Below are positions 1 to 64,000 of a DNA stretch of 64,000 bases, one piece after another (position 1 is the first letter of the stretch; every line of letters begins with the position of its first letter). The stretch lies in assembly GCA_039555135.1 (NCBI GenBank), contig CP114179.1, forward strand, positions 2,914,001 to 2,978,000, given 5' to 3'. The stretch comes from Phycisphaeraceae bacterium D3-23. GTDB lineage: Bacteria > Planctomycetota > Phycisphaerae > Phycisphaerales > Phycisphaeraceae. The notes under the pieces are model-generated. The model saw nothing but the letters and a program-made list of their open reading frames with translations. It did no database searches and had not been told where the DNA came from. Position numbers and translations under genes: made by a program.

Positions 1-2
1 TC

Positions 3-338
3 GTGACGATCATGGGCGCGCTGATGCACGTCATCGAGAGCCGGTACGGCAACCCACAGTTCACCTCGCTCCCCCAGTCGATGTACTGGGCGGTGGTCAC
101 GATGACGACCGTGGGCTACGGCGACATCACGCCGATCACGACGCTGGGCAAGTTCCTCTCGGCGGCGATGATGATCATCGGCTACAGCTTGATCATCATC
201 CCGACGGGCATCATTTCGGCGGAGATGGCGACGACGAAACGCGCCTCCATGATCAGCACCCAGCACTGCCCGCAGTGCTCGCGCCACGGCCACGACCGCG
301 ACGCGACGCACTGCAAGTTCTGTGGCGGGGTGTTGTAG
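3..338 (+). CDS. Ion channel (voltage-gated K+ channel type), C-terminal part with zinc-ribbon tail
   Basis: The gene runs in from the left edge, so only the last 111 residues are seen. They contain the K+ selectivity filter TVGYGD at about residues 36-41 of the visible part, preceded by a pore helix and followed by a hydrophobic final transmembrane helix, as in 6-TM or 2-TM bacterial potassium channels. After the last helix the chain ends in a short cytoplasmic tail with two Cys pairs (CPQC and CKFC), which looks like a zinc ribbon. This is an uncommon ending for the family. The true start lies outside the window; the GTG at position 3 is just the first possible codon. Function as a K+-selective membrane channel is well supported; voltage dependence cannot be judged without the N-terminus. 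Confidence 0.9.
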   Translation: MTIMGALMHVIESRYGNPQFTSLPQSMYWAVVTMTTVGYGDITPITTLGKFLSAAMMIIGYSLIIIPTGIISAEMATTKRASMISTQHCPQCSRHGHDRDATHCKFCGGVL

Positions 339-425
339 GGACCAGCGCACGAAGCCTAAGCGAGTGGCGACGCCCCCAGCGGGCAACCACTCGCTTACGC
401 GTCGTGCTCCGAGGAGTTGTGCCGT

Positions 426-947
426 TCACATCGCGGAGCCCAGGCCCTCGCATCGGCGCCAGGTGCTGACCTGGCCCAGGTGGAACATGGTGTGGTCGTT
501 GAGCAGGAAGTTGGCGATCCCGCCGACGGTGGGGGACAGGGAGCGGAAGCCCTCTTCGGGCGTCTGGGCATCGAGTTCTTCGTCGGTGCAGGACTCGACG
601 GCCTTGATCGCGGCCTGGGTGCCCCGCTTGAAGTGGGTCACGACTTCGGCGAGCGAGGGGTAGACCTCGCCTTGTGGGTCGTCCACACACTCGACGCCGT
701 GCTTGAAGAGGCCTTCGTAGGTGTCGGGGACTTTCGCGTCGGACGCGTCCTTGCCGAGCATGGTGATGAGCATCGCGTTGTAGAGCGAGAGGTGGCCGTA
801 GACGAAGACGGGGTGGTTGGCGTTGATAGGTCCGCCGCTGCCGTTGGCGAAGCGGGCGGCGCGTTGGGCGTCGATGCCGTTGAGCAGGGCGTCGCCGAGG
901 CCCGAGACGCGGGCGGCGCAGTCGCTGATCACAGATGCTTGGCTCAT
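426..947 (-). CDS. DinB-like four-helix-bundle protein
   Basis: A protein of 173 residues. The start was placed at the ATG ending at 947 because a GGAG ribosome site lies just upstream and the longer frame before it reads as shadow sequence. Three histidines at about residues 52, 152 and 156 match the H...HxxxH metal triad of the DinB/YfiT-like fold. Family members are metal-binding helical bundles, some acting as thiol transferases or hydrolases; no substrate can be named here. The thioesterase-like gene lies 20 bp upstream on the same strand, so the two are probably cotranscribed. Confidence 0.8.
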   Translation of the reverse strand: MSQASVISDCAARVSGLGDALLNGIDAQRAARFANGSGGPINANHPVFVYGHLSLYNAMLITMLGKDASDAKVPDTYEGLFKHGVECVDDPQGEVYPSLAEVVTHFKRGTQAAIKAVESCTDEELDAQTPEEGFRSLSPTVGGIANFLLNDHTMFHLGQVSTWRRCEGLGSAM

Positions 948-967
948 GGGAAAAACTCCGAGGTGGG

Positions 968-1414
968 TTAGGGGTGGTCGAGGGTCATCAAAGAGCCCTG
1001 CGCGATGGCGAAGAGCTTGCGGGAGCCGTCGTCGGCGACGGCGTGGAGGTCGCACCGGCAGGCCGAGAGCCGTTTGCCGGGGCGGACGATGGTGGCCCGT
1101 GATTCGTACGCGATACCGACGCCGGGGCGGAGGTAGCTGAGATGGAGGTCGGTGGTGACGACGCTCTGCTGCGCGCCGACGAGCGAGAGCCCGGCCAAGC
1201 CGCAGGCCTCGTCGGCGAGCAGGGCGGTGATCCCGCCATGGAGGTAGCCGTGGTGCTGGCGCAGGTCGTCGCGGTGTTTGACACGGAGGGTGATGTCGCC
1301 GGGTCTGGCTTCCACGAGTTCGAGCTGCATCGCGTGCATCAGCGGCTGGCGCTCGATGATGTCCTCCACCCGCTGCACGTAGTCCGGGTTGGCGGGTTGG
1401 AGGTCGGTGTGCAT
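968..1414 (-). CDS. PaaI-type hotdog-fold thioesterase
   Basis: A protein of 148 residues, a normal length for a single hotdog domain. The central HGG motif (about residues 59-61) followed by an acidic residue in LADEACG (Asp68) is the PaaI/4HBT signature for hydrolysis of acyl-CoA thioesters, probably aromatic or medium-chain. The helix after HGG packs in the hotdog dimer. It is the upstream member of a two-gene minus-strand pair with the DinB-like protein. The natural substrate cannot be read from sequence. Confidence 0.82.
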   Translation of the reverse strand: MHTDLQPANPDYVQRVEDIIERQPLMHAMQLELVEARPGDITLRVKHRDDLRQHHGYLHGGITALLADEACGLAGLSLVGAQQSVVTTDLHLSYLRPGVGIAYESRATIVRPGKRLSACRCDLHAVADDGSRKLFAIAQGSLMTLDHP

Positions 1415-1632
1415 GGTCCAGAATTGTAGACGGGCTCGCGACGCGGCACAGCCCGCGCGGTTTCACTCTCTTGACATCGCCCGAATATCCCCGCCGTCAC
1501 AACCGTGTTTCACCAACGTTTATTCCTGTGTTTCAAGGCCAAGATCGTGGCCAATCGTGTGGTGTGGTGAAGACTGTGGGCGTTGGCGGGACTCGATCCC
1601 CCGCCCGTACCCACCCCCGATCAGGAGGAACT

Positions 1633-1881
1633 ATGCTCAACAACACCCACCTCAAGCACGGCTTGGCCCACTGCCCGAAATGCGAAACCGCGCTGGTCGC
1701 ACCGTTCGACGCGGCCGGGAAAACCGCGAAGTGCCAGAGCTGCCAGAACCGCTTCGCGTTGCCCTCGGCGACGGAGCTCTTTGAGGAGGCGGTCGTCTAC
1801 CTCATCGAACGCGAAGAGGACGGCCGGGAGTACGACCCGTACAGCGTGGACTACCAGCCGGTGTCGGTCGGCGGGCGTTGA
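1633..1881 (+). CDS. Small zinc-ribbon protein
   Basis: A protein of 82 residues. The ATG at 1633 is preceded by a strong AGGAGG ribosome site at about 1623-1628, which decides the start against a longer open frame. Two CxxC pairs about 17 residues apart (near residues 14-17 and 34-37) form a zinc ribbon of the kind seen in MJ0042-like domains that recur in planctomycete proteins. The C-terminal half is acidic with no recognisable domain. No function can be assigned. A strong terminator follows the stop. Confidence 0.75.
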   Translation: MLNNTHLKHGLAHCPKCETALVAPFDAAGKTAKCQSCQNRFALPSATELFEEAVVYLIEREEDGREYDPYSVDYQPVSVGGR

Positions 1882-1910
1882 TTCTGCGTTCTAGCAGTCG
1901 TAAACAACAC

Positions 1911-1943
1911 AAAACGCCGTCGCGAGAGACGGCGTTGTTTTGT
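1911..1943 (+). terminator. Rho-independent terminator after the zinc-ribbon gene
   Basis: A 9-bp stem, AACGCCGTC at 1913-1921 pairing with GACGGCGTT at 1928-1936, has a short loop and is followed by a GTTTTGT tract. It lies 30 bp past the stop codon at 1881. Confidence 0.75.
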
Positions 1944-2002
1944 ATCGGTTGTAGGGATCGCGTTGATACACATCCCAGTTAGAAAGCGCGCGTTCCCTCC
2001 GT

Positions 2003-2111
2003 GGGTGCCACACAACTGCCCCGTCCGCGGGGCTGCTGTGTGCGAGCGTACTCAGTCGGTTGTCGCCCCGGCACACAGCAGGCCTGCGGACAGGCCAGTT
2101 GTGTGGCACCC
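2003..2111. repeat. Inverted pair of 38-bp hairpin elements
   Basis: Two copies of an element of about 38 bp face each other. The outer 16 bp (2003-2018 and 2096-2111) are a perfect inverted repeat starting GGGTGCCACACAACTG. Each copy is itself a hairpin with the same loop, GTCCGC. The inner stems differ between copies, CCCC/GGGG in the left one and GCCT/AGGC in the right, so pairing is kept while bases change. No protein is supported in this gap of about 290 bp; the short minus-strand frame across it is only the repeat read through. Confidence 0.8.
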
Positions 2112-2172
2112 GGAACCGAGCGCATAGTTATTGGGATGCGTACGACGGCTAAACGTGCGGCTTTGTGAATCG

Positions 2173-3054
2173 TTAGCGTCGGCGTCGGCGTGTCAATGCG
2201 AGTGCGCCCAGCGCGAGCAGGGCAGCGCTGCCGGGCTCGGGGATGGCGGTGTGGTCGCCGGCGAGGGAGTAGATATTGGTGGCGTTGTCGAAGTTGAAGA
2301 AGCGGAGTTGTTCGCCGTCGCGGTTGTAGACGTGGACGGTCTCGACGCCGTCGCCGATCGAGCCGAGCTGGTCGGAGCCGAGGTAGAGCTCGTCACCGAC
2401 GACGGCGATGCCCAGGACGCCGAACTGGTTGTGGTCGAGTGTTTCTTCGATGACGCCGGTGATGGGGTTGACGAAGTAGAGCTGCTGGCTGAGCGCGGTG
2501 CTGACGATGAGCTGGTTGGGGCCGGTGATGGCGGCGAGGCCCGAGTTGCCAAAGAGGCGTGCGCCGGGGTTGACGCTATCGAAGTCGATCGTGCGGACGA
2601 CTTCGCCGACCGTCGGGTCGAAGACCTCGATGTCCTGGACCGGGCGGTCCCACTGGGTGATGTAGATCATGCCGTTGAGGTAGGCGAGCGCGCCGCGGAT
2701 GCTGGTATCGCCGTTGTCGGGGTCTTCGCTGCCGCCCGAGCCGTCGGGGTCGCTGGGGAGTGCGAAGGTGTCGAGCGTGTCGCCGGTAGTGGGGTCGAGG
2801 CGGTAGAGGGTGTCGGGCGCCGCGCCGAGGTACCAGAGGGAGGTGCCATCGAACGCGAGCCCGTCGAGGGCCGAGCCGGCCGGGCTGTTTGCGAGGTTGT
2901 TGATGATGGTGCCGTTGACGGGGTCGAGCTCGAAGATGCCATCGACGCCGTTGGCCGTGCCGAACAAGCGCTGGGCCGAGGCGTGCCCCGCGAGCAGCGA
3001 AGCCGTGACAAACGACAGCCCCAGCAGACCGGCCTTATGACGCAACTCAATCAT
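2173..3054 (-). CDS. PEP-CTERM sorted exported protein with beta-propeller-like repeats
   Basis: A protein of 293 residues. It has an N-terminal signal peptide (basic start, hydrophobic core, ASA-Q cleavage region at about 25-28) and a C-terminal sorting signal: PEPGSA, a hydrophobic stretch, then five arginines. In between are repeats of the type LYRLDPTTGDTLDTF, as in NHL or YncE-like beta-propellers, which suggests an extracellular scaffold or binding role. The ATG ending at 3054 was chosen because a GGAGG site sits about 8 bases upstream and the signal peptide begins there; the frame itself stays open much further. PEP-CTERM proteins are exported and processed by exosortase/XrtA systems, none of which lies in this window. 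It is divergent from the FHA/SpoIIE gene. Confidence 0.85.
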   Translation of the reverse strand: MIELRHKAGLLGLSFVTASLLAGHASAQRLFGTANGVDGIFELDPVNGTIINNLANSPAGSALDGLAFDGTSLWYLGAAPDTLYRLDPTTGDTLDTFALPSDPDGSGGSEDPDNGDTSIRGALAYLNGMIYITQWDRPVQDIEVFDPTVGEVVRTIDFDSVNPGARLFGNSGLAAITGPNQLIVSTALSQQLYFVNPITGVIEETLDHNQFGVLGIAVVGDELYLGSDQLGSIGDGVETVHVYNRDGEQLRFFNFDNATNIYSLAGDHTAIPEPGSAALLALGALALTRRRRR

Positions 3055-3235
3055 CCATCGCCTCCACGAAACAAGCACACAAAACATGGCCCCGAACAGA
3101 CTAGGGCCGTCCCTAATTATACGCCCCGGCTGGCGGGTGTCCCCGATTTCTACGCGCATCTTCGCGGATTTGATCGCGGTGTCCTGGGCAGGTCGGTTTG
3201 TACGGCCTGGGCAGGGTTTGCGGTGGGATCGGTGT

Positions 3236-4936
3236 ATGATGGCAGGCCCCTCGGAGCATGGCGTGACGCTGAAAACCGACAACCTGTTGCCGACCCCGGC
3301 GGATGTGCGGCTGGCTGTCGCGGGCCCGGATGGGGCGTCGCGTTCGTTCGGGCTCGACCGGGCCCTGCCGGTGACACTGGGCCGGGGCGCAAGCTGCGAG
3401 GTCCGCTTAGAGCACGAGCAGGTCTCGCGCCGCCACGCCGAGGTCGCCTGGACGGGCGGGCGGTGGGTGGTGCGCGACCTGGGCAGCCGCAACGGCGTGC
3501 TGTGTAACGGTGTCCGCCTGACGTCTCCGGTTGCGCTGGAGCCGGGCATCGCCATCACCGTCGGCCCGTACACCCTCACGCTACTGGGCGGAGCGGCAGC
3601 GACCCCCGCGCGCCTCCCGCGCGAGCCGGCCGAGTACCACACCATCGCCGCCGTCGACGACCGCAAGACCTCGACCGTCCTGCCGCTGACGCACACGCCC
3701 AAGCAGTTCGACCCGGCGATCCTCTCGAAGCTGCACCAGATCGACCAGTGGCTGATGGACCTGCCCGACCAGGACGGCCGCTACCGCAAGCTGTGCGAGT
3801 TTGTGCTCCACGCCAACCCCGGGGCGCACTACTGCGCTGTGCTGGAGCCGGGCACGGTGGGCGACGCCGAGGTCCGTGTGCTGCAGTCGGTATCACGTCG
3901 GCCGACCGATACGCCCTACCTCTCGCGTACCCTGCTTGACCAGGTCGCGAGCACCGGCCAGCCGACACAGCTCTCCAACACGCCCACGCCCGGCGACGAC
4001 ATCATGCTCTCGATCGCGCCCGAGGAAGTCCTGCTCTCGGCGATCGCCTGCCCGCTTGAAGAGGTGAAAGGCGGGCCGATCTTCTACGCCACCTTCCATG
4101 CCAACGAGGTCGACGCGAGTTGGCTGGACTTGATGGTGCTGATCGCCGACCAGTACCGCCACGCGCAGGCGCTGCTGCGGGTGGTCGAGAACGCCAACGA
4201 GCGTGCGGCGCTTGACCGCGATCTTGGCCGGGCCCGCGAGATCCAGAGCGGGCTGCTGCCCCGGCCCTGGAGCGGGGACGGGCTCGAAATCGCCTACGGC
4301 TTTCGGCCCTGCCACATGGTCGGGGGTGACTACCTCGACGTCATCCCCATGCCCGATGGCCGGGTCCTGCTCGCGATCGCCGATGTTGCGGGCAAGGGGC
4401 TCCAGGCCGCGCTTATCTCGTCGAGCATCCACACGATGGTCCACGCCGTCATCCACACCGGCGGCGACCTGCCCGAGGTGTTCCACCAGCTCAACCGCTA
4501 CCTGATCCACTACGCCCCGGCCGGCTCATTCGCCTCCGGCATCATCGCCGCCGTCGACCCCAAGACCGGCGAGGCCGACGTGCTTAACGCGGGCCACCCG
4601 CCCATCGTCTCCATCGATGCGCAGGGCAAATCCTCGACGCTTCAGCACGAGACCGGCTACCTGCCGCTGGGGATCGACGAGCAGGACTACCAGAACGCCC
4701 ACGCCACGATCGCGCCCGGTGCCTCCTGGTTTTTCTACACCGACGGGCTCAGCGAGCTGCCCCTGCCCGACGGCGGGCTACTGGGCGTCGAGGGCGTCGC
4801 CCGCGTCACCGAGGAACTTAACCAGGGCGACCCGCAGCGGACGACCGACGCCTGGATGCGCCACATGGAGACGCACAACGCCGACCTGGGCCAGGCCGAC
4901 GACCAAACGCTCATCTGTCTACGCCGGCCCGGCTAA
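3236..4936 (+). CDS. FHA domain, GAF-like linker and SpoIIE/RsbU-type PP2C phosphatase
   Basis: About 566 residues from the ATG-ATG pair at 3236/3239. The FHA domain covers roughly residues 25-110 with the standard GR, SRRH and N-G residues (G49-R50, S64-H67), so it should bind phosphothreonine peptides. A middle region (about 160-310) looks GAF-like. A short helical linker with the RAREIQSGLLP motif common before SpoIIE domains follows, then the PP2C domain (about 335-565) with the metal-binding GGDYLDV and a late FYTDGLSE motif. This layout is typical of partner-switching phosphatases that dephosphorylate anti-anti-sigma factors; no such partner is adjacent. A weak hairpin with six T residues overlaps the stop region (about 4923-4952), and a dodecin gene follows 49 bp later. 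The start is the least certain part. Confidence 0.88.
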   Translation: MMAGPSEHGVTLKTDNLLPTPADVRLAVAGPDGASRSFGLDRALPVTLGRGASCEVRLEHEQVSRRHAEVAWTGGRWVVRDLGSRNGVLCNGVRLTSPVALEPGIAITVGPYTLTLLGGAAATPARLPREPAEYHTIAAVDDRKTSTVLPLTHTPKQFDPAILSKLHQIDQWLMDLPDQDGRYRKLCEFVLHANPGAHYCAVLEPGTVGDAEVRVLQSVSRRPTDTPYLSRTLLDQVASTGQPTQLSNTPTPGDDIMLSIAPEEVLLSAIACPLEEVKGGPIFYATFHANEVDASWLDLMVLIADQYRHAQALLRVVENANERAALDRDLGRAREIQSGLLPRPWSGDGLEIAYGFRPCHMVGGDYLDVIPMPDGRVLLAIADVAGKGLQAALISSSIHTMVHAVIHTGGDLPEVFHQLNRYLIHYAPAGSFASGIIAAVDPKTGEADVLNAGHPPIVSIDAQGKSSTLQHETGYLPLGIDEQDYQNAHATIAPGASWFFYTDGLSELPLPDGGLLGVEGVARVTEELNQGDPQRTTDAWMRHMETHNADLGQADDQTLICLRRPG

Positions 4937-4985
4937 GGCCGCCGGTTTTTTGTTTCATCAGCTTCCCCCACGCAAGGAGTTTCCA

Positions 4986-5195
4986 ATGTCCGTCGCCAAA
5001 GTCACCGAGATCATCGTTTCGTCCGACAAGAGCTTCGATGATGCCGTCAAGAAAGGCATCAAACGCGCGAGCAAGACCCTGTCCGGGATCCGCAGCGCCT
5101 GGGTCAAAGACCAGCAGGTCTCCGTCGACGACGGCAAGATCACCGGCTACCGTGTCACGCTCAAGGTAACGTTTGTGCTCAAAGACAAGAGCTAG
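4986..5195 (+). CDS. Dodecin family flavin-binding protein
   Basis: A protein of 69 residues, the normal dodecin length. It opens with VAKVTEIIVSSDKSFDDAVKKG, interrupted here only for naming the conserved pattern of strand, helix and strand that builds the hollow dodecamer. Dodecins store or buffer flavins. The ATG at 4986 has an AAGGAG site at 4974-4979. It may be transcribed with the FHA/SpoIIE phosphatase 49 bp upstream or from its own promoter. A strong terminator follows. Confidence 0.9.
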   Translation: MSVAKVTEIIVSSDKSFDDAVKKGIKRASKTLSGIRSAWVKDQQVSVDDGKITGYRVTLKVTFVLKDKS

Positions 5196-5218
5196 GCCCG
5201 TCTCGCGCGCAGCAAAAG

Positions 5219-5254
5219 TAAACGCGGCGGCCTCTTTCGGGCCGCCGCGTTTTC
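5219..5254 (+). terminator. Terminator after the dodecin gene
   Basis: A perfect 12-bp stem, AACGCGGCGGCC at 5221-5232 pairing with its complement at 5240-5251, has a 7-base loop and a T-rich end. It begins about 25 bp after the dodecin stop. Confidence 0.85.
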
Positions 5255-5319
5255 AGTTTTCCGTGGGTTTAATCGCTAGGGATAGCTTATACGAAACCTG
5301 TATTGATCTTACGCATTCT

Positions 5320-5463
5320 GTTCCGGCTCCCCCTCCCTGCTGGGAGGGAGGGGGTTGGGGGGAGGGTCGGGCGCTACCGCTTACTTGTCAGAGCAAATCG
5401 GGTCCGACTGCCGACCCTCACCCCAGCCCTCTCCCTGCGAGGGAGAGGGGGCCGGAGACGGAA
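5320..5463. repeat. G-rich/C-rich inverted repeat element
   Basis: Two arms of about 45 bp (about 5320-5371 and 5411-5463) are imperfect inverted copies. Each contains its own CCCTCCCTG/GGGAGGGAG or CCCTCTCCCTGCGAGGGAGAGGG-type palindrome, followed by a GGGTTGGGG-GAGGGTCGG block. The rest of the gap between the dodecin terminator and the next gene shows nothing coding. Elements with this core are seen interspersed in many bacterial genomes; I treat it as a MITE- or REP-like repeat. Confidence 0.7.
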
Positions 5464-5489
5464 CACGCAAGCTCAAAACGTGTTCCGTA

Positions 5490-6080
5490 TTAGCGCGTCC
5501 GTCGCCGCAGCATCAGCCCGCCGACACTCAGCAGCAGTGCCGCGGCGCTGCCCGGCTCGGGGACGACGTTCGCAGTGAAGGTATAGCTCGTCGGGCCGCC
5601 TGTTTCCTGGAACCAGAACGTATAGGTGCCTTCGCCCAGCGGGCCGGTGAACCCATCGCCGCCAAACTCGGTCGCGCCCAGCAGGTCGAGGGCATCGGTC
5701 CCGACATCGCCCAGGCCGATGAGCGTGGTCCCGAGGAAGTCGCTGGTGTCGAACAGCGAGTCGAAGCCGAACTGGTCATCGACCGCCATGAACGCTTCGT
5801 TGCTCGGCGGGTCGCCGGTGAAGCTCGTGAGGACAAGCGAGTCGAGTGACTGGCCCGCGCCGATCGTGAACGAGAAGAAGTCGCGGTCCAGCGGGCTGTC
5901 GATCGTCGTCCCGGTGATCGTGTTCGCGCCCAGGTCGAGTGCGATCGCCGTCGGGCTTGTCTCGTCGCCGGAGAGATCGCCGTCGATGGCTTCGACGTAG
6001 TTTGCGGCAGATGCCCCGTTGTGCATCACCAAGCCGAGGGTGCCGAACGCTGCCAGTACAAAGGGTGTGTGTTTACGCAT
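5490..6080 (-). CDS. PEP-CTERM sorted exported protein
   Basis: A protein of 196 residues. It has a signal peptide (MRKH, hydrophobic core, GASA region at about 22-25) and a C-terminal VPEPGSAAALLL segment ending in RRRTR. The middle is rich in acidic residues and Gly/Thr with a beta-rich pattern (FFSFTIGAGQSLDSLVL, GTYTFWFQETGG), resembling the bacterial pre-peptidase C-terminal type of sandwich domain. It is an exported surface or matrix protein of unknown role. The start has no clear ribosome site but coincides with the signal peptide. Confidence 0.83.
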   Translation of the reverse strand: MRKHTPFVLAAFGTLGLVMHNGASAANYVEAIDGDLSGDETSPTAIALDLGANTITGTTIDSPLDRDFFSFTIGAGQSLDSLVLTSFTGDPPSNEAFMAVDDQFGFDSLFDTSDFLGTTLIGLGDVGTDALDLLGATEFGGDGFTGPLGEGTYTFWFQETGGPTSYTFTANVVPEPGSAAALLLSVGGLMLRRRTR

Positions 6081-6236
6081 GGTGGAAAGGGTATCCCCTT
6101 ATCGCTGAAAATCAATGATTTTGCGTTGATTTTTATGGTTTTCTTCAGGCGGAAGCAGCGTCCTGACGCGGCCGAGCCGACTCGTGACAGGCCACCCGGT
6201 ACAGCTTGCCTAAGTTCTCGTCATGCGGCCCGGCAT

Positions 6237-7139
6237 TTAGCCCTCGGCCTCGCCGCGCTGCGCCGCCAAGTCGATCTGGCGCTGGCGTTGGCGGAAGCGT
6301 TGGCGCTGGTCGTCGGTGAGGTTGTCGATGCAGGTCGGGCAGCTCACGCCGGGTTCGTACCCCGGCTGCTGCGTGTCGGCCTCGCTGATCGGCAGCCCGC
6401 AGCCGTAGCACAGCCCGAAGTCGCCGGGCTTGAGCCCGTGGCCGACCGACACCCGCCCGTCGAACACATAGCACTCGCCGTCCCACCGCGACTGTTCGGG
6501 CGGGACCTCCTCGAGGTACTTCAGGATCCCGCCACGCAGGTGGAAGACGTCCTTGAACCCGCGCTCCTTGAGGTAGGCCGTGGCCTTCTCGCATCGGATG
6601 CCGCCGGTGCAGAACATCGCGACTTTCGGGTGCCTGGCCGGGTCAAGCGTTTGATCAACGTAGCCCGGGAACTCGCGGAAGGATTCGGTCTTGGGGTCGT
6701 GTGCGCCTTGGAAGGTGCCAAGCGCGACCTCGTAGCCGTTGCGGGTGTCGATGAGCGTGACGTCGGGGTCGTCGACCAGGGCGTTCCAGTCGGCGGGCTC
6801 GACATAGGTGCCCACACTGTTCCGGGGGTCGATACCGGGCTTGCCCATTGTGACGATCTCTTTTTTCAGCCGGACCTTCGCGCGTTTGAAGGGCATCACC
6901 TCCGCGAACGATTCCTTGTGCGACAGCCCGGGGAAACGCGACGCTTCACGAAGCCACGCCAGAAGCGCGTCAATCCCTTCGCGCGGCCCCGCGACGGTGC
7001 CGTTGATCCCCTCGTCCGCGAGCAGCAGGGTGCCCTTGATCCCGTGCTCTTCCATCAGTTCCCGCAGCGGCGCACGCAGCGCGCCCGGCTCGACGACCGG
7101 GGTGAACTGGTACAGCGCTGCGACAACGAACTCGGGCAT
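6237..7139 (-). CDS. trhO: tRNA uridine(34) hydroxylase, rhodanese-domain family
   Basis: A protein of 300 residues of the YceA/TrhO family, which makes 5-hydroxyuridine at tRNA position 34 with oxygen. An N-terminal acylphosphatase-like domain (about 1-95, including the ADEGINGT motif) precedes a rhodanese domain (about 110-220) whose active loop is CTGGIRCEK, with the catalytic Cys near residue 177. The C-terminal part has two CxxC pairs (CYGC and CPTC), a probable zinc site found in many family members. It is divergent from the DUF3817 gene with 60 bp between starts. Confidence 0.92.
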
Positions 7140-7199
7140 CCCTATAGTTTACCCCCCGATCGCACCGACCCCCGCACCCCAACCCCGAAAACCGACACC

Positions 7200-7538
7200 A
7201 TGCTTGCCACCCCCATCGGCCGCCTCCGGCTCATCGGCCTGATCGAAGGCACCTCGACGCTCGTGCTCTTCCTCATCGCCATGCCGATCAAGTACGTCGA
7301 AGCGCTCGGCGGCAACCCGACCCCCGTCCGCATCGTCGGCTCGATCCACGGCGGGCTCTTCCTGCTCTACCTCGCCGCCGTCGCGCTGGTCGCGATCCGA
7401 CCGGGGCTGCCCGGCAAGCTGCTCGCGATGGCCGTCGGCGCCGCGATCGTACCGTTTGGACCGTTCATCCTCGACGGCAAGCTCAAACGGTACGAGCTGG
7501 GTTTGGGCCAGCGGTCCGGCGAAGGAGACTCGGCTTGA
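7200..7538 (+). CDS. DUF3817 membrane protein
   Basis: A protein of 112 residues with three hydrophobic segments. Its pattern RLRLIGLIEGTSTLVLFLIAMP, quoted only in part, plus a later GSIHGGLFLLY block is typical of DUF3817 integral membrane proteins. Members are found alone or near MFS transporters; the function is unknown. The start is the ATG at 7200, where the hydrophobic protein begins; the frame runs open far upstream through an antisense region. Confidence 0.8.
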   Translation: MLATPIGRLRLIGLIEGTSTLVLFLIAMPIKYVEALGGNPTPVRIVGSIHGGLFLLYLAAVALVAIRPGLPGKLLAMAVGAAIVPFGPFILDGKLKRYELGLGQRSGEGDSA

Positions 7539-7666
7539 TGCGGACCGTAAGCTCACACGATTTACACAATCCGATGTCTTTCCATCAGATTTCCGTGATA
7601 CAGTGAATGCGTACGGTCGGCCGCAGGGTCGGCTTCTGTGTCCACCTGCGCTTTTGTGAGCAGCCG

Positions 7667-9121
7667 ATGCTTTCTCGCCGTCAGTTCCTGTCACAATCCG
7701 CCGCTGTCACCGCTGGGTTTGCGGGTTTGCACCTGTTTGCCCAGCACGGCCGGGCCGAGGCGGCGCTGCTGGCGCAAGAGAGCCACGCGCGGTTCGGCGG
7801 CTTACTGCAGGACCCGCACGGCGTCCTGGACCTGCCGGCCGGCTTCTCGTACCGAGTCATCTCCAAGGCCGGCGAACGCATGGACGATGGTTTTTTTGTC
7901 CCCGGGCTCCACGACGGCATGGGCTGCTTCGAGGGCCCCGACAACACCGCCATCCTCGTCCGAAACCACGAGGTCACCGGGCACGTCGCGCGCCTCGGGC
8001 CGTTCGGCTGGCGTGATGAACAGCTCGACCGGCTTGAGCCCGGGGCGCTCTATGACCACGGCTTTGGCCTGACGCCCTGCACCGGCGGCACGACGACCGT
8101 GGTCTATGACCTCCGTCGCCAGGAGGTTGTTCGGCATTACCTCTCGCTGGCGGGCACGGCGCGGAATTGTGCCGGCGGACTGACACCTTGGAACAGCTGG
8201 ATCACGTGTGAGGAAACCGTCCAGCGCGCCGACGCGAAGCACGAGCAGGACCACGGCTACAACTTCGAGGTCCCCGCTTCGCCCAACATCGGGCTTGCCC
8301 CGCCGATTGCGCTCAAAGCGATGGGGCGGTTTAATCACGAGGCCGTCGCGGTCGACCCCGAGTCGGGCGCGGTCTACCAGACCGAGGACCGCCAGGACGG
8401 CGCGCTCTACCGATTCCTGCCCGACCACCCCGGCGAGCTGCACCGCGGCGGGAAGCTCCAGGCGATGGTGCTCCGCGGCCACGCATCGTGCGACACCCGC
8501 AACTGGCGCGAGGCGCCCGACGAACTGACAGCGGGTGGGGCGGGACCGGATGGGTTCGTCCACCGCGTCGAGGACTTCGCGGGCATCGAGCCCGGCGCGG
8601 TCTTCGATGTCGACTGGATCGACCTGGACGATGTCGAAGCGCCGGACGATGACCTGCGTTACCGCGCGTTCGCTGCGGGCGCGGCGCGTTTCGCGCGCGG
8701 CGAGGGCATGTGGTACGGCCACGAGTCGGTCTACTTCGCCTGCACGACCGGGGGCCACCGCGGGAAGGGGCAGGTCTGGCGCTATGTCCCCAGCCGGTTC
8801 GAGGCCCAGCCCGACGAGGCCCGCTTCCCGGGTCGGCTTGAGCTGTTTATCGAGCCCAATGACGAGACGCTGCTCCAGCACGCCGACAACCTCTGCATCG
8901 CGCCGTGGGGCGACATCATCGCGTGTGAAGACGGCGGGCCGGTGAACCACATCGTGGGCATCACGCCCGAGGGCGCGCTCTACAAGATTGCGCGTAACAG
9001 CATGAACGGCAGCGAGTTTGCCGGCAGCTGTTTCAGCCACGACGGCAGCACGCTGTTTGTCAACATCCAGAGCGCAGGCATCACACTCGCGATCACCGGC
9101 CCTTGGCGCGACGTCCAATAG
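7667..9121 (+). CDS. PhoX-like (DUF839) exported phosphatase-family protein
   Basis: A protein of 484 residues starting with a twin-arginine-type leader (SRRQFLSQSAAVTAGF at about 3-18). The body matches the DUF839/PhoX beta-propeller family: PHGVLDLPAGFSYRVIS near residue 47, a RNHE motif, NCAGG followed by WNSWITCEE, a GRFNHEA block and a late EDGG plus NSMNGSEFAG segment. PhoX enzymes are calcium/iron alkaline phosphatases exported by Tat. This protein keeps the fold motifs but belongs to the shorter DUF839 branch, so phosphatase activity is likely rather than certain. The start was moved from the first possible codon to 7667 to match the Tat leader. Confidence 0.87.
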   Translation: MLSRRQFLSQSAAVTAGFAGLHLFAQHGRAEAALLAQESHARFGGLLQDPHGVLDLPAGFSYRVISKAGERMDDGFFVPGLHDGMGCFEGPDNTAILVRNHEVTGHVARLGPFGWRDEQLDRLEPGALYDHGFGLTPCTGGTTTVVYDLRRQEVVRHYLSLAGTARNCAGGLTPWNSWITCEETVQRADAKHEQDHGYNFEVPASPNIGLAPPIALKAMGRFNHEAVAVDPESGAVYQTEDRQDGALYRFLPDHPGELHRGGKLQAMVLRGHASCDTRNWREAPDELTAGGAGPDGFVHRVEDFAGIEPGAVFDVDWIDLDDVEAPDDDLRYRAFAAGAARFARGEGMWYGHESVYFACTTGGHRGKGQVWRYVPSRFEAQPDEARFPGRLELFIEPNDETLLQHADNLCIAPWGDIIACEDGGPVNHIVGITPEGALYKIARNSMNGSEFAGSCFSHDGSTLFVNIQSAGITLAITGPWRDVQ

Positions 9122-9261
9122 GTCGCGGGTAGCCGGGCGACCCGCCGTCCGCGAAAACAGTTGGCGGTCACGGATTCAGGTACAATGGTGGATTGCGCGT
9201 CGGGCAACCGAGCCCGGCGACACCCACGCCCTGCGCCAAACGCGCAGCCCCCGAGACCCCG

Positions 9262-11241
9262 ATGACCACCCCCCCAACCGACCGGCCCGGCTTCGACACG
9301 CTGTGCCTCAGCGATCCCGTCCTCAAAGCCGTCCAAAAAATCGGCTACGACACCCCATCGCCTATCCAGGCCGCGACCATCCCCTACGTCCTCGAAGGCC
9401 GGGACATGATCGGCCAGGCGCAGACCGGCACAGGCAAGACCGCCGCCTTCGCGCTGCCCATCCTCTCCAACCTCGACCTCAAAGATACAAGGCCCCAGGC
9501 GCTCGTCCTCGCGCCCACCCGCGAGCTCGCCATCCAGGTCGCCGAGGCCTTCCAGAACTATGCGGCCAACCTCAAGGGCTTCCACGTCCTGCCGATCTAC
9601 GGCGGACAGCCCTACGAAGGCCAGCTCCGCCGGCTCGCACGCGGGGTCCACGTCATCGTCGGCACACCGGGCCGGGTGATGGACCACCTCAAACGCAAGA
9701 CACTCGACCTCGGCGCGCTCAAGACCCTCGTCCTCGACGAGGCCGACGAGATGCTCCGCATGGGCTTCATCGAGGACGTCGAGTGGATCATGGAGCAGAC
9801 GCCCAGCAGCCGGCAGGTCGCGCTGTTCTCCGCGACGATGCCGGATGCGGTCGCGCGGATCGCGTCGCGCCACCTCGACGACCCGGCGGTGGTGGAATTG
9901 CAAGCCACGAGCAGCGTCACCGAAAACATCCGCCAGCGCTACCTCCCGCTACAGTGGCAGCAGAAGGTCGATGCGCTGACCCGTGTCCTCGAAGCGACCG
10001 ACTACGACGCGACCATCGTTTTCGTCCGCACCCGCAAGGACACCGCCGAGCTCACCACGAAGCTCGAAGCGCGCGGGTATGCGTCTGCGCCGCTGTCGGG
10101 CGATATCCCGCAGGCGCAGCGCGAGCGCACCATCAACCGCTTCAAGAAGGGCGAAATCGACGTCGTCGTCGCGACCGATGTCGCTGCGCGTGGGCTCGAT
10201 GTCGACCGGATCGGGCACGTCATCAACTTCGACATGCCCGGCGACCTGGAGGCGTATGTCCACCGCGTCGGCCGGACGGGACGCGCGGGACGCGAAGGCG
10301 CGGCGACGCTCTTCGTCACGCCACGCGAGCAACGCTGGCTCCAGTCGATCGAGCGTGCGACGGGCCAGAAGATCGAAAAGATGTCCCTGCCCTCCGCCGC
10401 CGATATCAACGAGGCCCGCATCGCCCGCTTCAAGCAGCGCATCACCGACACCATCGGCAGCGACGACCTCGAGCTCGCGACGCAGACACTCACCGACTAC
10501 TGCGAAGAGCACGCCGCCAAGCCGCTCGACGTTGCCGTCGCATTGGCCCGCATCGTGCTCGGCGAATCCCCGCTGCTCGATGAGCGCGAGCAGCCCGCCT
10601 GGTCGCCCAAGCCCGACGCCCGGCCGCTCCGCGTGAAAGCCAGCGACGACGCACTGCGCCCTTACCGCATCGAGGTCGGCCGGACCCACAACGTCCGGGC
10701 CGGCAACATCGTCGGCGCGATCGCGAACGAAGCCAACATTGACAGCGCGAACATCGGCCGCATCATCATCGAGCACGACTTCGCCATCGTGCATCTGCCC
10801 AGCGACCTGCCCGCCGAAAAAATCGCGCACCTGCGCAACGTCTGGGTCGCCGGCCGACAGCTCCACCTCGCGCCCGCAGGCCCGCAGCAAAACCACCGCG
10901 GCCGACCCACGGGCCACCCGCCGCACCAACGCGGCAGCGCGCCCCGCGCCGGCGTCAAACCCAAGTACGCTAAGCCCGGCAAGCACAAGCCCAAGTACAA
11001 GCCCAAACCCACCAACAACCACGCCGCCCCGGCGGAGCCCGCTTCAGCGGGCGTCTCCCCCAAACCCAAACCCAAAACAAAATCCAATAAGTCCGCCGCC
11101 AACAAACCCATCAAGGGCAAAGGCAAAACCAAGGGCAAGCAGGCCGGCAAGAAGGGCGTCTCGAAATCAAAGCCCCGCCCCAAGCCTAAGTCGAAGGCCA
11201 AGAAGCCTATCAAGACGTCCGACCGCTTCAAGCCGAAGTAG
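9262..11241 (+). CDS. DEAD-box ATP-dependent RNA helicase (CsdA/DeaD type)
   Basis: A protein of 659 residues. The RecA-like core (about 10-370) has AQTGTGKT (Walker A, ending near residue 60), PTRELA, TPGR, DEAD and SAT, followed by the second RecA domain with the ATDVAARGLDVD and HRVGRTGRAG motifs. A DbpA-type RNA-binding domain follows (about 470-545), as in CsdA/DeaD. The last 100 or so residues are a Lys/Pro-rich disordered tail with many KPK repeats. The enzyme should unwind structured RNA in ribosome assembly or cold adaptation. The ATG at 9262 starts the conserved region; upstream in-frame sequence looks non-coding. Confidence 0.93.
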   Translation: MTTPPTDRPGFDTLCLSDPVLKAVQKIGYDTPSPIQAATIPYVLEGRDMIGQAQTGTGKTAAFALPILSNLDLKDTRPQALVLAPTRELAIQVAEAFQNYAANLKGFHVLPIYGGQPYEGQLRRLARGVHVIVGTPGRVMDHLKRKTLDLGALKTLVLDEADEMLRMGFIEDVEWIMEQTPSSRQVALFSATMPDAVARIASRHLDDPAVVELQATSSVTENIRQRYLPLQWQQKVDALTRVLEATDYDATIVFVRTRKDTAELTTKLEARGYASAPLSGDIPQAQRERTINRFKKGEIDVVVATDVAARGLDVDRIGHVINFDMPGDLEAYVHRVGRTGRAGREGAATLFVTPREQRWLQSIERATGQKIEKMSLPSAADINEARIARFKQRITDTIGSDDLELATQTLTDYCEEHAAKPLDVAVALARIVLGESPLLDEREQPAWSPKPDARPLRVKASDDALRPYRIEVGRTHNVRAGNIVGAIANEANIDSANIGRIIIEHDFAIVHLPSDLPAEKIAHLRNVWVAGRQLHLAPAGPQQNHRGRPTGHPPHQRGSAPRAGVKPKYAKPGKHKPKYKPKPTNNHAAPAEPASAGVSPKPKPKTKSNKSAANKPIKGKGKTKGKQAGKKGVSKSKPRPKPKSKAKKPIKTSDRFKPK

Positions 11242-11256
11242 GCCAACAGAGGGCCA

Positions 11257-11652
11257 CTAGGTCTCTGCGATGATGATCATCACGATCGCGGCGATCCCGA
11301 TCAGCGTCCCAAGCGAGCCGGTCACGATCCCGATCCACGCGCGGATGGTGCTCGTCGTTTTGCCGTAGGCGGATTCCTGCACGTTCCACTTCTTAAGCCC
11401 GAGCACGCCCAGCAGGATCGCGAGTGGGCCCAGAAGCGGCCCCGCGATGCACAGGATCATCGAAAAAATCCCCATGTAGCACGAGATCGCCGCGAGCGGG
11501 TTCGTCGGGATGATCGCGTCCAGCGGGCTTGCGCTCTCCTGCTGCGGCGGGCGATGCCCTTGCGGCGCATGCGGATGCGCATGCGGCGGCGGGGTCGGCG
11601 GGTGGGGCGGCTGCTGTTGCGGGTCGGTCGGGCCCGGGGATGGGTCTTCCAT
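11257..11652 (-). CDS. DUF4190-like membrane protein with proline-rich N-terminus
   Basis: A protein of 131 residues. The first 45 are rich in Pro, His and Gln. Then come two to three hydrophobic helices with NPLAAISCYMGIFSM and LGPLAILLGVLGLKKW, the usual DUF4190 pattern. The ATG ending at 11652 is chosen because an AGAGG site precedes it; an upstream in-frame start at 11700 is possible. It is convergent with the helicase gene. Function unknown. Confidence 0.68.
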   Translation of the reverse strand: MEDPSPGPTDPQQQPPHPPTPPPHAHPHAPQGHRPPQQESASPLDAIIPTNPLAAISCYMGIFSMILCIAGPLLGPLAILLGVLGLKKWNVQESAYGKTTSTIRAWIGIVTGSLGTLIGIAAIVMIIIAET

Positions 11653-11726
11653 GTTGCCTCTGCCTGTTAGAAAGGAGCGGGATCGACGCCACGGTAACAC
11701 GATCCCAAATACTTTGGGCCGACGCG

Positions 11727-12281
11727 CTACGCCCGCGCCATGCGCCAGCCCGTACGCACCCGCCGCTCCGCCTCGCCCCAGCCCGCCATCGACTTGCTCA
11801 GCGAGATCGCCCGCCCGCGCTCGACCTTAATGCGGAGCGTATCGTGGCCGTCCACGACGTCGCGGACCTCCTCAAACAGCACAAACCGCTCGCCGCGCAG
11901 CCCACGGACCGCGATCCCCTCGGCCGTGATAATGACGCGGTACCTGAACATCTCGATCCCGCCGAGCGTGATCGCGACGGTGAGGAATGCGACCAGACCC
12001 CAGAGCACCGCCTGGTAGGTCCTCGATGTTGACGACAGCATCCCGGTGAACAGCATCGCGCCGGGGACGAGCGAGACGACCAGCAGCCCGACGATCACCA
12101 TGCCGACGCGCGAGCCCTTGCCGTGTTGCAGCACGATCACATCGCCGTCGTGCTCAGGCATCTTTCGGCCCTGTTTCGCGGCGTAGGCCTGCACGGCCAG
12201 TGTGATGATGCCCGTGACCAGGACCGTCGCAAAAGTCGAGATCAATCCCGCCACGGCGTCTCCCACAGTCAGAGAAATCAA
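11727..12281 (-). CDS. Membrane protein of unknown function with possible bacterial PH-like tail
   Basis: A protein of 184 residues. It has one N-terminal helix (about 8-30), then two adjacent helices (about 58-80 and 90-110), and a soluble C-terminal part whose FRYRVIITAEGIAVRG start resembles bacterial PH (bPH2-type) domains. I do not recognise the full-length family. Its ATG overlaps the stop of the upstream gene by four bases, so the two are translationally coupled. Confidence 0.68.
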   Translation of the reverse strand: MISLTVGDAVAGLISTFATVLVTGIITLAVQAYAAKQGRKMPEHDGDVIVLQHGKGSRVGMVIVGLLVVSLVPGAMLFTGMLSSTSRTYQAVLWGLVAFLTVAITLGGIEMFRYRVIITAEGIAVRGLRGERFVLFEEVRDVVDGHDTLRIKVERGRAISLSKSMAGWGEAERRVRTGWRMARA

Positions 12282-13294
12282 CGCGAAAACGTAAGTGACT
12301 CCGCCATCGCGTCGAAGCCTTCGAGCTGATCGAGGCGGTCCTTGTCGTAGCGCGCGGTGAGTACAACCATCTGGTCATCGACGATCGCCGTGTAGTAGCA
12401 CGTCGCCAGCGCCGCGCCCTCCACCGCCGGCACGCTGATCCGCCAGATCAACAGCCCGTTCACATCCCGGTACGACACCTCGGCCCCGCCGCGCGCACGC
12501 TGCGTCTGCCGGCCTAAACGAAATTCCTGTCGGTCTTCACTGTCCTCGATCACCGGCGAAGCCAGCCCCGCGTCCCGCGGGTGTACCGTATCGACCCGCA
12601 GGTCAAGACCGATCCCACGCGACCCCGGCACGTCCCACGACGCACGCCGAGCGCTCTGCCCCTCGAACGAGAACTCCGTCGTCGGCCGCAGCGCAAACGA
12701 ACCCACCGTCACCGGATCACCCAAAAACGCCTCGTAATCATCCGCCGATTCCCACCGCGCATACGGCACAAGCGCCGACGCATCCGGCAGCGGCGAGTAG
12801 ATCACCACCATCGGCCCGACCGGATCTGGCTCAGCTTCGACGGGCTGGCTCGGACCGCCGGGGTTTCGCGTCGGCGGAGGGGTCCGCGTCGGCCCGCCGG
12901 GGTTCACCGGCAGCACCGTGCGGCCCGGGGGAGTCGGGGCCTGCGTCTCTTCGCGGCTGGGCGTGGGGCGCTGCAGCGGCGTGATCGTATGAGTCCCCGT
13001 CCGGCTCGGGGCCTGCGTCGTCGTGTGCGAATGGGGATGCGACGGGCTGTTGGATCGAGGCAGACTGATCGCCGGGTTGTTCAGACCCACGTTGTCGGTG
13101 AGCCAGCGGTTCTGCTCCATCCGCCTGTCTATGCGATCGGTAAAGCGTTCGCGTTTCTCGCGCTGGGCCTCGTCGCGCTGGGCCTGCCGCTCTTCGCTGC
13201 GCTCTTTCATATAAAGATACCGGCCCGTCCGCGCGACACCCATCACCACCGCCAAAATGACACCGCCCGATGTGACTTGCCACTTGCGATCCAT
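12278..13294 (-). CDS. Single-pass membrane protein with Thr/Pro-rich linker, unknown function
   Basis: About 338 residues from the ATG ending at 13294. It has an N-terminal transmembrane helix (about 8-26), then a highly charged Glu/Arg/Lys coiled-coil-like stretch (EERQAQRDEAQREKRERF), a long Pro/Thr-rich low-complexity linker (about 90-170) and a folded C-terminal domain of about 170 residues. I do not recognise that domain. It overlaps the next gene by an ATGA junction, forming a two-gene operon. Confidence 0.65.
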   Translation of the reverse strand: MDRKWQVTSGGVILAVVMGVARTGRYLYMKERSEERQAQRDEAQREKRERFTDRIDRRMEQNRWLTDNVGLNNPAISLPRSNSPSHPHSHTTTQAPSRTGTHTITPLQRPTPSREETQAPTPPGRTVLPVNPGGPTRTPPPTRNPGGPSQPVEAEPDPVGPMVVIYSPLPDASALVPYARWESADDYEAFLGDPVTVGSFALRPTTEFSFEGQSARRASWDVPGSRGIGLDLRVDTVHPRDAGLASPVIEDSEDRQEFRLGRQTQRARGGAEVSYRDVNGLLIWRISVPAVEGAALATCYYTAIVDDQMVVLTARYDKDRLDQLEGFDAMAESLTFSR

Positions 13295-13461
13295 CGATCC
13301 AGCTCCCAAAAGCCCGCCGAAAAATCCGAAGCCCGGCCCGTGAATTGTAAACCATGCCCGCCCGGCAGACCAGAGTCTTTGCGATGACCCGCCTAGCCGA
13401 CGAATCGCCTTAGCGCGGTAGACTCACCGAAAACCCTTCGCCTATCGCCCCTGGTGTGCTT

Positions 13462-14331
13462 ATGCCAAACAACAACGATCTCAATCACTCGCCCGACATC
13501 ACACCCGAGCACGCCGAGGCCTACGCATGGAACAAGGCCGCCTGGGACGAACGCGTCCCCGCCCACTGGGAGTCGGCCATGTACCGCGCCCACGCGGATG
13601 CACTCCGGCGCGGCGACCCGATGCTGCATGACGACCTCGTGCAACGCGCCGGCGACCTCACCGGCAAGTCCCTCATCCACCTCCAGTGCCACATGGGTAT
13701 GGAGACCCTCGCCTGGGCACTGCTCGGCGCAACAACCGTCGGCATCGACTTCTCCCCAAACGCTATCGACAAAGCCAACACCCTCCGCGACGAACTCGAG
13801 CTCGACGCCCGCTTCATCTGCACCAACGTCTACGACACCCGCGACCACTTGGACGGCGAAACCTTCGACACCGTCTTCGTCTCCATCGGCTCGCTCTGCT
13901 GGCTGCCCGATATCGCCCGATGGGCAACACTCGTCGCGTCCCTCCTCAAGCCCGGCGGCCTGCTGCTGCTCAACGACGTCCACCCCGTCATCAACATGCT
14001 CGACGATAGCGACGACCCGCCGGGCTTCGCCGTCGCCTACCCCTACCTCGGCGACGAACGCCTCGTCCTCGACGACGACGAAAACAGCTACGCCGCGCAG
14101 GACACGGTTTTTCAGAACAACAAGATGGCCGAGTGGCCCCATACCTTCGGCACGATCATCACCCAGCTCGTCAACGCCGGCCTCCGCATCGAAACGATGG
14201 AAGAATCGTCCCGCTGCGTCTGGCCGGCCTTCAAGGTGATGGAAGAAACCGCCCCCTTCCGCTGGGACTTCCCCGGCCAATGGCGCGGCAAGGTCCCCGT
14301 CGACTTCACGCTCACGGCCCGAAAGCCATGA
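13462..14331 (+). CDS. Class I SAM-dependent methyltransferase
   Basis: A protein of 289 residues. The SAM-binding motif I region is LIHLQCHMGMETLAWA followed by GIDFSPNAID at the second strand end. Later LLKPGGLLLLND marks the post-II/III region. The N-terminal extension (AWNKAAWDERVPAHW) is shared with a bacterial methyltransferase subgroup of unknown substrate. The ATG at 13462 is used; a GTG six bases earlier is possible. Confidence 0.85.
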   Translation: MPNNNDLNHSPDITPEHAEAYAWNKAAWDERVPAHWESAMYRAHADALRRGDPMLHDDLVQRAGDLTGKSLIHLQCHMGMETLAWALLGATTVGIDFSPNAIDKANTLRDELELDARFICTNVYDTRDHLDGETFDTVFVSIGSLCWLPDIARWATLVASLLKPGGLLLLNDVHPVINMLDDSDDPPGFAVAYPYLGDERLVLDDDENSYAAQDTVFQNNKMAEWPHTFGTIITQLVNAGLRIETMEESSRCVWPAFKVMEETAPFRWDFPGQWRGKVPVDFTLTARKP

Positions 14332-14447
14332 ACCTCCCGCGTGGGGTGTCCAAGCGCAGGCACGGCAAAACCCTTGACGCCCCCCAAACCCGCCGGTAAA
14401 GTCGATGTCGCGTTGAGGAGCCGCTTCACTTCCTGGAGAGATAAGAC

Positions 14448-15032
14448 ATGGGCCGAGCCCTTTTCACCGCGATCGCGGTTGTCCTGCTTGCCATGCCCGC
14501 CGCGCCGCAGGACACCTACTTCTCGTTTGACAGCGCGCCCGGCACCTGGGTCGGCCAGGGCTTTACCGACTACTCCGTCGCGCCGAGCAACGGCTGGTCG
14601 ATCAGCGCCGAACGCAACAACGACAACGGCGTGACCTTCGATATCACACGCGATGCCGGGCCCGACCCCAACATGAGCAACTACTTCTGGCGGCTCGACC
14701 TCGCCGCGCCGTTCAACGCGGACCTGACGCCCGGCTTCTACGACGAGACCGCACGCTGGCCCTTCCAGGACACCGACCAGCCCGGGCTCACCCTCTCGGG
14801 CAACCACCGCGGCAACAACCGAAACGGCGGCTTCTTCGAAGTCCTCGAAGCCGAGTACGGCCCCGGCGGCGAAGTCCTCCGCTTCGCCGTGAACTTCACC
14901 CAGTACGGCGAAGAGCAGGAAAGCCGATGGATCACCGGCCAGCTCCGCTACAACGCCACCGTCCCCGAGCCCGGCAGCGCGATGCTCTGTGCGCTCGGCG
15001 GAGCAGCGCTGCTCCGCCGCCGCCGACGCTGA
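14448..15032 (+). CDS. PEP-CTERM sorted exported protein
   Basis: A protein of 194 residues with a signal peptide (about 1-20) and a C-terminal VPEPGSAMLCALGGAALL segment followed by five arginines. The ectodomain is beta-rich and aromatic (YFSFDSAPGTWVGQG, NYFWRLDLAAPF), and the acidic/aromatic pattern suggests a carbohydrate-binding-like sandwich, but no family is recognised. GGAGAG lies 8-13 bases before the ATG, which supports the start. It is the third PEP-CTERM protein in 15 kb, all on separate transcripts. Confidence 0.82.
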   Translation: MGRALFTAIAVVLLAMPAAPQDTYFSFDSAPGTWVGQGFTDYSVAPSNGWSISAERNNDNGVTFDITRDAGPDPNMSNYFWRLDLAAPFNADLTPGFYDETARWPFQDTDQPGLTLSGNHRGNNRNGGFFEVLEAEYGPGGEVLRFAVNFTQYGEEQESRWITGQLRYNATVPEPGSAMLCALGGAALLRRRRR

Positions 15033-15189
15033 ACGGCGAGCCGCTGAATCCTTCGCCTAACAAAGCCGCCGATACCCTCGGCGGTCTCCGTTGTGATGCG
15101 CTCGCAGCATCCCCGACGGAACCCGCGACGGGGCTGCGGCGTTAGAAGGGGTGTCGACACGGCTTCCCCCTCAAGAAAGGCCGACACCC

Positions 15190-15606
15190 ATGCGTATCCG
15201 ATGGCTGACCGGGCCCCTCCTGCTCACCTGCGCCGGGCTCTGGGCCTGCGTCGGCGGCGCGGCGACGCACACCGACAACCCACCGAACGGCGCAGGCGAC
15301 GCCCCGCCCCGCGCCGACGCTGCGGTGGAAGCCCCGGCCGAGTCGTTCGAAAACGCCGCGGCACCGTTCTTTGCGACATATTGCTTCGCCTGCCACCGGG
15401 GCCAGCGGCAGGAGGGCGACATCGACCTGTCCATCCTCACCGCTACGAACTTCGCCGAGCACGCGGAGCTGTGGGAGGAGATCGGGTTCCAGGTCGAGAG
15501 CGGCGGTATGCCCGCCGGCTGGGGCAACAAACCCACCGCCGACGAACGCGAGGCCTTCGTCGCCTGGGTCAACGCCCGGCTCGAAGCAACCCAAGCCGCC
15601 GACTAA
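15190..15606 (+). CDS. Small exported cytochrome c-like protein (Planctomycete cytochrome type)
   Basis: A protein of 138 residues. A hydrophobic leader with a Cys near residue 20 could be a lipoprotein signal, though the residue before Ala-Cys is Trp, which is unusual. After a low-complexity linker comes a single haem-attachment motif CFACH (about 65-69) and a GGMPAGWGNKPTADE segment holding the probable Met axial ligand. This is the pattern of the Planctomycete cytochrome c domain (PSCyt1) usually fused to larger proteins, here standing alone. It is a likely periplasmic electron carrier. An AAAGG site precedes the ATG at 15190. Confidence 0.78.
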   Translation: MRIRWLTGPLLLTCAGLWACVGGAATHTDNPPNGAGDAPPRADAAVEAPAESFENAAAPFFATYCFACHRGQRQEGDIDLSILTATNFAEHAELWEEIGFQVESGGMPAGWGNKPTADEREAFVAWVNARLEATQAAD

Positions 15607-15624
15607 ACACGGCGGAACCCAACC

Positions 15625-15694
15625 ACGAGCCGCGACCGTCAGCGAGCGGGGCGACTCGCGGGGGGTGAGGGCCGCTCCCTCACGGTCGCGGGGC
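15625..15694. repeat. CCGCGACCGT-type inverted repeat, copy 1
   Basis: The left arm (about 15625-15652) begins ACGAGCCGCGACCGTCAG. The right arm (about 15670-15694) is the inverted CTCCCTCACGGTCGCGG. The right arm supplies the last codons and the TGA of the DUF2726 gene. The same element with a near-perfect stem recurs at 28800-28878. Confidence 0.78.
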
Positions 15695-16201
15695 GTGTTG
15701 GGCAAGGCCTGTCTCCAATTGAATGCGCACTTCGTCGATGTTGTACGCGCGGCGGGCCGGGAAACGCAGCAGCACCAGCCCTGCGTCGGCACACGCCTTG
15801 TCCTTCACTGCGTCGCGCTCCTGTGCCTTCTGGCCCTGGTGTGACGCATCGTCCAACTCGACCGCCGCGACGATCTTCATCGTCTCCGCATCGCACAGGA
15901 CGAAGTCGATGTGTTTTCGGTTGATCCGGTTCCGCCAGCTCTGGTACTTCTCGGTGCCTTTGCGGATGCTCAGCAGGTCGCCCATCCCGACCTTCGGGCA
16001 CACCACCCACCGCTCGCCGCACGCCTGCTGCAACACACGGAAGAACGAGAACTCCGCCTTCGACAGCAGCCAGTCCTTCTTCGCAAACGGCCAAGGCCCA
16101 TCGTCTTTGGATGCGTCGCCCCCACCCCCGGCCCCGCCACCGGAAAACAGGTCCAGAAAAAACGCGAGGCAGCCGGAAGGGGGTCGTGAGTCGTTGGGCA
16201 T
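15680..16201 (-). CDS. DUF2726 domain protein (nuclease-like)
   Basis: A protein of 173 residues. After a Gly-rich N-terminal linker, the DUF2726 domain (about 40-165) has LSKAEFSFFRVLQQA, HIDFVLCDAETMKIVAAVELDD and a closing DAGLVLLRFPA. The D...ExD spacing matches the PD-(D/E)xK nuclease-like fold assigned to this family. The partner or target is unknown. Its 3' end is made from a palindromic repeat, so the last residues are probably not conserved. Confidence 0.82.
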   Translation of the reverse strand: MPNDSRPPSGCLAFFLDLFSGGGAGGGGDASKDDGPWPFAKKDWLLSKAEFSFFRVLQQACGERWVVCPKVGMGDLLSIRKGTEKYQSWRNRINRKHIDFVLCDAETMKIVAAVELDDASHQGQKAQERDAVKDKACADAGLVLLRFPARRAYNIDEVRIQLETGLAQHAPRP

Positions 16202-16253
16202 CCCGCCATCCTACAAAACCCGGGTGGCCGGGGCTGAGTCCACGAAGCCCCGA

Positions 16254-16304
16254 AAAATGGTGTCGGATACCGATTTCTCGTTTCTGGGAAAACGGTATCC
16301 GACA
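16254..16304. repeat. Palindrome arm and target duplication left of the insertion sequence
   Basis: TGTCGGATACCG at 16261-16272 pairs perfectly with CGGTATCCGACA at 16293-16304. The last nine bases (TATCCGACA, 16296-16304) are the left target duplication. Removing the insertion sequence and one duplication restores a longer palindrome, whose distal arm CCATTTCC continues at 17340. Confidence 0.8.
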
Positions 16305-17330
16305 GGCTCTGTTGCGACCCTCCGGATGTTCGGCGCTTGTTCGATTTGCGCTCCCGGCTTCGAGCGGTTACATGATACGGGATGGAAACCTGCCGATCGC
16401 CATGGACGGTGATGCGGGTGGCGCATGACGTGGCGACGCGGACGCTGCCCGAATACGCCTCGCCGTTCAGCCGACACGACTTCACACTGGCGCAGTTGTT
16501 CGCGTGCCTGGTGGCGCGGGAGATGATGAAGCTCAGCTACCGCAAGGCCGTGGCGTTGCTGAACGACACCGACTGGTGCGCTCGCCTGGGGATGGCGAAG
16601 GTGCCCGACGCCTCGACGCTCTGCCGCGCGTTCGAGACGATCGTTGGATTGACGCAAGCCAACCGCATGCTCGACCTGATCATCGGCGTGATGAAGACGC
16701 GCGGCTTCACCGGCGACACGCTGGCGCTCGACTCGACGATGTTCGATACCCACCCGCGCAGCCGGCACTACGAGCGGCGGTGTCGTCGCCACGCGTCTGA
16801 CGACAAAAACACTATCAGACAAAGGCGATCCGACACCGCCAAACGCCTGCCCAAACTGGCGGTCGGTATCGACACGCGGACGCACCTGATCGCCTCGGCG
16901 GTCGCGAAGACCGGCCTGGGCAGTGATGCGCCCGACTTTGTGCCGCTGCTGGTCGACGGCGACCGGCGTCTGCTCGTGACGCACGTGCTGGCCGACGCGG
17001 GCTATGACTCGGGGCGTAACCACTACCTCGCGCGGGACCGGCTGGGCGTGCGTTCATGGATCAAGGCCAAGGTCGGCCGGCCCGCCCGGCCCCGATGGCC
17101 CGCGACCGACCCGTACCGCCGATCCATGCAGCGCGAACTCGCCGGGACACAACAAGGCAGACGCTACGGCCAACGGGCGCAGGTCGAGACGGTGATGAGC
17201 ATGCTCAAACGCAACCTCGGCGACGCCCCGCGCGCCCGAACCCGTCACGCCCGGGAGATGGCCCTGCTGCTCAAAGTCCTCGTCCACAACCTGATGATCG
17301 TCCGGCGAAGGAGAGGGTCGCAACAGAGCC
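16305..17330 (+). mobile_element. Insertion sequence of IS5 family, IS903-like, 1026 bp
   Basis: Perfect 18-bp terminal inverted repeats, GGCTCTGTTGCGACCCTC at 16305-16322 and its complement at 17313-17330, bound the element. A 9-bp direct repeat, TATCCGACA, flanks it at 16296-16304 and 17331-17339. The repeat length, the GGCTnTGTTG start, the 9-bp duplication and the DDE transposase inside match the IS903 subgroup of IS5. It looks complete and recent, since both the repeats and the duplication are perfect. Confidence 0.92.
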
Positions 17331-17452
17331 TATCCGACACCATTTCCGCCGCGACACCATTTCCGCCGACACCATTTCCGCCCATTTCCGCCCCACACCC
17401 GCGGGGTGCCCGTGGCATCGCGGAGCCATCCCACGGAAGCCGCAGGCCATGA
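16382..17452 (+). CDS. IS5-family DDE transposase without its own stop codon
   Basis: The protein has an N-terminal helical DNA-binding part (about 12-95, DUF772-like) and a DDE core: Asp near 117 in LALDSTMFD, Asp near 205 in LADAGYDS and Glu near 269 in QVETVMSML. The expected end is near residue 308 (HNLMIVRRRR). Here no stop occurs before the right inverted repeat, so the frame runs through the element end and 122 bases of flanking DNA, adding about 47 foreign residues including a Pro-rich repeat. An internal Met near residue 11 is an alternative start. Confidence 0.88.
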   Translation: METCRSPWTVMRVAHDVATRTLPEYASPFSRHDFTLAQLFACLVAREMMKLSYRKAVALLNDTDWCARLGMAKVPDASTLCRAFETIVGLTQANRMLDLIIGVMKTRGFTGDTLALDSTMFDTHPRSRHYERRCRRHASDDKNTIRQRRSDTAKRLPKLAVGIDTRTHLIASAVAKTGLGSDAPDFVPLLVDGDRRLLVTHVLADAGYDSGRNHYLARDRLGVRSWIKAKVGRPARPRWPATDPYRRSMQRELAGTQQGRRYGQRAQVETVMSMLKRNLGDAPRARTRHAREMALLLKVLVHNLMIVRRRRGSQQSLSDTISAATPFPPTPFPPISAPHPRGARGIAEPSHGSRRP

Positions 17453-17525
17453 CAACCGACACCGCAGCGATGCCTCAACGGCTCACCCCGCCCTGGGATC
17501 GCTACGCGATGCCACGGCCACCCGC
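17340..17525. repeat. Tandem ATTTCCGCC units and an imperfect inverted repeat right of the IS
   Basis: CACCATTTCCGCC is repeated three times directly after the right duplication (about 17337-17385), with a fourth partial unit. Then arms at about 17400-17432 and 17494-17525 are inverted copies built around CCGTGGCATCGCG. The stretch from 17331 to the next gene at 17576 has no supported gene apart from the transposase read-through. Confidence 0.62.
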
Positions 17526-17575
17526 CGGCCACTGGTGCCCTTGGCTTTGTGCCTTGCTTCGCGTAGGATTGCTCT

Positions 17576-17812
17576 ATGGCTACTCAACAGTTTTATCAGC
17601 AGGCACTCGACGAGTTGGAGCACAGTGGTCGTGATGATGGCTTGTGGGCCAAGTCGATTGTTCAAGCGCAGGGGAATGAAGATAAGGCGCGAGCGATCTA
17701 CATTAAGAAGCGTGCGAGGCAGTTATCTGATTCTTTACCAAAGCGGCGATTTGTCGATCGTATTTCTTACCGAGCCGGCCGATTACTGGGGATTGCAATG
17801 GGTCGGAAATAG
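17576..17812 (+). CDS. Small orphan protein
   Basis: A protein of 78 residues with an AGGA site before the ATG. It opens with a helical region (ATQQFYQQALDELEHSGRDDGLWAKS) and ends in a basic, Arg-rich helix (AGRLLGIAMGRK). The central NEDKARAIYIKKRAR pattern resembles short helical repeats found in bacterial SEL1- or DUF-type small proteins, but I do not recognise a family. Base composition is richer in A+T than that of surrounding core genes, fitting the accessory patch next to the insertion sequence. Confidence 0.55.
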   Translation: MATQQFYQQALDELEHSGRDDGLWAKSIVQAQGNEDKARAIYIKKRARQLSDSLPKRRFVDRISYRAGRLLGIAMGRK

Positions 17813-17926
17813 CTGGGTAGCTTTGGATTAGGTTTTAGAGACATTTGCTGAGTGTTCCAGCGGCTGCTGAAGTTGGGACTGTCCGTTTTTCATTTTCCCT
17901 TTTTCTATCATCTCCCTTGCCGTAAG

Positions 17927-18967
17927 CTAGATGTCATATGTTGAGTTGCACTTAGGGTAGTTTGAGCAGCCCCAAAACGAGCGGCCGGCGGTTTTTCCAC
18001 GCCTAGCGATCCGTTTTTTCATCTTTGCGCCGCAATTTGGACACAACGGCACTTCGGAATGTGCCAACTCAAACAAGTTTGAAGGGACTTGAGCCGTTCG
18101 CACCGTATGGGAAGCGGCACGACAGTGTACGGATTGGTCGTCAAAGAAGATGTCAGGCGCAAACGCTCGCAATACTCCCTCTTTCAGGACACCTCCGAGG
18201 TAGTGGTGCTCATCAACTTTCACTCGCCATGCCTCAAGTGTAGTTAGAACTCGTTCGTCGGCTGGAGCATTTCGGGCGGTTATTAGGGCCGTTCGGATTA
18301 GCGGCTGTGGCGAATCAATCCGTCTTTGTAGGTACGAGAGTGACACTAGGAGACGCGCGAACGGGCCGCGTTTCAAAGGTTTTCGAGCATTATCAATCTC
18401 ATGTTTATGAAATGCGTCGAGGCCGTTTGCTTGGTTGATGGCTTCCGATTCGCTGCCGAACAAGACGCCGTCACCATCAAAAGCAATCCGAATTTGCGGA
18501 TCTTCGCGTTCTTGCGCAATTCGAGGTTGTGCGAACGTCACGGCGGCAGGGATATCAGCATCGAAGGCAAGCCGAACGTCTTCCGGCTCGGCAGAGAGAA
18601 ACAGATTCACAGAGAACGCTTGTAGATATGGACCAACGGGTGCGCCGCGAGTGAAGGAGTACCGAGAAATCGGTAGGCCATAGTGATACGCGGAATGTTT
18701 GATGCGTTGTCCCGCCTCCGGCGAGTGTCGGGAGAACAAAATTACTTCTACATTTCGTTCTTTGGGAAGGTATATATTTAGGCCAAGGAATCTTTGTACC
18801 AATGGAAAGGCCGTACCTTGTTCGAGTACAGAAGTACGATTTTCCTTTTGATGCTGGTCATATGTGTCTGGGCCACTTTGTTCGAAAGTAGTGTGTTCGC
18901 GCGCTAGATCAAACAGGGCTCGTGATGAGACGCCGAGGACGAAGCGATTTGTAAGATCGTACGGCAT
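17927..18967 (-). CDS. 5'-nucleotidase (cN-I family) fused to a topoisomerase-type zinc ribbon
   Basis: A protein of 346 residues. Residues 1-295 match the cytosolic 5'-nucleotidase I family: the start LTNRFVLGVSSRALFDL, the FDADIPAAVTFAQPR block and a HAD-like DGDGVLF motif. This family hydrolyses AMP and other (d)NMPs. The last 40 residues hold two Cys pairs (CPNC and CSNYPKC) with FWGC, which is the C-terminal zinc finger of type I topoisomerases, so the protein may bind nucleic acid. The coding sequence is clearly lower in G+C than its neighbours. The ATG lies four bases after the T-run of the groEL terminator, leaving no room for a normal promoter or ribosome site. Confidence 0.82.
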   Translation of the reverse strand: MPYDLTNRFVLGVSSRALFDLAREHTTFEQSGPDTYDQHQKENRTSVLEQGTAFPLVQRFLGLNIYLPKERNVEVILFSRHSPEAGQRIKHSAYHYGLPISRYSFTRGAPVGPYLQAFSVNLFLSAEPEDVRLAFDADIPAAVTFAQPRIAQEREDPQIRIAFDGDGVLFGSESEAINQANGLDAFHKHEIDNARKPLKRGPFARLLVSLSYLQRRIDSPQPLIRTALITARNAPADERVLTTLEAWRVKVDEHHYLGGVLKEGVLRAFAPDIFFDDQSVHCRAASHTVRTAQVPSNLFELAHSEVPLCPNCGAKMKKRIARRGKTAGRSFWGCSNYPKCNSTYDI

Positions 18968-18970
18968 GTA

Positions 18971-19002
18971 AAAACGGAGGGACAGCTTTCGCCGTCCCTC
19001 CG
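18971..19002 (-). terminator. Terminator of the groES-groEL operon
   Basis: A perfect 9-bp stem, CGGAGGGAC at 18975-18983 and its complement at 18994-19002, is followed on the minus strand by a TTTTT run. It lies about 40 bp after the groEL stop. Confidence 0.88.
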
Positions 19003-19043
19003 CGTGGTGTTCAAGTTGTCGTCATCCTTGACGGTTGCATGGC

Positions 19044-20669
19044 TTAGTACCCCATGTCGTCCATGCCCGGCGCGGCGCCGGCACCGGCTTTTTCCTTGAT
19101 CTCGGTGATCACCGCGTCGGTGGTGAGCAGGAGGCCGGCGATGCTGGCGGCGTTTTGGAGGGCGATGCGTTCGACCTTGGTGGGGACGAGGATGCCTTCC
19201 TTGATGAGGTCGCCGTAGGTGCCGGTGAGGGCGTTGAAACCGAAGTTCGCGCCCTTGCCGTCTTCGACTTCCTTGGCGACGACGCTGCCGTCGTAGCCGG
19301 CGTTGGCGGCGATCTGCTTGATCGGGGCCGAGACTGCACGACGCACGATCTCGACGCCGAGGTTCTCGTCGCCGACGGTCTTCACGCCGTCGAGCGCCTT
19401 GCGGGCGCGGAGGATGGCGCTGCCGCCGCCGGGGAGGATGCCCTCTTCGACGGCCGCGCGCGAGGCGTGCATGGCGTCTTCAACGCGCATCTTCTTTTCC
19501 TTCATCTCCGACTCGGTCGCGGCGCCGACGTTGATCTGCGCCACGCCGCCGGCCAGCTTGGCCAGGCGTTCCTGGAGCTTCTCGCGGTCGTAGTCGGACG
19601 AGGTGTTCTCGATGCTCGAGCGGATCGCGGCGATACGGCCCTTGATGTCGCCGGGCTTGCCCGCGCCTTCGATGAGGGTCGTGGTGTCCTTCTCGACGAT
19701 GACCTTCTTGGCCCGGCCCAGGTCGGTGAGCTCGAGCTTCTCGATGTCGATGCCGAGTTCTTCCATGATCGCCCGGCCGCCGGTGAGGGTGGCGATGTCT
19801 TCGAGCATGGCCTTGCGTCGGTCGCCGAAGCCCGGGGCCTTGACGGCGACGGCCTTGAGCACGCCGCGCAGACGGTTCACGACCAGCGTCGCGAGCGCTT
19901 CGGACTCGACATCCTCGGCGACGATGAGCAGGGGCTTGCCCGACTCGGCGACCTTGCCGAGGATCGGGAGCAGGTCCTTGGCGGAGCTGATCTTCTTCTC
20001 GTGGATGAGGACGTAGGCGTCTTCGAGGACCGACTCCATGCGGGTCGTGTCGGTGACGAAGTGGGGGCTGAGGTAGCCCTTGTCGAACTGCATACCTTCG
20101 ACGAGGTCGACGTAGGTTTCGAGGGACTTGCCTTCTTCGACGGTGATGACGCCGTCCTTGCCGACCTTGTCCATCGCCTGGGCGATGATGTTGCCGATCT
20201 CGGTGTCGTGGTTGGCGGCGCAGGTGCCGACCTGTGCGATCTGCTCGGAGGAGGTGATCTTCTTGGAGTCCTTGGCGAGCTGTTCGACGATGGCGGCGGA
20301 GGCCTTGTCGATGCCGCGCTTGATCTGGTTGGCGTTCGCGCCGGCGGTGATGTTCTTGAGGCCTTCGCTGTAGATAGCTTCGGCGTAGACGGTGGCGGTG
20401 GTCGTGCCGTCGCCGGCGTCCTTGGACGAGCGGGCGGAGACTTCCTTGACCATCTGCGCGCCGATGTTTTCGATCGGGTCGTCGATCTCGATTTCCTTGG
20501 CGACGGTGACGCCGTCCTTGGTGACGGTCGGGCTGCCGAAGGATTTTTCGAGGATGACGACGCGGCCCGACGGGCCGAGCGTGGTCTTGACGGCTTTCGA
20601 GAGTTTCTGGACACCGCGGAGGATGGCCTGTCGTGCTTCGTTGTCGAAGATGATGTGTTTGGCGGACAT
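19044..20669 (-). CDS. groEL: Chaperonin GroEL (60 kDa, Hsp60)
   Basis: A protein of 541 residues, normal for GroEL. It has the nucleotide-binding GDGTTTATV, the apical domain and the late GGGSAI and [18 protein letters not shown] blocks, followed by a short tail ending in MDDMGY instead of the usual GGM repeats. It works with GroES in ATP-driven protein folding in the cytoplasm. It is the second gene of the operon, 168 bp after groES. That spacer contains a stem of degenerate 8-bp repeats. No CIRCE operator was seen upstream of either gene. Confidence 0.98.
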
Positions 20670-20731
20670 TGGGTGGGGTTCCTGGGGGTCGGGCCGCGAC
20701 GGGTTGAGGTCGCGGCGTTGTGGGTGAGAGT

Positions 20732-20832
20732 GAGTGGCCTAGTGGTCAAGTGACCTAGTGGCCGAGTGTTGCGCGGGTGACGGTGTTTGGTTCTTTACTT
20801 GGCCGCTGGACCACTCGGTCACTGGGCCACTT
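20732..20832. repeat. Word-repeat hairpin in the groES-groEL spacer
   Basis: The left arm (20732-20768) and the inverted right arm (about 20796-20832) are each four to five tandem copies of the 8-bp word AGTGRYCN. The arms match at about 26 of 37 positions and every difference is a transition. The spacer has no other content. Confidence 0.75.
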
Positions 20833-20837
20833 CCGCC

Positions 20838-21125
20838 TCAGGAAACGACTGCTAAAACTTCGTCTTCGCTGAGCATGATGAGGTCGTCGCCTTCGTGCTT
20901 GATTTCGGTGCCGCCCCACTTGTTGAGGATGACGGTGTCGCCCTTCTTGACGGTGAAGGGGGCGCGTTCGCCGTTGTCGAGGATCTTGCCGGTGCCGACG
21001 GCGATGACCTTGGCTTCCTGCGGCTTCTCTTTGGCGGACTCGGGGAGGTAGAGTCCCGAGGCGGTCTTGGTTTCGGCTTCGACGCGCTTGACGAGGATCT
21101 TGTCGCCGAGGGGTTTGATGTTCAT
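20838..21125 (-). CDS. groES: Co-chaperonin GroES (10 kDa)
   Basis: A protein of 95 residues, the full GroES length. It has [15 protein letters not shown] at the start, the mobile loop [10 protein letters not shown] that docks on GroEL and KVIAVGTGK followed by [13 protein letters not shown]. It is the first gene of the operon. An AAAGGAACC ribosome site precedes the ATG. It caps the GroEL ring during folding. Confidence 0.97.
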
Positions 21126-21136
21126 GGTGAGGTTCC

Positions 21137-21216
21137 TTTAGGGGGTTGGGAGTTAGGGGTGAGAAGTTGGGGGGCAGAGGTTTGGGCCAAATCCCAATCC
21201 CCAAATCCCAACTCCG
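21137..21216. repeat. Word-repeat region upstream of groES
   Basis: G-rich degenerate 7-8 bp words (GGGAGTTAGGGGTGAG) at about 21140-21180 face a C-rich inverted set (CCCAATCCCCAAATCCC) at about 21187-21214. The arms are less exact than at the other hairpins of this type. It would lie in the groES leader. Confidence 0.55.
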
Positions 21217-21237
21217 GCAAGTCACAGTGAGTAAGGA

Positions 21238-21780
21238 TTAGTTCGGTGGTCTGTCTTTTTCTTCAGGCCAACTGTTGTTGTAGGCGCGTTCGAGGAGGCG
21301 TTGGAAGGTGGCGAGGAGTTGGTCGAGTTTGACGGGGCGGTTGATGACGGAAAACGCGCCCAAGGCGAGGGCCTGGTTGAGCAGGCGCTGGACCTGTCGC
21401 TGGGAGTAGCTTCGGGAGTTGACGACGACGACGGGGGGCTTTTGCGGGAGGCGCTGGATCACTTGCATCAGCCAGAGCCCGCCCCCGCCCCCGGAACATG
21501 CGTCGGCGGTGCCGGCGTTGTTGGATTCACTCGCCGACTTGGGCGTCGCGAGGTCGATGACGGCGGCGTGGATCGGGTCGTTCTGGATGAGGTCGAGGGC
21601 CTGCTGGCCGGTGGAGGCGATGAGGGCGTCGATGCCCATCGGGCGGAGGACGGCGGGGAGCTGGCGGGTCCAGTGTTCCTCGGCGTGGGCGCGGTCCTCG
21701 GTCAGCAGGAGGCGGAACCGGGGCCGATCGGCGGGGCCGGGCGTTCCGGGGTTCGGGCTGGGTGGGCGCACGTTGAGCAT
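21238..21780 (-). CDS. Response-regulator receiver-domain protein
   Basis: About 180 residues from the ATG ending at 21780; a TTG 21 bases further upstream is possible. After a Pro-rich N-terminus it shows the receiver pattern: the acidic LLLTEDRAHAEEHW, the probable phosphoacceptor Asp near 76 in AAVIDL, VVVNSRS and a Lys in NRPVKLDQL. An insertion rich in Ser/Gly (about 80-100) follows the phosphoacceptor. There is no output domain, so it is a stand-alone receiver, possibly acting by protein contact. It lies upstream of groES on the same strand, with a gap of 112 bp. Confidence 0.8.
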   Translation of the reverse strand: MLNVRPPSPNPGTPGPADRPRFRLLLTEDRAHAEEHWTRQLPAVLRPMGIDALIASTGQQALDLIQNDPIHAAVIDLATPKSASESNNAGTADACSGGGGGLWLMQVIQRLPQKPPVVVVNSRSYSQRQVQRLLNQALALGAFSVINRPVKLDQLLATFQRLLERAYNNSWPEEKDRPPN

Positions 21781-21955
21781 CGTTGGCCCGGGGAGGTGCA
21801 AAGTCCGCGCCAGATCGATGGATGATCGATGATTTCTAATTGATGATTAGGGAAGGGGTTACGGCACGTGGTGGGATGGTGGGGTGTGGCGATTCCTGCC
21901 GCTGCGGGGCGGTGGGGGGCTGGGGGGTGCCGGTTTGGCAGGGGGGGTGAGAGGG

Positions 21956-21986
21956 TACCAGACGCTACGCGAACTCAGCGTCGGCG
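21956..21986 (-). repeat. REP element of the RAYT family, solitary copy
   Basis: This 31-bp element, read on the minus strand, starts CGCCGACGCTGAGTTCGCG and ends AGCGTCTGGTA. It is nearly identical to the copy at 43235-43265 next to the transposase 21 kb away, and lies six bases after the bioA stop. The 21802-21955 gap is otherwise G-rich non-coding sequence. Confidence 0.85.
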
Positions 21987-21992
21987 TGGGGG

Positions 21993-23519
21993 TCAGAAAT
22001 CCCAATCGAGCAGGGTCTGGACGACCTGGTCGAGGAGTTCTTCGAGGACGCTGTGGGGCGTCGCGGGGATGGGCATGAGGACGAGGACGTCGCCGAGGGG
22101 GCGGATGATGAGGCCTTGGGTCCGCAGGTGATCGCAGATGGCGTAGCCGGTGCGTTTGGAGAAGTCGAAGGGGGCGGCGGAGCCGTCGGGTTGGCGTGTG
22201 CCCAGCTCGATGCCGGTCATGAGCCCGCGTTGGCGGATGTCGAGGATGTGCGGGTGGCCGCGCAGCGCGTCGAGCTTGGTGCGGATGAGGTCGGCGCTTG
22301 CGTTGATGTGCGTGAGCAGGTTGGGGCTGTCGTGGGTTGGTTCACCGAAGAGGTCGAGGGAGGCGAGGCCTGCGGCGCAGGCGAGTGGGTTGCCGGTGTA
22401 GGTGTGGCCGTGGAAGAGGGTCTTCTTTTCGTGGAGCTCGCCGGTGAAGGCGTGTTCGATCGCGTCGGTGGTGACGGTCGCGGCGAGGGGGAGGTAGCCG
22501 GCGGAGATGCCTTTGGCGAGGCAGAGGATGTCGGGGCCGTGGAACCCGTCGGTTTCGTTTGGCCGGTCGAGTTCGTGCTCGAAGGCGAACATCGATCCGG
22601 TGCGTCCGAAGCCCACAGCCACCTCGTCGCAGATGAGCAGGACGTTGTGCTTGCGCGCGAGCCGGCCCACGGCGTTGAGGAAGCCCGCGGGCTGGCAGAC
22701 CATGCCGGCGGCGCCCTGCATGACGGGCTCGATGACGATGGCGGCGGTGGTGTCGGCGTGATGTTGGAGGTGATGTTCGAGTGCGGTGATGGAGTGGTCG
22801 AGGAGTTGTTGCTGGAGGTTGGGGTCTTCGGAGGGCCACTTTCCCACAGATGAAATCTGTGGGCTTCGTGGGGGTTTGTGTTGCGCGATTGCTTCCGGGG
22901 GTCTTAGCGCATCGGGGGCGGGGAAGGTGTCGATGTCGAAGACCATGGAGACGAAGGGCTTGTGGAAGAGCGGGCTGTAGCCGACGGACATGGAGCCGAC
23001 GGTGTCGCCGTGGTACGCGCCTTCGAGGCCGAGGAAGCGGTTTTTCTCGGGTTTCCCGTGGTGGTACCAGTAGCCCACGGCCATCTTGAACGCGGCCTCG
23101 ACGGCGGTCGCGCCGGCGTCGGAGAGAAACACTTTGTTGAGCAGGTGGGGCGTGGGCGAGGTGGCGCGGACCTGCCCATCCTTGGGGTACGGTCTGGGTT
23201 GGCGTCGGTTGATGCACTCGACGAGTTTTGCGGTGAACTCGATGGCGGGCGGGTTGGTCAGGCCGAGCAGCGTCGAGTGCGCGACCTTGTCGAGTTGATC
23301 GCGCACGGCCGCGTCGATCATGGGGTGGCGGTGGCCGTGGATGTTGCACCAGAGCGACGATGTGCCGTCGATGTAGCGGTTGCCCTCCGTGTCGAAGAGG
23401 TAGGGCCCGTCGCCGCGTTCGATCACCAGCGGCGGCGTTTCGCGCCACTGTTTCATCGGGGTGAACGGGTGCCAGAGGTGGGCGTGGTCGAGTTGTTGCA
23501 GGGTGCCGGTCGTGTGCAT
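21993..23519 (-). CDS. bioA: Adenosylmethionine-8-amino-7-oxononanoate aminotransferase
   Basis: A protein of 508 residues; BioA is usually about 430. It opens with LWHPFTPMKQW, the BioA signature, and has SDAGATAVEAAFKMA, the ICDEVAVGFGRTG block before the PLP site and the PLP Lys in LAKGISAGYLPLAA. It makes 7,8-diaminononanoate in biotin synthesis. The extra length sits mainly near residues 205-245, where a palindromic repeat is inserted in frame (about residues 219-226). No other biotin gene is in the window. It is divergent from the GT2 gene with 41 bp between starts. Confidence 0.93.
   Translation of the reverse strand: MHTTGTLQQLDHAHLWHPFTPMKQWRETPPLVIERGDGPYLFDTEGNRYIDGTSSLWCNIHGHRHPMIDAAVRDQLDKVAHSTLLGLTNPPAIEFTAKLVECINRRQPRPYPKDGQVRATSPTPHLLNKVFLSDAGATAVEAAFKMAVGYWYHHGKPEKNRFLGLEGAYHGDTVGSMSVGYSPLFHKPFVSMVFDIDTFPAPDALRPPEAIAQHKPPRSPQISSVGKWPSEDPNLQQQLLDHSITALEHHLQHHADTTAAIVIEPVMQGAAGMVCQPAGFLNAVGRLARKHNVLLICDEVAVGFGRTGSMFAFEHELDRPNETDGFHGPDILCLAKGISAGYLPLAATVTTDAIEHAFTGELHEKKTLFHGHTYTGNPLACAAGLASLDLFGEPTHDSPNLLTHINASADLIRTKLDALRGHPHILDIRQRGLMTGIELGTRQPDGSAAPFDFSKRTGYAICDHLRTQGLIIRPLGDVLVLMPIPATPHSVLEELLDQVVQTLLDWDF
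22843..22863. repeat. CCCACAGAT palindrome inside bioA
   Basis: CCCACAGA at 22843-22850 pairs with TCTGTGGG at 22856-22863. The element continues GGGCTTC outward, like the copy at 50385. It keeps the bioA reading frame and encodes roughly PQISSVG. Confidence 0.85.
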
Positions 23520-23560
23520 CGCGGGAGGATATACTGGATTCTGTCGCGAAGTGATCGCCT

Positions 23561-24250
23561 ATGAAACTTAGTGTCGTCATCCCGATCTACAACGAAGAGG
23601 CGACGCTGGACCAGATCATCGAGCGCGTCCGCGCGGTCGCGGTCGACAAGCATCTGGTCTTGGTCGACGACTTCTCGACCGACAACACCCGCGCGCTTCT
23701 GAAGAAGTACGAAGCCGACGACGACTGCACGGTGCTGTACCACGAGAAGAACCAGGGCAAGGGTGCCGCGCTGCGCACGGGATTCACCGCCGCCGAGGGC
23801 GAGGTCGTGTTGATTCAGGACGCCGACCTCGAGTACGACCCGGCCGAGTACCCCAAGCTCTTGGAACCGATCCTCGACGGCCGGGCCGACGTCGTCTTCG
23901 GCTCGCGCTTCGCCGGCGGCCAGGCGCACCGCGTCCTGTACTTCTGGCACACGATGGGCAACCGCTTCCTGACGCTGATGTCCAACGTCTTCACCGACCT
24001 CAACCTGACCGACATGGAGACCTGCTACAAGGCCTTCAAACGCGAAGTCATCAGCGAAATCAAGATCGAAGAAAACCGCTTCGGCTTCGAGCCCGAGATC
24101 ACCGCGAAGGTCGCGAAGATGAAGGGCGTCAAGATTTTTGAGGTCGGCATCAGCTACTCGGGCCGAACGTACGAGGAGGGCAAGAAGATCGGCTGGCGCG
24201 ATGGCGTCCGCGCGATCTGGTGCATCTTGAAGTACAACGTGCTGCGCTGA
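23561..24250 (+). CDS. Family 2 glycosyltransferase (dolichol-phosphate mannosyltransferase-like)
   Basis: A protein of 229 residues, soluble, single GT-A domain. It has [16 protein letters not shown] at the start, VDDFSTDNT, the [12 protein letters not shown] nucleotide-sugar loop, DADLEYDP (metal-binding DxD) and a GSRF motif, as in DPM1-like enzymes. These transfer a sugar to a polyprenyl phosphate carrier. There are no transmembrane helices. The acceptor cannot be named. Confidence 0.9.
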
Positions 24251-24266
24251 CGCGGCAACCGGGAAG

Positions 24267-24287
24267 CCCACGGATTTTATCCGTGGG
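24267..24287. repeat. CCCACGGAT palindrome, intergenic copy
   Basis: CCCACGGAT at 24267-24275 pairs with ATCCGTGGG at 24279-24287 with a three-base loop, a variant of the repeat inside bioA. A compensating A-to-G and T-to-C pair distinguishes it from the bioA and 50385 copies. It lies 17 bp after the GT2 stop. Confidence 0.78.
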
Positions 24288-24375
24288 TACGACGCGGTGA
24301 ATCTCCACGCATTCGCAGTTTCAGCCCACCGCCTAGACCCCGACGCACCGCCCCGCTACCCTATCCCTCCCCCAC

Positions 24376-24459
24376 GGCCCTGTGGCGGAATTGGCAGACG
24401 CGATGGATTCAAAATCCATTTCCCGCAAGGGAGTGAGGGTTCGAGTCCCTCCGGGGCCA
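24376..24459 (+). tRNA. tRNA-Leu (CAA anticodon)
   Basis: This 84-base gene has a 7-bp acceptor stem (GGCCCTG pairing with CGGGGCC), a D arm with GGCGGAATTGGCAGACGC, an anticodon stem ATGGA/TCCAT with loop TTCAAAA giving anticodon CAA, a class II variable arm (CCCGCAAGGGAG region) and a TTCGAGT T-loop. The 3' CCA is not encoded. It reads UUG codons. A terminator follows directly. Confidence 0.95.
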
Positions 24460-24465
24460 CTGAGC

Positions 24466-24497
24466 AAAAGACGCGCTGTTATCAGCGCGTCTTTTTG
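24466..24497 (+). terminator. Terminator after tRNA-Leu
   Basis: GACGCGCTG at 24470-24478 pairs with CAGCGCGTC at 24483-24491, with A residues before and a TTTTTG run after. It starts within 12 bases of the tRNA end. Confidence 0.9.
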
Positions 24498-24564
24498 TTG
24501 TCTGGGTTGGTCATGTGTACGCCTTGCGCGATGGGGCGGACGGGTGGCGGTACACTTTCGGGCG

Positions 24565-25767
24565 ATGACACAGGCCATGACATCCCGCACGATCTTCTTC
24601 GCCGCGTTCGAGCCTAGCGGGGATATCCTTGCGGCCCGGCTGATGGAGGAGCTTAAACGCCGCGAGCCGGGCATCCGGTTTGTGGCCTTCGGCGGGCCGA
24701 AGATGGCGGCGGCGGGGGCGGAGCTCTTAGAGACGACGACCGAGCACGCGAAGATGGCGCTGGGGGCGCTTTCCGAGGTGCAGAACCACCGGCGTCGGCT
24801 CAAGGTGCTGGCGGGTTGGCTCAAAGACAACGACATCGCGGCGCTTGTGCCGGTGGATAGCCCGGCCGCGAACTGGTCGATCTGCAAGACCGTCCGCAAG
24901 CATCGGCCCAAAGCGAAAGTCGTCCACCTGGTCTGCCCGCAGGTGTGGGGCTGGGCGTCGTGGCGTGTGCGACGTTTACGCAACCTGTCGGATCGGGTGC
25001 TTTGCCTGCTGCCGTTTGAGCCGGACTGGCTGGGCGTGCGGGGGGTGGAGGGTGTGTTTGTAGGCCACCCGGTCTTTGAAGAAGGCGTGGCGGCGCTCGA
25101 TGCGGAAGCCGGCGGGGCAGCGCATGAAGATGCGGCTCCGCTGCCGGGCGACGGGTCGGTGAAGCTGGCGCTGATGCCGGGGTCGCGTCGCAGCGAGTTG
25201 GAGAAGAATTGGCCGACGATGCAGCGTGTGTTTGCGAAGCTGTCGCAAGAGGTGGAAGGGCTGCGGGGCGTGGTGACGCTGCGCGCGGAGTCGGATCGCG
25301 CGACGCTGGAGTCGGTGGCCAAGGAGGCGGGCGATTGGCCGGCCGGCCTGTCGGTGGTGGCGGGCCGGACGGAGGATGCGCTCGCGTGGTCGGACGTGGT
25401 GTTTGTGAAGTCGGGGACGTCGACGCTGCAGGTGGCGGCGCGCGGCGTGCCGATGGTGTCGTTCTACAACGTCAGCAAGGTGATGTGGCAGGGGCTGGCG
25501 CGTTGGCTGGTGGACACGAAGACGTTTGCGCTGCCGAACCTGGTGAGCGAGTGGCAGGGGGTCGGGCGTGTCTCCCCGGAGTTCGTGCCGCACTTCGGGG
25601 AGGAGGGGCCGTTATACGATGCGCTGCTGCCGCTGCTGAACGACCCGGCCGCGCGCAAAGCGCAGGCGACGGCGCTGGCGGGGGTCGCGGGGGCGTTCGC
25701 GGGGGTGGATTTCGGGGACGCGGCGGCGGCGGGGTTTCTGGAGGTGGCGGGGGAAACGAGCGGTTGA
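24565..25767 (+). CDS. lpxB: Lipid-A-disaccharide synthase
   Basis: About 400 residues from the ATG at 24565 (a second ATG at 24577 is possible; the open frame extends back into the tRNA). It has the LpxB features: AFEPSGD near the start (usually GExSGD), a GGPKM loop, PQVWGWASWR, FVGHPVFE, LMPGSRRSE and a late KSGTSTLQVA. It is the GT19 glycosyltransferase that joins UDP-2,3-diacylglucosamine and lipid X in lipid A synthesis at the inner membrane. It is the only lipid A gene here, but supports an outer-membrane-type envelope. Confidence 0.93.
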   Translation: MTQAMTSRTIFFAAFEPSGDILAARLMEELKRREPGIRFVAFGGPKMAAAGAELLETTTEHAKMALGALSEVQNHRRRLKVLAGWLKDNDIAALVPVDSPAANWSICKTVRKHRPKAKVVHLVCPQVWGWASWRVRRLRNLSDRVLCLLPFEPDWLGVRGVEGVFVGHPVFEEGVAALDAEAGGAAHEDAAPLPGDGSVKLALMPGSRRSELEKNWPTMQRVFAKLSQEVEGLRGVVTLRAESDRATLESVAKEAGDWPAGLSVVAGRTEDALAWSDVVFVKSGTSTLQVAARGVPMVSFYNVSKVMWQGLARWLVDTKTFALPNLVSEWQGVGRVSPEFVPHFGEEGPLYDALLPLLNDPAARKAQATALAGVAGAFAGVDFGDAAAAGFLEVAGETSG

Positions 25768-25866
25768 AGTGCTGGGCGGGTCGATCCGCACCTTCGTCGC
25801 GGACTCCTCCGGTACGGTTTGCGGTTGTTTTTACGTTGTTTTGAGGTGGATTCGGGCTAAAAAGAG

Positions 25867-25892
25867 AAGGACGCCCGCGTCCGGGCGTCCTT
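25867..25892. terminator. Bidirectional terminator between lpxB and the H1-like gene
   Basis: AAGGACGCCCG at 25867-25877 pairs with its complement at 25882-25892. A-rich sequence lies on the left, giving a T-run for minus-strand transcripts. It serves the convergent lpxB and histone-like genes. A second stem (GCCGCC/GGCGGC, about 25937-25965) lies closer to the H1-like gene. Confidence 0.75.
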
Positions 25893-26010
25893 CCAGTGTT
25901 TAGCTCCGCTGCACGATTGCGGTATCTGAGTCCCGTAGCCGCCAGTGATTCGGAGCGGCGGCTTGTGGTTCGGCCTCACCCACGAGGCGGGGCCGAGACA
26001 CACACGGGTC

Positions 26011-26310
26011 TTACTTCTTCTTCTTAGTCGCGCGACGCTTGGTCGCCTTCTTCTTAGTGGCCTTCTTCTTGGCCTTCTTCTTGGCTTTCTTCTTGGTGGC
26101 CTTCTTGCGAGTAGCCTTTTTCTTAGTGGCCTTCTTCTTGGTCTTCTTCTTGGCCTTCTTCTTAGTAGCCTTCTTCTTGGCTTTCTTCTTTGTCGCTTTC
26201 TTCTTGGTGGCCTTCTTGCGAGTGGCCTTCTTCTTGGCCTTCTTCTTCGTGGCCTTCTTCTTGGTGGCCTTCTTACGCGTGGCCTTCTTGCGAGTCTTCT
26301 TCTTTGCCAT
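26011..26310 (-). CDS. Lys/Ala/Thr-repeat histone H1-like DNA-binding protein
   Basis: A protein of 99 residues made almost entirely of Lys, Ala, Thr and Arg, in tandem five-residue units of the ATKKK and AKKKA type. There is no folded domain. Such proteins resemble the C-terminal tail of eukaryotic H1 and bacterial Hc1/AlgP-like proteins, and are expected to bind and compact DNA through charge. The ATG ending at 26310 follows an AAAGGAA site; an upstream in-frame Met exists but adds an unrelated segment. The repeat makes length variation by slippage likely. Confidence 0.85.
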   Translation of the reverse strand: MAKKKTRKKATRKKATKKKATKKKAKKKATRKKATKKKATKKKAKKKATKKKAKKKTKKKATKKKATRKKATKKKAKKKAKKKATKKKATKRRATKKKK

Positions 26311-26511
26311 GGCAGTGGTTTCCTTTTGAGGAGTGCGAAGAACGGAGCTGTGTGTCAATGTACCGGGTTGCTGCTTACCAAGTCAACCCAAATTAGCAGG
26401 CAACTAAAAAAAGTATCGGCGCGTCTTGCGCATCCACTTGAGCATGGTTCGCATTTTTTAGGCGCGCACCGCGCATGCGCAGTGTGAAACACCGCGCGCA
26501 TGGCCGCGCGA

Positions 26512-26546
26512 AAAAGAAACACCCGCCGCTTTGTCGCGACGGGTGC
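26512..26546 (-). terminator. Terminator of the EF-G-like gene
   Basis: On the minus strand a 10-bp stem (26536-26545 with 26520-26529, one mismatch) is followed by TTTCTTTTT. It lies about 35 bp after the stop at 26581. Confidence 0.82.
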
Positions 26547-26580
26547 TTGAAGTTTTCCACAATGCGCCGCCGCGCTTGCG

Positions 26581-28668
26581 CTAGTCGTCGCCTTCGTCGT
26601 GCTTGTACTCGGCCGCGACTTTCTCTTGCATGTGCGCGGGCATCGGGTCGTAATGACTCAGATCCATCGTGAACGTGCCTTGCCCGCCGGTCATGCTCTT
26701 GAGCTGGCTTGAGTAGCCGGTGACTTCGCTGAGTGGGACGATCGCGTCGATCAGTGCCATGTCGCCGGGGAGGATGTCGGTGCCCTGGATGCGGCCGCGC
26801 TTGCCCGAGAGGTCGCCGGTGATGTCGCCCATAAACTGATTAGGCGCAGTGACTTCCAGATGCACCATCGGTTCGAGCAGCGCGGGGCGCGCCTTGCTCA
26901 CGGCGTCGAAGAACGCGCGTTTGCCGGCCGTGATAAACGCGATCTCTTTGCTGTCGACCGCGTGGAACTTACCGTCGTAGACGCTGACCTTGAGGTCTTG
27001 TAGCGGGAAGCCGGCGATGTAGCCCTGCTCCAATCCCTTGCGTACACCTTTCTCGACGGCGGGGATCAGGTTGTTGGGGATGCTGCCGCCGAAGGTCTCA
27101 TTGACGAACTCGAAACCCGCGCCGCGTTCGAGCGGCTCGATGCGCAGGTAGACCTCGCCGAATTGCCCGGCCCCGCCGGTCTGTTTTTTATGACGGTGGT
27201 GGCCCTGTGCCTTGGCGAGGATCGTCTCCCGATAAGCGATCTTGGGCGGTTTGGTTTCGACCTCGACGTTGTACCGGCTTTTGAGTTTTTCGAGCAGGAT
27301 GCGCAGGTGGAGCTCGCCCAGGCCGTGGATCACGGTCTCGTGCGTGACCGAGTCGCGGGTGATCTTGAGGGTCGGGTCCTCTTCCTGCATCTTGGCGAAG
27401 GCGTCGGCGATTTTCTGTTCGTCGCCGCGCTTCTTGGGCGAGACCGCGAGCCCGGACATGGGCTCGGGCAGCTTGATCGACCGCAGGTGCAGGTTGTCCT
27501 CGTCGTGTGAGTCGTGGAGCACGGCGTCGTAGTGGACATCGTCGGCCTTGGCGATCGCGACGATGTCGCCGGGGATCGCGCGGTCGATCTCGATGTGCTC
27601 CTTGCCCTGGAGCTTGAAGAGGTGGTTGACCTTGATGGGTTTCTTGAGCTCGCCCTCGTTGATGTCGTCGATGAAGAGCTGCGAGTCGGCGGTGATCGTG
27701 CCCTGATGGACGCGCATCGCGGCGAGCTTGCCGACGAAGGCGTCGACGCGGATGTTGAAGACGTGCGCGATGACGTGCTTGTCGGGGTCGGGCTCGGCGT
27801 GGATCTCGTGCTCGAAGTCGCTGCCGCGCACGAACGGCCGGGGGTTGCCTTCGAGCGGGTTGGGCGCGAGTTTGACGAGCACTTCGAGCAGTTCATCCAC
27901 GCCGATCGGCTGGTCGGGGCTGCCGTGCGGGTGCGCCGCGACGAAGCAGACAGGGACGAGGTGGCCTTCACGCAGGGCCTTTTCGAACGGGGCGTGGAGC
28001 TGCTCGGGCTTGACCTCGCCCTGTTCGAGGTAGAGCTCCATGAGGTCTTCGTCGACCTCGACAACCTGGTCGACGATCGCGGTGTGGAAGTCGGCGACGG
28101 GGCCCAGGTCGCTGTCGCCGGCGGTGTTGGCGAAGCAGTCGATGACCGACTTGCCGCCGCCCGCCGGGAGGTTGATGGGCAGGCACTGCTTGCCGAAGGT
28201 GGACTGGATGTTTTCAAGCAGCTCGGCGAGGTCGGTGTTGTCGGCGTCGATCTTGTTGACGACGATCATCCGGCAGAGCTTGCGCCGCGCGGCGCGCTGC
28301 ATCATGCGGCGGGTGACGCTCTCGATCCCGGCGTGGGCGTCGATGACGACGGCGACGGTCTCGACGGCGGGGAAGACGGAGACGGTCTGGCCCGTGAAGT
28401 CGGGGGCGCCGGGGGTGTCGATGAGGTTGATGTGGGTGTTGTCGTGGTCGCAGTGGACGATGGAGGCGTAGAGCGAGTGGCCGTGCTCTTTTTCTTCGTC
28501 GGTAAAGTCTGAGACTGTCTGACCCCGCTCGACCGGGCCGGGCTGTCCGATCATGCCGGCACGGGCGAGGAGGGTCTCGAGCAGTGTGGTTTTGCCGCAG
28601 CCGGCGTGGCCGACCAGGGCGATGTTGCGGATGTCCTCTGTGGTGTAGGTGGAGGTGAGTACCGCCAT
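26581..28668 (-). CDS. EF-G-like translational GTPase (EF-G paralogue)
   Basis: A protein of 695 residues with the full EF-G domain order. The G domain has GHAGCGKTT (P-loop, about 20-28), DTPG and NKID; then come domain II and the EF-G III-V region ending with MTGGQGTF. The P-loop and switch sequences differ from canonical FusA (AHIDAGKTT), and it stands alone rather than in a str operon, so it fits the EF-G-II/FusA2-like paralogue group, whose roles in recycling or stress are variable. A second, standard fusA is expected elsewhere. Confidence 0.9.
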   Translation of the reverse strand: MAVLTSTYTTEDIRNIALVGHAGCGKTTLLETLLARAGMIGQPGPVERGQTVSDFTDEEKEHGHSLYASIVHCDHDNTHINLIDTPGAPDFTGQTVSVFPAVETVAVVIDAHAGIESVTRRMMQRAARRKLCRMIVVNKIDADNTDLAELLENIQSTFGKQCLPINLPAGGGKSVIDCFANTAGDSDLGPVADFHTAIVDQVVEVDEDLMELYLEQGEVKPEQLHAPFEKALREGHLVPVCFVAAHPHGSPDQPIGVDELLEVLVKLAPNPLEGNPRPFVRGSDFEHEIHAEPDPDKHVIAHVFNIRVDAFVGKLAAMRVHQGTITADSQLFIDDINEGELKKPIKVNHLFKLQGKEHIEIDRAIPGDIVAIAKADDVHYDAVLHDSHDEDNLHLRSIKLPEPMSGLAVSPKKRGDEQKIADAFAKMQEEDPTLKITRDSVTHETVIHGLGELHLRILLEKLKSRYNVEVETKPPKIAYRETILAKAQGHHRHKKQTGGAGQFGEVYLRIEPLERGAGFEFVNETFGGSIPNNLIPAVEKGVRKGLEQGYIAGFPLQDLKVSVYDGKFHAVDSKEIAFITAGKRAFFDAVSKARPALLEPMVHLEVTAPNQFMGDITGDLSGKRGRIQGTDILPGDMALIDAIVPLSEVTGYSSQLKSMTGGQGTFTMDLSHYDPMPAHMQEKVAAEYKHDEGDD

Positions 28669-28799
28669 GGGGAACGCTCCTAACGGGGGGTTGGATTGTC
28701 GCCGTCGCGTGGGAGAAGGGGTGGTCGGCCGCGTCGGCTTGGCCGGCCATCATCAACCATATCACGGCGGGGCGGTTCGGGCTAGGGTTTTGGACCTAC

Positions 28800-28878
28800 G
28801 AGCCGCGACCGTAAGGGAGCGGGTCCCAAGATCCGAGCCAGGCGGTAGCCCCGCTCCCTAACGGTCGCGGCTCGTTGG
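28800..28878. repeat. CCGCGACCGT-type inverted repeat, copy 2
   Basis: AGCCGCGACCGTAAGGGAGC at about 28801-28820 faces its inverted copy at about 28850-28874, a stem of about 24 bp with one mismatch. A GTTGGGC extension is shared with the copy at 15670-15694. The 403-bp gap (28669-29071) between the divergent EF-G-like and MoxR genes holds only this element and probable promoters. Confidence 0.83.
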
Positions 28879-29071
28879 GCATGTCCGGCGTAAACGCGGG
28901 GGTGGGCGGCGTGAATCCAGGGGTGGGGCCTGTCCGCCCGGGCGATCTGCGGGTATCGTGCGGGGTGTAACGCCCCCAGCTGGCTAGCGTCGCCGTAAGG
29001 TGAGCCCTTTGCCACCCGACGACGTATCTATATAGATAGACCCCGACGCCCGATCCCTCTGGAGAATCGCC

Positions 29072-30097
29072 TTGAACCAGCCCGCCACCCCGCCGCAGGA
29101 CCTCCAGAACGCCGAGATGCTCGTCGCCGCCTACGACCGGGCCCGGCACGAGCTCTCGAAGGTCATCGTCGGCCAGGAAGACGTGATCGAGCAGCTCATG
29201 ATCGCCATCCTCGCAAGGGGCCACTGCCTGCTCGAAGGCGTGCCGGGGCTCGCCAAGACGCTCATGGTCAGCTCGCTCGCGCAGGCGATGGACCTGGGCT
29301 TCCGACGCATCCAGTTCACGCCCGACCTGATGCCCGCCGACATCACCGGCACGGACATCATCCAGGAAGACCCGACCACCGGCCACCGCCAGCTCATCTT
29401 CGAGAAGGGCCCGATCTTCTCGCAGATGATCCTCGCCGACGAGATCAACCGCACGCCTCCGAAGACACAGGCCGCGCTCTTGGAAGCGATGCAGGAGCAC
29501 AGCGTCACCGTCGGCGGCAAGACGTACGTCCTCGAAGAGCCCTTCTTCGTCCTCGCGACCATGAACCCGATCGAGCAGGAGGGCACCTACCCGCTGCCCG
29601 AGGCGCAGCGCGACCGGTTCCTCTTCCTCGTCAAGGTCGACTACCCCGACCGCGCGCAGGAACGCCAGATCGTCCAGCAGACCACCGGCACGTTCGCCGG
29701 CCAGATCACGCCCGTCCTCACCGGCGAGCAGATCATGGCCTGCCAGGAAACGGTGCGCAAAGTGCCGGTGCCCGACCATGTGCTCGACCTTGTGCTTGAT
29801 CTTGTGCGGACCAGCCGACCGACCGAGGCGGATGCGCCCAAGTGGGTCAAAGAGTTTGTCGAGTGGGGCCCGGGCCCGCGTGCGTGCCAGCACCTCGTGC
29901 TCTCGGCGAAGGTGCGTGCGCTCCTGAACAAGCGGACCCACGTCACGGCCGACGACATCTTTGCGTTGGCGCTGCCGGTGATGCGGCATCGGTTGGTGCC
30001 CACCTTCGCCGCCGAGGCGGAGGGGATCACGGTGGACCACCTGGTGACGAAGCTGATCGATGTGGCGAAACAGCAGGCCCCGGCGAAGGTCATGTAG
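29072..30097 (+). CDS. MoxR-family AAA+ ATPase
   Basis: A protein of 341 residues starting at a TTG, with GGAGA 7-8 bases upstream. Walker A is GVPGLAKT (about 56-63). Walker B is ILADEINR, followed by the MoxR hallmark [14 protein letters not shown], then sensor I in [22 protein letters not shown] and a lid domain. MoxR proteins act as chaperone-like ATPases on von Willebrand factor A partners, several of which follow directly. It is the first gene of a co-directional run to 42605. Confidence 0.93.
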
Positions 30098-30112
30098 CGC
30101 GGCTTCGCCGCG

Positions 30113-30299
30113 AGTGGTTAGGCGCTAGGGCCTAGGGCCTAGGCACTTGTGACAAAAGATCGTCGAGTAAACCCAACCGCTTTTGTGACTGTGCCCGCTG
30201 CCGCATCGGAACACCAACGATCAAAGCAACCTACATGTAGTTCTGAAGTTCCAGCCCCGATGCCCCAACCTAAGCCCTAGGCCCTAACCCCTAGCCACT
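30113..30299. repeat. Word-repeat hairpin between moxR and the DUF58 gene
   Basis: The left arm (30113-30145) is made of TAGGGCC-type 7-bp words. The right arm (30271-30299) is its inverted copy, 25 of 29 positions matching. The loop is about 125 bp. The right arm ends five bases before the DUF58 start. Confidence 0.8.
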
Positions 30300-30304
30300 A
30301 CAAC

Positions 30305-31249
30305 ATGCCCCTCACCGACACCCTCACCCCCGCGGACCTCAAGCACATCGGCAACCTGCCGCTGCTGGCGCGGACGGTTGTCGAAGGGCTCAATACCGGG
30401 GTGCATCGCTCGCCGGACAAGGGCGCTTCGGTCGAGTTCAAGCAGCATCGGCCGTACGTGCCGGGGGACGACCTGCGCAACCTCGACTGGAAGGTGTTTG
30501 CCAAGTCCGACCGGTTCTACATCCGTGAGTATGAAGAAGAGACCAACCTCCGCGCGACGATCCTGCTCGACCACTCGGGGTCGATGCGCTACCGCTCGCA
30601 GTCGGGCGTGTTTGGTGATGCGGCCGGCATGAGCAAGCATGACTACGCGGTCCGGCTCGCGGCCTGCCTGTCGTACCTCATCATCAGCCAGGGCGACGCG
30701 GCGGGGATGATGACGTTCGACACGCAGGTGACGGGCTACATCCCGCCGCGCGGCAAGCCCGGGCACGTGGGCATCCTGCTCGACGCGATGACCCGGCTCG
30801 CGCCCGGCGGCGAGACGGACCTGGGCAAGGTCTTGCGCGACGCCTCGCCCAAGATCAAGCGGCGGGGGATGGTCATCCTCATCAGCGACTGCTTCGGCGA
30901 TGTGTCGCAGACGCTGCGCGGGCTGGCGAACTTCGGGCGATCCGCTCACGACATCATGATCTTCCAGGTCTGGGACCGCGACGAGCTCGACTTCCCGTTC
31001 AAGCGCTGGCACCGCTTCGACTCGCTCGAAGACCCCAACGACCGCCACCTGCTCGACCCCGCGCAGCTGCGTAAGGCCTACCTCGAGAAACTCGACGCGT
31101 TCCGCAAGCAGCTCCTTGCGGGCTGCCGTAAGCGACGCGTCGACCTTGTGCCGATCGTGACCGACCAGCCCTACGCCGAGGCCCTCGCGGCCTACCTCGC
31201 GCACCGGCAGTACCGGAGCAAGGGCGCATCCGGGGGGGGCAAGCGATGA
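30305..31249 (+). CDS. DUF58 domain protein (vWA-like)
   Basis: A protein of 314 residues. The DUF58 signature HRPYVPGDDLRNLDWKVFAK (about 48-67) is followed by a vWA-like domain with a metal-site DxSxS (DHSGS, about 89-93) and LISDCFGD. DUF58 proteins are standard partners of MoxR ATPases. It is cytoplasmic, with no transmembrane helix. Its stop overlaps the next start in ATGA. Confidence 0.93.
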   Translation: MPLTDTLTPADLKHIGNLPLLARTVVEGLNTGVHRSPDKGASVEFKQHRPYVPGDDLRNLDWKVFAKSDRFYIREYEEETNLRATILLDHSGSMRYRSQSGVFGDAAGMSKHDYAVRLAACLSYLIISQGDAAGMMTFDTQVTGYIPPRGKPGHVGILLDAMTRLAPGGETDLGKVLRDASPKIKRRGMVILISDCFGDVSQTLRGLANFGRSAHDIMIFQVWDRDELDFPFKRWHRFDSLEDPNDRHLLDPAQLRKAYLEKLDAFRKQLLAGCRKRRVDLVPIVTDQPYAEALAAYLAHRQYRSKGASGGGKR

Positions 31250-33423
31250 CGTTTTTCAATATCGCGCTGCTGGGCGGGGCGTTCGCGTTGGCGATCCCGC
31301 TGGCGATCCACCTGCTCAGCAAGAGCCGGTTCCGGCAGGTCGACTGGGCGGCGATGTTTCTGCTCGAGCAGGTGATGAAGCAGAACCGTCGGCGGGTGCG
31401 GATCGAGCAGCTCATCATGTTGCTGGTGCGCTGCGCGATCCCCGTACTACTCGCGCTCGCGATGGCGCAGCCGGTGCTGACGGGGTGGAACAAGCTGTTT
31501 GGAGACGCGAAGGGCTCGACGCTTCTGCTGCTGGATGCGAGCTACTCGATGCAGGCGGCCGACCCCAATGCTGGCGGTGCCGGGACGACGCGCTACGACC
31601 GCGCACGCGGCGAGGCGGCGGCGCTCCTGTCGGGGATGCCCAACGGCTCCGAGGCGTCGGTGATCCGTATCGGCGGCGGGGACCACCCGCTCTCGGAGAC
31701 GCCGACGTCCGAGACCGATCGGCTGGTGCGCAAGCTCGATGAGACCCAGGCGGGGCTCGGCGTGGCGGACAGCACACGCTCGCTGCGCAGCGGCGCGGAG
31801 TTGCTGGGCGGCGCGGACACGGTCAAGCGCGACCTGGTTTTGATCAGTGACTTCCAACGGCTCAACTGGTCGGTCGGCGGCGGCGATGTCATAGGCGGGG
31901 CCGAGCGACAGCGCCTGCGCGAGCTGCTCGATGGCATGGAGGTCCGGCCCAACATCACGCTGATCCCCGTGGGCAGCGAGCCGGGCCGGAACTGTGCGGT
32001 GTCGGGCGTGACGATCTCCAGCGGGACCGTCGGCGTGGGCCAGCGCGTGCAGATCAAGGCGACGCTACTCAACACCGGCGCGGTCGATGCCCCCAACACA
32101 CCCGCCCGGCTGATCATCGACGGCGCCGAGGTCGAGCAGCAACGCGTCACCGTCAAGCGCGGCCAAAGCGCCGAGGTGCTCTTCTTCCACCGCTTCACGG
32201 CCGGCGGCGACCACACCCTCGAGGTCGCGACGGGTGATGACACGCTCCCGGCTGACGATGTGTTCCGCTTGGTCGTCGATGTGCTCGAAGATCTGCCGGT
32301 GCTGCTGGTCAGCGGCGATACGGGTAAGCCGTTCCCCGAGAACGAGACGGACTTCCTGGAGGTCGCGCTGGAGCCGTTTGCCGCGACGCCCGATGCGCCG
32401 CTGGCGGACTTGGTTCGGGCCGAGGTGGTCGAGGCGGGGGCTCTCAGCGCGGAAACGCTCGCCGACAGGCGCGTCGTTGTGCTCGCCAATGTCGCCCGAC
32501 TGACCGATCCGCAGGTGCTCGCGCTGCGCGTGTTTGTCCAGAGCGGCGGGGCGCTGCTTGTCTTCCCAGGTGACCGCAGCGACGCGGCGTGGATGAACGA
32601 CAAGCTGGCCGACCTGCTGCCCGCGACGCTCGACGGGCTGACGGGGGTCGGGCTCGATTTTGACGACCCAGCCGGCATCCTCGACCAGCGGCACGACCAC
32701 CCGGCGCTCGCGCTGTGGAACGACCCGGCCAACGGTTCGCTGTCCGACGGCGAGGTCCGCATCTGGTTCCCGCTCACAACGCGTGTCGAGGGCGAGACGA
32801 TCGCGCGGCTTTCCACGGGCCACCCGCTGCTGACCGAGCGCAGCGTCGGCGAGGGCACCGTCCTGCTCTGCGCGACAAGCTGCGACGCGGACTGGGGCAA
32901 CCTCCCGGCCCGTGCGTTCTACCTGCCCTTCATGCAGCGGCTGATTACTTACGCCGCGACGCGCAACAACCCGCCCCGCAACATCGAGCAGGGCCGGCCC
33001 ATGGCCGCGCACCTCGCGGGCATCCCCGAGGGCGGCAGCGCGCAGTGGGTAACGCCCGACGGCTCACGCATCAGCCGACCCGTCGAGCAGCGCGGCCAGC
33101 GCTTCGTCTGCGAGCTCGAAGACACCCAGCGCCCCGGCTACTACCGGCTCATCACGCCCGAGGCGGGTGCTGCGGCGATGCTGTTTGCGAGCAACGCCCC
33201 GCGCGACGAGTCGAAGCTCGAAGTCTTGACACAGGAAGAACTCGACGAGCTGGCTGAGTCGTTGGGCGCTGAAGTTGTGGCCGACGCGAAGCAATACGCC
33301 GAGCTCGAGGAGACACGACGCCACGGTACGCCGATCTGGCGGACAGTGTGGGTCGGCCTGCTCGCGTTATTGTTCGGCGAGCTTTTGTTGCAGCAGTGGT
33401 TTGGCAAGGGGGGTGGCCGATGA
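31246..33423 (+). CDS. BatA-type membrane protein with vWA domain
   Basis: A protein of 725 residues. The N-terminus is the aerotolerance-regulator BatA domain: two helices (about 5-24 and 56-76) around HLLSKSRFRQVDWAAMFLLEQ. A vWA domain with DASYS (about 97-101) follows, then a CARDB-like adhesion segment (GTVGVGQRVQIKATLLNTG) and a GATase1-like region, with a final helix near the C-terminus. It overlaps both neighbours by four bases. It is expected to sit in the inner membrane with a large exposed domain. Confidence 0.9.
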   Translation: MTFFNIALLGGAFALAIPLAIHLLSKSRFRQVDWAAMFLLEQVMKQNRRRVRIEQLIMLLVRCAIPVLLALAMAQPVLTGWNKLFGDAKGSTLLLLDASYSMQAADPNAGGAGTTRYDRARGEAAALLSGMPNGSEASVIRIGGGDHPLSETPTSETDRLVRKLDETQAGLGVADSTRSLRSGAELLGGADTVKRDLVLISDFQRLNWSVGGGDVIGGAERQRLRELLDGMEVRPNITLIPVGSEPGRNCAVSGVTISSGTVGVGQRVQIKATLLNTGAVDAPNTPARLIIDGAEVEQQRVTVKRGQSAEVLFFHRFTAGGDHTLEVATGDDTLPADDVFRLVVDVLEDLPVLLVSGDTGKPFPENETDFLEVALEPFAATPDAPLADLVRAEVVEAGALSAETLADRRVVVLANVARLTDPQVLALRVFVQSGGALLVFPGDRSDAAWMNDKLADLLPATLDGLTGVGLDFDDPAGILDQRHDHPALALWNDPANGSLSDGEVRIWFPLTTRVEGETIARLSTGHPLLTERSVGEGTVLLCATSCDADWGNLPARAFYLPFMQRLITYAATRNNPPRNIEQGRPMAAHLAGIPEGGSAQWVTPDGSRISRPVEQRGQRFVCELEDTQRPGYYRLITPEAGAAAMLFASNAPRDESKLEVLTQEELDELAESLGAEVVADAKQYAELEETRRHGTPIWRTVWVGLLALLFGELLLQQWFGKGGGR

Positions 33424-36158
33424 CCGAGCTGCGTTTTGCGGGGAGTTGGCCGCTCTGGGCGGTGCTGGCGTTGATGCTGTTTGCGGGGCTCGCGGCCTGG
33501 CTGCTGTATCGGCGTGAGCTCAAGCGCGGGTGGATGGGCTGGCTGCTGCCGACGCTGCGTGCGCTGGCGGTGATGCTGGTGGTGCTGATGTTGGCCGGGC
33601 CCGAGCTGGTCCATACGACGGGCGAGGAGCATCGCGGGCAGGTGCTGGTGCTGGTCGATGCGTCGCGGAGCATGGGGGTGACGGACGAGCAGATGCCGCT
33701 GGGCGAGAAGCTGCTCGCGGCACACCGGCTGGGATTGACCGAGCTCGAAGGGCTCGACGCGGGGCTGGTTGAGGCGGCGCAGCAGATCAACGCCGCCGCC
33801 GCGCTGGCGGGCGACCCTGCGGCGGTGCAGCGCGACCCCGCCGCCGCCGCGCAGCGCGTCGCCGCCCTGGCCGAGGGTGCGTACGAGGCGCTCAATGCGT
33901 CGGACACGGACCTGGCCGAGCAGATGCAGCAGGGCGTCGTCGAGAGCGCACGCCGGCTTGCGGACAACGCGGGCAACAAAGACGAGGCCCAGGTCGCGGG
34001 CGACCTCGCGCAGTCGGCGGACCGTTTGGCGTCCTGGGGCGGCCGGCTGTCGCTGCTGTTCGATCAACAGGCAAACTCATTGCGTGCGACCGATGGCGGG
34101 GCGATCGACGCGGCCGTGGCGGAGTTTGACGCGGTGACACGGTGGGAGCGTGCCCAGCGGCTGCTGCTCGATCTCGACCGCGGTGTGCTGCCGACTTTGT
34201 CGCAGGACCACGATGTGGAACTTGTGCTGCTTGAAGGGGCACAGGCCGAGTCGGCGTGGTCCAGCACGGACGACTCGTCCGCGCCGCTCGCGTTTGAAGC
34301 GTCGCCGACGGCCGGCGCGACCGACCTCTCGACCGCGATGTCGCGCATGCTCGACCGCGCCGCGGCCGACGACCACATGGCCGTGGTGATGGTGACCGAC
34401 GGCCGGCAGAACCAGGGCACGCCGCTGCCCGAGGCGGCAGCGCAGGCGCGCTCGCGCGGCGCGGCGGTCCACAGCATCGCGCTGGGCTCGACCCGCTCGC
34501 CCCACGACCTCTCCGTCGTCGATGTGATCCACCCGCCCAGCCTGTTCCCCGACGACCGCGTGACCGGGTCGGTGACGCTGGTCGACGCGATGCCGGCCGG
34601 CAAGCCGTTCACCGTGCAGGTCGTCGCGGGCGAAGCCGTGCTCTGGGAGGCGCAGCAGGTCACGATCGGCGGCGGGCAGGTGCGTCAGGTCGAGTTCGAC
34701 TTCCCCATCCGCGCCGCGGTGGACCAGGCCGTCGAGGCCGCGTCCGACGGTGTGACGATCAACCAGCTCGGCGTGCCGATGGAAGTGCGCATCACCGGGC
34801 TCGAAGGCGACCGCGAAGCCGCCAACGACGCGATGGACTTCCAGGTCCGCGCGGTGCTGGGCCGACGCAAGATGCTGGTCCTCGCGGGCCGGCCGCGCTG
34901 GGAGATGAAGTTCATCGACACGATGTTCTCGCGCGACCCGCGCTGGGATGTGACGACGCTGATCGGCCTGGGCTCGGGTGAGCCGGTGCCCCGCGCCGAC
35001 GAGGACGTGCAGGGCGAGCCCGCCTTCCCCGCGACCAAGGCGCACCTGTTTACGTACGACATCATCGTGCTCGGTGAGATCCCGCCGGGGGTGTTGAGCG
35101 ACCGCGAGTTGATTTGGCTGTATGAATTCGTCGCGAACCGCGCGGGCGGGATGGTCGTGATCGACGGCCGACGCGGGCACCTCGGGCGCTACCAGAGCAC
35201 GGCGATCGGCCCGCTGCTGCCCGCAAGGCGCGACGAGCGCGGCCGACGCCCGCAGTCGCTCGAACTCACCCCCGCCGGCGGCCAGACCCAGGCGCTCCGG
35301 CTCGAGCCCGACGCGGCCCAGAACACGGCGACATGGGCCGAGCTTTTGCCGCCCAGTCACCTCGCGCCGATTGACATCGTGCCCGGTGCGGACACGGTCC
35401 TGCTGCAGGCGGTCGTCGGGCGCGAAGGCGAAGAGCGCTGGCCGGTGGTGCTGACGCGGCGCGTCGGCGCGGGCTGGGTGTGGTACAGCGCGATGGACGA
35501 GACGTGGCGCTGGCGGCGGGACTTCGAGTCGCTCTACCAGGAACGCTACTGGCACCAGGTGACGCACCGCGTGGTCGAGCCGCTCTACGCCGCGGAGGAC
35601 ACCTTCGTATCGCTCGGCGTCGACGAGGTCGTCGTGCAGGCAGGGCAGAACGTGCCCGTGCGTGTGCGCATCCGTGACGACGCGGGCCGGCCGCGCATCA
35701 GTGCCGAGTCGGTCGCATACCTGACCAACGCGCTGGGCGAGCGCGTCGCGCAGGTCGCGCTCAAGCCCGACGCCGCAGAGGGTGGCCGATTCACCGGCGA
35801 GATCGACGCGGACCTCGCGCCCGGCGTCTACGAGGTCGGCGTCAGCGTGCAGGGGCTCTCCGAGTCGGACATGCTCGCAAAAACACTGATCACCGTCCGA
35901 GCAGGCGACGAAGTCACCGGCGAGCTCGCCGACCTGACCCTGAACCTCGACATGCTCCAGCAGGTCGCCGCGGCCACAGGCGGCCGCGTCCTGCGCGAGC
36001 ACCAGGCGGACCAACTCGCCGAGCTGCTCGACGGGCTCAGCTACTCCACCAAAGAACAGACCGTCCGCAAGCTGTGGCAGGGCTGGCCGTGGTTCGGTTC
36101 GGTCGTGCTGCTGCTGGGCGTCGAGCTGCTGCTGCGTCGTCGATTAGGCATGATTTAG
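33420..36158 (+). CDS. Large vWA-domain membrane protein
   Basis: A protein of 912 residues. The start at 33420 overlaps the previous stop, although the frame is open upstream. It has two N-terminal helices (about 10-30 and 40-60), then a vWA fold with DASRS (about 80-84), interrupted by an Ala/Glu-rich helical insertion (about 95-260). Next come a second vWA half (MVTDGRQNQGTPLPEAA), a GATase1-like part and an Ig-like region, ending in a last helix. The vWA domain split by a long coiled-coil-like insert is unusual. It is part of the MoxR operon. Confidence 0.88.
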   Translation: MTELRFAGSWPLWAVLALMLFAGLAAWLLYRRELKRGWMGWLLPTLRALAVMLVVLMLAGPELVHTTGEEHRGQVLVLVDASRSMGVTDEQMPLGEKLLAAHRLGLTELEGLDAGLVEAAQQINAAAALAGDPAAVQRDPAAAAQRVAALAEGAYEALNASDTDLAEQMQQGVVESARRLADNAGNKDEAQVAGDLAQSADRLASWGGRLSLLFDQQANSLRATDGGAIDAAVAEFDAVTRWERAQRLLLDLDRGVLPTLSQDHDVELVLLEGAQAESAWSSTDDSSAPLAFEASPTAGATDLSTAMSRMLDRAAADDHMAVVMVTDGRQNQGTPLPEAAAQARSRGAAVHSIALGSTRSPHDLSVVDVIHPPSLFPDDRVTGSVTLVDAMPAGKPFTVQVVAGEAVLWEAQQVTIGGGQVRQVEFDFPIRAAVDQAVEAASDGVTINQLGVPMEVRITGLEGDREAANDAMDFQVRAVLGRRKMLVLAGRPRWEMKFIDTMFSRDPRWDVTTLIGLGSGEPVPRADEDVQGEPAFPATKAHLFTYDIIVLGEIPPGVLSDRELIWLYEFVANRAGGMVVIDGRRGHLGRYQSTAIGPLLPARRDERGRRPQSLELTPAGGQTQALRLEPDAAQNTATWAELLPPSHLAPIDIVPGADTVLLQAVVGREGEERWPVVLTRRVGAGWVWYSAMDETWRWRRDFESLYQERYWHQVTHRVVEPLYAAEDTFVSLGVDEVVVQAGQNVPVRVRIRDDAGRPRISAESVAYLTNALGERVAQVALKPDAAEGGRFTGEIDADLAPGVYEVGVSVQGLSESDMLAKTLITVRAGDEVTGELADLTLNLDMLQQVAAATGGRVLREHQADQLAELLDGLSYSTKEQTVRKLWQGWPWFGSVVLLLGVELLLRRRLGMI

Positions 36159-36267
36159 CTAGGAAACACGACCCCGTCGTGCGATAATGAAACAGACCAA
36201 TTTGCCGCCGCCGCTGCGGCGACGCGCCTCCACCAAGCGTGTCTAAATCGGCACCCCGGAGACACCC

Positions 36268-39200
36268 ATGAGCGTCCAACTCAGCCCGGCCGTCGTCGAA
36301 AAACTTCAGCAACTCGCCAAGCGCCGCCGCGTCATGCTGCTCGCCCGCGGGGCGTTCGCGACCCTGCTCGCGCTGCTCACCGCGATGGCGCTCGTCGCGC
36401 TCGTTGACCGCCTCGTCGTGCTCAGCCAGCCCGCACGGATCGCGCTCTCACTCGCCGGCTACGGCATCGTCATCACCGTGCTCTACTTCACCTGCATCCG
36501 GTACCTGCTGCGCATCCCCAGCAAACAGCAGCTCGCCAAGCTCGTCGAAGACGCCGAGCCCGGGCTCCACGAACAGGTCGTCTCCGCCGTGGAGCTCTCG
36601 GGCGACGACCCCGACGCATTCGACTCGGAAATCTTCCGTGAGATCCTCCAGCGCAACGTCGGCCGCCGCATCCAGCAGGTCGATACGCAGCGCATTCTTC
36701 CGTGGCGCATGATCGCGTGGTGGGCCGGCGTCTCGACCTTCGCCGCGCTGTTGACGCTCGCGTTGCTGCTGACGCCGGGACTGCAGTACGGCGACCTGCT
36801 CACCCGTGCGATGCTGCCGACCGCCAACACCGACCGCGTCTCGACCATCAAGATCACGCTGCTCAGCCCGGGCGAAACCAACGCGACCGTGCCGATGAAC
36901 GAGCACGTCCCCGTCATCGTCGAGGTCGAGGGCGGCACGCTCGAACGCGTCGAGCTCGATGTCAGGCAAGGCGAGGCAGCCCAGCCCGAACGCCTGCCCA
37001 TGGCCGGGGAGAAAGAGCCGCGCCGCTACCGCCTGGACCTGCTGGTGCAAGATGAGCCCGTGCAGTTCCGCGTCGTCGCAGGCGACGGCCGGACGCGCTA
37101 CTACACGCTGACGCCATCAGCCCGGCCCCACGTCGTGTCGTTCAGCCAAGTCATCCGACACCCCGCGTACACCGGCCGCGAACCGACGCGCCTGACGTCC
37201 GACAACGGCTCGGTGACCGCACTGGCCGGCTCCGTTGTCGAGCTTTCACTCACCACCGACCAGCCCGTCGAACAGGCCCGCCTCGTCCTCGACCTGCCCG
37301 GCAGCGAGGCCGCCGCGAGCCAGCACATCGAGCTTACGCCCGACCCCGGAGACCCGACCCGCGTCAAGGGCTCGATCATCCTCGACCGATCGGGCAGCTA
37401 CCGCGTCGAGCTCGTCGCACGTGAGACCGGCTTCGACAACCCGCAGAGCCCGCGCTACGAACTCGCCGCGCTCACCGACGAACTGCCCAGTGTCACCCTC
37501 ACCGCGCCGACCGCGACCACCGGGCTCCCCGCCGATGCGCTGCTGCGCCTGCTCGGCCGGGCGAGCGACGATGTCGGTCTGCGCCACGTCCACCGCGAGA
37601 TACGCATCAACGGCAATGCCTGGCAGCAGGCCGCGCTCCCCGTCGCCGACGACGGCCGCGTCGCCCAGCCGATGGACCTGGGCGACATCGACCTGAGCAC
37701 CGGCGACATCATCGAGCTCCGCCTCGCCGCGACCGACCTCGCAGGCCACACCGCGCACTCCGCCAGCGCCCAACTCATCGTCACACCCGACGGCATCCGG
37801 CCCGCAGATACGCAGCACGCCAGCGACACCGCCGTCCTCCTCGCCGCCGTCACCCGTGTCCGACAGGCCAGCGATACGCTCGCCGACCGCTACCAGGAAA
37901 CGCGCGACGCCGCCGACGGCGACGCCATCACTGCCCGTCAACTCGCGACCCAGGCCCTCACCGCGCAAGACAACGTCCGCGCACAGCTCGACCGCGCCAA
38001 GGCTGCGCTCGACGCCGCGCTCGCCAGCGCACCGGCCGGCCGAGCCAGCGAAGAAACGATCCGTGTCGCCCGACTGCTGGCGCAGATTGATGCGCAGCAG
38101 GCGTTGCTCCCGACGCAAGCCGTGGATACGGAGGGCTACGCCGACGCACGCCAGCTCGCGCGCCGACACACCTCGATTGCAAACGACGCGGTGCGCACGC
38201 TCGAACCCATGCTCGCGGCCGAGCAGGCGCAGGTGGCGCTCTACCGCCTTAGCGTATTGCGTGACGACCTGGACCGCATGGCCCGTGATGCCGAAACGGA
38301 CCGCGCGATCAACGAAGACCTCGCTTGGCAACGCCTGCAACGCCGCCTGATCGTCAACGGCCGCCAGACCGCGCAGGCCGCCGACCTCCTCGCCAGTGCC
38401 GCCCGCCGCGCCGAAGGTGACCTGCGCGACCACACGCGGCAGCAGGCCGACGACCTGACCGACCAGGGCAACAAACTCCGCGAACAGGCCGAGGCCCAGG
38501 AGCCTGGCGCAGAACTGCTCCGCCTGATCGACCCGCAGCGCGAACGGCTCAGCGGCTCGCTCCGCCACATGACGGGGCTCATCGACCGCGTGATCCGCAG
38601 CGAAGCGCAGCGCTACCGCGAACGAAACCCCGGCGAACGCCCCGACGCCGACCAGCTCGTCCGCCTGCGTGATGGCCTGCCGGGCGCCGCCGACGACCGC
38701 CTGCGCGCCGCGCACTGGGACGCCGGGGCCGATATCCTCAGCGAACGCGCCCGTGTCGAGGAGCTGCGCCGCCAGCCCGACCTCCCGTTCATCACCGATA
38801 CCTCCCGCGCGATCTCCGCACTGAGCCAGTTCGCCAGCGAAGACACTGCCACGGGTGACACCCCGCCGGGCCTCAATCAGCTCATCAACGCCTACCAGAT
38901 CATCGAGCGAGCCCACGCGCTTCAGCAGCTCCACAGCGCGGTCGTGAACCTCGCCATCCTCGAGCGCAAAGAAACCGAGCAGCCCCGGCTCAGCGCTGCA
39001 CATCGCCGCGAAATGATGATGATCGACCGTCGGCTCGAAGTGGTGGTCCAACTATTGCACCAGCGCAGCACGCTCCGCCAAGCAGCCGACCGCGTCAACC
39101 AGGCACGTGACAGCAACGAGGCAAACACGCTCCGGCAGGAAGCCAACCGACGCGGCGATGGGAACTACCGCCCCGTGCCCCGTCCCGACCAACTCGACGC

Positions 39201-39843
39201 GATCGCACGCATGCTCAAAGAAGCGATGCAGCTGCTGGAAGAGCCGCTCGCACAGGCCCGCCAAGACCTGATCGACCAGTCGCAGTCGCTGCCCGAACGC
39301 CTGCGCGGCCTTGCGGATGAGCAGGAACAGGTCGAAGAACAGACGCGCGAAGCCGCCCAGGAAGCCGCCGAGCAGCCGACCGACGAGAACCGTGAACGTG
39401 CGGCCGAGCTTGCGCAGGAACAAGCCCAGTTCCAGGAACGGCTGAACGAAGTTGTCGACGAGATGCGCCGCCAAGCGAACCAGGAAGACCTGCTCACCGA
39501 AGAAAGTAGGGAGCGGGCGCGGGATGTAGACGACGCGATCGCGATGCTCAAGCCCGATGTGCTCGAGGCGCGTCAGCGGTTGGACGATGCGCAGCAGGAG
39601 CCCCGTGCCGAGCGTCAGCAGGATGCGTTTGAAGACGCCGCGCAGGCGCAGCACGAGACCGCCGAAACGCTGCGTGAATTGGCGGAGCACTTCGAGAACA
39701 TCGAGAACGGGGACGAGCTGGCCGAGAACCAGAGCCGCGACGAGCTGCGCAGCAACGAGCGGGAGCTGGGCGTGGACCAGCAGCTCGACGAAGAGTTCGA
39801 CCGGATGGAGCAGCTGGCCGATCTGGGCGCAGAGCGACGATGA
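36268..39843 (+). CDS. Giant coiled-coil membrane protein (DUF4175-like), N-terminal part
   Basis: A protein of 1191 residues to a TGA at 39841. It has three N-terminal helices (about 25-45, 55-75 and 145-165), then Ig-like beta segments (about 190-530), then long Glu/Gln/Arg/Ala-rich helices from about 540 onward. This is the layout of the DUF4175-like proteins that follow vWA genes in planctomycete MoxR operons. The same style of sequence continues after the stop in frame +1 and later back in this frame, so this is probably the front of a protein of about 1755 residues. CGA-TGA at the stop would need a +1 shift. The start at 36268 has a GGAGA site. Confidence 0.85.
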   Translation: MSVQLSPAVVEKLQQLAKRRRVMLLARGAFATLLALLTAMALVALVDRLVVLSQPARIALSLAGYGIVITVLYFTCIRYLLRIPSKQQLAKLVEDAEPGLHEQVVSAVELSGDDPDAFDSEIFREILQRNVGRRIQQVDTQRILPWRMIAWWAGVSTFAALLTLALLLTPGLQYGDLLTRAMLPTANTDRVSTIKITLLSPGETNATVPMNEHVPVIVEVEGGTLERVELDVRQGEAAQPERLPMAGEKEPRRYRLDLLVQDEPVQFRVVAGDGRTRYYTLTPSARPHVVSFSQVIRHPAYTGREPTRLTSDNGSVTALAGSVVELSLTTDQPVEQARLVLDLPGSEAAASQHIELTPDPGDPTRVKGSIILDRSGSYRVELVARETGFDNPQSPRYELAALTDELPSVTLTAPTATTGLPADALLRLLGRASDDVGLRHVHREIRINGNAWQQAALPVADDGRVAQPMDLGDIDLSTGDIIELRLAATDLAGHTAHSASAQLIVTPDGIRPADTQHASDTAVLLAAVTRVRQASDTLADRYQETRDAADGDAITARQLATQALTAQDNVRAQLDRAKAALDAALASAPAGRASEETIRVARLLAQIDAQQALLPTQAVDTEGYADARQLARRHTSIANDAVRTLEPMLAAEQAQVALYRLSVLRDDLDRMARDAETDRAINEDLAWQRLQRRLIVNGRQTAQAADLLASAARRAEGDLRDHTRQQADDLTDQGNKLREQAEAQEPGAELLRLIDPQRERLSGSLRHMTGLIDRVIRSEAQRYRERNPGERPDADQLVRLRDGLPGAADDRLRAAHWDAGADILSERARVEELRRQPDLPFITDTSRAISALSQFASEDTATGDTPPGLNQLINAYQIIERAHALQQLHSAVVNLAILERKETEQPRLSAAHRREMMMIDRRLEVVVQLLHQRSTLRQAADRVNQARDSNEANTLRQEANRRGDGNYRPVPRPDQLDAIARMLKEAMQLLEEPLAQARQDLIDQSQSLPERLRGLADEQEQVEEQTREAAQEAAEQPTDENRERAAELAQEQAQFQERLNEVVDEMRRQANQEDLLTEESRERARDVDDAIAMLKPDVLEARQRLDDAQQEPRAERQQDAFEDAAQAQHETAETLRELAEHFENIENGDELAENQSRDELRSNERELGVDQQLDEEFDRMEQLADLGAERR

Positions 39844-40245
39844 ACAGCGGCTGGCCGAGCTTGAAGAGCAGCTGCGTCAGGACGCCGCGATGCAGCGCGA
39901 GCTCGACGACATCGCGGACCAGGCCCTGGATCAGGCAGCCGACCAGCTCGAGCAGGCCCGGGCGCAAGAGGACCAGGTCGCACAAGACTTGGAGCAGGAG
40001 CAACGCGAACGCGCCCAGCAGCATGCCGAGCGTGAAGAACGCCTCGCCGAGTTGGCGGAAGAAGCGAACGAACTGAACGAAGAAAACGTCGAGCCGTTGA
40101 TCGAGCAGGCCAACGAAGGCGCGATGCAGGCCCGTGACGAGGCCCGTGAGGCGCAACAAGCGCTGCGCGAGGCGGCCGAGCAGGGCGAGCCCGATGCGCA
40201 AACCCAGCGGGACCTCGGCGAGCGCGAGGAGCAGGCCCAGCGCGC
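39842..40245 (+). other. Frame-shifted middle segment of the giant coiled-coil protein
   Basis: From 39842 the +1 frame reads about 135 residues of acidic Glu/Gln coiled coil (EQRLAELEEQLRQDAAMQ, later LAELAEEANELNEENVE) with no start of its own. At about 40240 the same quality of sequence moves back by one base into the original frame (ANALAEQARNAAEQLQ). Both shifts together restore one long frame. Either two compensating sequence errors or mutations, or recoding, could explain it. Confidence 0.72.
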
Positions 40246-40287
40246 GCCAACGCTCTGGCCGAACAGGCCCGCAACGCGGCCGAGCAG

Positions 40288-41535
40288 TTGCAGGAGGCGG
40301 AGCAGGAGGCGCGCGAAGCCGCACAGGACGCCGAGCAGCGCCGTCAGGAAGCGCGCGAGGACGCCGAGCGTGCGAACCAGCAGGGCCAGCGCGACGACAA
40401 CGCGGCGCAGCGTGCTGTGGAAGCGGCGCAGGAGAGAGAGGCCGCCGAGCAGACCCGTGAGCAGGCACACCACGCCGCCGCGCGGGCCGAGCAGCTCGCG
40501 CAGGAAGCCGAGCAACTCGCACAGGAGCAAGGCGAGCAGACCGAGCAGAACGGCCAGCAACGACAGCAGGCCGCGCAGCAACAAGAGCCTATCGGTGAGC
40601 AGGTCGGCGAGGCGTCGCAGAATATCGAGCGTGCCGCGCGTCACCAAGAACGCTTAGGCAACGAACAACAGCAGCAGCAGCTCGACCAGGCCGCCGAACA
40701 GACCGAGCAGCTTGCGCAGGAAGGCCTGCCCGACACGGCCGAGCAGATCGAGGGCGCGCCGAGCAACCAGCAGGCCGCCGAGCAGGCGCGCAGCGCCGAG
40801 CAGGAGATCGCCCGGCAGCAACAACAACTCGCCCAAGCCCAGCGCGGCCAGCAACCCCAGCAGGGCGAACAGGGCCAGCAAGGGGAACAGGGGCAACAAG
40901 GCGAACAATCGGAAGCGGGTCAGCAAGGTCAGCAAGGCCAACAGGGACAGCAGGGCGAGCAAGGACAACAAGGACAACAGGGACAGCAAGGACAACAAGG
41001 ACAACAGGGCGAGCAAGGCCAACAAGGCCAACAAGGCCAACAAGGACAACAGGGTCAGCAAGGCCAACAAGGACAATCGTCTTCACCCGAAGTCGCCCAG
41101 GCCTTGGCCCAGGAACTCGATGCGCTCGACCGCCAGATGAACGAGGGCGCGCCCAGCCAACAGCCCGGCGACCGAGCGATCGACCAGGCCGCGCAGCAGC
41201 AGTCCCAGCAGATCCGTGAGCAGCGCAATCAGCAAGCCCAGTCGCTCCGCCCCGGTGAGCAGCCCGGCCAGGCCCAGCCGGGGCAGCAACCACCCAACGG
41301 CGAACCCCAAGGCCCGTCCGAAGGCGGCGGCATGGCCAATGACCAGCGCGAGGCCGGCGACCTCCCCGAAGCCGCCCGGGGCGAGGGCGAGTGGGGCGAT
41401 CTGCCCGAGCGCATGACCGAAGACCTCAGCCACGGCGCTCGCGAGCGCGCACCGGCCGACTACCTCGACCAGGTCGACGCCTACTTCCGCGCGATCGCCG
41501 AACGCGCCCGACAACAGCAAGGCGGTGACGAATGA
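40288..41535 (+). CDS. Giant coiled-coil protein, C-terminal part with Gly-Gln repeats
   Basis: About 415 residues from the first ATG in this frame; the real segment begins near 40246 and no ribosome site supports 40288. Glu/Gln/Ala coiled coil is followed by a long GQQ repeat (about residues 190-265), then a more ordered end with a DYLDQVDAYFRAIAERAR helix. This final helix is common at the end of DUF4175-like proteins. The stop overlaps the next ATG by ATGA, which supports this frame as the genuine gene end. Confidence 0.78.
   Translation: MQEAEQEAREAAQDAEQRRQEAREDAERANQQGQRDDNAAQRAVEAAQEREAAEQTREQAHHAAARAEQLAQEAEQLAQEQGEQTEQNGQQRQQAAQQQEPIGEQVGEASQNIERAARHQERLGNEQQQQQLDQAAEQTEQLAQEGLPDTAEQIEGAPSNQQAAEQARSAEQEIARQQQQLAQAQRGQQPQQGEQGQQGEQGQQGEQSEAGQQGQQGQQGQQGEQGQQGQQGQQGQQGQQGEQGQQGQQGQQGQQGQQGQQGQSSSPEVAQALAQELDALDRQMNEGAPSQQPGDRAIDQAAQQQSQQIREQRNQQAQSLRPGEQPGQAQPGQQPPNGEPQGPSEGGGMANDQREAGDLPEAARGEGEWGDLPERMTEDLSHGARERAPADYLDQVDAYFRAIAERARQQQGGDE
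40856..41080 (+). repeat. GGACAACAA-type tandem repeat coding for Gly-Gln-Gln
   Basis: About 25 degenerate 9-bp units such as GGCCAACAA, GGACAACAG and GGCGAGCAA are in one reading frame. Synonymous third-base changes keep the GQQ/GEQ peptide, so selection acts on the protein as well as on the repeat. Confidence 0.88.
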
Positions 41536-42605
41536 AGCGGACCTCCCAACGAATCGTGACTGCGTTGCTGATCCTACTCTGCGTCGCGTTCCCCAACACC
41601 GCGACCGCGCAGGAACGTGAAGACGAAGAGATGCGCGAGCAGACCCAGCAGTGCATCGACCACGCGATGCGCTTCCTGATCTCGCAGGCCCAGAACGACG
41701 GCTCGGTCGGCGACGAGCGCCAAAACCGCAACGCCATGACCGCGCTCACCGTGATGGCCATGGTCGCCGTCGGCCACCAGCCCACCGACCACACGCCCGA
41801 GGGCAAGCTCCTCCGCGATGCGCTCAACTTCATCCTCCGCGACGACCGCCAGTCCGACGAGGGGTACTACGGCTACTCCGACGGCTCGCGCATGTACGGC
41901 CACGGCATCACGACCCTCATGCTTTGCGAGATGATGGGCATGGGCGTCGACGACACCCAGGACGCCCTGATCCAAGACCGCGCCCAGAAAGCCGTCGACC
42001 TGATCCTCCGCGCTCAGCGCGTCCGCAAGCGTGAAGACCGCTACAACGGCGGCTGGCGCTACGACCCCGATGCACGCGACTCGGACCTGTCGGTGACGGT
42101 CTGGCAACTGATGGCGCTGCGCGCAGGCAAGGCCGGTGGGCTCGACGTACCCAGCGAATCGATCGACGAAGCCGTGGCCTACCTCGAACGCAGCTACCGC
42201 GAGGTCGGCCGCGAGCAGGGCGGCTTCGGCTACGAGCCCGGCCAGTCCCCGCGCTACGCAACCACCGCCGCGGGCATGCTCGCGATGCTCGTGTGTGGCC
42301 AGTACGAACACGAGCAAGTCGCCGGTGCGTCGCGCTATCTTGTCGCGCACCCGCCGACCGACAACCGCAACGACACGTGGTTTTACTACGGCACCTACTA
42401 CTACGCGATGGCGATGTACCAGGTCGGCGGCGAAGAGGCCGACGACGCCGAGCGCGAGGTCTTCGCCGCACTCAGCCGGAGCCAACTCAACAACGGCTCG
42501 TGGACCAGCAACCACTTCCACGAACGCCAGCCCGTCTACGCGACCTGCATGGCCGTGCTCGCGCTAAGCGTACGGCACCACTTCCTGCCGATCTATCAGC
42601 GGTAG
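41532..42605 (+). CDS. Exported prenyltransferase/squalene-cyclase-fold repeat protein
   Basis: A protein of 357 residues with a signal peptide (about 1-26, ATAQ). It has alpha-alpha-barrel repeats: AMRFLISQAQNDGSVGD, AVDLILRAQ, YNGGWRYDPDARDSDLSVTVWQLMAL, AVAYLERSY, GGFGYEPG and a last NNGSWTSN. This is the terpenoid cyclase/prenyltransferase toroid without the DxDD catalytic motif, so it is likely a binding or structural protein. It is the last gene of the MoxR operon, with an ATGA overlap. Confidence 0.87.
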   Translation: MKRTSQRIVTALLILLCVAFPNTATAQEREDEEMREQTQQCIDHAMRFLISQAQNDGSVGDERQNRNAMTALTVMAMVAVGHQPTDHTPEGKLLRDALNFILRDDRQSDEGYYGYSDGSRMYGHGITTLMLCEMMGMGVDDTQDALIQDRAQKAVDLILRAQRVRKREDRYNGGWRYDPDARDSDLSVTVWQLMALRAGKAGGLDVPSESIDEAVAYLERSYREVGREQGGFGYEPGQSPRYATTAAGMLAMLVCGQYEHEQVAGASRYLVAHPPTDNRNDTWFYYGTYYYAMAMYQVGGEEADDAEREVFAALSRSQLNNGSWTSNHFHERQPVYATCMAVLALSVRHHFLPIYQR

Positions 42606-42641
42606 GGGAATCGCTCGCGGCAAAGCGCTCGGCCCCCCAAA

Positions 42642-42678
42642 CGCCGACGCTGAGGAGTCCGCGACGAAGCGTCTGGTA
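42642..42678 (+). repeat. REP element upstream of the RAYT gene
   Basis: A 37-bp copy starting CGCCGACGCTGAGGAGTCC and ending AGCGTCTGGTA lies 11 bp before the transposase ATG. GACGCT and AGCGTC form the outer stem. Confidence 0.88.
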
Positions 42679-42688
42679 AAGTGCCGCC

Positions 42689-43225
42689 ATGCCGGGCCCG
42701 GGCAAAGATTGGTACCACCTCATTTTCAACACGCGCGGCAGTTGGCTGCCCGGCGACCCGCGCGGGTTCCGGTCACGCAACCACCGCAAACACAGCGACG
42801 GCGATTACAATAGCCCGCCACCCGCCGGGCAGCACGCGGGGCTGCACAAGCTGATCCGAGGCAAGAGCAAGCCGGCCGTCACCCTGCCCGCCGATCTGTT
42901 CGAGACGATCGGCCAAGCGGCACTGGATAAGTCGGCGTCACAAGGGCACCGCATTTTGGCCATCGCGGTCGATGCCCATCACGTGCATGTCTTGGCCGAG
43001 TTGCCGGATGATCGTCTAGCGGTGAAACGCATCGTCGGGTCGTGGAAGCAGCGTGCTTCGCACAAGGTGCGTGAACGGTTACCGGGCGAGGTCTGGTCGA
43101 AGAGCTGTGATCCAGTACAGGTCAAGGACCCGGTGCATCATCGACAGGTGTTTGAGTACATCCCGGCGCATGCCCAACAAGGCGCGTGGGTGTGGTCGTA
43201 CAAGGAGGATGCCGAGCATGAATAG
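42689..43225 (+). CDS. REP-associated tyrosine transposase (RAYT, Y1/HUH type)
   Basis: A protein of 178 residues. It has the HUH pair HVH (about 98-100) in VDAHHVHVLAEL, a preceding GHRILAIAV strand and a C-terminal Tyr in FEYIPAHAQQGAWVW (about 157), the counterpart of the YIxxNPxRAG motif of RAYTs. Such enzymes cleave and join single-stranded DNA at REP hairpins. The gene is bracketed by three copies of one REP, and another lies 21 kb away, which identifies the likely substrate. It is a domesticated single-copy gene rather than an insertion sequence with ends. Confidence 0.88.
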   Translation: MPGPGKDWYHLIFNTRGSWLPGDPRGFRSRNHRKHSDGDYNSPPPAGQHAGLHKLIRGKSKPAVTLPADLFETIGQAALDKSASQGHRILAIAVDAHHVHVLAELPDDRLAVKRIVGSWKQRASHKVRERLPGEVWSKSCDPVQVKDPVHHRQVFEYIPAHAQQGAWVWSYKEDAEHE

Positions 43226-43230
43226 CCGAG

Positions 43231-43346
43231 GGCGTACCAGACGCTTCGCGGACTCAGCGTCGGCGTGCAACGATTCGCGCTTTGGATACAGATGCCGCGC
43301 CCCACGCCGACGCTGAGGAGTCCGCGACGAAGCGTCTGGTACGCCC
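43231..43346. repeat. REPIN: two inverted REP copies after the RAYT gene
   Basis: A 31-bp copy in minus orientation (43235-43265) and a 37-bp copy in plus orientation (43305-43341) face each other across 39 bp, with outer GGGCG/CGCCC ends. The longer copy has two extra 3-base pieces inside the hairpin. It sits 5 bp after the transposase stop and 13 bp before the next gene's end. Confidence 0.9.
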
Positions 43347-43358
43347 ACCTCCCCGCCC

Positions 43359-43961
43359 CTACCCCTCTGTCCGATACCGCACCACCAGCATCACCGTCGC
43401 CTTGCCGCGCCCGGTGTTCTCGATCTTGTGCGGGACGTCCGCCGAGTAGTGCGCCGTGTCGCCGGGCTTGAGGTCGGCGCTGCGGTCGCCGGCCGTGACG
43501 CGGACCTTCCCCGCCGACACGGTCAGCATCTCGCGCGTGTGCGGGTGGTGGGGCTGGCTCTCTAAGCATCCCCCGGCCGGGAAGTTCATCTCGTAGAACT
43601 CCAGGTCTTTGTCCATCCACGGCGGGTTCAAGAGGTGCCCGTTGCACTTCTGGTTCGTAAAGAACTTGCGGTCCGACTCGCCGGCCGGGACGACCTCGAA
43701 GTGCGTCGCCTTGTACGGGTCCTCGACCAGTTCGCTGATCGGCAGCGACAACGCCATCGCCACGCGGTAGAGCACCGTCACCGACGGGTTGGCCTTGTTC
43801 TGCTCGATCTGCGACAGCGTCCCCTTGCTCACCCCCGACGCCCGGGCGAGCGCCTCCAGTGTCAGGCCCCGCTCCTTGCGGGCGGTCAGCAGCCGCTGGC
43901 CCACCCGGCTGGCGGCGTCCTCGGCGGCGTCCAGGATGGCCTGGGGGTCCTGTTCGGGCAT
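43359..43961 (-). CDS. XRE-family regulator with cupin sensor domain
   Basis: A protein of 200 residues. Its N-terminal helix-turn-helix (about 20-75) has RLLTARKERGLTLEALA, then SGVSKGTLSQIEQNK and NPSVTVLYRVA. A C-terminal cupin_2 domain (about 115-198) has PHHPHTREMLTV, and DLKPGDTAHYSADVPHKIEN. Proteins of this layout often sense a small molecule and control a nearby catabolic gene. It is divergent from putA, which makes proline catabolism the likely target. Confidence 0.9.
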   Translation of the reverse strand: MPEQDPQAILDAAEDAASRVGQRLLTARKERGLTLEALARASGVSKGTLSQIEQNKANPSVTVLYRVAMALSLPISELVEDPYKATHFEVVPAGESDRKFFTNQKCNGHLLNPPWMDKDLEFYEMNFPAGGCLESQPHHPHTREMLTVSAGKVRVTAGDRSADLKPGDTAHYSADVPHKIENTGRGKATVMLVVRYRTEG

Positions 43962-44053
43962 TTTCGGGTCTCGGGGGCGGGGTCTGGGGGCTTGGGCCGG
44001 GGCGTCAGATTTTTAGCATATCACACCATGTTCGGTATTCCAAATATTGAAAA

Positions 44054-44066
44054 AGTTTAGTAAACT
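44054..44066. promoter_or_regulatory. Possible operator between the XRE-cupin gene and putA
   Basis: AGTTTAGTAAACT is a perfect 13-bp palindrome in an AT-rich stretch of the 162-bp divergent gap, 58 bp before the putA ATG. Its place and symmetry fit a binding site for the divergent regulator. This is inference from position. Confidence 0.5.
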
Positions 44067-44123
44067 GACCGATCGCCGCGGCTGCGGCCCCGAGACCCTG
44101 GACCCGGCACCCGAGACCCTACC

Positions 44124-47100
44124 ATGGCCTTCTTCAAGAAATCCAAGCCCGCCCCCGCCCCCGGAACGACGACACCGACCCAACCCGCACCTGAGCGCAG
44201 CGAAGGTGCGGGCCGATCCGGCGGCAACCCCGATATCTTCCAGATCGGCCAACAGCTCCTCGACGTCGCGCGCAAGCACCCGGACGCCAAGGGCGTCAAG
44301 GACAAGCTCGCCGACTGGGCGATGCAGGACGAGGCGTTCAAGGTCCAGCTCTTCCGCTTTGTCGATGTTTTCCCGCGGCTTGGTACGCCGGAGCAGGTGC
44401 ACCAACACCTGGTCGAGTACCTCAGCAACCCACCGGCCCCCGGCATGCCCGACCCGCAACTCCCGCCAGGGCTGGGGCTTGGTCTGAAGGCCGGCGGCAT
44501 CATGAAAGGTACGCTCGCCAAAACAATGGCCTCCCAGATCACCGGCATGGGCGAAAAGTTTATCGCCGGCGAAGACGCCGCCACCGCCATCCCCGACCTC
44601 CGCAAGCTCTGGAAGCGAGACATCGCCTTCTCCGTCGACCTGCTCGGCGAGGCGTGTGTCAGCGAAGCCGAAGCGGCCGTGTACCGCGAACGCTACATGG
44701 ACCTCATCGTCGGCGTCGCCGAAGAAGTGAAGTCGTGGGACGCCAACCCGCAGCTCGAGACCGACCACCTCGGCCCGATCCCCCGCGCGAACGTCTCGAT
44801 CAAAGTCTCATCCCTCGTCGCAAAGTTCGAGCCGCTCGACTTCAAGGGTTCTGTCGAGCGTTGCTACGAATCGTTGAAGCCGCTGCTCGAAGAAGCCGGG
44901 CGGCGCAATGTGCTGATCAACTTCGATGTCGAGCAGAGCGAGCTCAAGGAACTCAACCTCGCGCTGTTCATGCGCTGCTGCGAGAACATCGACTTCGAGG
45001 CCGGGCTCGCGATGCAGGCCTACCTCAAGTCCGGCGACGACGACGCCCAGCGCGTCATCGACTGGGCGAAAAAGACCGGCCGCGAAGTCACCGTCCGCCT
45101 GGTCAAAGGTGCCTACTGGGACGCCGAGGTCATCAGCGCCCAGGAGCACGGCTGGCCCATCCCGGTCTGGACCACCAAGGCCGACTCCGACGCCTGCTTC
45201 GAACGCATGGCCGCACGATTCGTCGAGCACACCCCCCGGAACAAGGGCGAGGGCGGCGTCAAGCTCGCGCTGGGCTCGCACAACCTCCGCTCGATCGCGT
45301 CTGTTCTGCACGAACTCGACCGGCACAACCTCCCGCACAGCGCGCTCGAGCTCCAGATGCTCTACGGCATGGGCAACGGGCCCAAGCAGGCCGCGCTCAC
45401 CAAAAACCTCCGCCTCCGCGAGTACATCCCCGTCGGCGAGATGATCCCCGGCATGGCGTACCTCGTCCGCCGGCTCCTCGAAAACACGTCCAACGAGTCG
45501 TGGCTGATGAAGGGGTTTGATAAGGACACCTCGGCCGAGGAGCTGCTCGCCAGCCCGCACCGGGCGGAAGGGGCCGAGGGGTCGAGGGGCCAAGGGGCCA
45601 GTGATGAGGCGTATGACCTCGAACTGATCCCAGGCGTTCCGGGGGTCGGCGACGGGTCGGGCTTCTTCACCGAACCCTTCCGCGACTTCTCGGTGAAGGA
45701 ACAGCGCGATGCGTTTGCCGCGGCGATTGATAAGGCCGAGGTCCCGCAGGTTGCCAACGACGGCACCGTCGAGCAGGCGTCGGACATGGTCGGCAGCGCA
45801 CTCGCCGCGTTCCCCAAGTGGCGCGACCGCGACCCCAAGGACCGCGCGAACATGCTCATCGAGGCCGCGGACCTGATGCGGCAGCGGCGTGATGAGCTGT
45901 CGGGCATCATCATCAAAGAAGCCGGCAAGCCCTGGAAAGAGGCGGACGCGGATGTCTGCGAAGCGATCGACTTCTGCGACTACTACGCCCGCCTCGCCCC
46001 CGGCATGGCCGCGCCCAAGAAGCTCGGCGACTTCATCGGCGAAGACAACCGCATCGCCTACGAGCCGCGCGGCGTCGCGGTCGTTATCAGCCCGTGGAAC
46101 TTCCCGCTGGCGATCGCGACGGGCATGACCGCGGCCGCGCTCGTCACCGGCAACACCGCCGTCGTCAAGCCCGCCGAGCAGACCCCCGGCATCGCCCAGG
46201 TCATGGCCGAGATCTTCTGGCAGGCGGGCATCCCCAAGGACGTTTTGCACTTCCTCCCCGCACCCGGAGAGACGGTTGGCGCAGCGCTCGTCCGCGACCC
46301 ACGCATCGCGCTGATCGCCTTCACCGGATCGAAAGCGGTTGGGCTCGACATCATCCAGGCCGCCGGCGTGACCCCCGAGACCCAGCCGCACGTCAAGCAG
46401 GTCATCTGCGAGATGGGCGGGAAGAACGCGGTGATTGTCGACAGCTCCGCCGACCTCGACGAGGCCGTGCTCGGCGTCCGCTACTCCGCGTTCGGGTTCT
46501 CCGGCCAGAAGTGCTCCGCCTGCTCGCGCATCATCGTCCTCGACGACGTCTACGACGAGTTCACCCGCCGCTTCGTCGAATCCACCAAGTCCTTGAGCGT
46601 CGGCGACCCGATCCACCCCGGCACGGATGTCGGCACGGTCATCGACCCCGAAGCCCACGACAAGATCATGAGCTACGTCGAGATCGGCAGCCAGGAAGGC
46701 AAGCTCGAACTCGCGATGCAGGGCGATGTGAAAGACGCCTGGGGCAAGCCCATCGTCGGGCCGCACATCGTCAGCGGGATCACGCAAGCCGACCGCCTCG
46801 CCTGCGAAGAAGTCTTCGGCCCGGTCGTCGCGCTGATCCGTGTGAAGTCGTTCGACGAGGCGCTCAAGGTCGCCAACGCCACGCCGTACCGCCTGACCGG
46901 CGGCATCTTCACCCGCACGCCCAGCCACCTCGAACGCGCAAGAGTCGAGTTCCGCGTCGGCAACCTGTACCTGAACCGTGGGTGTACAGGCGCGTTGGTC
47001 GGCCGACAACCCTTCGGCGGCGGCGGGATGTCCGGCGTCGGCTCCAAGGCCGGCGGCGACCAGTACCTCTACCAGTTCGTCGAGCCAAGGTGCGTCACCG

Positions 47101-47144
47101 AAAACACCATGCGCCGCGGCTTCGCCCCCGGATTGATGAGCTAG
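44124..47144 (+). CDS. putA: Bifunctional proline dehydrogenase / L-glutamate gamma-semialdehyde dehydrogenase
   Basis: A protein of 1006 residues. The proline dehydrogenase part (about 60-470) has NVSIKVSSL, RLVKGAYWD and LREYIPVGEM. The aldehyde dehydrogenase part (about 530-1000) has SPWNFPLAIATG, CEMGGKNA with the catalytic Glu, and FSGQKCSACSR with the nucleophilic Cys near 797. It oxidises proline to glutamate with FAD and NAD and channels the intermediate. No DNA-binding domain is present, so it is not a self-regulating PutA. Two in-frame repeat pieces are visible: a PERSEGAG palindrome near residue 25 and an 8-bp-word repeat in the linker near residue 485. Confidence 0.95.
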   Translation: MAFFKKSKPAPAPGTTTPTQPAPERSEGAGRSGGNPDIFQIGQQLLDVARKHPDAKGVKDKLADWAMQDEAFKVQLFRFVDVFPRLGTPEQVHQHLVEYLSNPPAPGMPDPQLPPGLGLGLKAGGIMKGTLAKTMASQITGMGEKFIAGEDAATAIPDLRKLWKRDIAFSVDLLGEACVSEAEAAVYRERYMDLIVGVAEEVKSWDANPQLETDHLGPIPRANVSIKVSSLVAKFEPLDFKGSVERCYESLKPLLEEAGRRNVLINFDVEQSELKELNLALFMRCCENIDFEAGLAMQAYLKSGDDDAQRVIDWAKKTGREVTVRLVKGAYWDAEVISAQEHGWPIPVWTTKADSDACFERMAARFVEHTPRNKGEGGVKLALGSHNLRSIASVLHELDRHNLPHSALELQMLYGMGNGPKQAALTKNLRLREYIPVGEMIPGMAYLVRRLLENTSNESWLMKGFDKDTSAEELLASPHRAEGAEGSRGQGASDEAYDLELIPGVPGVGDGSGFFTEPFRDFSVKEQRDAFAAAIDKAEVPQVANDGTVEQASDMVGSALAAFPKWRDRDPKDRANMLIEAADLMRQRRDELSGIIIKEAGKPWKEADADVCEAIDFCDYYARLAPGMAAPKKLGDFIGEDNRIAYEPRGVAVVISPWNFPLAIATGMTAAALVTGNTAVVKPAEQTPGIAQVMAEIFWQAGIPKDVLHFLPAPGETVGAALVRDPRIALIAFTGSKAVGLDIIQAAGVTPETQPHVKQVICEMGGKNAVIVDSSADLDEAVLGVRYSAFGFSGQKCSACSRIIVLDDVYDEFTRRFVESTKSLSVGDPIHPGTDVGTVIDPEAHDKIMSYVEIGSQEGKLELAMQGDVKDAWGKPIVGPHIVSGITQADRLACEEVFGPVVALIRVKSFDEALKVANATPYRLTGGIFTRTPSHLERARVEFRVGNLYLNRGCTGALVGRQPFGGGGMSGVGSKAGGDQYLYQFVEPRCVTENTMRRGFAPGLMS
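44185..44211 (+). repeat. In-frame palindrome in the N-terminus of putA
   Basis: CCGCACCT at 44185-44192 pairs with AGGTGCGG at 44203-44210 around GAGCGCAGCGA. It encodes APERSEGAG in the disordered N-terminus. Palindromes of the PERSE-coding type occur inside genes of several bacteria. Confidence 0.65.
45570..45601 (+). repeat. In-frame 8-bp word repeat in the putA linker
   Basis: Four tandem units (GGGGCCGA, GGGGTCGA, GGGGCCAA, GGGGCCAG) encode GAEGSRGQGA between the two enzyme domains. It looks like one arm of the word-repeat hairpins found between other genes here. Confidence 0.7.
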
Positions 47145-47193
47145 GGCAAGAAGTCAGGAGGCAGGAGCGAGGAGACAGAAGGGGAACCCAACC

Positions 47194-47271
47194 GGTGGCA
47201 CAGGCATCCTGCCTGTGTGGGCTACCATTTCACGGCTGCGCCGTGATGACAGGCTGGAAGCCTATCCCACC
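47194..47271. repeat. CAGGC/GCCTG inverted repeat pair
   Basis: The arms at 47194-47217 and 47248-47271 are inverted copies (GGTGG then CAGGC, TGCCTGTG) with an ACGGCTGCGCCGT palindrome in the loop. It lies between putA and the convergent Uma2 gene. Just before it (about 47153-47180) is a one-arm word repeat of AGGAG type. Confidence 0.72.
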
Positions 47272-47273
47272 GA

Positions 47274-47822
47274 TCACGCCCACAACCCCGCGACCGCCAG
47301 CGACACCGCGCACCCGTCGTGCAACTCAAACGACAGCACCGCGTCGTCAGAGCGAATCGCCGCGTAGGTGTCGCCCTGCAACGCCAAGGCCTCAACGGTT
47401 TTCGCCTCCGGATCGACGATGAGGTAGTACTTCACGCCTTCCCGCGCGTACAGCCGACGCTTATAGGTCAGGTCGTTCTGTGATGTGGAGGGCGACAGGA
47501 CTTCTGCGATCAGTGTCGGCGTGACCTCGACCCATTTGGTCTCGATCGGCTCACAGACCACCAACAGGTCCGGCCGGACCACCGTGTTGTCGCTGACCCG
47601 CCAGTCGATTTCGTAGAGCGTTTCGCAGTGGCAGCCACCTTGCTTATCCAACAATTGATTCAGCGCAACAAAAAGCCGGCCGGCCACACGCTGATGCCCA
47701 AACCCCGGCGAGGGCACCATCGCGACGGGGTGCCCGTCCCACAGCTCCCAGTCGCCTTCCCACTGCTCGTAGTCGGCGAGGGTGTAGTTGGGGAGGTATC
47801 GGGATGCTTCGGCCTCGTTCAT
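47274..47822 (-). CDS. Uma2 family endonuclease-like protein (DUF820)
   Basis: About 182 residues from the ATG ending at 47822; the frame is open slightly further. It has YTLADYEQWEGDWELWDG, VVRPDLLVV, LIAEVLSPSTSQND, YLIVDPEAKTVEAL and a middle LYAREGVKYY, the standard Uma2 pattern with a PD-(D/E)xK-like site. These proteins are abundant and often solitary in planctomycetes and cyanobacteria; the role is unclear. It is convergent with putA. Confidence 0.88.
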   Translation of the reverse strand: MNEAEASRYLPNYTLADYEQWEGDWELWDGHPVAMVPSPGFGHQRVAGRLFVALNQLLDKQGGCHCETLYEIDWRVSDNTVVRPDLLVVCEPIETKWVEVTPTLIAEVLSPSTSQNDLTYKRRLYAREGVKYYLIVDPEAKTVEALALQGDTYAAIRSDDAVLSFELHDGCAVSLAVAGLWA

Positions 47823-47934
47823 GGCGTGATTATATCGGGCGTTGGTGCCAATCAGGAGCAAGTACAGGGGAAGATAGCCGCCACGTCACACGCGGCGGGG
47901 ATTGGGGCAGTCGTCCGCTCCACCACACGATTTC

Positions 47935-48186
47935 GCAATCGGTCCCCGGGGCCGTGTCCCCCGTCTCCCGGCCCGTGCCTCATGTCCCCGGAAACGCATT
48001 TCCCGTACCAGAGGACGCGGTTTCCGGCCTCGGGAACATGGTGATCGCACTCGGGATCACAACTTCCGTTCCCGGGAACAGAAAGTCCGTACCGGGGAAC
48101 GGAAGATGCGTTCCCGGGTGCGCTCGGCCCGTTTCCGGGTCCGCAAGACCTGTGCCGGAGTACGCGCTGCACGGCCCCGGGGACGT
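47935..48186. repeat. Degenerate 21-bp tandem array, 12 units
   Basis: Twelve head-to-tail units of exactly 21 bp share a core near CGTTCCCGGGAAC and diverge at the flanks. The clearest units lie at 48061-48144. The core is palindromic. Frames in several directions stay open only because 21 is a multiple of three, so I do not call a gene, although one plus frame would read PGN-type heptads. It fills most of the 406-bp gap between the Uma2 and receiver-like genes. Confidence 0.82.
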
Positions 48187-48228
48187 GCAGGGCACTCAGT
48201 CACATTGACGCATTCAAATTATTGTCAT

Positions 48229-48651
48229 TCAGCTGCTACGCAGCACTCGCTCGACCTCGACAAGCCAATCCTTCTCGATCCAGTGCTCGCCGACTGCGCC
48301 GGCGAGGCGGACATCCCAGCCGGCGTGTTCGAGGACGCCCTGCATGCGTTTGCACATGTCGCCGTTGCTGGTGTGCAGGATGACCGGGCAGCGGGGCGGG
48401 CCGGACTGTTCCGCGAGCCAGCGGGCGACCATGAAGCCGTCACCGAGGTCTTCGTCGGGGTCGCCGCCCGAGAGCGGGTACAGGTCGTGGTCCAGTGAGA
48501 TCACCTCAGCCGATGGCAGCAGTCCCGGCAGGTCGCGCAGCATATGGCGCGCGCTACCGTAAACGTGGACATCCGACCGCCCGAGCGCCACCAGCACGGC
48601 CGAGAAGCCCGCGATGCGATGGGCGCTGTCTTCGAGGATGAGGATAGGCAT
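48229..48651 (-). CDS. Receiver-like domain protein (cREC type)
   Basis: About 140 residues from the ATG ending at 48651. It has PILILEDSAHRIAGF, then VISLDHDLYPLSGGDPDEDLGDGF and CPVILHTSNGDM. The LDHDL core with a GDGF block is the signature of small receiver-like proteins (cREC type), which keep the fold but vary in phosphorylation. A DUF4303 gene sits 10 bp upstream on the same strand, so they form a pair. Confidence 0.75.
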   Translation of the reverse strand: MPILILEDSAHRIAGFSAVLVALGRSDVHVYGSARHMLRDLPGLLPSAEVISLDHDLYPLSGGDPDEDLGDGFMVARWLAEQSGPPRCPVILHTSNGDMCKRMQGVLEHAGWDVRLAGAVGEHWIEKDWLVEVERVLRSS

Positions 48652-48661
48652 TGGGCTGGAA

Positions 48662-49255
48662 CTACCACTCCCATTGAGTAGCTTTGAAGTCAGCCAACTC
48701 ATCGGGATCAACCTCCAGGACTTTACGAAACGCTGCAAATCTTATCGGCGTGTTAACAGCTTCGGCATTTACAAAAAGTGCTGCTTCACTTTGGTCGCCC
48801 ATCAATAGGTTGAATACTGGGTCATGCTTGTCGAAGATCCCGGTTGTCCGGACTTGGTTGAGAACTGTGATACATGATTCATGGATATGCTTACACGTGT
48901 TGATGTAATCACGATCAGATTCTTCATCGGTCGAGTTCCAGAGTTCATCGATCACCTTGTTGGCACGAGCGAAGTGATCGTCATAGACACCTTGATACGG
49001 TGAGTCGCAAGGGCTCCACCTCAAGTCGGCCATCATGGACTCGGTCGTTTCGTCCCGGTATTCGGGATATTCACGATACCTCTGTGTGACTACGCCGAGG
49101 CCTTCCTGTGTCGAAAATGACGCGACGACATATCGATAGTCTCCACTTGTAAACAACGCAACTGAATACACATGCTCGCTCACATGTTCTCGTAGGAAAT
49201 GGGCGCAAGACTGCATCATTGCTTCTTCAAGTAGTTGGCGGAGTTCGTCAGTCAT
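48662..49255 (-). CDS. DUF4303 domain protein
   Basis: A protein of 197 residues. It matches the DUF4303 pattern: HVSEHVYSVALFTSGDYRYVVASFSTQEGL near the start (quoted in two parts: VYSVALFTSGDYRY and VVASFSTQEGL), a central ARANKVIDELW and a final DQSEAALFVNAEAVNTP. Members occur in many bacteria, often beside polymorphic-toxin immunity genes; the function is unknown. The coding sequence is much richer in A+T than neighbours, which suggests acquisition. The downstream receiver-like gene is 10 bp away. Confidence 0.78.
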   Translation of the reverse strand: MTDELRQLLEEAMMQSCAHFLREHVSEHVYSVALFTSGDYRYVVASFSTQEGLGVVTQRYREYPEYRDETTESMMADLRWSPCDSPYQGVYDDHFARANKVIDELWNSTDEESDRDYINTCKHIHESCITVLNQVRTTGIFDKHDPVFNLLMGDQSEAALFVNAEAVNTPIRFAAFRKVLEVDPDELADFKATQWEW

Positions 49256-49276
49256 TTTTGTTGATTCTCCGGTCGT

Positions 49277-50194
49277 CTACTCCGCATCTTCTTCCAACAC
49301 CTTAATCCGGATATTCCGGAACTCGATCGGGGCGGTTTCGGCTTGGAGGGAGATGGTGCCGCTGCCCAGGGTGGTGGTGCCTCGGCGTTCGGACTCGGCT
49401 TTGCCGTCGCCGTCGTTCTCGTCGAGGAGGAGGGGGCCGTAGACGGCGGCGACTTCGCCGTTGAGGCGGTGGATGACGCGCTGGCTGCCGTGGACCTCGA
49501 TCTCGTAGGTGATCCACTGGTCGCCGCGGTGGGTGGGGCCGTCGAAGTTGATGACGTGGGCGCGGGTGAGTTCGCCGTCTTTGTGGATGTGCGTGCCTGG
49601 GGTGCAGACGTTGCCGTTGGGCCGGTTGCCCTCGGCGTGACCGCCGTTGAACTGGGCCTCGACGGAGACGGGGAAGTCCTGGTTGAGGCCCATGGTGTCG
49701 GCGGGTTGGCCGTGGAACATGATGCCGTTGTTTCGCCACGCCCATCCCGGGCCGCCGGGGACCTGTTCGCCGACGAATCGGTATTCGAGGCGCATGATGT
49801 AGTGGGAGAACTCGGTGTCGCCGCCGTCGACGTTGGTGAAGAAGAGGTGGCCGAACTCGCCGTCGAAGCGTTCCCAGTTCGAGTAGTCGACGATGAGTTT
49901 GCCGTCTTCGACGCGGAAGGTGTCGCGGAAGTTCTCGCCGAGCTCGTAGCCGGAGAACTTGGGGGTCCATCCGGTAAGGTCTTCGCCGTTGAACATGCAG
50001 ATCCAGCCGTCGTCGTCGGTTTGGCCGACGGCGAGGGTGTTGTTGTCGGCGTCGGGCTGGAAGGTCATGTGGGAAGGGGTGGTGTCGGGGCTGCCTTCGT
50101 TCGTGGTGGCGGTGTCTTGGGTGGCGTGGCAGGCGCTGCCGGCGATGGCGGTGGTGGTGAAGAGGAGGGCGGTGAGGAGGGGGCGGGTGGGCAT
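49277..50194 (-). CDS. DUF1080 (3-keto-disaccharide hydrolase-like) lipoprotein
   Basis: About 305 residues from the ATG ending at 50194. The leader has a lipobox (IAGSAC, Cys near 22). The DUF1080 domain (about 60-300) includes WICMFNGEDLTGW, FRVEDGKLIVDY, YIMRLEYRFVGE, NNGIMFHGQ, WITYEIEVHG and a closing GTISLQAETAPIEFRNIRIK. The concanavalin-like fold is common in planctomycete polysaccharide use; some members hydrolyse 3-keto-glycosides. No glycosidase neighbours are present. Confidence 0.88.
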   Translation of the reverse strand: MPTRPLLTALLFTTTAIAGSACHATQDTATTNEGSPDTTPSHMTFQPDADNNTLAVGQTDDDGWICMFNGEDLTGWTPKFSGYELGENFRDTFRVEDGKLIVDYSNWERFDGEFGHLFFTNVDGGDTEFSHYIMRLEYRFVGEQVPGGPGWAWRNNGIMFHGQPADTMGLNQDFPVSVEAQFNGGHAEGNRPNGNVCTPGTHIHKDGELTRAHVINFDGPTHRGDQWITYEIEVHGSQRVIHRLNGEVAAVYGPLLLDENDGDGKAESERRGTTTLGSGTISLQAETAPIEFRNIRIKVLEEDAE

Positions 50195-50233
50195 GGTTTT
50201 TTTCTCGCTTGTGTTGGGTGGGTTGGTCGGCGT

Positions 50234-50268
50234 GGTGGGTATCGCTCGGGGACTCGCTCCACCCACCC
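50234..50268. repeat. GACTCGCTCCACCC hairpin element
   Basis: GGTGGGT and ACCCACC form the outer stem around TCGGGGACTCGCTCC. The core GACTCGCTCCACC is shared with 57814-57826. Confidence 0.68.
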
Positions 50269-50384
50269 TACAGGTTCGGGGTGATCCGCACGTTCGCGTG
50301 GCTCAGGTACGGCTTGGGTGGGTGTTTCAGGGACGTTTTGTGGGGGTTACATCGTACATTGAAACTGTGCGAAAGCATGGGACA

Positions 50385-50405
50385 CCCACAGATGGAATCT
50401 GTGGG
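50385..50405. repeat. CCCACAGAT palindrome, copy near the RND operon
   Basis: CCCACAGAT at 50385-50393 pairs with ATCTGTGGG at 50397-50405, followed by the GGGCTTC extension also present at the bioA copy. It lies 26 bp after the permease stop. Confidence 0.85.
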
Positions 50406-50431
50406 CTTCAGGGGGGTGGATGAGGGGTGTA

Positions 50432-53400
50432 TCAGGCGGTGCCGGCGGCTTTGCCTTCGGGGGTGAAGTCGGCGGGGCGGGGGGTGCCGTGCCAGAGGAA
50501 GTGGAGGGTGCGTTTGAGGTCGTCGAAGACGAGCATGATGCAGGGGAGGACGACGAGGATCATGACCGTCGCGCTGATGAGTCCCGCGGCGATGGAGATG
50601 CCCATGGGGATGAGGAAGCGTGCCTGGAAGGATTGTTCGGTGATGAGCGGGAGGAGCCCCAGCACGGTGGTGACGGTGGTGAGGAAGATCGCGCGGAGGC
50701 GGGCCTGGCCTGCGGCGACGAGGGAGTCGTAGACAGAGTCGCCGGCCTCGCGTCGCTGGTTGTAAAACTGCACGAGGATGAGCGAGTCGTTGACGACGAT
50801 GCCCGAGAGCGCGACGAAGCCGATCAGGGAGAGGAAGGTGATGTCGAAGCCGAGGATGAAGTGCCCCCAGATGAGGCCGATGGTGGCGAAGGGGATGACG
50901 CACATGACGAGGATGGGCTGGAAGTAGCTTTGGAAGAGCCATGCAAGGATGACATAGATCATGAGCATGGCGAGGCCGAACCCCAGCGGGAGTGTGGAGA
51001 AGGCGTCGGCCATCTGTTCCTGTCGGCCCGAGAAGCCGACGGTGAGGCCGGGGTACTTGGCTTCGAGTTTGTCGAAGAGGTTGGGCAGGGGCTCGCCATT
51101 TGCGCCGAGGATCGGTTGGTCGTCTTCGTCTTTGGGCCCGGCCTTGAGCGCGGCGGTGACCTCTTCGGGGCTGGTGCCTTGTTCGACGCTGGCGGTGACG
51201 GTGACGGCGCGTTGGCCGTCGACGCGGTTGATGGATGCGTAGGACGAGCCGGTCTCGAGCTCGACGAGCTCGCGCATCGGGACGGGGACGCCCAGGGCGT
51301 TGATGAGCCAGGCGTTTTGGACCTGCACAATCGAGGCGCGGGTGTCCTGGTCGATGCGGACGCGGACGTCGATGTCCTCCTCGCGGTCGGCGAAGGTGTG
51401 GGCGTCGAGCCCGAAGAGGAACCCGCGGAGCTGGCGGTTGACTTCGAGGTTGTTGAGGCCCATCGCCTGGGCGTCGGCGTTGACGCGGACCTGGATCTCC
51501 TGCCGGCCCTGGTTCGCGTCGTCGGCGATGTCGAAGAGCTGCGGGTAGCCGGCGAGCGCTTCGCGGACCTCGGCGGTGGCGAGGCGGAGGGTCTCGGGGT
51601 CGGCGCTGGACAGGCGGATGGTGATGTCGGGGCCGCCCGGTCCGCCGGCCATCTGCTCGAAGCTCATGCGTTCGACGTCGTCGACCTTGCCGACCAGCGC
51701 GCGGCGGATGTCGTCGATCACGACCGGGGCGGGGGTGTCGCGGTCCTCGACGGGGGAGAGCTCGACGAACATCTGCGCGACGTGTGACGATGCGCCGTTG
51801 GATTGGCCGGTCTCGATGTCGCTGCTGGCGCCGACGATGGTCTCGACGAACTTGACTTCTTCCTGCGCGAGCACGGCCCGCTCGATGCGGTCGACGGCGT
51901 CCTGGGTCTGGTTGATCGGCGTGCCGATGGGCAGGCGGATATTGACCATGACGGACTCGGCGTCGTCGGAGGACATGAAGACGAAGCCGACGCGCTTGCC
52001 CGCGACCAGGCCGAACGAGATGGAGAGCGCCATGACGGCGACGCAGAGGGTGAGGTAGCGGAAGCGGAGTGCGACGCCGAGGAAGCGCGCGAAGCCCGGA
52101 GCGATTTTTTCTGTGATCAGCCGGTCGCGCCAGTCCTCGTACTTGCGTAATGCACGGCTGAGTCTGTTGGACCGGGCCTTGTCGCGCTTGCTGAGCGAGT
52201 GGCCCATGTGGCTGGGGAGGATGAGCAGCGACTCGACCAGCGACATGGCGAGCGCGCAGGCGACGACAAGCGGGAGCGCGCCAAGCAGCGTGCCGATCTG
52301 GCCTTTGATGAAGGTGAGCGGGAGGAACGCGACGATCGAGGTGAGGACGGTGGCGACGACGGGCCAGAACACTTCGTTGGTGCCGTGGATGGAGGAGTCT
52401 TCGGCGGATTCGCCGGCGTTGTCGTGGTGGGTCTGGATGTTCTCGGCGACGACGATGGCGTCGTCGACGAGGAGCCCCATGACGACGATGAGGCCGAACA
52501 TAGTGAGCAGGTTGAGGGTGATGTCGAGGTAGGCCATCAGCAGGAGCGTGCCTGCGATGGCGGTGACGAGGCCCGCACCGACCCAGAGCGCGACGCGCCA
52601 GTTGAGGAAGATGAGCAGCGTGCCGAAGACGAGGAACGCGCCGTAGATGGCGTTTCTTGTGAGCAGGTCGAGTCGGCCTTCGACGAAGCGAGCGAGGTCG
52701 GTCGCGGTGCCGATCGTTGCGTCTTGGGGGAGCGGTCGTGAGGGGTTGGCGCCTTTCTCCCAGGCAAGTTCGTAGTCGGATTTGTACTCGACGACGGGTT
52801 CGCCGGGGCGTGTCATGCCGCGGGCCATCTGCTTGCGAAGGCGTTCGCCGGCGGGGACGGTGTAGGGCCGGCCGCTGCGTCCGTCGGCATAAGCGCGGAC
52901 CATGCGGGCGATGTGGACGATGTCCTGGTTGCCGGTCTTGAAGATGGTGATGTCGGCCGACGGGTCGCCGCTGTAGGTGAGGTGGACGTCTTCATCGACG
53001 AACGACTCACTGACCTGTGCGACGTCGCGGACGTGGATGGCCCGGCCCTGGTTGTCGACGACGAGCGGGATCGCCTCGATGGCCTGCGCGCGTTCCTCGG
53101 TGCCCAGCGTGCGGAGCGAGACGTTGCCGGTGTCGGTCTTGATCGTGCCGCCGGGGATGTCGGTCATCCAACTGCGGATGGTGTCGGTGATGGTGGGCAG
53201 CGAGAGCCCGTACTCGAGCATGGCGAGCTCGTCGACATCGACCTGCAGCTCGTACTGGCGCACGCCGCCGATGAGGACTTCGCCCATGCCCGATAGCTCA
53301 CGCAGGTCGTCGCGGATGGTGCGGATCGCCTGCTTGAGGACGGCCGGCTCCATGTCGCCGTGCACCGCCAGGCGGATGACGGGCATGCGGGGCTCGATGA

Positions 53401-53791
53401 GCTGCGATGTAATCTCGTCGGCTTCGCCGGGCAGGTCCTGCAGGCCGTCGATCGCGCGTTCGACATCGTCCATCGCGGTCGCGACATCGGCGCCTTCTTT
53501 AAAGCGGATCGTGATGCCGCCGCCGCCCTCCGCCACATTGGTGATGAGTTCGTCGATCGCCTCGATGTTGTCGAAGGCGTCCTCGACTTTGATCGCCAAG
53601 GATTCCTCGACCTCTTCGGGCGCCGCGCCGGGGTAGGGGAGTTTGACGACGGCGGTGTCGGCCTCGACCTCGGGGAAGAACTGCTTGCGCAGGTTGAGCC
53701 CCGCCACGATGCCGGTGATCAGGATCGCGGCCATGAGCAGGTTGACCACGACGGGTTTGCGGACGCCGAACGCCGCGATGCCCATGTTCAT
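50432..53791 (-). CDS. RND efflux permease (AcrB/MexF type)
   Basis: A protein of 1119 residues. It has 12 expected helices: one at 12-32, a cluster at about 365-560 with the LLVDDAIVVAEN block (paired Asp in TM4), and a second cluster at about 900-1080 with GIVVNDSLILV. Two large periplasmic loops lie between. It is a proton-driven drug or lipophile exporter of the inner membrane and needs the adaptor encoded immediately upstream, whose stop overlaps its start. No outer-membrane factor is adjacent. Confidence 0.95.
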   Translation of the reverse strand: MNMGIAAFGVRKPVVVNLLMAAILITGIVAGLNLRKQFFPEVEADTAVVKLPYPGAAPEEVEESLAIKVEDAFDNIEAIDELITNVAEGGGGITIRFKEGADVATAMDDVERAIDGLQDLPGEADEITSQLIEPRMPVIRLAVHGDMEPAVLKQAIRTIRDDLRELSGMGEVLIGGVRQYELQVDVDELAMLEYGLSLPTITDTIRSWMTDIPGGTIKTDTGNVSLRTLGTEERAQAIEAIPLVVDNQGRAIHVRDVAQVSESFVDEDVHLTYSGDPSADITIFKTGNQDIVHIARMVRAYADGRSGRPYTVPAGERLRKQMARGMTRPGEPVVEYKSDYELAWEKGANPSRPLPQDATIGTATDLARFVEGRLDLLTRNAIYGAFLVFGTLLIFLNWRVALWVGAGLVTAIAGTLLLMAYLDITLNLLTMFGLIVVMGLLVDDAIVVAENIQTHHDNAGESAEDSSIHGTNEVFWPVVATVLTSIVAFLPLTFIKGQIGTLLGALPLVVACALAMSLVESLLILPSHMGHSLSKRDKARSNRLSRALRKYEDWRDRLITEKIAPGFARFLGVALRFRYLTLCVAVMALSISFGLVAGKRVGFVFMSSDDAESVMVNIRLPIGTPINQTQDAVDRIERAVLAQEEVKFVETIVGASSDIETGQSNGASSHVAQMFVELSPVEDRDTPAPVVIDDIRRALVGKVDDVERMSFEQMAGGPGGPDITIRLSSADPETLRLATAEVREALAGYPQLFDIADDANQGRQEIQVRVNADAQAMGLNNLEVNRQLRGFLFGLDAHTFADREEDIDVRVRIDQDTRASIVQVQNAWLINALGVPVPMRELVELETGSSYASINRVDGQRAVTVTASVEQGTSPEEVTAALKAGPKDEDDQPILGANGEPLPNLFDKLEAKYPGLTVGFSGRQEQMADAFSTLPLGFGLAMLMIYVILAWLFQSYFQPILVMCVIPFATIGLIWGHFILGFDITFLSLIGFVALSGIVVNDSLILVQFYNQRREAGDSVYDSLVAAGQARLRAIFLTTVTTVLGLLPLITEQSFQARFLIPMGISIAAGLISATVMILVVLPCIMLVFDDLKRTLHFLWHGTPRPADFTPEGKAAGTA

Positions 53792-55188
53792 GGCTGGGCC
53801 TCGCCGGAGTTTGCGTTGGCCGCGGCGTTGTGGGCTGCGGCTTCAGGGTCATCCGTTGCTTCGTCGCCGAGCGACATGACGACCGGCTCGACGTGCTGGC
53901 CATCAAGGATCGAGACCGACGCGTTGACGACGACGAGTTCGCCGGCCTCAAGCGGCGTGCTGAGCACGACCCACTGCGTGTCCGGCAGCCCGAGTTGGGG
54001 CAGCGGGCCTTCGTGCTCAAAGAGGACGGTGACGGCCCGGCTGGTGAGGGTGTTGTCGAGGACGAGCCGGACCCGGCCGTCACGGATCGCGCGGGCGGGC
54101 ACGACCCATCGCGGCTGGATGTCGTTGGTGGTGACGCTGGCCATAACGAACGCGCCTAGCGCGAGGCGCTGGATCCCGCCGCCCGACGCGATCTGCGTGA
54201 GGGCGGTGTCGGGCTGTTCGAGCAGTGCGTAGGCGGTGAACGTGCGGGTGCCGGGGTCGTTGGTCGTGCCCAGCCGGGCGACCGTGGCCTCGAACGGCGG
54301 GCAGTCGGGCGGGAGGTGTCGGGTCGTGACGAGCACGCGGTTGTCTTTCTCGATGCCGTAACGCGCACTCGCGGGGAGCTGCAGGGCGATCTCGATGATG
54401 CGTGGGTCGACGATCCGGGCCACCCGTGCGCCGGGCATGAGGTTTTCGCCTTCTTCGATGTCGAGGGCTTCGATGATGCCGTCCATCGGGCTGGTGATCG
54501 TGCAGCGGTCGACGTTGCTCTGCGCGGTGGCCTGCCGGGCGACGAGGCCGAGCCGCTGCGCGTCGAGCGCGGACCGGCGGGGGGTGAGCCCGTCGATCGC
54601 CTGGTTCGTCGCGAGGGTCTGGCGCTGCGCGGCGAGCAGCACGCGGAAGAAGCGGTCGGCGTCCTGCCGCGAGGCTCGGCCCCGCTCAAACTCGGCTAAC
54701 TGCCGGTCGTACTCTTGTTGCGCGATACGGACCTCTTCGTTCTCGATCGCGAGTTGTTCGTTGAGCCGCGTGGTATCGACTTCGAGCTGCGCCAGCGACG
54801 CGTCGACCTCGGCGAGCTGCGCGTTGGCGGCGTCGAGGTCCTGCTGGAAGTTGGTGTCGTCGAGCTGCGCGAGGAGCTGGCCCTTCGTGACGGGGTTGCC
54901 GACCTCGATATCGTCGGGGATCGTGAGGACGGTCGTGCCCACCCGCGCGGGGACGTCGGCGTTGAGCTTGGGCATGGTCTCGCCGTAGCCCGACCACTGG
55001 CGGGCGAGATCGACGGTCTTGGCACGCATGACCTGGACATGGACGGTGCGGTCGGCGGGGTCGGTGGTTTCGAGTTGTTTGGCGGAGCTTTCGAGTGCTT
55101 TGTAGACCGCGCTGCCGACCATCAGAATGACGAGCCCGAGGAAGACCCGGAAGGTGAGGGCGATAGCTTTGGGGGACGGCCGTATCAT
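53788..55188 (-). CDS. RND periplasmic adaptor (membrane fusion protein)
   Basis: A protein of 466 residues. It has one N-terminal helix (about 9-28), a lipoyl-like half motif (GNPVTKGQLLAQLDDTNFQ), a coiled-coil hairpin rich in Glu/Gln (about 115-205), the second lipoyl half (ITSPMDGIIEALDIEEGENL) and beta-barrel parts. It is the first gene of the pump operon, overlapping the permease by ATGA. It links the permease to an outer-membrane channel. Confidence 0.92.
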   Translation of the reverse strand: MIRPSPKAIALTFRVFLGLVILMVGSAVYKALESSAKQLETTDPADRTVHVQVMRAKTVDLARQWSGYGETMPKLNADVPARVGTTVLTIPDDIEVGNPVTKGQLLAQLDDTNFQQDLDAANAQLAEVDASLAQLEVDTTRLNEQLAIENEEVRIAQQEYDRQLAEFERGRASRQDADRFFRVLLAAQRQTLATNQAIDGLTPRRSALDAQRLGLVARQATAQSNVDRCTITSPMDGIIEALDIEEGENLMPGARVARIVDPRIIEIALQLPASARYGIEKDNRVLVTTRHLPPDCPPFEATVARLGTTNDPGTRTFTAYALLEQPDTALTQIASGGGIQRLALGAFVMASVTTNDIQPRWVVPARAIRDGRVRLVLDNTLTSRAVTVLFEHEGPLPQLGLPDTQWVVLSTPLEAGELVVVNASVSILDGQHVEPVVMSLGDEATDDPEAAAHNAAANANSGEAQP

Positions 55189-55212
55189 CAGGCATCTCGC
55201 GGTGGGCGGGGC

Positions 55213-55252
55213 CGTACAGCGTACCGGGCGGGGCGTGTTTCGTACAGCGTAC
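55213..55252. promoter_or_regulatory. Two direct repeats CGTACAGCGTAC before the RND operon
   Basis: Identical 12-mers sit at 55213-55224 and 55241-55252, 28 bp apart. Each contains a GTACNNNGTAC inverted half-site. They lie 25-64 bp upstream of the adaptor start in the 202-bp gap divergent from a glycosyltransferase, so they could be operator sites. No regulator gene is adjacent. Confidence 0.5.
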
Positions 55253-55390
55253 TAACAGGTTCGTCATGTCGGTCCGGAGAGATTCGCGGATGGGGCTGGA
55301 TTCCCACCCGCGATCCCGTACAGTAGGAGCCGGGCCCGTCTTTGGCCGATAGAACGCACGAGTTCTTTCCTCTCCTGTCAGGGGTATCAC

Positions 55391-57673
55391 ATGCCTGTCT
55401 CGACCGATGGCTCGTCGAACCCGTCCGAGCGTTCGTACGCGGGGATGATCCCGCCGCGCGAGTCCGACGACCGACGGGCGCTGCTGATCCACGCCTGGTC
55501 CCAGATGGCGCAGCAGCACTGGGACACCGCGCTCAATGACCTCGCCCAGGAAGACCGCCTGGGCCCCGCCGGACGCATGGCCCAGCGCACCGCGGCCAAC
55601 ATGCGCGCGATGCGCAAGCACCGGCCCGAGGTCTACCAGCAGCTCTTCAAGCTCTTCCCCATCGACCTGCAAAACCGACACTACCGCCCGGTCCGCTCCA
55701 AGGGCGGGTGGATGACCATCGTCGTCCGCACGATCGAGGGCGACCACCTGCTCAACCACGTCGAAGACCCACACGCCGCCGCGCAGCGCGACGTCCGCAA
55801 GATGGCCGAGCCGTTCAAGCAGGACACACCCCTCCTGCTCTGCGGCCTCGCCGACGGCTACTTCTTCGAGGCGCTCACGCAGCGCCCCCGCGCCCACGAC
55901 GACGGCCGCATCACCGCGCTCTACCTCGCCGAGCCCGAGCCCGACCTCCTCCTCGCCAACTTCGCGCTCCACGACTACAGCGGCAAGACCGGCCCGATCG
56001 CAAGCCCATGGGTCGAGTGGCTCGTCGGCGCAAACTGGCACGACCAGCTCATCGTCAAACTCAACGACAACTGGATGCTCCCCGTGCCCGGCCTCGTCTT
56101 GGGCAACAAACAGATGCACGGCCCGGTCAAGGAAGCCCTCTCCCGCATCAAGGCCCATCGAAAACAGACCGCGACCACGCAGCATGAACAGGCCAAAGAA
56201 CACGACGCCTACGCGAATCGCAGCACCCTCGCGGCGTACCTCCGCGGGCAGGGCGGCCGAGCGCCGCGCGTCCTGCTGGTCGACTCGCGCTTCACCCACA
56301 CCCCCGACGGCGCGATCGACCAAATCGCCGACGGCTTCACGGACCTGGGCTGGGAGACGCACAAACTCGTCGAAGATCAGCCACACCACCGGCTGACGCC
56401 CCTCGCCGTGTGGCGCGCGCTCGGCGAGGTCAAACCCGATCTCGTCCTCGACGTCTCCAAGCAGTGGGCCCAGCGACGCGACGTCATCGACACCCGCATC
56501 CCGATCGTACGCTGGCTGCTCAATGAAGAATTGAGCGCAAAGCCCGACGCCGACCGCGCCAACCTCGCCCACCGCGACTTCGTCCTCGCACAAGTCAGCC
56601 CACTCACCGGCGGGCTCAAGGGCTACCCCGCCCGGCAGGTCCTGCCCATGCCCGGCATCGTCTCGATCGAAGGCAACCTACGCCAAACCGCCGCCGCCGA
56701 CCCCGACAGCGCGACCCACGACCTGCTCTACCTCGGCGACCACGCCGGCGAGCCCCGCAACCTGTTAGGCGACGTCACCGACCGGCTTAGCAACCCCAAG
56801 ATCCGCCAGCTCGCCCACCTCGTTGGCGAACAGATGCTCGACGACTACCGCGAAGGCAAGAACTACCCCACGCGCTGGCACATCGACCAGCTCGCCCGCC
56901 AGCTCACGGCCCAGGTCAAGGGGCTCAAACTCTCCGACAAGATCTACCGCCAGCTCGCCAACATCATGTTCGCGCCCTTCAACGAAACCCTCTACCGCGA
57001 CCAGGCGCTTCGCTGGGCCGCCGAGGTCGCTGCCGACATGGGGCTCACGCTCGCGCTCTACGGCAAGGGCTGGAAGAACCACGCCGACCTCGCCGCCCAC
57101 GCGCACGGCCGACCGTCCACCGAAAAACGACGCGACGAACTCACCGCGTCGGCAAAAATCAATCTACACGTCGCGCCGGGCTTCTGCCTGGACATCAAGC
57201 TCATGCAGGGCCTCGCCGTCGGCGGGTTCTTCCTTGTCCGAAGGCACCCGGCCGACGCGCTGCTGCCCGAGATGGTCGGCTTCCTCGACAACTACTGCGA
57301 CGCCTCGGCCCAGACCGTCGCCCAGGCCCGCGCGACCGCCGACCCTAAACACCTCCCCCAGCTCGAACGCCTGCTCGGACGCGCTCAGTGGATCACAGAC
57401 ATCGGCGCCGGCACCGACCCCATCGAATGCGTCCGCGCCTGCCTCCGCGGCGGCCTGCTCGACCGCCACCACGTCGCGCTCCCAAGACTCGACCAGACCG
57501 AGTTCGAAGACACCCCCCAACTCAAACAACGCATCGAGCGTTTCCTCAACGCCCCCGACAAACGCCTCGACATCATCCGAAAACAACGCGCCGCCATCGA
57601 ACACCGCCTGTCGTTCAGCAGCGGCCTCGCGCGCAGCATCAGCCGGATTGCGGAGTTGGTGGAGGCGGAGTGA
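55391..57673 (+). CDS. Large glycosyltransferase (CgeB-like, GT-B) with extra N-terminal domain
   Basis: A protein of 760 residues. Residues about 30-250 form an unassigned domain with TPLLLCGLADGYFFEAL and ALYLAEPEPDLLLANFAL, resembling the Rossmann-like start of motility-associated (Maf-type) proteins. Residues about 290-740 look like a CgeB-like glycosyltransferase: APRVLLVDSRF, LVLDVSKQW, DLLYLGDHAG, YGKGW, and near the end INLHVAPGFCLDIKLMQGLAVGGFFL followed by the acceptor-site region. It probably modifies a surface glycan or protein. The start is the ATG after a TATCAC stretch; no strong ribosome site. Confidence 0.78.
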   Translation: MPVSTDGSSNPSERSYAGMIPPRESDDRRALLIHAWSQMAQQHWDTALNDLAQEDRLGPAGRMAQRTAANMRAMRKHRPEVYQQLFKLFPIDLQNRHYRPVRSKGGWMTIVVRTIEGDHLLNHVEDPHAAAQRDVRKMAEPFKQDTPLLLCGLADGYFFEALTQRPRAHDDGRITALYLAEPEPDLLLANFALHDYSGKTGPIASPWVEWLVGANWHDQLIVKLNDNWMLPVPGLVLGNKQMHGPVKEALSRIKAHRKQTATTQHEQAKEHDAYANRSTLAAYLRGQGGRAPRVLLVDSRFTHTPDGAIDQIADGFTDLGWETHKLVEDQPHHRLTPLAVWRALGEVKPDLVLDVSKQWAQRRDVIDTRIPIVRWLLNEELSAKPDADRANLAHRDFVLAQVSPLTGGLKGYPARQVLPMPGIVSIEGNLRQTAAADPDSATHDLLYLGDHAGEPRNLLGDVTDRLSNPKIRQLAHLVGEQMLDDYREGKNYPTRWHIDQLARQLTAQVKGLKLSDKIYRQLANIMFAPFNETLYRDQALRWAAEVAADMGLTLALYGKGWKNHADLAAHAHGRPSTEKRRDELTASAKINLHVAPGFCLDIKLMQGLAVGGFFLVRRHPADALLPEMVGFLDNYCDASAQTVAQARATADPKHLPQLERLLGRAQWITDIGAGTDPIECVRACLRGGLLDRHHVALPRLDQTEFEDTPQLKQRIERFLNAPDKRLDIIRKQRAAIEHRLSFSSGLARSISRIAELVEAE

Positions 57674-57700
57674 TCCGCCTGCCCAGCCGCACGAATCCTC

Positions 57701-57839
57701 CGGCTGGTGGCCGGTGTCGAGTCCGCGAGCCCACGGAACGGGACAGCGGTTGAATCAACTCAACAAGTGGAGCATCAAGGCGCAGGGTGTTCACTCCGGG
57801 GGGGGCACTCGCGACTCGCTCCACCCCGGCCACCAGCCG
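57701..57839. repeat. CGGCTGGTGGCCGG inverted repeat pair
   Basis: A perfect 14-bp inverted repeat, 57701-57714 and 57826-57839, has related inner sequence (GAGTCCGCGAG against GACTCGCTCC). It fills part of the 294-bp gap between the glycosyltransferase and ppc; the rest shows nothing coding. Confidence 0.75.
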
Positions 57840-57967
57840 TAGCCGCCGCGTCACCACGCGGGGGCGGATGGCGGGGATGGTCACCCCCGGGCGTGGCCCG
57901 GCGGTTTCGTGGGCGTGTCAGGTCGGCTGCCAGGTCCCGGGTATCCCGATCATTCCGGCTTACCCGC

Positions 57968-60729
57968 TCACCCCGTCGTGCGGAGCCCGGCGGCGATGGC
58001 CTGGACGCTCAGGCGCAGCAGGTCGCCCTGCGGGTCGCGGCCGCGGCGCATGAGTTCGACCTGGATCAGGTTGAGCGGGTCGATGTAGGGGTTGCGTACG
58101 CGGATCGATCGCTTGAGCCAGGGGATGCCATCGAGCAACTCGTCGTGGCCCGTCAGCGCGAGCACGGCGTCGCGGGTGGTTTCGAACTCGGCGCGGACGG
58201 TGTCGTAGAGCCGCATCCCGCCGGCGCTGTCATCGCCCTCGGCGGCGAGCGCGGCGTAGTGTCGGCCGATCGCCATGTCGCACTTGGCCAGCGCGAGCTC
58301 GGCGTTGTGGATCATCCCGCGGAACATCGGCCAGCCGACGTACATCGCGCGCTGCACGGCCGGGTCGATCGTCGCCAGCCCGGTGCCCAATCCGTACCAC
58401 GCGGTGAGCAGGTGGCGGTTCTGCGTCCACGCGAACGTGTAGGGGATCGCGCGGAGGTTCTTGAGCTCGCGCGTGCCCCGGCGTCGGCTTGGCCTCGACC
58501 CGATGGGCAGCGTCTCGATCGTGTTGATCGGCGTCGCGCGGTCGAAGTACGAGAGGAACGCCTCGTCATCACGCAGCGCGCGGTACTTGTCGATCGATGC
58601 TTCGGTCGCGCGGTCGAGCGCGTCGGACCAGTCGCTCGACACGCGCTCGCGCTTATCGGTCGAGACCAGCAGCGTCGCCCAGCAGACCTGCTCGACATGG
58701 CGGAACGCGATCTCCGGGTCGTCGTAGCGCTCGGCCAGGACCTCGCCCTGCTCGGTGATGCGGATGCGGTGGTTGACGGATTCGGGCGGCAGCGACATCA
58801 CCCCGCGTGCGGCCGGCCCGCCGCCGCGGCCCAGCGAGCCGCCTCGGCCGTGGAACAGGACGAGCCCGACGCCGTGCGTTTTTGCGGTGACGGCCAGCCG
58901 GCTCTGCGCGTCGTAGAGCCGCCAGTTGGAGGCGAGGAACCCGCCGTCCTTGCACGAGTCCGAGTAGCCGACCATGCAGGTCTGCGTGCCGCCGGTGGCG
59001 TCGACGTGCGCGCGCGGTAGGGGGCGCAGTTGAGTAGTTCGTCGAGCGTGTCGTGCGCGTCGCGCAGGTCGTCGATGGTCTCGAACAGCGGGACCGCCGG
59101 GAGGACCGCCGCGGGGCGATCGAGCCCGAGGATGCCCGCGGCGAGCCGGCCGAGATACAGCATCGCGAGGACGTCGCTGGGCGTGTGTGTCATCGAGACG
59201 ATGAGCTCGCCCAGGGCATGCTGGCCGTAGTGCTCGGCGGTGTGCTGGAGCAGGACAAAGAGGTTGACGGTGTTGCGTGTCGGCTCGGTGAGCGCATCGA
59301 TGTCGAGCGCCTTCGCCGCAGCCGGGTCGATCGGCGCAGTGAGCAGGGCCTGGCGTTCTTGCTCGTCCATGTCGGCATAGTTCGTGCCGGGCGCGAGGTG
59401 GTCGAGTGTCTCGACGATCGCGTTGTGGAGCTGGCGCGAGTCTTCGCGGATGTCCAGCCGGGCGAGGTGGAGCCCGAAGACTTCGGTGCGGTCGATCCAG
59501 TCGCGGATCGCGCCGTGGGCGAGGGCGTCGTGGCCGTTGTCGCGCAGACTGCTGGCGATGGTGCGGAGGTCGGCGAGCAGGGCGTCGGCGTCGGCGTACC
59601 CGGCGTCGGGCCCGCCGTGGACCGGGTCGCACGTCGCGCTCACCGCCAAACGCGCATGGATGATGCGCAGCGCCTGGCGGTAGCGCTCACGCGGGTGCGC
59701 TGCGCCCATCGCCTGCGCCGTCTCGGGCCAGCGCTGGGCGTCGTCGATCATCTGCGCCAGCGCATCGCTCACCGGGTGGTGCTTCTCCGACATGCTCAGC
59801 GTCTGCTCGAGGTCGAGGCACTGGGCCATGTGCTTCTCGATGATCGCTTCGCGGAGCTTGACGAGCGTGGTGCGCGTGACCTCGGGCGTGACGAACGGGT
59901 TGCCGTCGCGGTCCCCACCGATCCACGTGCCAAAGCGGACGACACCGCGCACGCCGTCGAAGAGCTCCTGCTCATCGGGATAGGCGCGTTCGAGGGCCGT
60001 GTGCGCCCCGCGCATCAGCCAGGGCACGACCTGCCACAGCGAGTCCGCGACGAAGAGCGAGCGGTCGACCTCTTCGAGCACCGTCGGCCGGGTCGGCCGC
60101 AGCGTCTCGGTCTCCCAGAGGCAGTCGAGGTCGGCCTTGATCTTGCGCAGGGTCTGCTCGCGCTCGCGCGGCAGCGTGCCGGGCAGGTTGAGGTCGACCA
60201 GGTCCTTGCGCAGCCGGCCCAGTGTGTTGCGGATCGTGCGGCGCTTGGCCTCGGTCGGGTGGGCGGTGAAGACGAGGTCGACTTCGAGCCGTTGGAGTTG
60301 TTCGAGCACCTCCGCCGCGCTGAGCCCGCGGTCGGCGAGCTGCTGGATCGCGGCGCCCAGCGACTGGCCCAGCGCCTGGGGCGCGCTCGAGCGCTCCCGC
60401 GCCCGCAGCACCCGAACGCGGTGGCGGTCCTCCGCGAGGTTGGCCAGGTCGAAGAAGCACGCCAAGGCGCGCATGAGTTCGCCAAGTTGTTCGTCGTCGA
60501 GCGACGCGATCCGGTCGGTCAATGCTTCGCTGGCGCTGGCGTCACCTTCGCGCCGTTTCTTAGCGAGCGCGCGGACGTCTTCGACGAGGTCGAAGAGGCC
60601 TTCGCTGCCGTGCTGCTGGAGGACCTTGCCCAGCTCGAAGCCGAGCATGCGGACATCGCGGCGCAGGAGGAAGTCCGCGGGCTTGGGCTCGGTGGGTGCG
60701 TCGGGTGCGGGGGGCGGGTGCGCGCTCAT
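57968..60729 (-). pseudogene. ppc: Phosphoenolpyruvate carboxylase with a frameshift
   Basis: Two overlapping frames together give about 919 residues, normal for PEP carboxylase. The N-terminal frame (60729 to about 59017) has the catalytic His in FTAHPTEAKRRT and GGDRDGNPFVT. The C-terminal frame (about 59016 to 57968) has MVGYSDSCKDGG, FHGRGGSLGRGGGP, GWPMFRGMIHN and ends in IQAIAAGLRTTG-type sequence. The frames join in a GC dinucleotide run at 59008-59016, where removing one GC pair restores YRAHVDATGG. The protein would be truncated at about 75% if the shift is real. It makes oxaloacetate from PEP and bicarbonate; the carbonic anhydrase gene upstream fits this. Confidence 0.88.
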
Positions 60730-60874
60730 GGTGCTTGGGATTCGGTGTCGGATGTGGAGAAGACCCATCGCCGCGACGCGACGCCGGGCTGCTCAACGGG
60801 CCCTGCATTGCGTCGCAATGCGGCGAATCAAGCCAGGTCTGCACGGACGACTTTCGCCGTTCTGCTTTCACAGC

Positions 60875-61390
60875 TCAGCCACAGTCCACTTCATGCAGCC
60901 GTCCGGTCTCGACATCATAAGTGAACCCGCGCAGGGCCGTGTCATCGGGCACCCAAGGGTGTTCCCGCAGGCGCGCGACCTGATCGCGGACATGGCGGTT
61001 GAGCTCGGTAAACGCGTGGAAGTCGGGCGGCGCGTCCTCGGCCGGGCCGTGCTTCTTCGCCAGCTCCTCGCGGAGCCCGTGGTCGGTACAGCCCATCATC
61101 CCGCAGCCGGTGTGGTTGATGACCATAATCTCGCGGGTGCCCAGCACGTTGGTCGAGACGATCGCGCTGCGCAGGACGTCGTCGGTGACGGTGCCCCCGG
61201 CGTTGCGGAGGATGTGCGCGTCGCCGTAGTGCAGCCCGAGCGCCTTCTCGACGTTGATGCGCGCGTCCATGCAGGCGATGACGAGCAGCTTGCGGCGGGG
61301 CGGGGCAGAGAGTGTTTCGCCGGCAAACGTCTCGGCAAACCGGGCGTTGTGGGCGAGGACTTCGTCGGTGGTGGAGGGGGTGTCGGGCAT
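60875..61390 (-). CDS. Beta-class carbonic anhydrase
   Basis: About 171 residues from the ATG ending at 61390; upstream sequence in frame is repeat. It has zinc ligands Cys40 in CMDARI (with the Asp42-Arg44 pair), His93 and Cys96 in NHTGCGM, and NAGGTVTDD. It interconverts CO2 and bicarbonate. It lies 145 bp upstream of ppc, whose substrate is bicarbonate, on the same strand. A GCATTGC/GCAATGC palindrome sits in that gap at about 60804-60820. Confidence 0.92.
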   Translation of the reverse strand: MPDTPSTTDEVLAHNARFAETFAGETLSAPPRRKLLVIACMDARINVEKALGLHYGDAHILRNAGGTVTDDVLRSAIVSTNVLGTREIMVINHTGCGMMGCTDHGLREELAKKHGPAEDAPPDFHAFTELNRHVRDQVARLREHPWVPDDTALRGFTYDVETGRLHEVDCG

Positions 61391-61440
61391 GGGGATAGGG
61401 TAGGGGGTCGGGGGTGAACCGCCAAGGGGGTCATCATGCC

Positions 61441-61599
61441 GATGAATGCACGAATGTCGAATGGCGAATGCACGAATCAATGACCAATGTCCAAGCCGAA
61501 ATGACCAACGCGGTTACCGCAGCCAAGATGCCTTCCAGTGGGCATTGGGATTTTGTCATTCTTTCGACATTCGGGCATTCGTCATTCGTGCATTGATGC
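61441..61599. repeat. Word-repeat hairpin between can and purK
   Basis: The left arm (61441-61492) and right arm (61540-61599) are inverted. Both are built from CGAATGNC-type 8-bp words; the outer 35 bp match at roughly 80%. The hairpin occupies the whole space between the purK end and the carbonic anhydrase start region. Confidence 0.78.
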
Positions 61600-61602
61600 A
61601 GT

Positions 61603-62808
61603 TCAGTCCCGCTCGATCGACGCCCGGGGCGTGAGGTTCGCCCGCGCCTCGACGGCGTCGCGGATCGCCTCGTGCGGGGTGCGTGCCAGCGCGGTGAGGT
61701 GGCCCATCTTCCGCCCGGGCCGGGCCTGCGCCTTGCCGTAGAGGTGCAGGTGCAGCGCGGGGTTGTCCTTGATGGCCGACCAGTCGGGCTCGGCTTGCGA
61801 CTCGTCCAGCTTCCGGGGGGGCCAGAGGTCGCCGAGGAGGTTCACCATCGCGCTGGGCTGTTTGAGCCCGATGGGTAGCGGGGCGTGTCCCGTGACGCAG
61901 CGGACCTGCTGGTCGAACTGCGACGCGGCGTACGCATCGATCGTCAGGTGGCCCGAGTTGTGCGGGCGGGGGGCGAGCTCGTTGACGAGCATGTCGCCGC
62001 TGCGCGTCTGGAAGAACTCGACGCACAGGACGCCGACGACGTCGAGCGCGGTCATCACCCGGGTCGCGATCTCAACCGCGCGCGTCTCCACACTTGCGGG
62101 GGCGCCGCTGGGGACGACGGAGACGTCGAGGATGTGGTTGCGGTGCGAGTTGGCGATCGGGCCGTAGCACACGACCTGCCCCTCGACCCCGCGGGCCGCG
62201 ACGATCGAGACCTCCTGCTCGAAGTCGATGAACCCTTCGAGCACGCAGGGCTGCCGGCCAAGGTCCTCCCACGCATAAACGAGTCCCGCATCATCGCCAT
62301 TATGCAGCACGCGCTGGCCCTTGCCGTCGTACCCGCCGCCCGCCGTCTTGAGCACGGCCGGGACACCGATCCGCTTGACCGCGTCCTTGAGTTCATCGAG
62401 CGACTCTACCTTCGCGAAGGGGCCGACGGGGATATCGTGCTCCGCCAGGAACGTCTTCTCGCGGATGCGGTCCTGCGCCACGTGCAGCACGTGCTCGCCC
62501 GGCCGCACCGGGGAGTAGCGGGCACACGCCGCCGCCGTCGCCGCCGGGACGTTCTCAAACTCGTACGTCACGACCGACACCGACTGCGCAAAGCCCTCCA
62601 CCGCCGCGAGGTCGTCGTACCCCGCGATCGTTTTTTCATCGCACGCCAGCGTCGCCGGCTCCCCATCGCTCGGGCAAAACACATGGGTGCGATACCCCGC
62701 GCGTTTCGCGGCATGGCAAAACATCTGCCCGAGCTGGCCCCCGCCGAGGATGCCCAGGGGCTGGGCGTCGGGTGATTTGACGATTGGGTGATTGGGTGAA
62801 GTCGGCAT
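61603..62808 (-). CDS. purK: 5-(carboxyamino)imidazole ribonucleotide synthase
   Basis: A protein of 401 residues, normal length plus a 15-residue leader made of repeat sequence. It has PLGILGGGQLGQMFCHAA near the start, VVTYEFENVP, LKTAGGGYDGKGQ (ATP-grasp loop) and NELAPRPHNSGH with ATP-metal ligands. It carboxylates AIR with ATP and bicarbonate in purine synthesis. No purE is adjacent. The first codons overlap the arm of a word-repeat hairpin. Confidence 0.95.
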   Translation of the reverse strand: MPTSPNHPIVKSPDAQPLGILGGGQLGQMFCHAAKRAGYRTHVFCPSDGEPATLACDEKTIAGYDDLAAVEGFAQSVSVVTYEFENVPAATAAACARYSPVRPGEHVLHVAQDRIREKTFLAEHDIPVGPFAKVESLDELKDAVKRIGVPAVLKTAGGGYDGKGQRVLHNGDDAGLVYAWEDLGRQPCVLEGFIDFEQEVSIVAARGVEGQVVCYGPIANSHRNHILDVSVVPSGAPASVETRAVEIATRVMTALDVVGVLCVEFFQTRSGDMLVNELAPRPHNSGHLTIDAYAASQFDQQVRCVTGHAPLPIGLKQPSAMVNLLGDLWPPRKLDESQAEPDWSAIKDNPALHLHLYGKAQARPGRKMGHLTALARTPHEAIRDAVEARANLTPRASIERD

Positions 62809-62932
62809 CGTTGGGCGACAGTTTATCGTGCTGGTGGTAAGTCGTGACGCGCATCAAACACCAGCACAGGAACCCGCTCCTGCGTCGTATCAAAGTGATG
62901 TTTGTTTCACAAAATCGCCAAATCACCCGATC
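62767..62932. repeat. Word-repeat hairpin spanning the purK start
   Basis: TCGGGTGATTTGACGATT at about 62768-62785 faces an inverted copy at about 62914-62932 with one difference. The left side continues as GGGTGATT words to 62800, inside the purK leader peptide (PNHPIVKSPD). The loop is about 115-130 bp. Confidence 0.75.
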
Positions 62933-62940
62933 GCATAATG

Positions 62941-63333
62941 CTAAAGCACCGCCGGCTGGTCGACATCGCTGTGGTACTTCAAGACCTGGTGAATGCCGTT
63001 GTACTCGTCGCAGAGGACGACGTTGGCTTCGTGGGCTTCGCATTCTTCCTCGGTCATCATCGCGTAGGTCAGGATAATGACCTTGTGGCCGACCTCGGTC
63101 AGATGCGCGGCCGCGCCGTTGATCTCGATGCATCCACTCCCGGGTTCGCCGCGGATGATGTAGGTCTCGAAGCGTTGGGCGTTGTCGATATCGAGGACCC
63201 ACACGGCCTCGTTGGGGCGCATCCCTGACGCGACGAGGAGGTCGGCGTCGATCGTGATCGAGCCGACGTAGTCGGGGTCGCAGCGCGTGACGGTCGCGCG
63301 GTGGAGTTTGCTGAGCATCATCTTGCGAAGCAT
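62941..63333 (-). CDS. panD: Aspartate 1-decarboxylase
   Basis: A protein of 130 residues. The self-cleavage site Gly24-Ser25 in YVGSITID forms the pyruvoyl group; Lys9 and Tyr in the expected positions (SKLHRATV) and a late NGAAAHLTEVGHKVIILTYA are present. It makes beta-alanine for pantothenate. It lies upstream of purK and downstream of pdxH on the same strand with hairpins at both boundaries. Confidence 0.96.
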   Translation of the reverse strand: MLRKMMLSKLHRATVTRCDPDYVGSITIDADLLVASGMRPNEAVWVLDIDNAQRFETYIIRGEPGSGCIEINGAAAHLTEVGHKVIILTYAMMTEEECEAHEANVVLCDEYNGIHQVLKYHSDVDQPAVL

Positions 63334-63418
63334 GGCGTGGCTCCCGTGGGCCAGAGGGCGAACGCCTCATTGTAGGCGGGGTGAGACGGGGTGTCGATGG
63401 GAGTGCAACGGGGGGGTG

Positions 63419-63501
63419 AGTCTTGAGGTTTGAGTCTTGAGGCGTGCGGGCCGTGCCACTCTAGGGACTCAGAACTCAGGACTCAAACCTCAAGACACAG
63501 G
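63419..63501. repeat. Word-repeat hairpin between panD and pdxH
   Basis: The left arm (63419-63443) and right arm (63465-63501) are inverted and built of TTGAGTC-type 7-bp words. TCTTGAGGTTTGAGTC matches perfectly in both. The loop is short (about 20 bp), and the hairpin ends nine bases before the pdxH stop. Confidence 0.82.
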
Positions 63502-63509
63502 CCTCTCTC

Positions 63510-64000
63510 TCAAGGCGACAGCCGTTTGATCCGCCAGCCGTCACCGTCTTTCACATACACCAGCCGGTCGTGAAGGCGGGACGGCTGGCCTTGCCAGAAC
63601 TCGACCGCTTCGGGCGCGACGCGGTAGCCGCCCCAGCCGTCGGGGAGGGGGATATCGTCGACGTCCGCGTAGCGCTCGGCGGTCTGGGCGTAGGCGGCTT
63701 CGAGCGCGGCGCGGTCGGCCAGTTCGCTCGACTGCTGCGAGGCGATCGCGCCGAGCTGGCTGCCGCGCGGGCGGGAGGCCCAGTAGGCCTGCGACTCTTG
63801 ACGGTCAACTTTCGTCACGGCCCCGCGGATGCGGACCTGGCGGAACAGCACGTCCCAGTAGAAAACGAGCGACACGTCGGCGTGGGCCGACATTTGTTTG
63901 GCCTTCGTGCTGTCGTAGTTGGTGTAGAAGGTGAAGCCGCGTTCGTCGACATCCTTGAGCAGCACGATCCGCGCATCAGGTCGGCCCCCGGCATCGACCG
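63510..64000 (-). CDS. pdxH: Pyridoxamine 5'-phosphate oxidase, N-terminus outside the window
   Basis: The visible 163 residues cover the C-terminal three quarters of PdxH. They show LLKDVDERGFTFYTNYDS, KAKQM, VSLVFYWDVLFRQVRIRG (quoted in parts), the SRPRGSQLGAIASQQS substrate loop and the closing RLHDRLVY and GWRIKRLSP. It oxidises PNP or PMP to PLP with FMN. Because bioA here needs PLP, a functional link is plausible but general. The start lies beyond the right edge. Confidence 0.95.
   Translation of the reverse strand, partial: VDAGGRPDARIVLLKDVDERGFTFYTNYDSTKAKQMSAHADVSLVFYWDVLFRQVRIRGAVTKVDRQESQAYWASRPRGSQLGAIASQQSSELADRAALEAAYAQTAERYADVDDIPLPDGWGGYRVAPEAVEFWQGQPSRLHDRLVYVKDGDGWRIKRLSP

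Follow-up and report, generated by a model that had tools for sequence, protein, structure and literature searches.

Among the systems described so far, the closest to the one reported here is that of RAYT transposases and their REP hairpins. For the E. coli enzyme, TnpA_REP, one study indicates that a bulge in the middle of the REP stem is needed, and that swaps of the upper stem and of the loop are tolerated (PMC8266576). REPs that occur as singlets are, according to another study, usually decaying remnants of REPINs (PMC8049555). REPs tagged with GTAG or CGTC have already been reported, Planctomycetes included, and no transposase was found for the CGTC repeats (PMC3733652); since that report exists, the presence of REPs in Planctomycetes is not new. 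How RAYTs recognise REPs, and whether the REP or the REPIN is the mobile unit, are questions on which the present system bears.

We examined a stretch of 64,000 nt (the window) from Phycisphaeraceae bacterium D3-23, whose 4.62-Mb genome (G000) forms a single contig. The following features were identified in the window:

21956..21986, minus strand: dispersed single REP, short form, adjoining bioA, identified by the core pattern
42642..42678, plus strand: REP, long form (two G.A modules), 37 nt, upstream of the transposase gene
42689..43225, plus strand: HUH/Y1 transposase, RAYT-like, 178 aa, with H98-V-H100 and Y157, identified by its ORF, by Pfam Y1_Tnp and by a fold match
43235..43265, minus strand: REP, short form (one G.A module), 31 nt, left arm of the inverted pair
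43305..43341, plus strand: REP, long form, 37 nt, right arm of the inverted pair
43235..43341, no strand assigned: REPIN made of the short and the long REP, inverted, with outer ends TACC/GGTA, supported by folding of the 107-nt strand

The original prediction, that three hairpins of 31–37 bp bracket the gene and that two of them form an inverted pair directly after it, was borne out at these coordinates, with the REP core pattern occurring four times in the window against 0.00 expected (100 shuffles). A gene flanked by REPs and by an inverted pair is one of the features by which RAYTs are known. The two long copies at the gene are identical over 38 nt, and the 107-nt strand of the REPIN (43235..43341) folds at -42.3 kcal/mol (z -8.13). 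The fourth copy had been placed beside bioA and was indeed found there, 6 bases from a minus-strand ORF that ends at 21993 and matches TIGR00508 with 438.8 bits (cut-off 405).

Other repeats were also seen in the window. A REP of a second family (CCGCACCTGAGC..AAGGTGCGG) lies at 44185-44211, where it is in frame with a PutA-like gene and falls in its N-terminal linker; this stretch is absent from the genomes G076, G088 and G139, and a diverged stretch takes its place in G026. Three perfect hairpins (CCCAC..GTGGG) that belong to the other RAYT clade lie at 22843-22863, 24267-24287 and 50385-50405; the first agrees with the flanks of the RAYT at 2538025. BLAST matched a stretch of units resembling AGTGGCC, at 20733-20838, to about a dozen other places in the D3-23 genome.

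The 178-aa protein scores 26.2 bits with Pfam Y1_Tnp (cut-off 23), while its match to NCBIfam NF047646 (REP_Tyr_transpos) reaches 24.4 bits and stays below the curated cut-off of 80. The Y1 HUH domain with two histidines and one catalytic tyrosine, by which RAYTs are recognised, is present, and H98, H100 and Y157 are invariant columns in an alignment of 30 sequences. The AlphaFold model, made with 30 sequences, has a mean pLDDT of 87.3, and its structural neighbours (Foldseek, VIA-align) are ISDra2, IS608 and TnpA_REP (4er8). IS608 TnpA aligned to the model with a Z of 12.3 over 105 residues and the REP-bound TnpA_REP 4er8 with a Z of 11.7 over 125 residues, the latter being tied with the other neighbours; by sequence, matches in the PDB were weak (E 0.13 for 4er8). 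The HuH motif is HHVH and the tyrosine motif is Y157-I-P-A-H (YIPAHA), which is not the Y..NP motif of RAYT class 2; a histidine at Y+4 was found in 78 of 100 homologues. Other Y1 proteins of the D3-23 genome have the motifs YLLANP and YIHYNP, and a Y1 transposase domain with YIRNNP was noticed within an open frame of >1000 codons (L036, G000:C1:1599988).

The short REP reads CC-GACGCT-GA-G-TCCG-C-GA-AGCGTC-T-GG, in which the outer stem contains a bulged T and is followed by a G.A/A.G step, a single G-C pair and a closing tetraloop. Copies of two lengths had been predicted, the longer with two extra 3-base pieces, and these pieces proved to be an added GAG and an added CGA: the long REP has GAG twice and CGA twice, and the added pieces face each other and give a second G.A step. 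The hairpin thus exists in two lengths because its stem holds either one or two G.A steps. Sheared tandem G.A pairing has a Py-GA-Pu context. In DNA folding, the short form adopts the outer stem with its bulge as the most favourable structure; in the long form this stem appears in the centroid only, and a different structure is slightly lower in energy. Single hairpins did not fold better than their shuffles (z 0.01 for the long and -1.19 for the short form).

The two hairpin sizes recur beside related genes and in a second REP family of the D3-23 genome, as long tips of the type GGAG..CGAC are found on other stems at the homologous loci L042, L043, L121 and L138, and also in the CCGnACCT family (1268824). 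Pairs of a short and a long hairpin were noticed by eye at L043, L064, L065 and L069, in addition to that of the window.

When hairpins with any of 144 non-pairing 2x2 combinations were counted beside 100 homologues, GA/GA was found at 36 loci and leads the list; TC/TC, as the complement of GA/GA, necessarily also gives 36, and the next combination gives 5. Far flanks, taken about 1 kb off where the locus reached that far, gave GA/GA at 2 loci, and dinucleotide-shuffled flanks gave G.A hairpins at a mean of 1.4 and a maximum of 5 of 100 loci. The figure of 36 comes from a finder that replaced an earlier one, which overlooked stems containing a mismatch. The G.A step is not universal across the homologues: the remaining 64 had no tandem G.A hairpin in this flank scan (65 if the random-looking match at L253 is dropped), and none was found in the 37 rows of the large sister clade, of which one gene in the D3-23 genome carries a perfect hairpin instead.

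Of the 87 family hairpins (35 loci, L253 left out), 86 have a foot, NA[AC]G, ahead of the stem, and the foot GT[AG]G of RAYT class 2 is not the one found here. The hairpin finder ignored the foot, but its last G helped to choose between stems of 8 and 9 bp and is not independent. In the present system the foot is AACG or CACG. Similarity of the lower stem and similarity of the protein are weakly linked (Mantel r 0.17, with 31 of 5000 permutations as high).

The tip of the hairpin is far more variable than its base in the nearest relative. On either side of the gene of ZRK34 (G025), which has 66 % identity to ours, stand hairpins that keep the same lower stem and flanks and have four different tips, and the 74 copies of that genome carry 53 distinct tips, which are 7-27 nt long. 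In 52 of these 53 the first pair is G-C, where the arm pattern fixed the G but not its partner, and the second pair is C-G in 23, G-C in 23, A-T in 2, T-A in 1 and unpaired in 4. At least two Watson-Crick pairs, counted from the outside, are formed by 91 % of the distinct ZRK34 tips against 14 % of shuffled ones (0 of 2000 shuffles reach the observed value), and in the genome G010, with 37 copies and 18 distinct tips, all 18 form at least two. In the D3-23 genome a single tip dominates, which suggests a recent spread from one source. In our literature search, made largely without subscription journals, neither tandem G.A REPs nor hypervariable REP tips were the subject of any paper found.

Overall, 36-38 REP copies were identified in the D3-23 genome. 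Exact arms are present in 15; with up to 3 mismatches there are 31 short copies (0 for the reversed-pattern control) and 3 long ones, two of which are at the transposase gene. Two more copies have other tips (984785 and 1035519), and two were seen solely as BLAST matches (894899 and 985561). Conserved-column counts over 30 short copies are low by two, with L016 and L029 wrongly oriented. As is typical for the REPs of a RAYT, the same repeats are dispersed mainly between genes, where 28 of the 32 copies with flanks fall (heuristic gene calls).

The original prediction of a RAYT with its own REP and REPIN set is upheld for the dispersed REPs and not for the REPIN set. Since none of the 29 dispersed copies tested in the D3-23 genome has a partner within 170 bp, the pair at the transposase gene is the only REPIN found in this genome, and the dispersed inverted pairs that make up a REPIN population were not seen among these 29. 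The partner test allowed tips of 4-21 nt and would miss a partner with a longer tip; the best candidate had 9 mismatches in 27 arm positions, where the control minimum was 7 (116 stretches). Likewise, no partner was found for the 28 copies tested among the 70 dispersed ones of ZRK34, in which one copy tested at the gene does have a partner. In G010, 12 of the 30 copies tested (of 37) score as pairs. An identical 27-nt core is shared by 10 of 31 copies in the D3-23 genome, one at the gene, and the nine dispersed ones are all among the partnerless singletons.

The arm pattern of the REP is present in 9 of 201 genomes of the order. There are 25 arm-pattern copies in D3-23, 74 in ZRK34, 37 in G010 and 9 in G046, single matches in G098 and G115, and 1, 2, 3 and 0 in the four genus mates (1 in G026 and 0 in G139); the reversed-pattern control gave one match in all. 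More diverged REP copies appear in the genus mates by BLAST, and no homologue of the transposase gene above 45 % identity was found in them. The expectation that the repeat should be rarer in relatives without the RAYT therefore agrees with the high counts of D3-23 and ZRK34 against those of the genus mates, but it does not agree with G010 and G046, in which no close RAYT was found and the best homologues have 42 % and 44 % identity, in assemblies that are 97 % and 99 % complete. The copies of these two genomes, without a close transposase, count against a strict link between REP and gene.

Orthologous places in G026 were compared with ours. At the bioA site, G026 is without 42 nt that include the hairpin, and CCCCACGCC stands at the joint in both genomes; judged from these two sequences, the difference could be due to an insertion 3' of a target or to a deletion in G026. 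Of the places of L007, L008 and L009 only the last is clean in G026, and a single REP-free orthologous site was obtained in all. At the position of the transposase gene itself, G026 carries a 1.98-kb stretch with another gene, so no clean insertion joint of the gene was obtained; the homologue that G026 does have is of the other clade (43 % identity).

At three orthologous places (those of L001, L006 and the long copy at 1288033) a REP is present in both D3-23 and G026, as would be expected if the REPs were old, immobile and merely decaying and the enzyme had another role in the host. We consider such a history very unlikely, as 10 of 31 copies keep the identical 27-nt core, as 25 arm-pattern copies are found here against 1 in G026, and as the arms of G026 are more changed than ours in two of the three shared REPs (L001 and L006), although the reverse holds for 1288033, at which our arms are the more changed and the tips differ. 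A long REP beside what by eye resembles a tRNA gene (L260 and L322) has a counterpart at the same place in G026 with a different tip.

REP and upstream gene lie on the same strand in 20 of 29 cases in D3-23, 20 of 27 in G025 and 21 of 29 in G010. Together with the position of 28 of 32 copies between heuristically called genes, this favours an alternative in which REPs are transcript-level elements, namely processing sites or hairpins at mRNA 3' ends that are kept or spread for an RNA function, the transposase being incidental. Such an origin is very unlikely, given that no consistent T-run follows the hairpins among the copies of the D3-23 genome, that G.A hairpins stand within 250 bp of 36 of 100 homologues against a mean of 1.4 in shuffled flanks, and that copies are many in D3-23 and ZRK34 and few in the genus mates.

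The REP strand was also seen to track the negative GC skew of the flanks (24 of 29 in D3-23, 24 of 28 in G025 and 22 of 30 in G010, or 70 of 87, leaving out three D3-23 rows and one G025 row at RAYT loci, and L201). This bias may reflect the direction of genes, and no link to replication is claimed. A replication-strand bias was considered and set aside, with samples of 16 kb giving no clear two-arm skew in D3-23 and a weak one in G025.

The transposase gene had been called single-copy, which holds in that no second close copy was found in the D3-23 genome; four diverged members of the family are nevertheless present there, at 1298101 (in two frames), 1659796, 2538025 and 2619290, and they are flanked by other repeats. 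The two-frame relative (L070, G000:C1:1298101-1298617) was seen still to have hairpins on both sides. The CCGnACCT repeat, taken from 1298101, has 16 arm-pattern copies in D3-23 and 0 in the four genus mates. The gene at 2619290 is flanked by the perfect hairpin GAAGCCCAC, found at 29 places in D3-23 and at 21, 7, 6 and 4 in the genus mates, counts for which the tool scored each place on both strands.

Homologues at E<=1e-5 are present in 57 of 201 genomes of the order, D3-23 included, and 80 of 219 relatives were kept by the named scan, being mostly Planctomycetota by their titles. In a tree of 100 distinct proteins, ours groups with that of ZRK34 (100/99), and L042 and L043 come next (100/92). 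G.A-hairpin labels change 12 times on this tree against 25.7 times when shuffled (0 of 500 as low); these labels come from the earlier finder, which labelled 30 of 100 and of which L073 looks spurious.

AAAG is the left guide of IS608. That the foot includes AAAG, and that the fold matches the TnpA of IS608 and ISDra2 as well as TnpA_REP, could mean that gene and hairpins together form an ordinary IS200/IS605 insertion sequence, of which the dispersed hairpins would be post-excision ends or MITE-like derivatives, a very improbable account since no near-identical second copy of the gene was found, the relatives within the genome are diverged and have other hairpins, and several relatives have inverted pairs on both sides rather than one left and one right end.

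The gene probably encodes a domesticated single-strand transposase that works with its own family of REP hairpins, a type centred on planctomycetes. The enzyme would bind a single REP strand that has folded into a hairpin and would read in it the 5' foot NA[AC]G, the lower stem CC-GACGCT/AGCGTC-GG with its one bulged T, and the tandem G.A step; with Y157 it would break and reseal single-stranded DNA. The tip, lying beyond the G.A step, would go unread and could change freely provided that it still formed a hairpin, and the two hairpin lengths would correspond to one or two three-base modules (GAG opposite CGA), each made of a G.A step and a G-C pair. In the D3-23 genome, REPs would have spread as single units, with the inverted pair kept only beside the gene. 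Binding, cleavage, transposition and the substrate strand are what we infer here. The dispersal of the REPs, the G.A step, the self-complementary tips, the foot, the partnerless state of the tested copies and the one REP-free site can be read directly from the genomes compared.

A further step from this domesticated transposase is possible, although we regard it as doubtful: REPs of this clade may be two-part elements, with a constant base (foot, lower stem and tandem G.A step) that is read by the transposase and a tip, unseen by it, that is rewritten by hairpin-templated copying, which would keep the tip self-complementary and would add or remove G.A modules. The mobile unit would then be the single REP rather than the REPIN, perhaps inserted just 3' of a (C)CCACGCC target, in which case part of the flank that appears conserved would be target.

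ZRK34 and G010 amount to a natural selection experiment in which the base is constant and the tips are 53 and 18 in number. This pattern marks out the tandem G.A step and the NA[AC]G foot for a probable part in recognition. The intact singletons without partner put the view of the REPIN as the unit to a direct test outside gammaproteobacteria.

Compared with the RAYT of E. coli (TnpA_REP, group 2 / subclass 2.2), the system described here is alike in the Y1 HUH fold and in a gene flanked by REPs, and its hairpin likewise combines an internal mismatch with an upper stem open to variation. The tolerance of swaps in E. coli supports, by analogy, a reading of the REP as a constant base with a free tip. 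On the other hand, the foot is GTAG in E. coli and NA[AC]G here, the mismatch is AA-GC there and GA/GA here, the tyrosine motif is Y..NP there and Y..H here, and E. coli has three types of REP where ZRK34 and G010 have tens of tips. While singlets are usually decaying remnants in the account of PMC8049555, the dispersed copies tested here are singletons.

The class 3 TnpA_Y1 proteins of Quentin et al. 2018 (PMC6006769) are similar in being planctomycete-rich, in their conserved N-terminal extension, in a listed length of 178 (as given in Table 1), and in atypical hairpins without GTRG that can reach a high copy number. Their motifs, NHVH and YV[VI][AENY]EQ, differ from HHVH and YIPAHA here, and their foot is CnGA, as compared with NA[AC]G at the outer stem of our hairpins. 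CTGA does precede the tip here and would fit CnGA if the tip alone were counted as the hairpin, so that a link to class 3 is possible.

The tagged REPs of PMC3733652 are similarly short tagged palindromes, with dimers of differing loop lengths described, and they differ in that neither the GTAG nor the CGTC tag is present here. With the IS200/IS605 elements IS608 and ISDra2, the fold and probably the chemistry are shared, whereas a mobile unit that carries the gene was not seen here. Taken together, the system resembles RAYT/REP but differs from it in the foot, the tyrosine motif and the NCBIfam score, and we call it a variant form because it has neither the GT[AG]G foot nor the Y..NP motif and falls below the NCBIfam cut-off.
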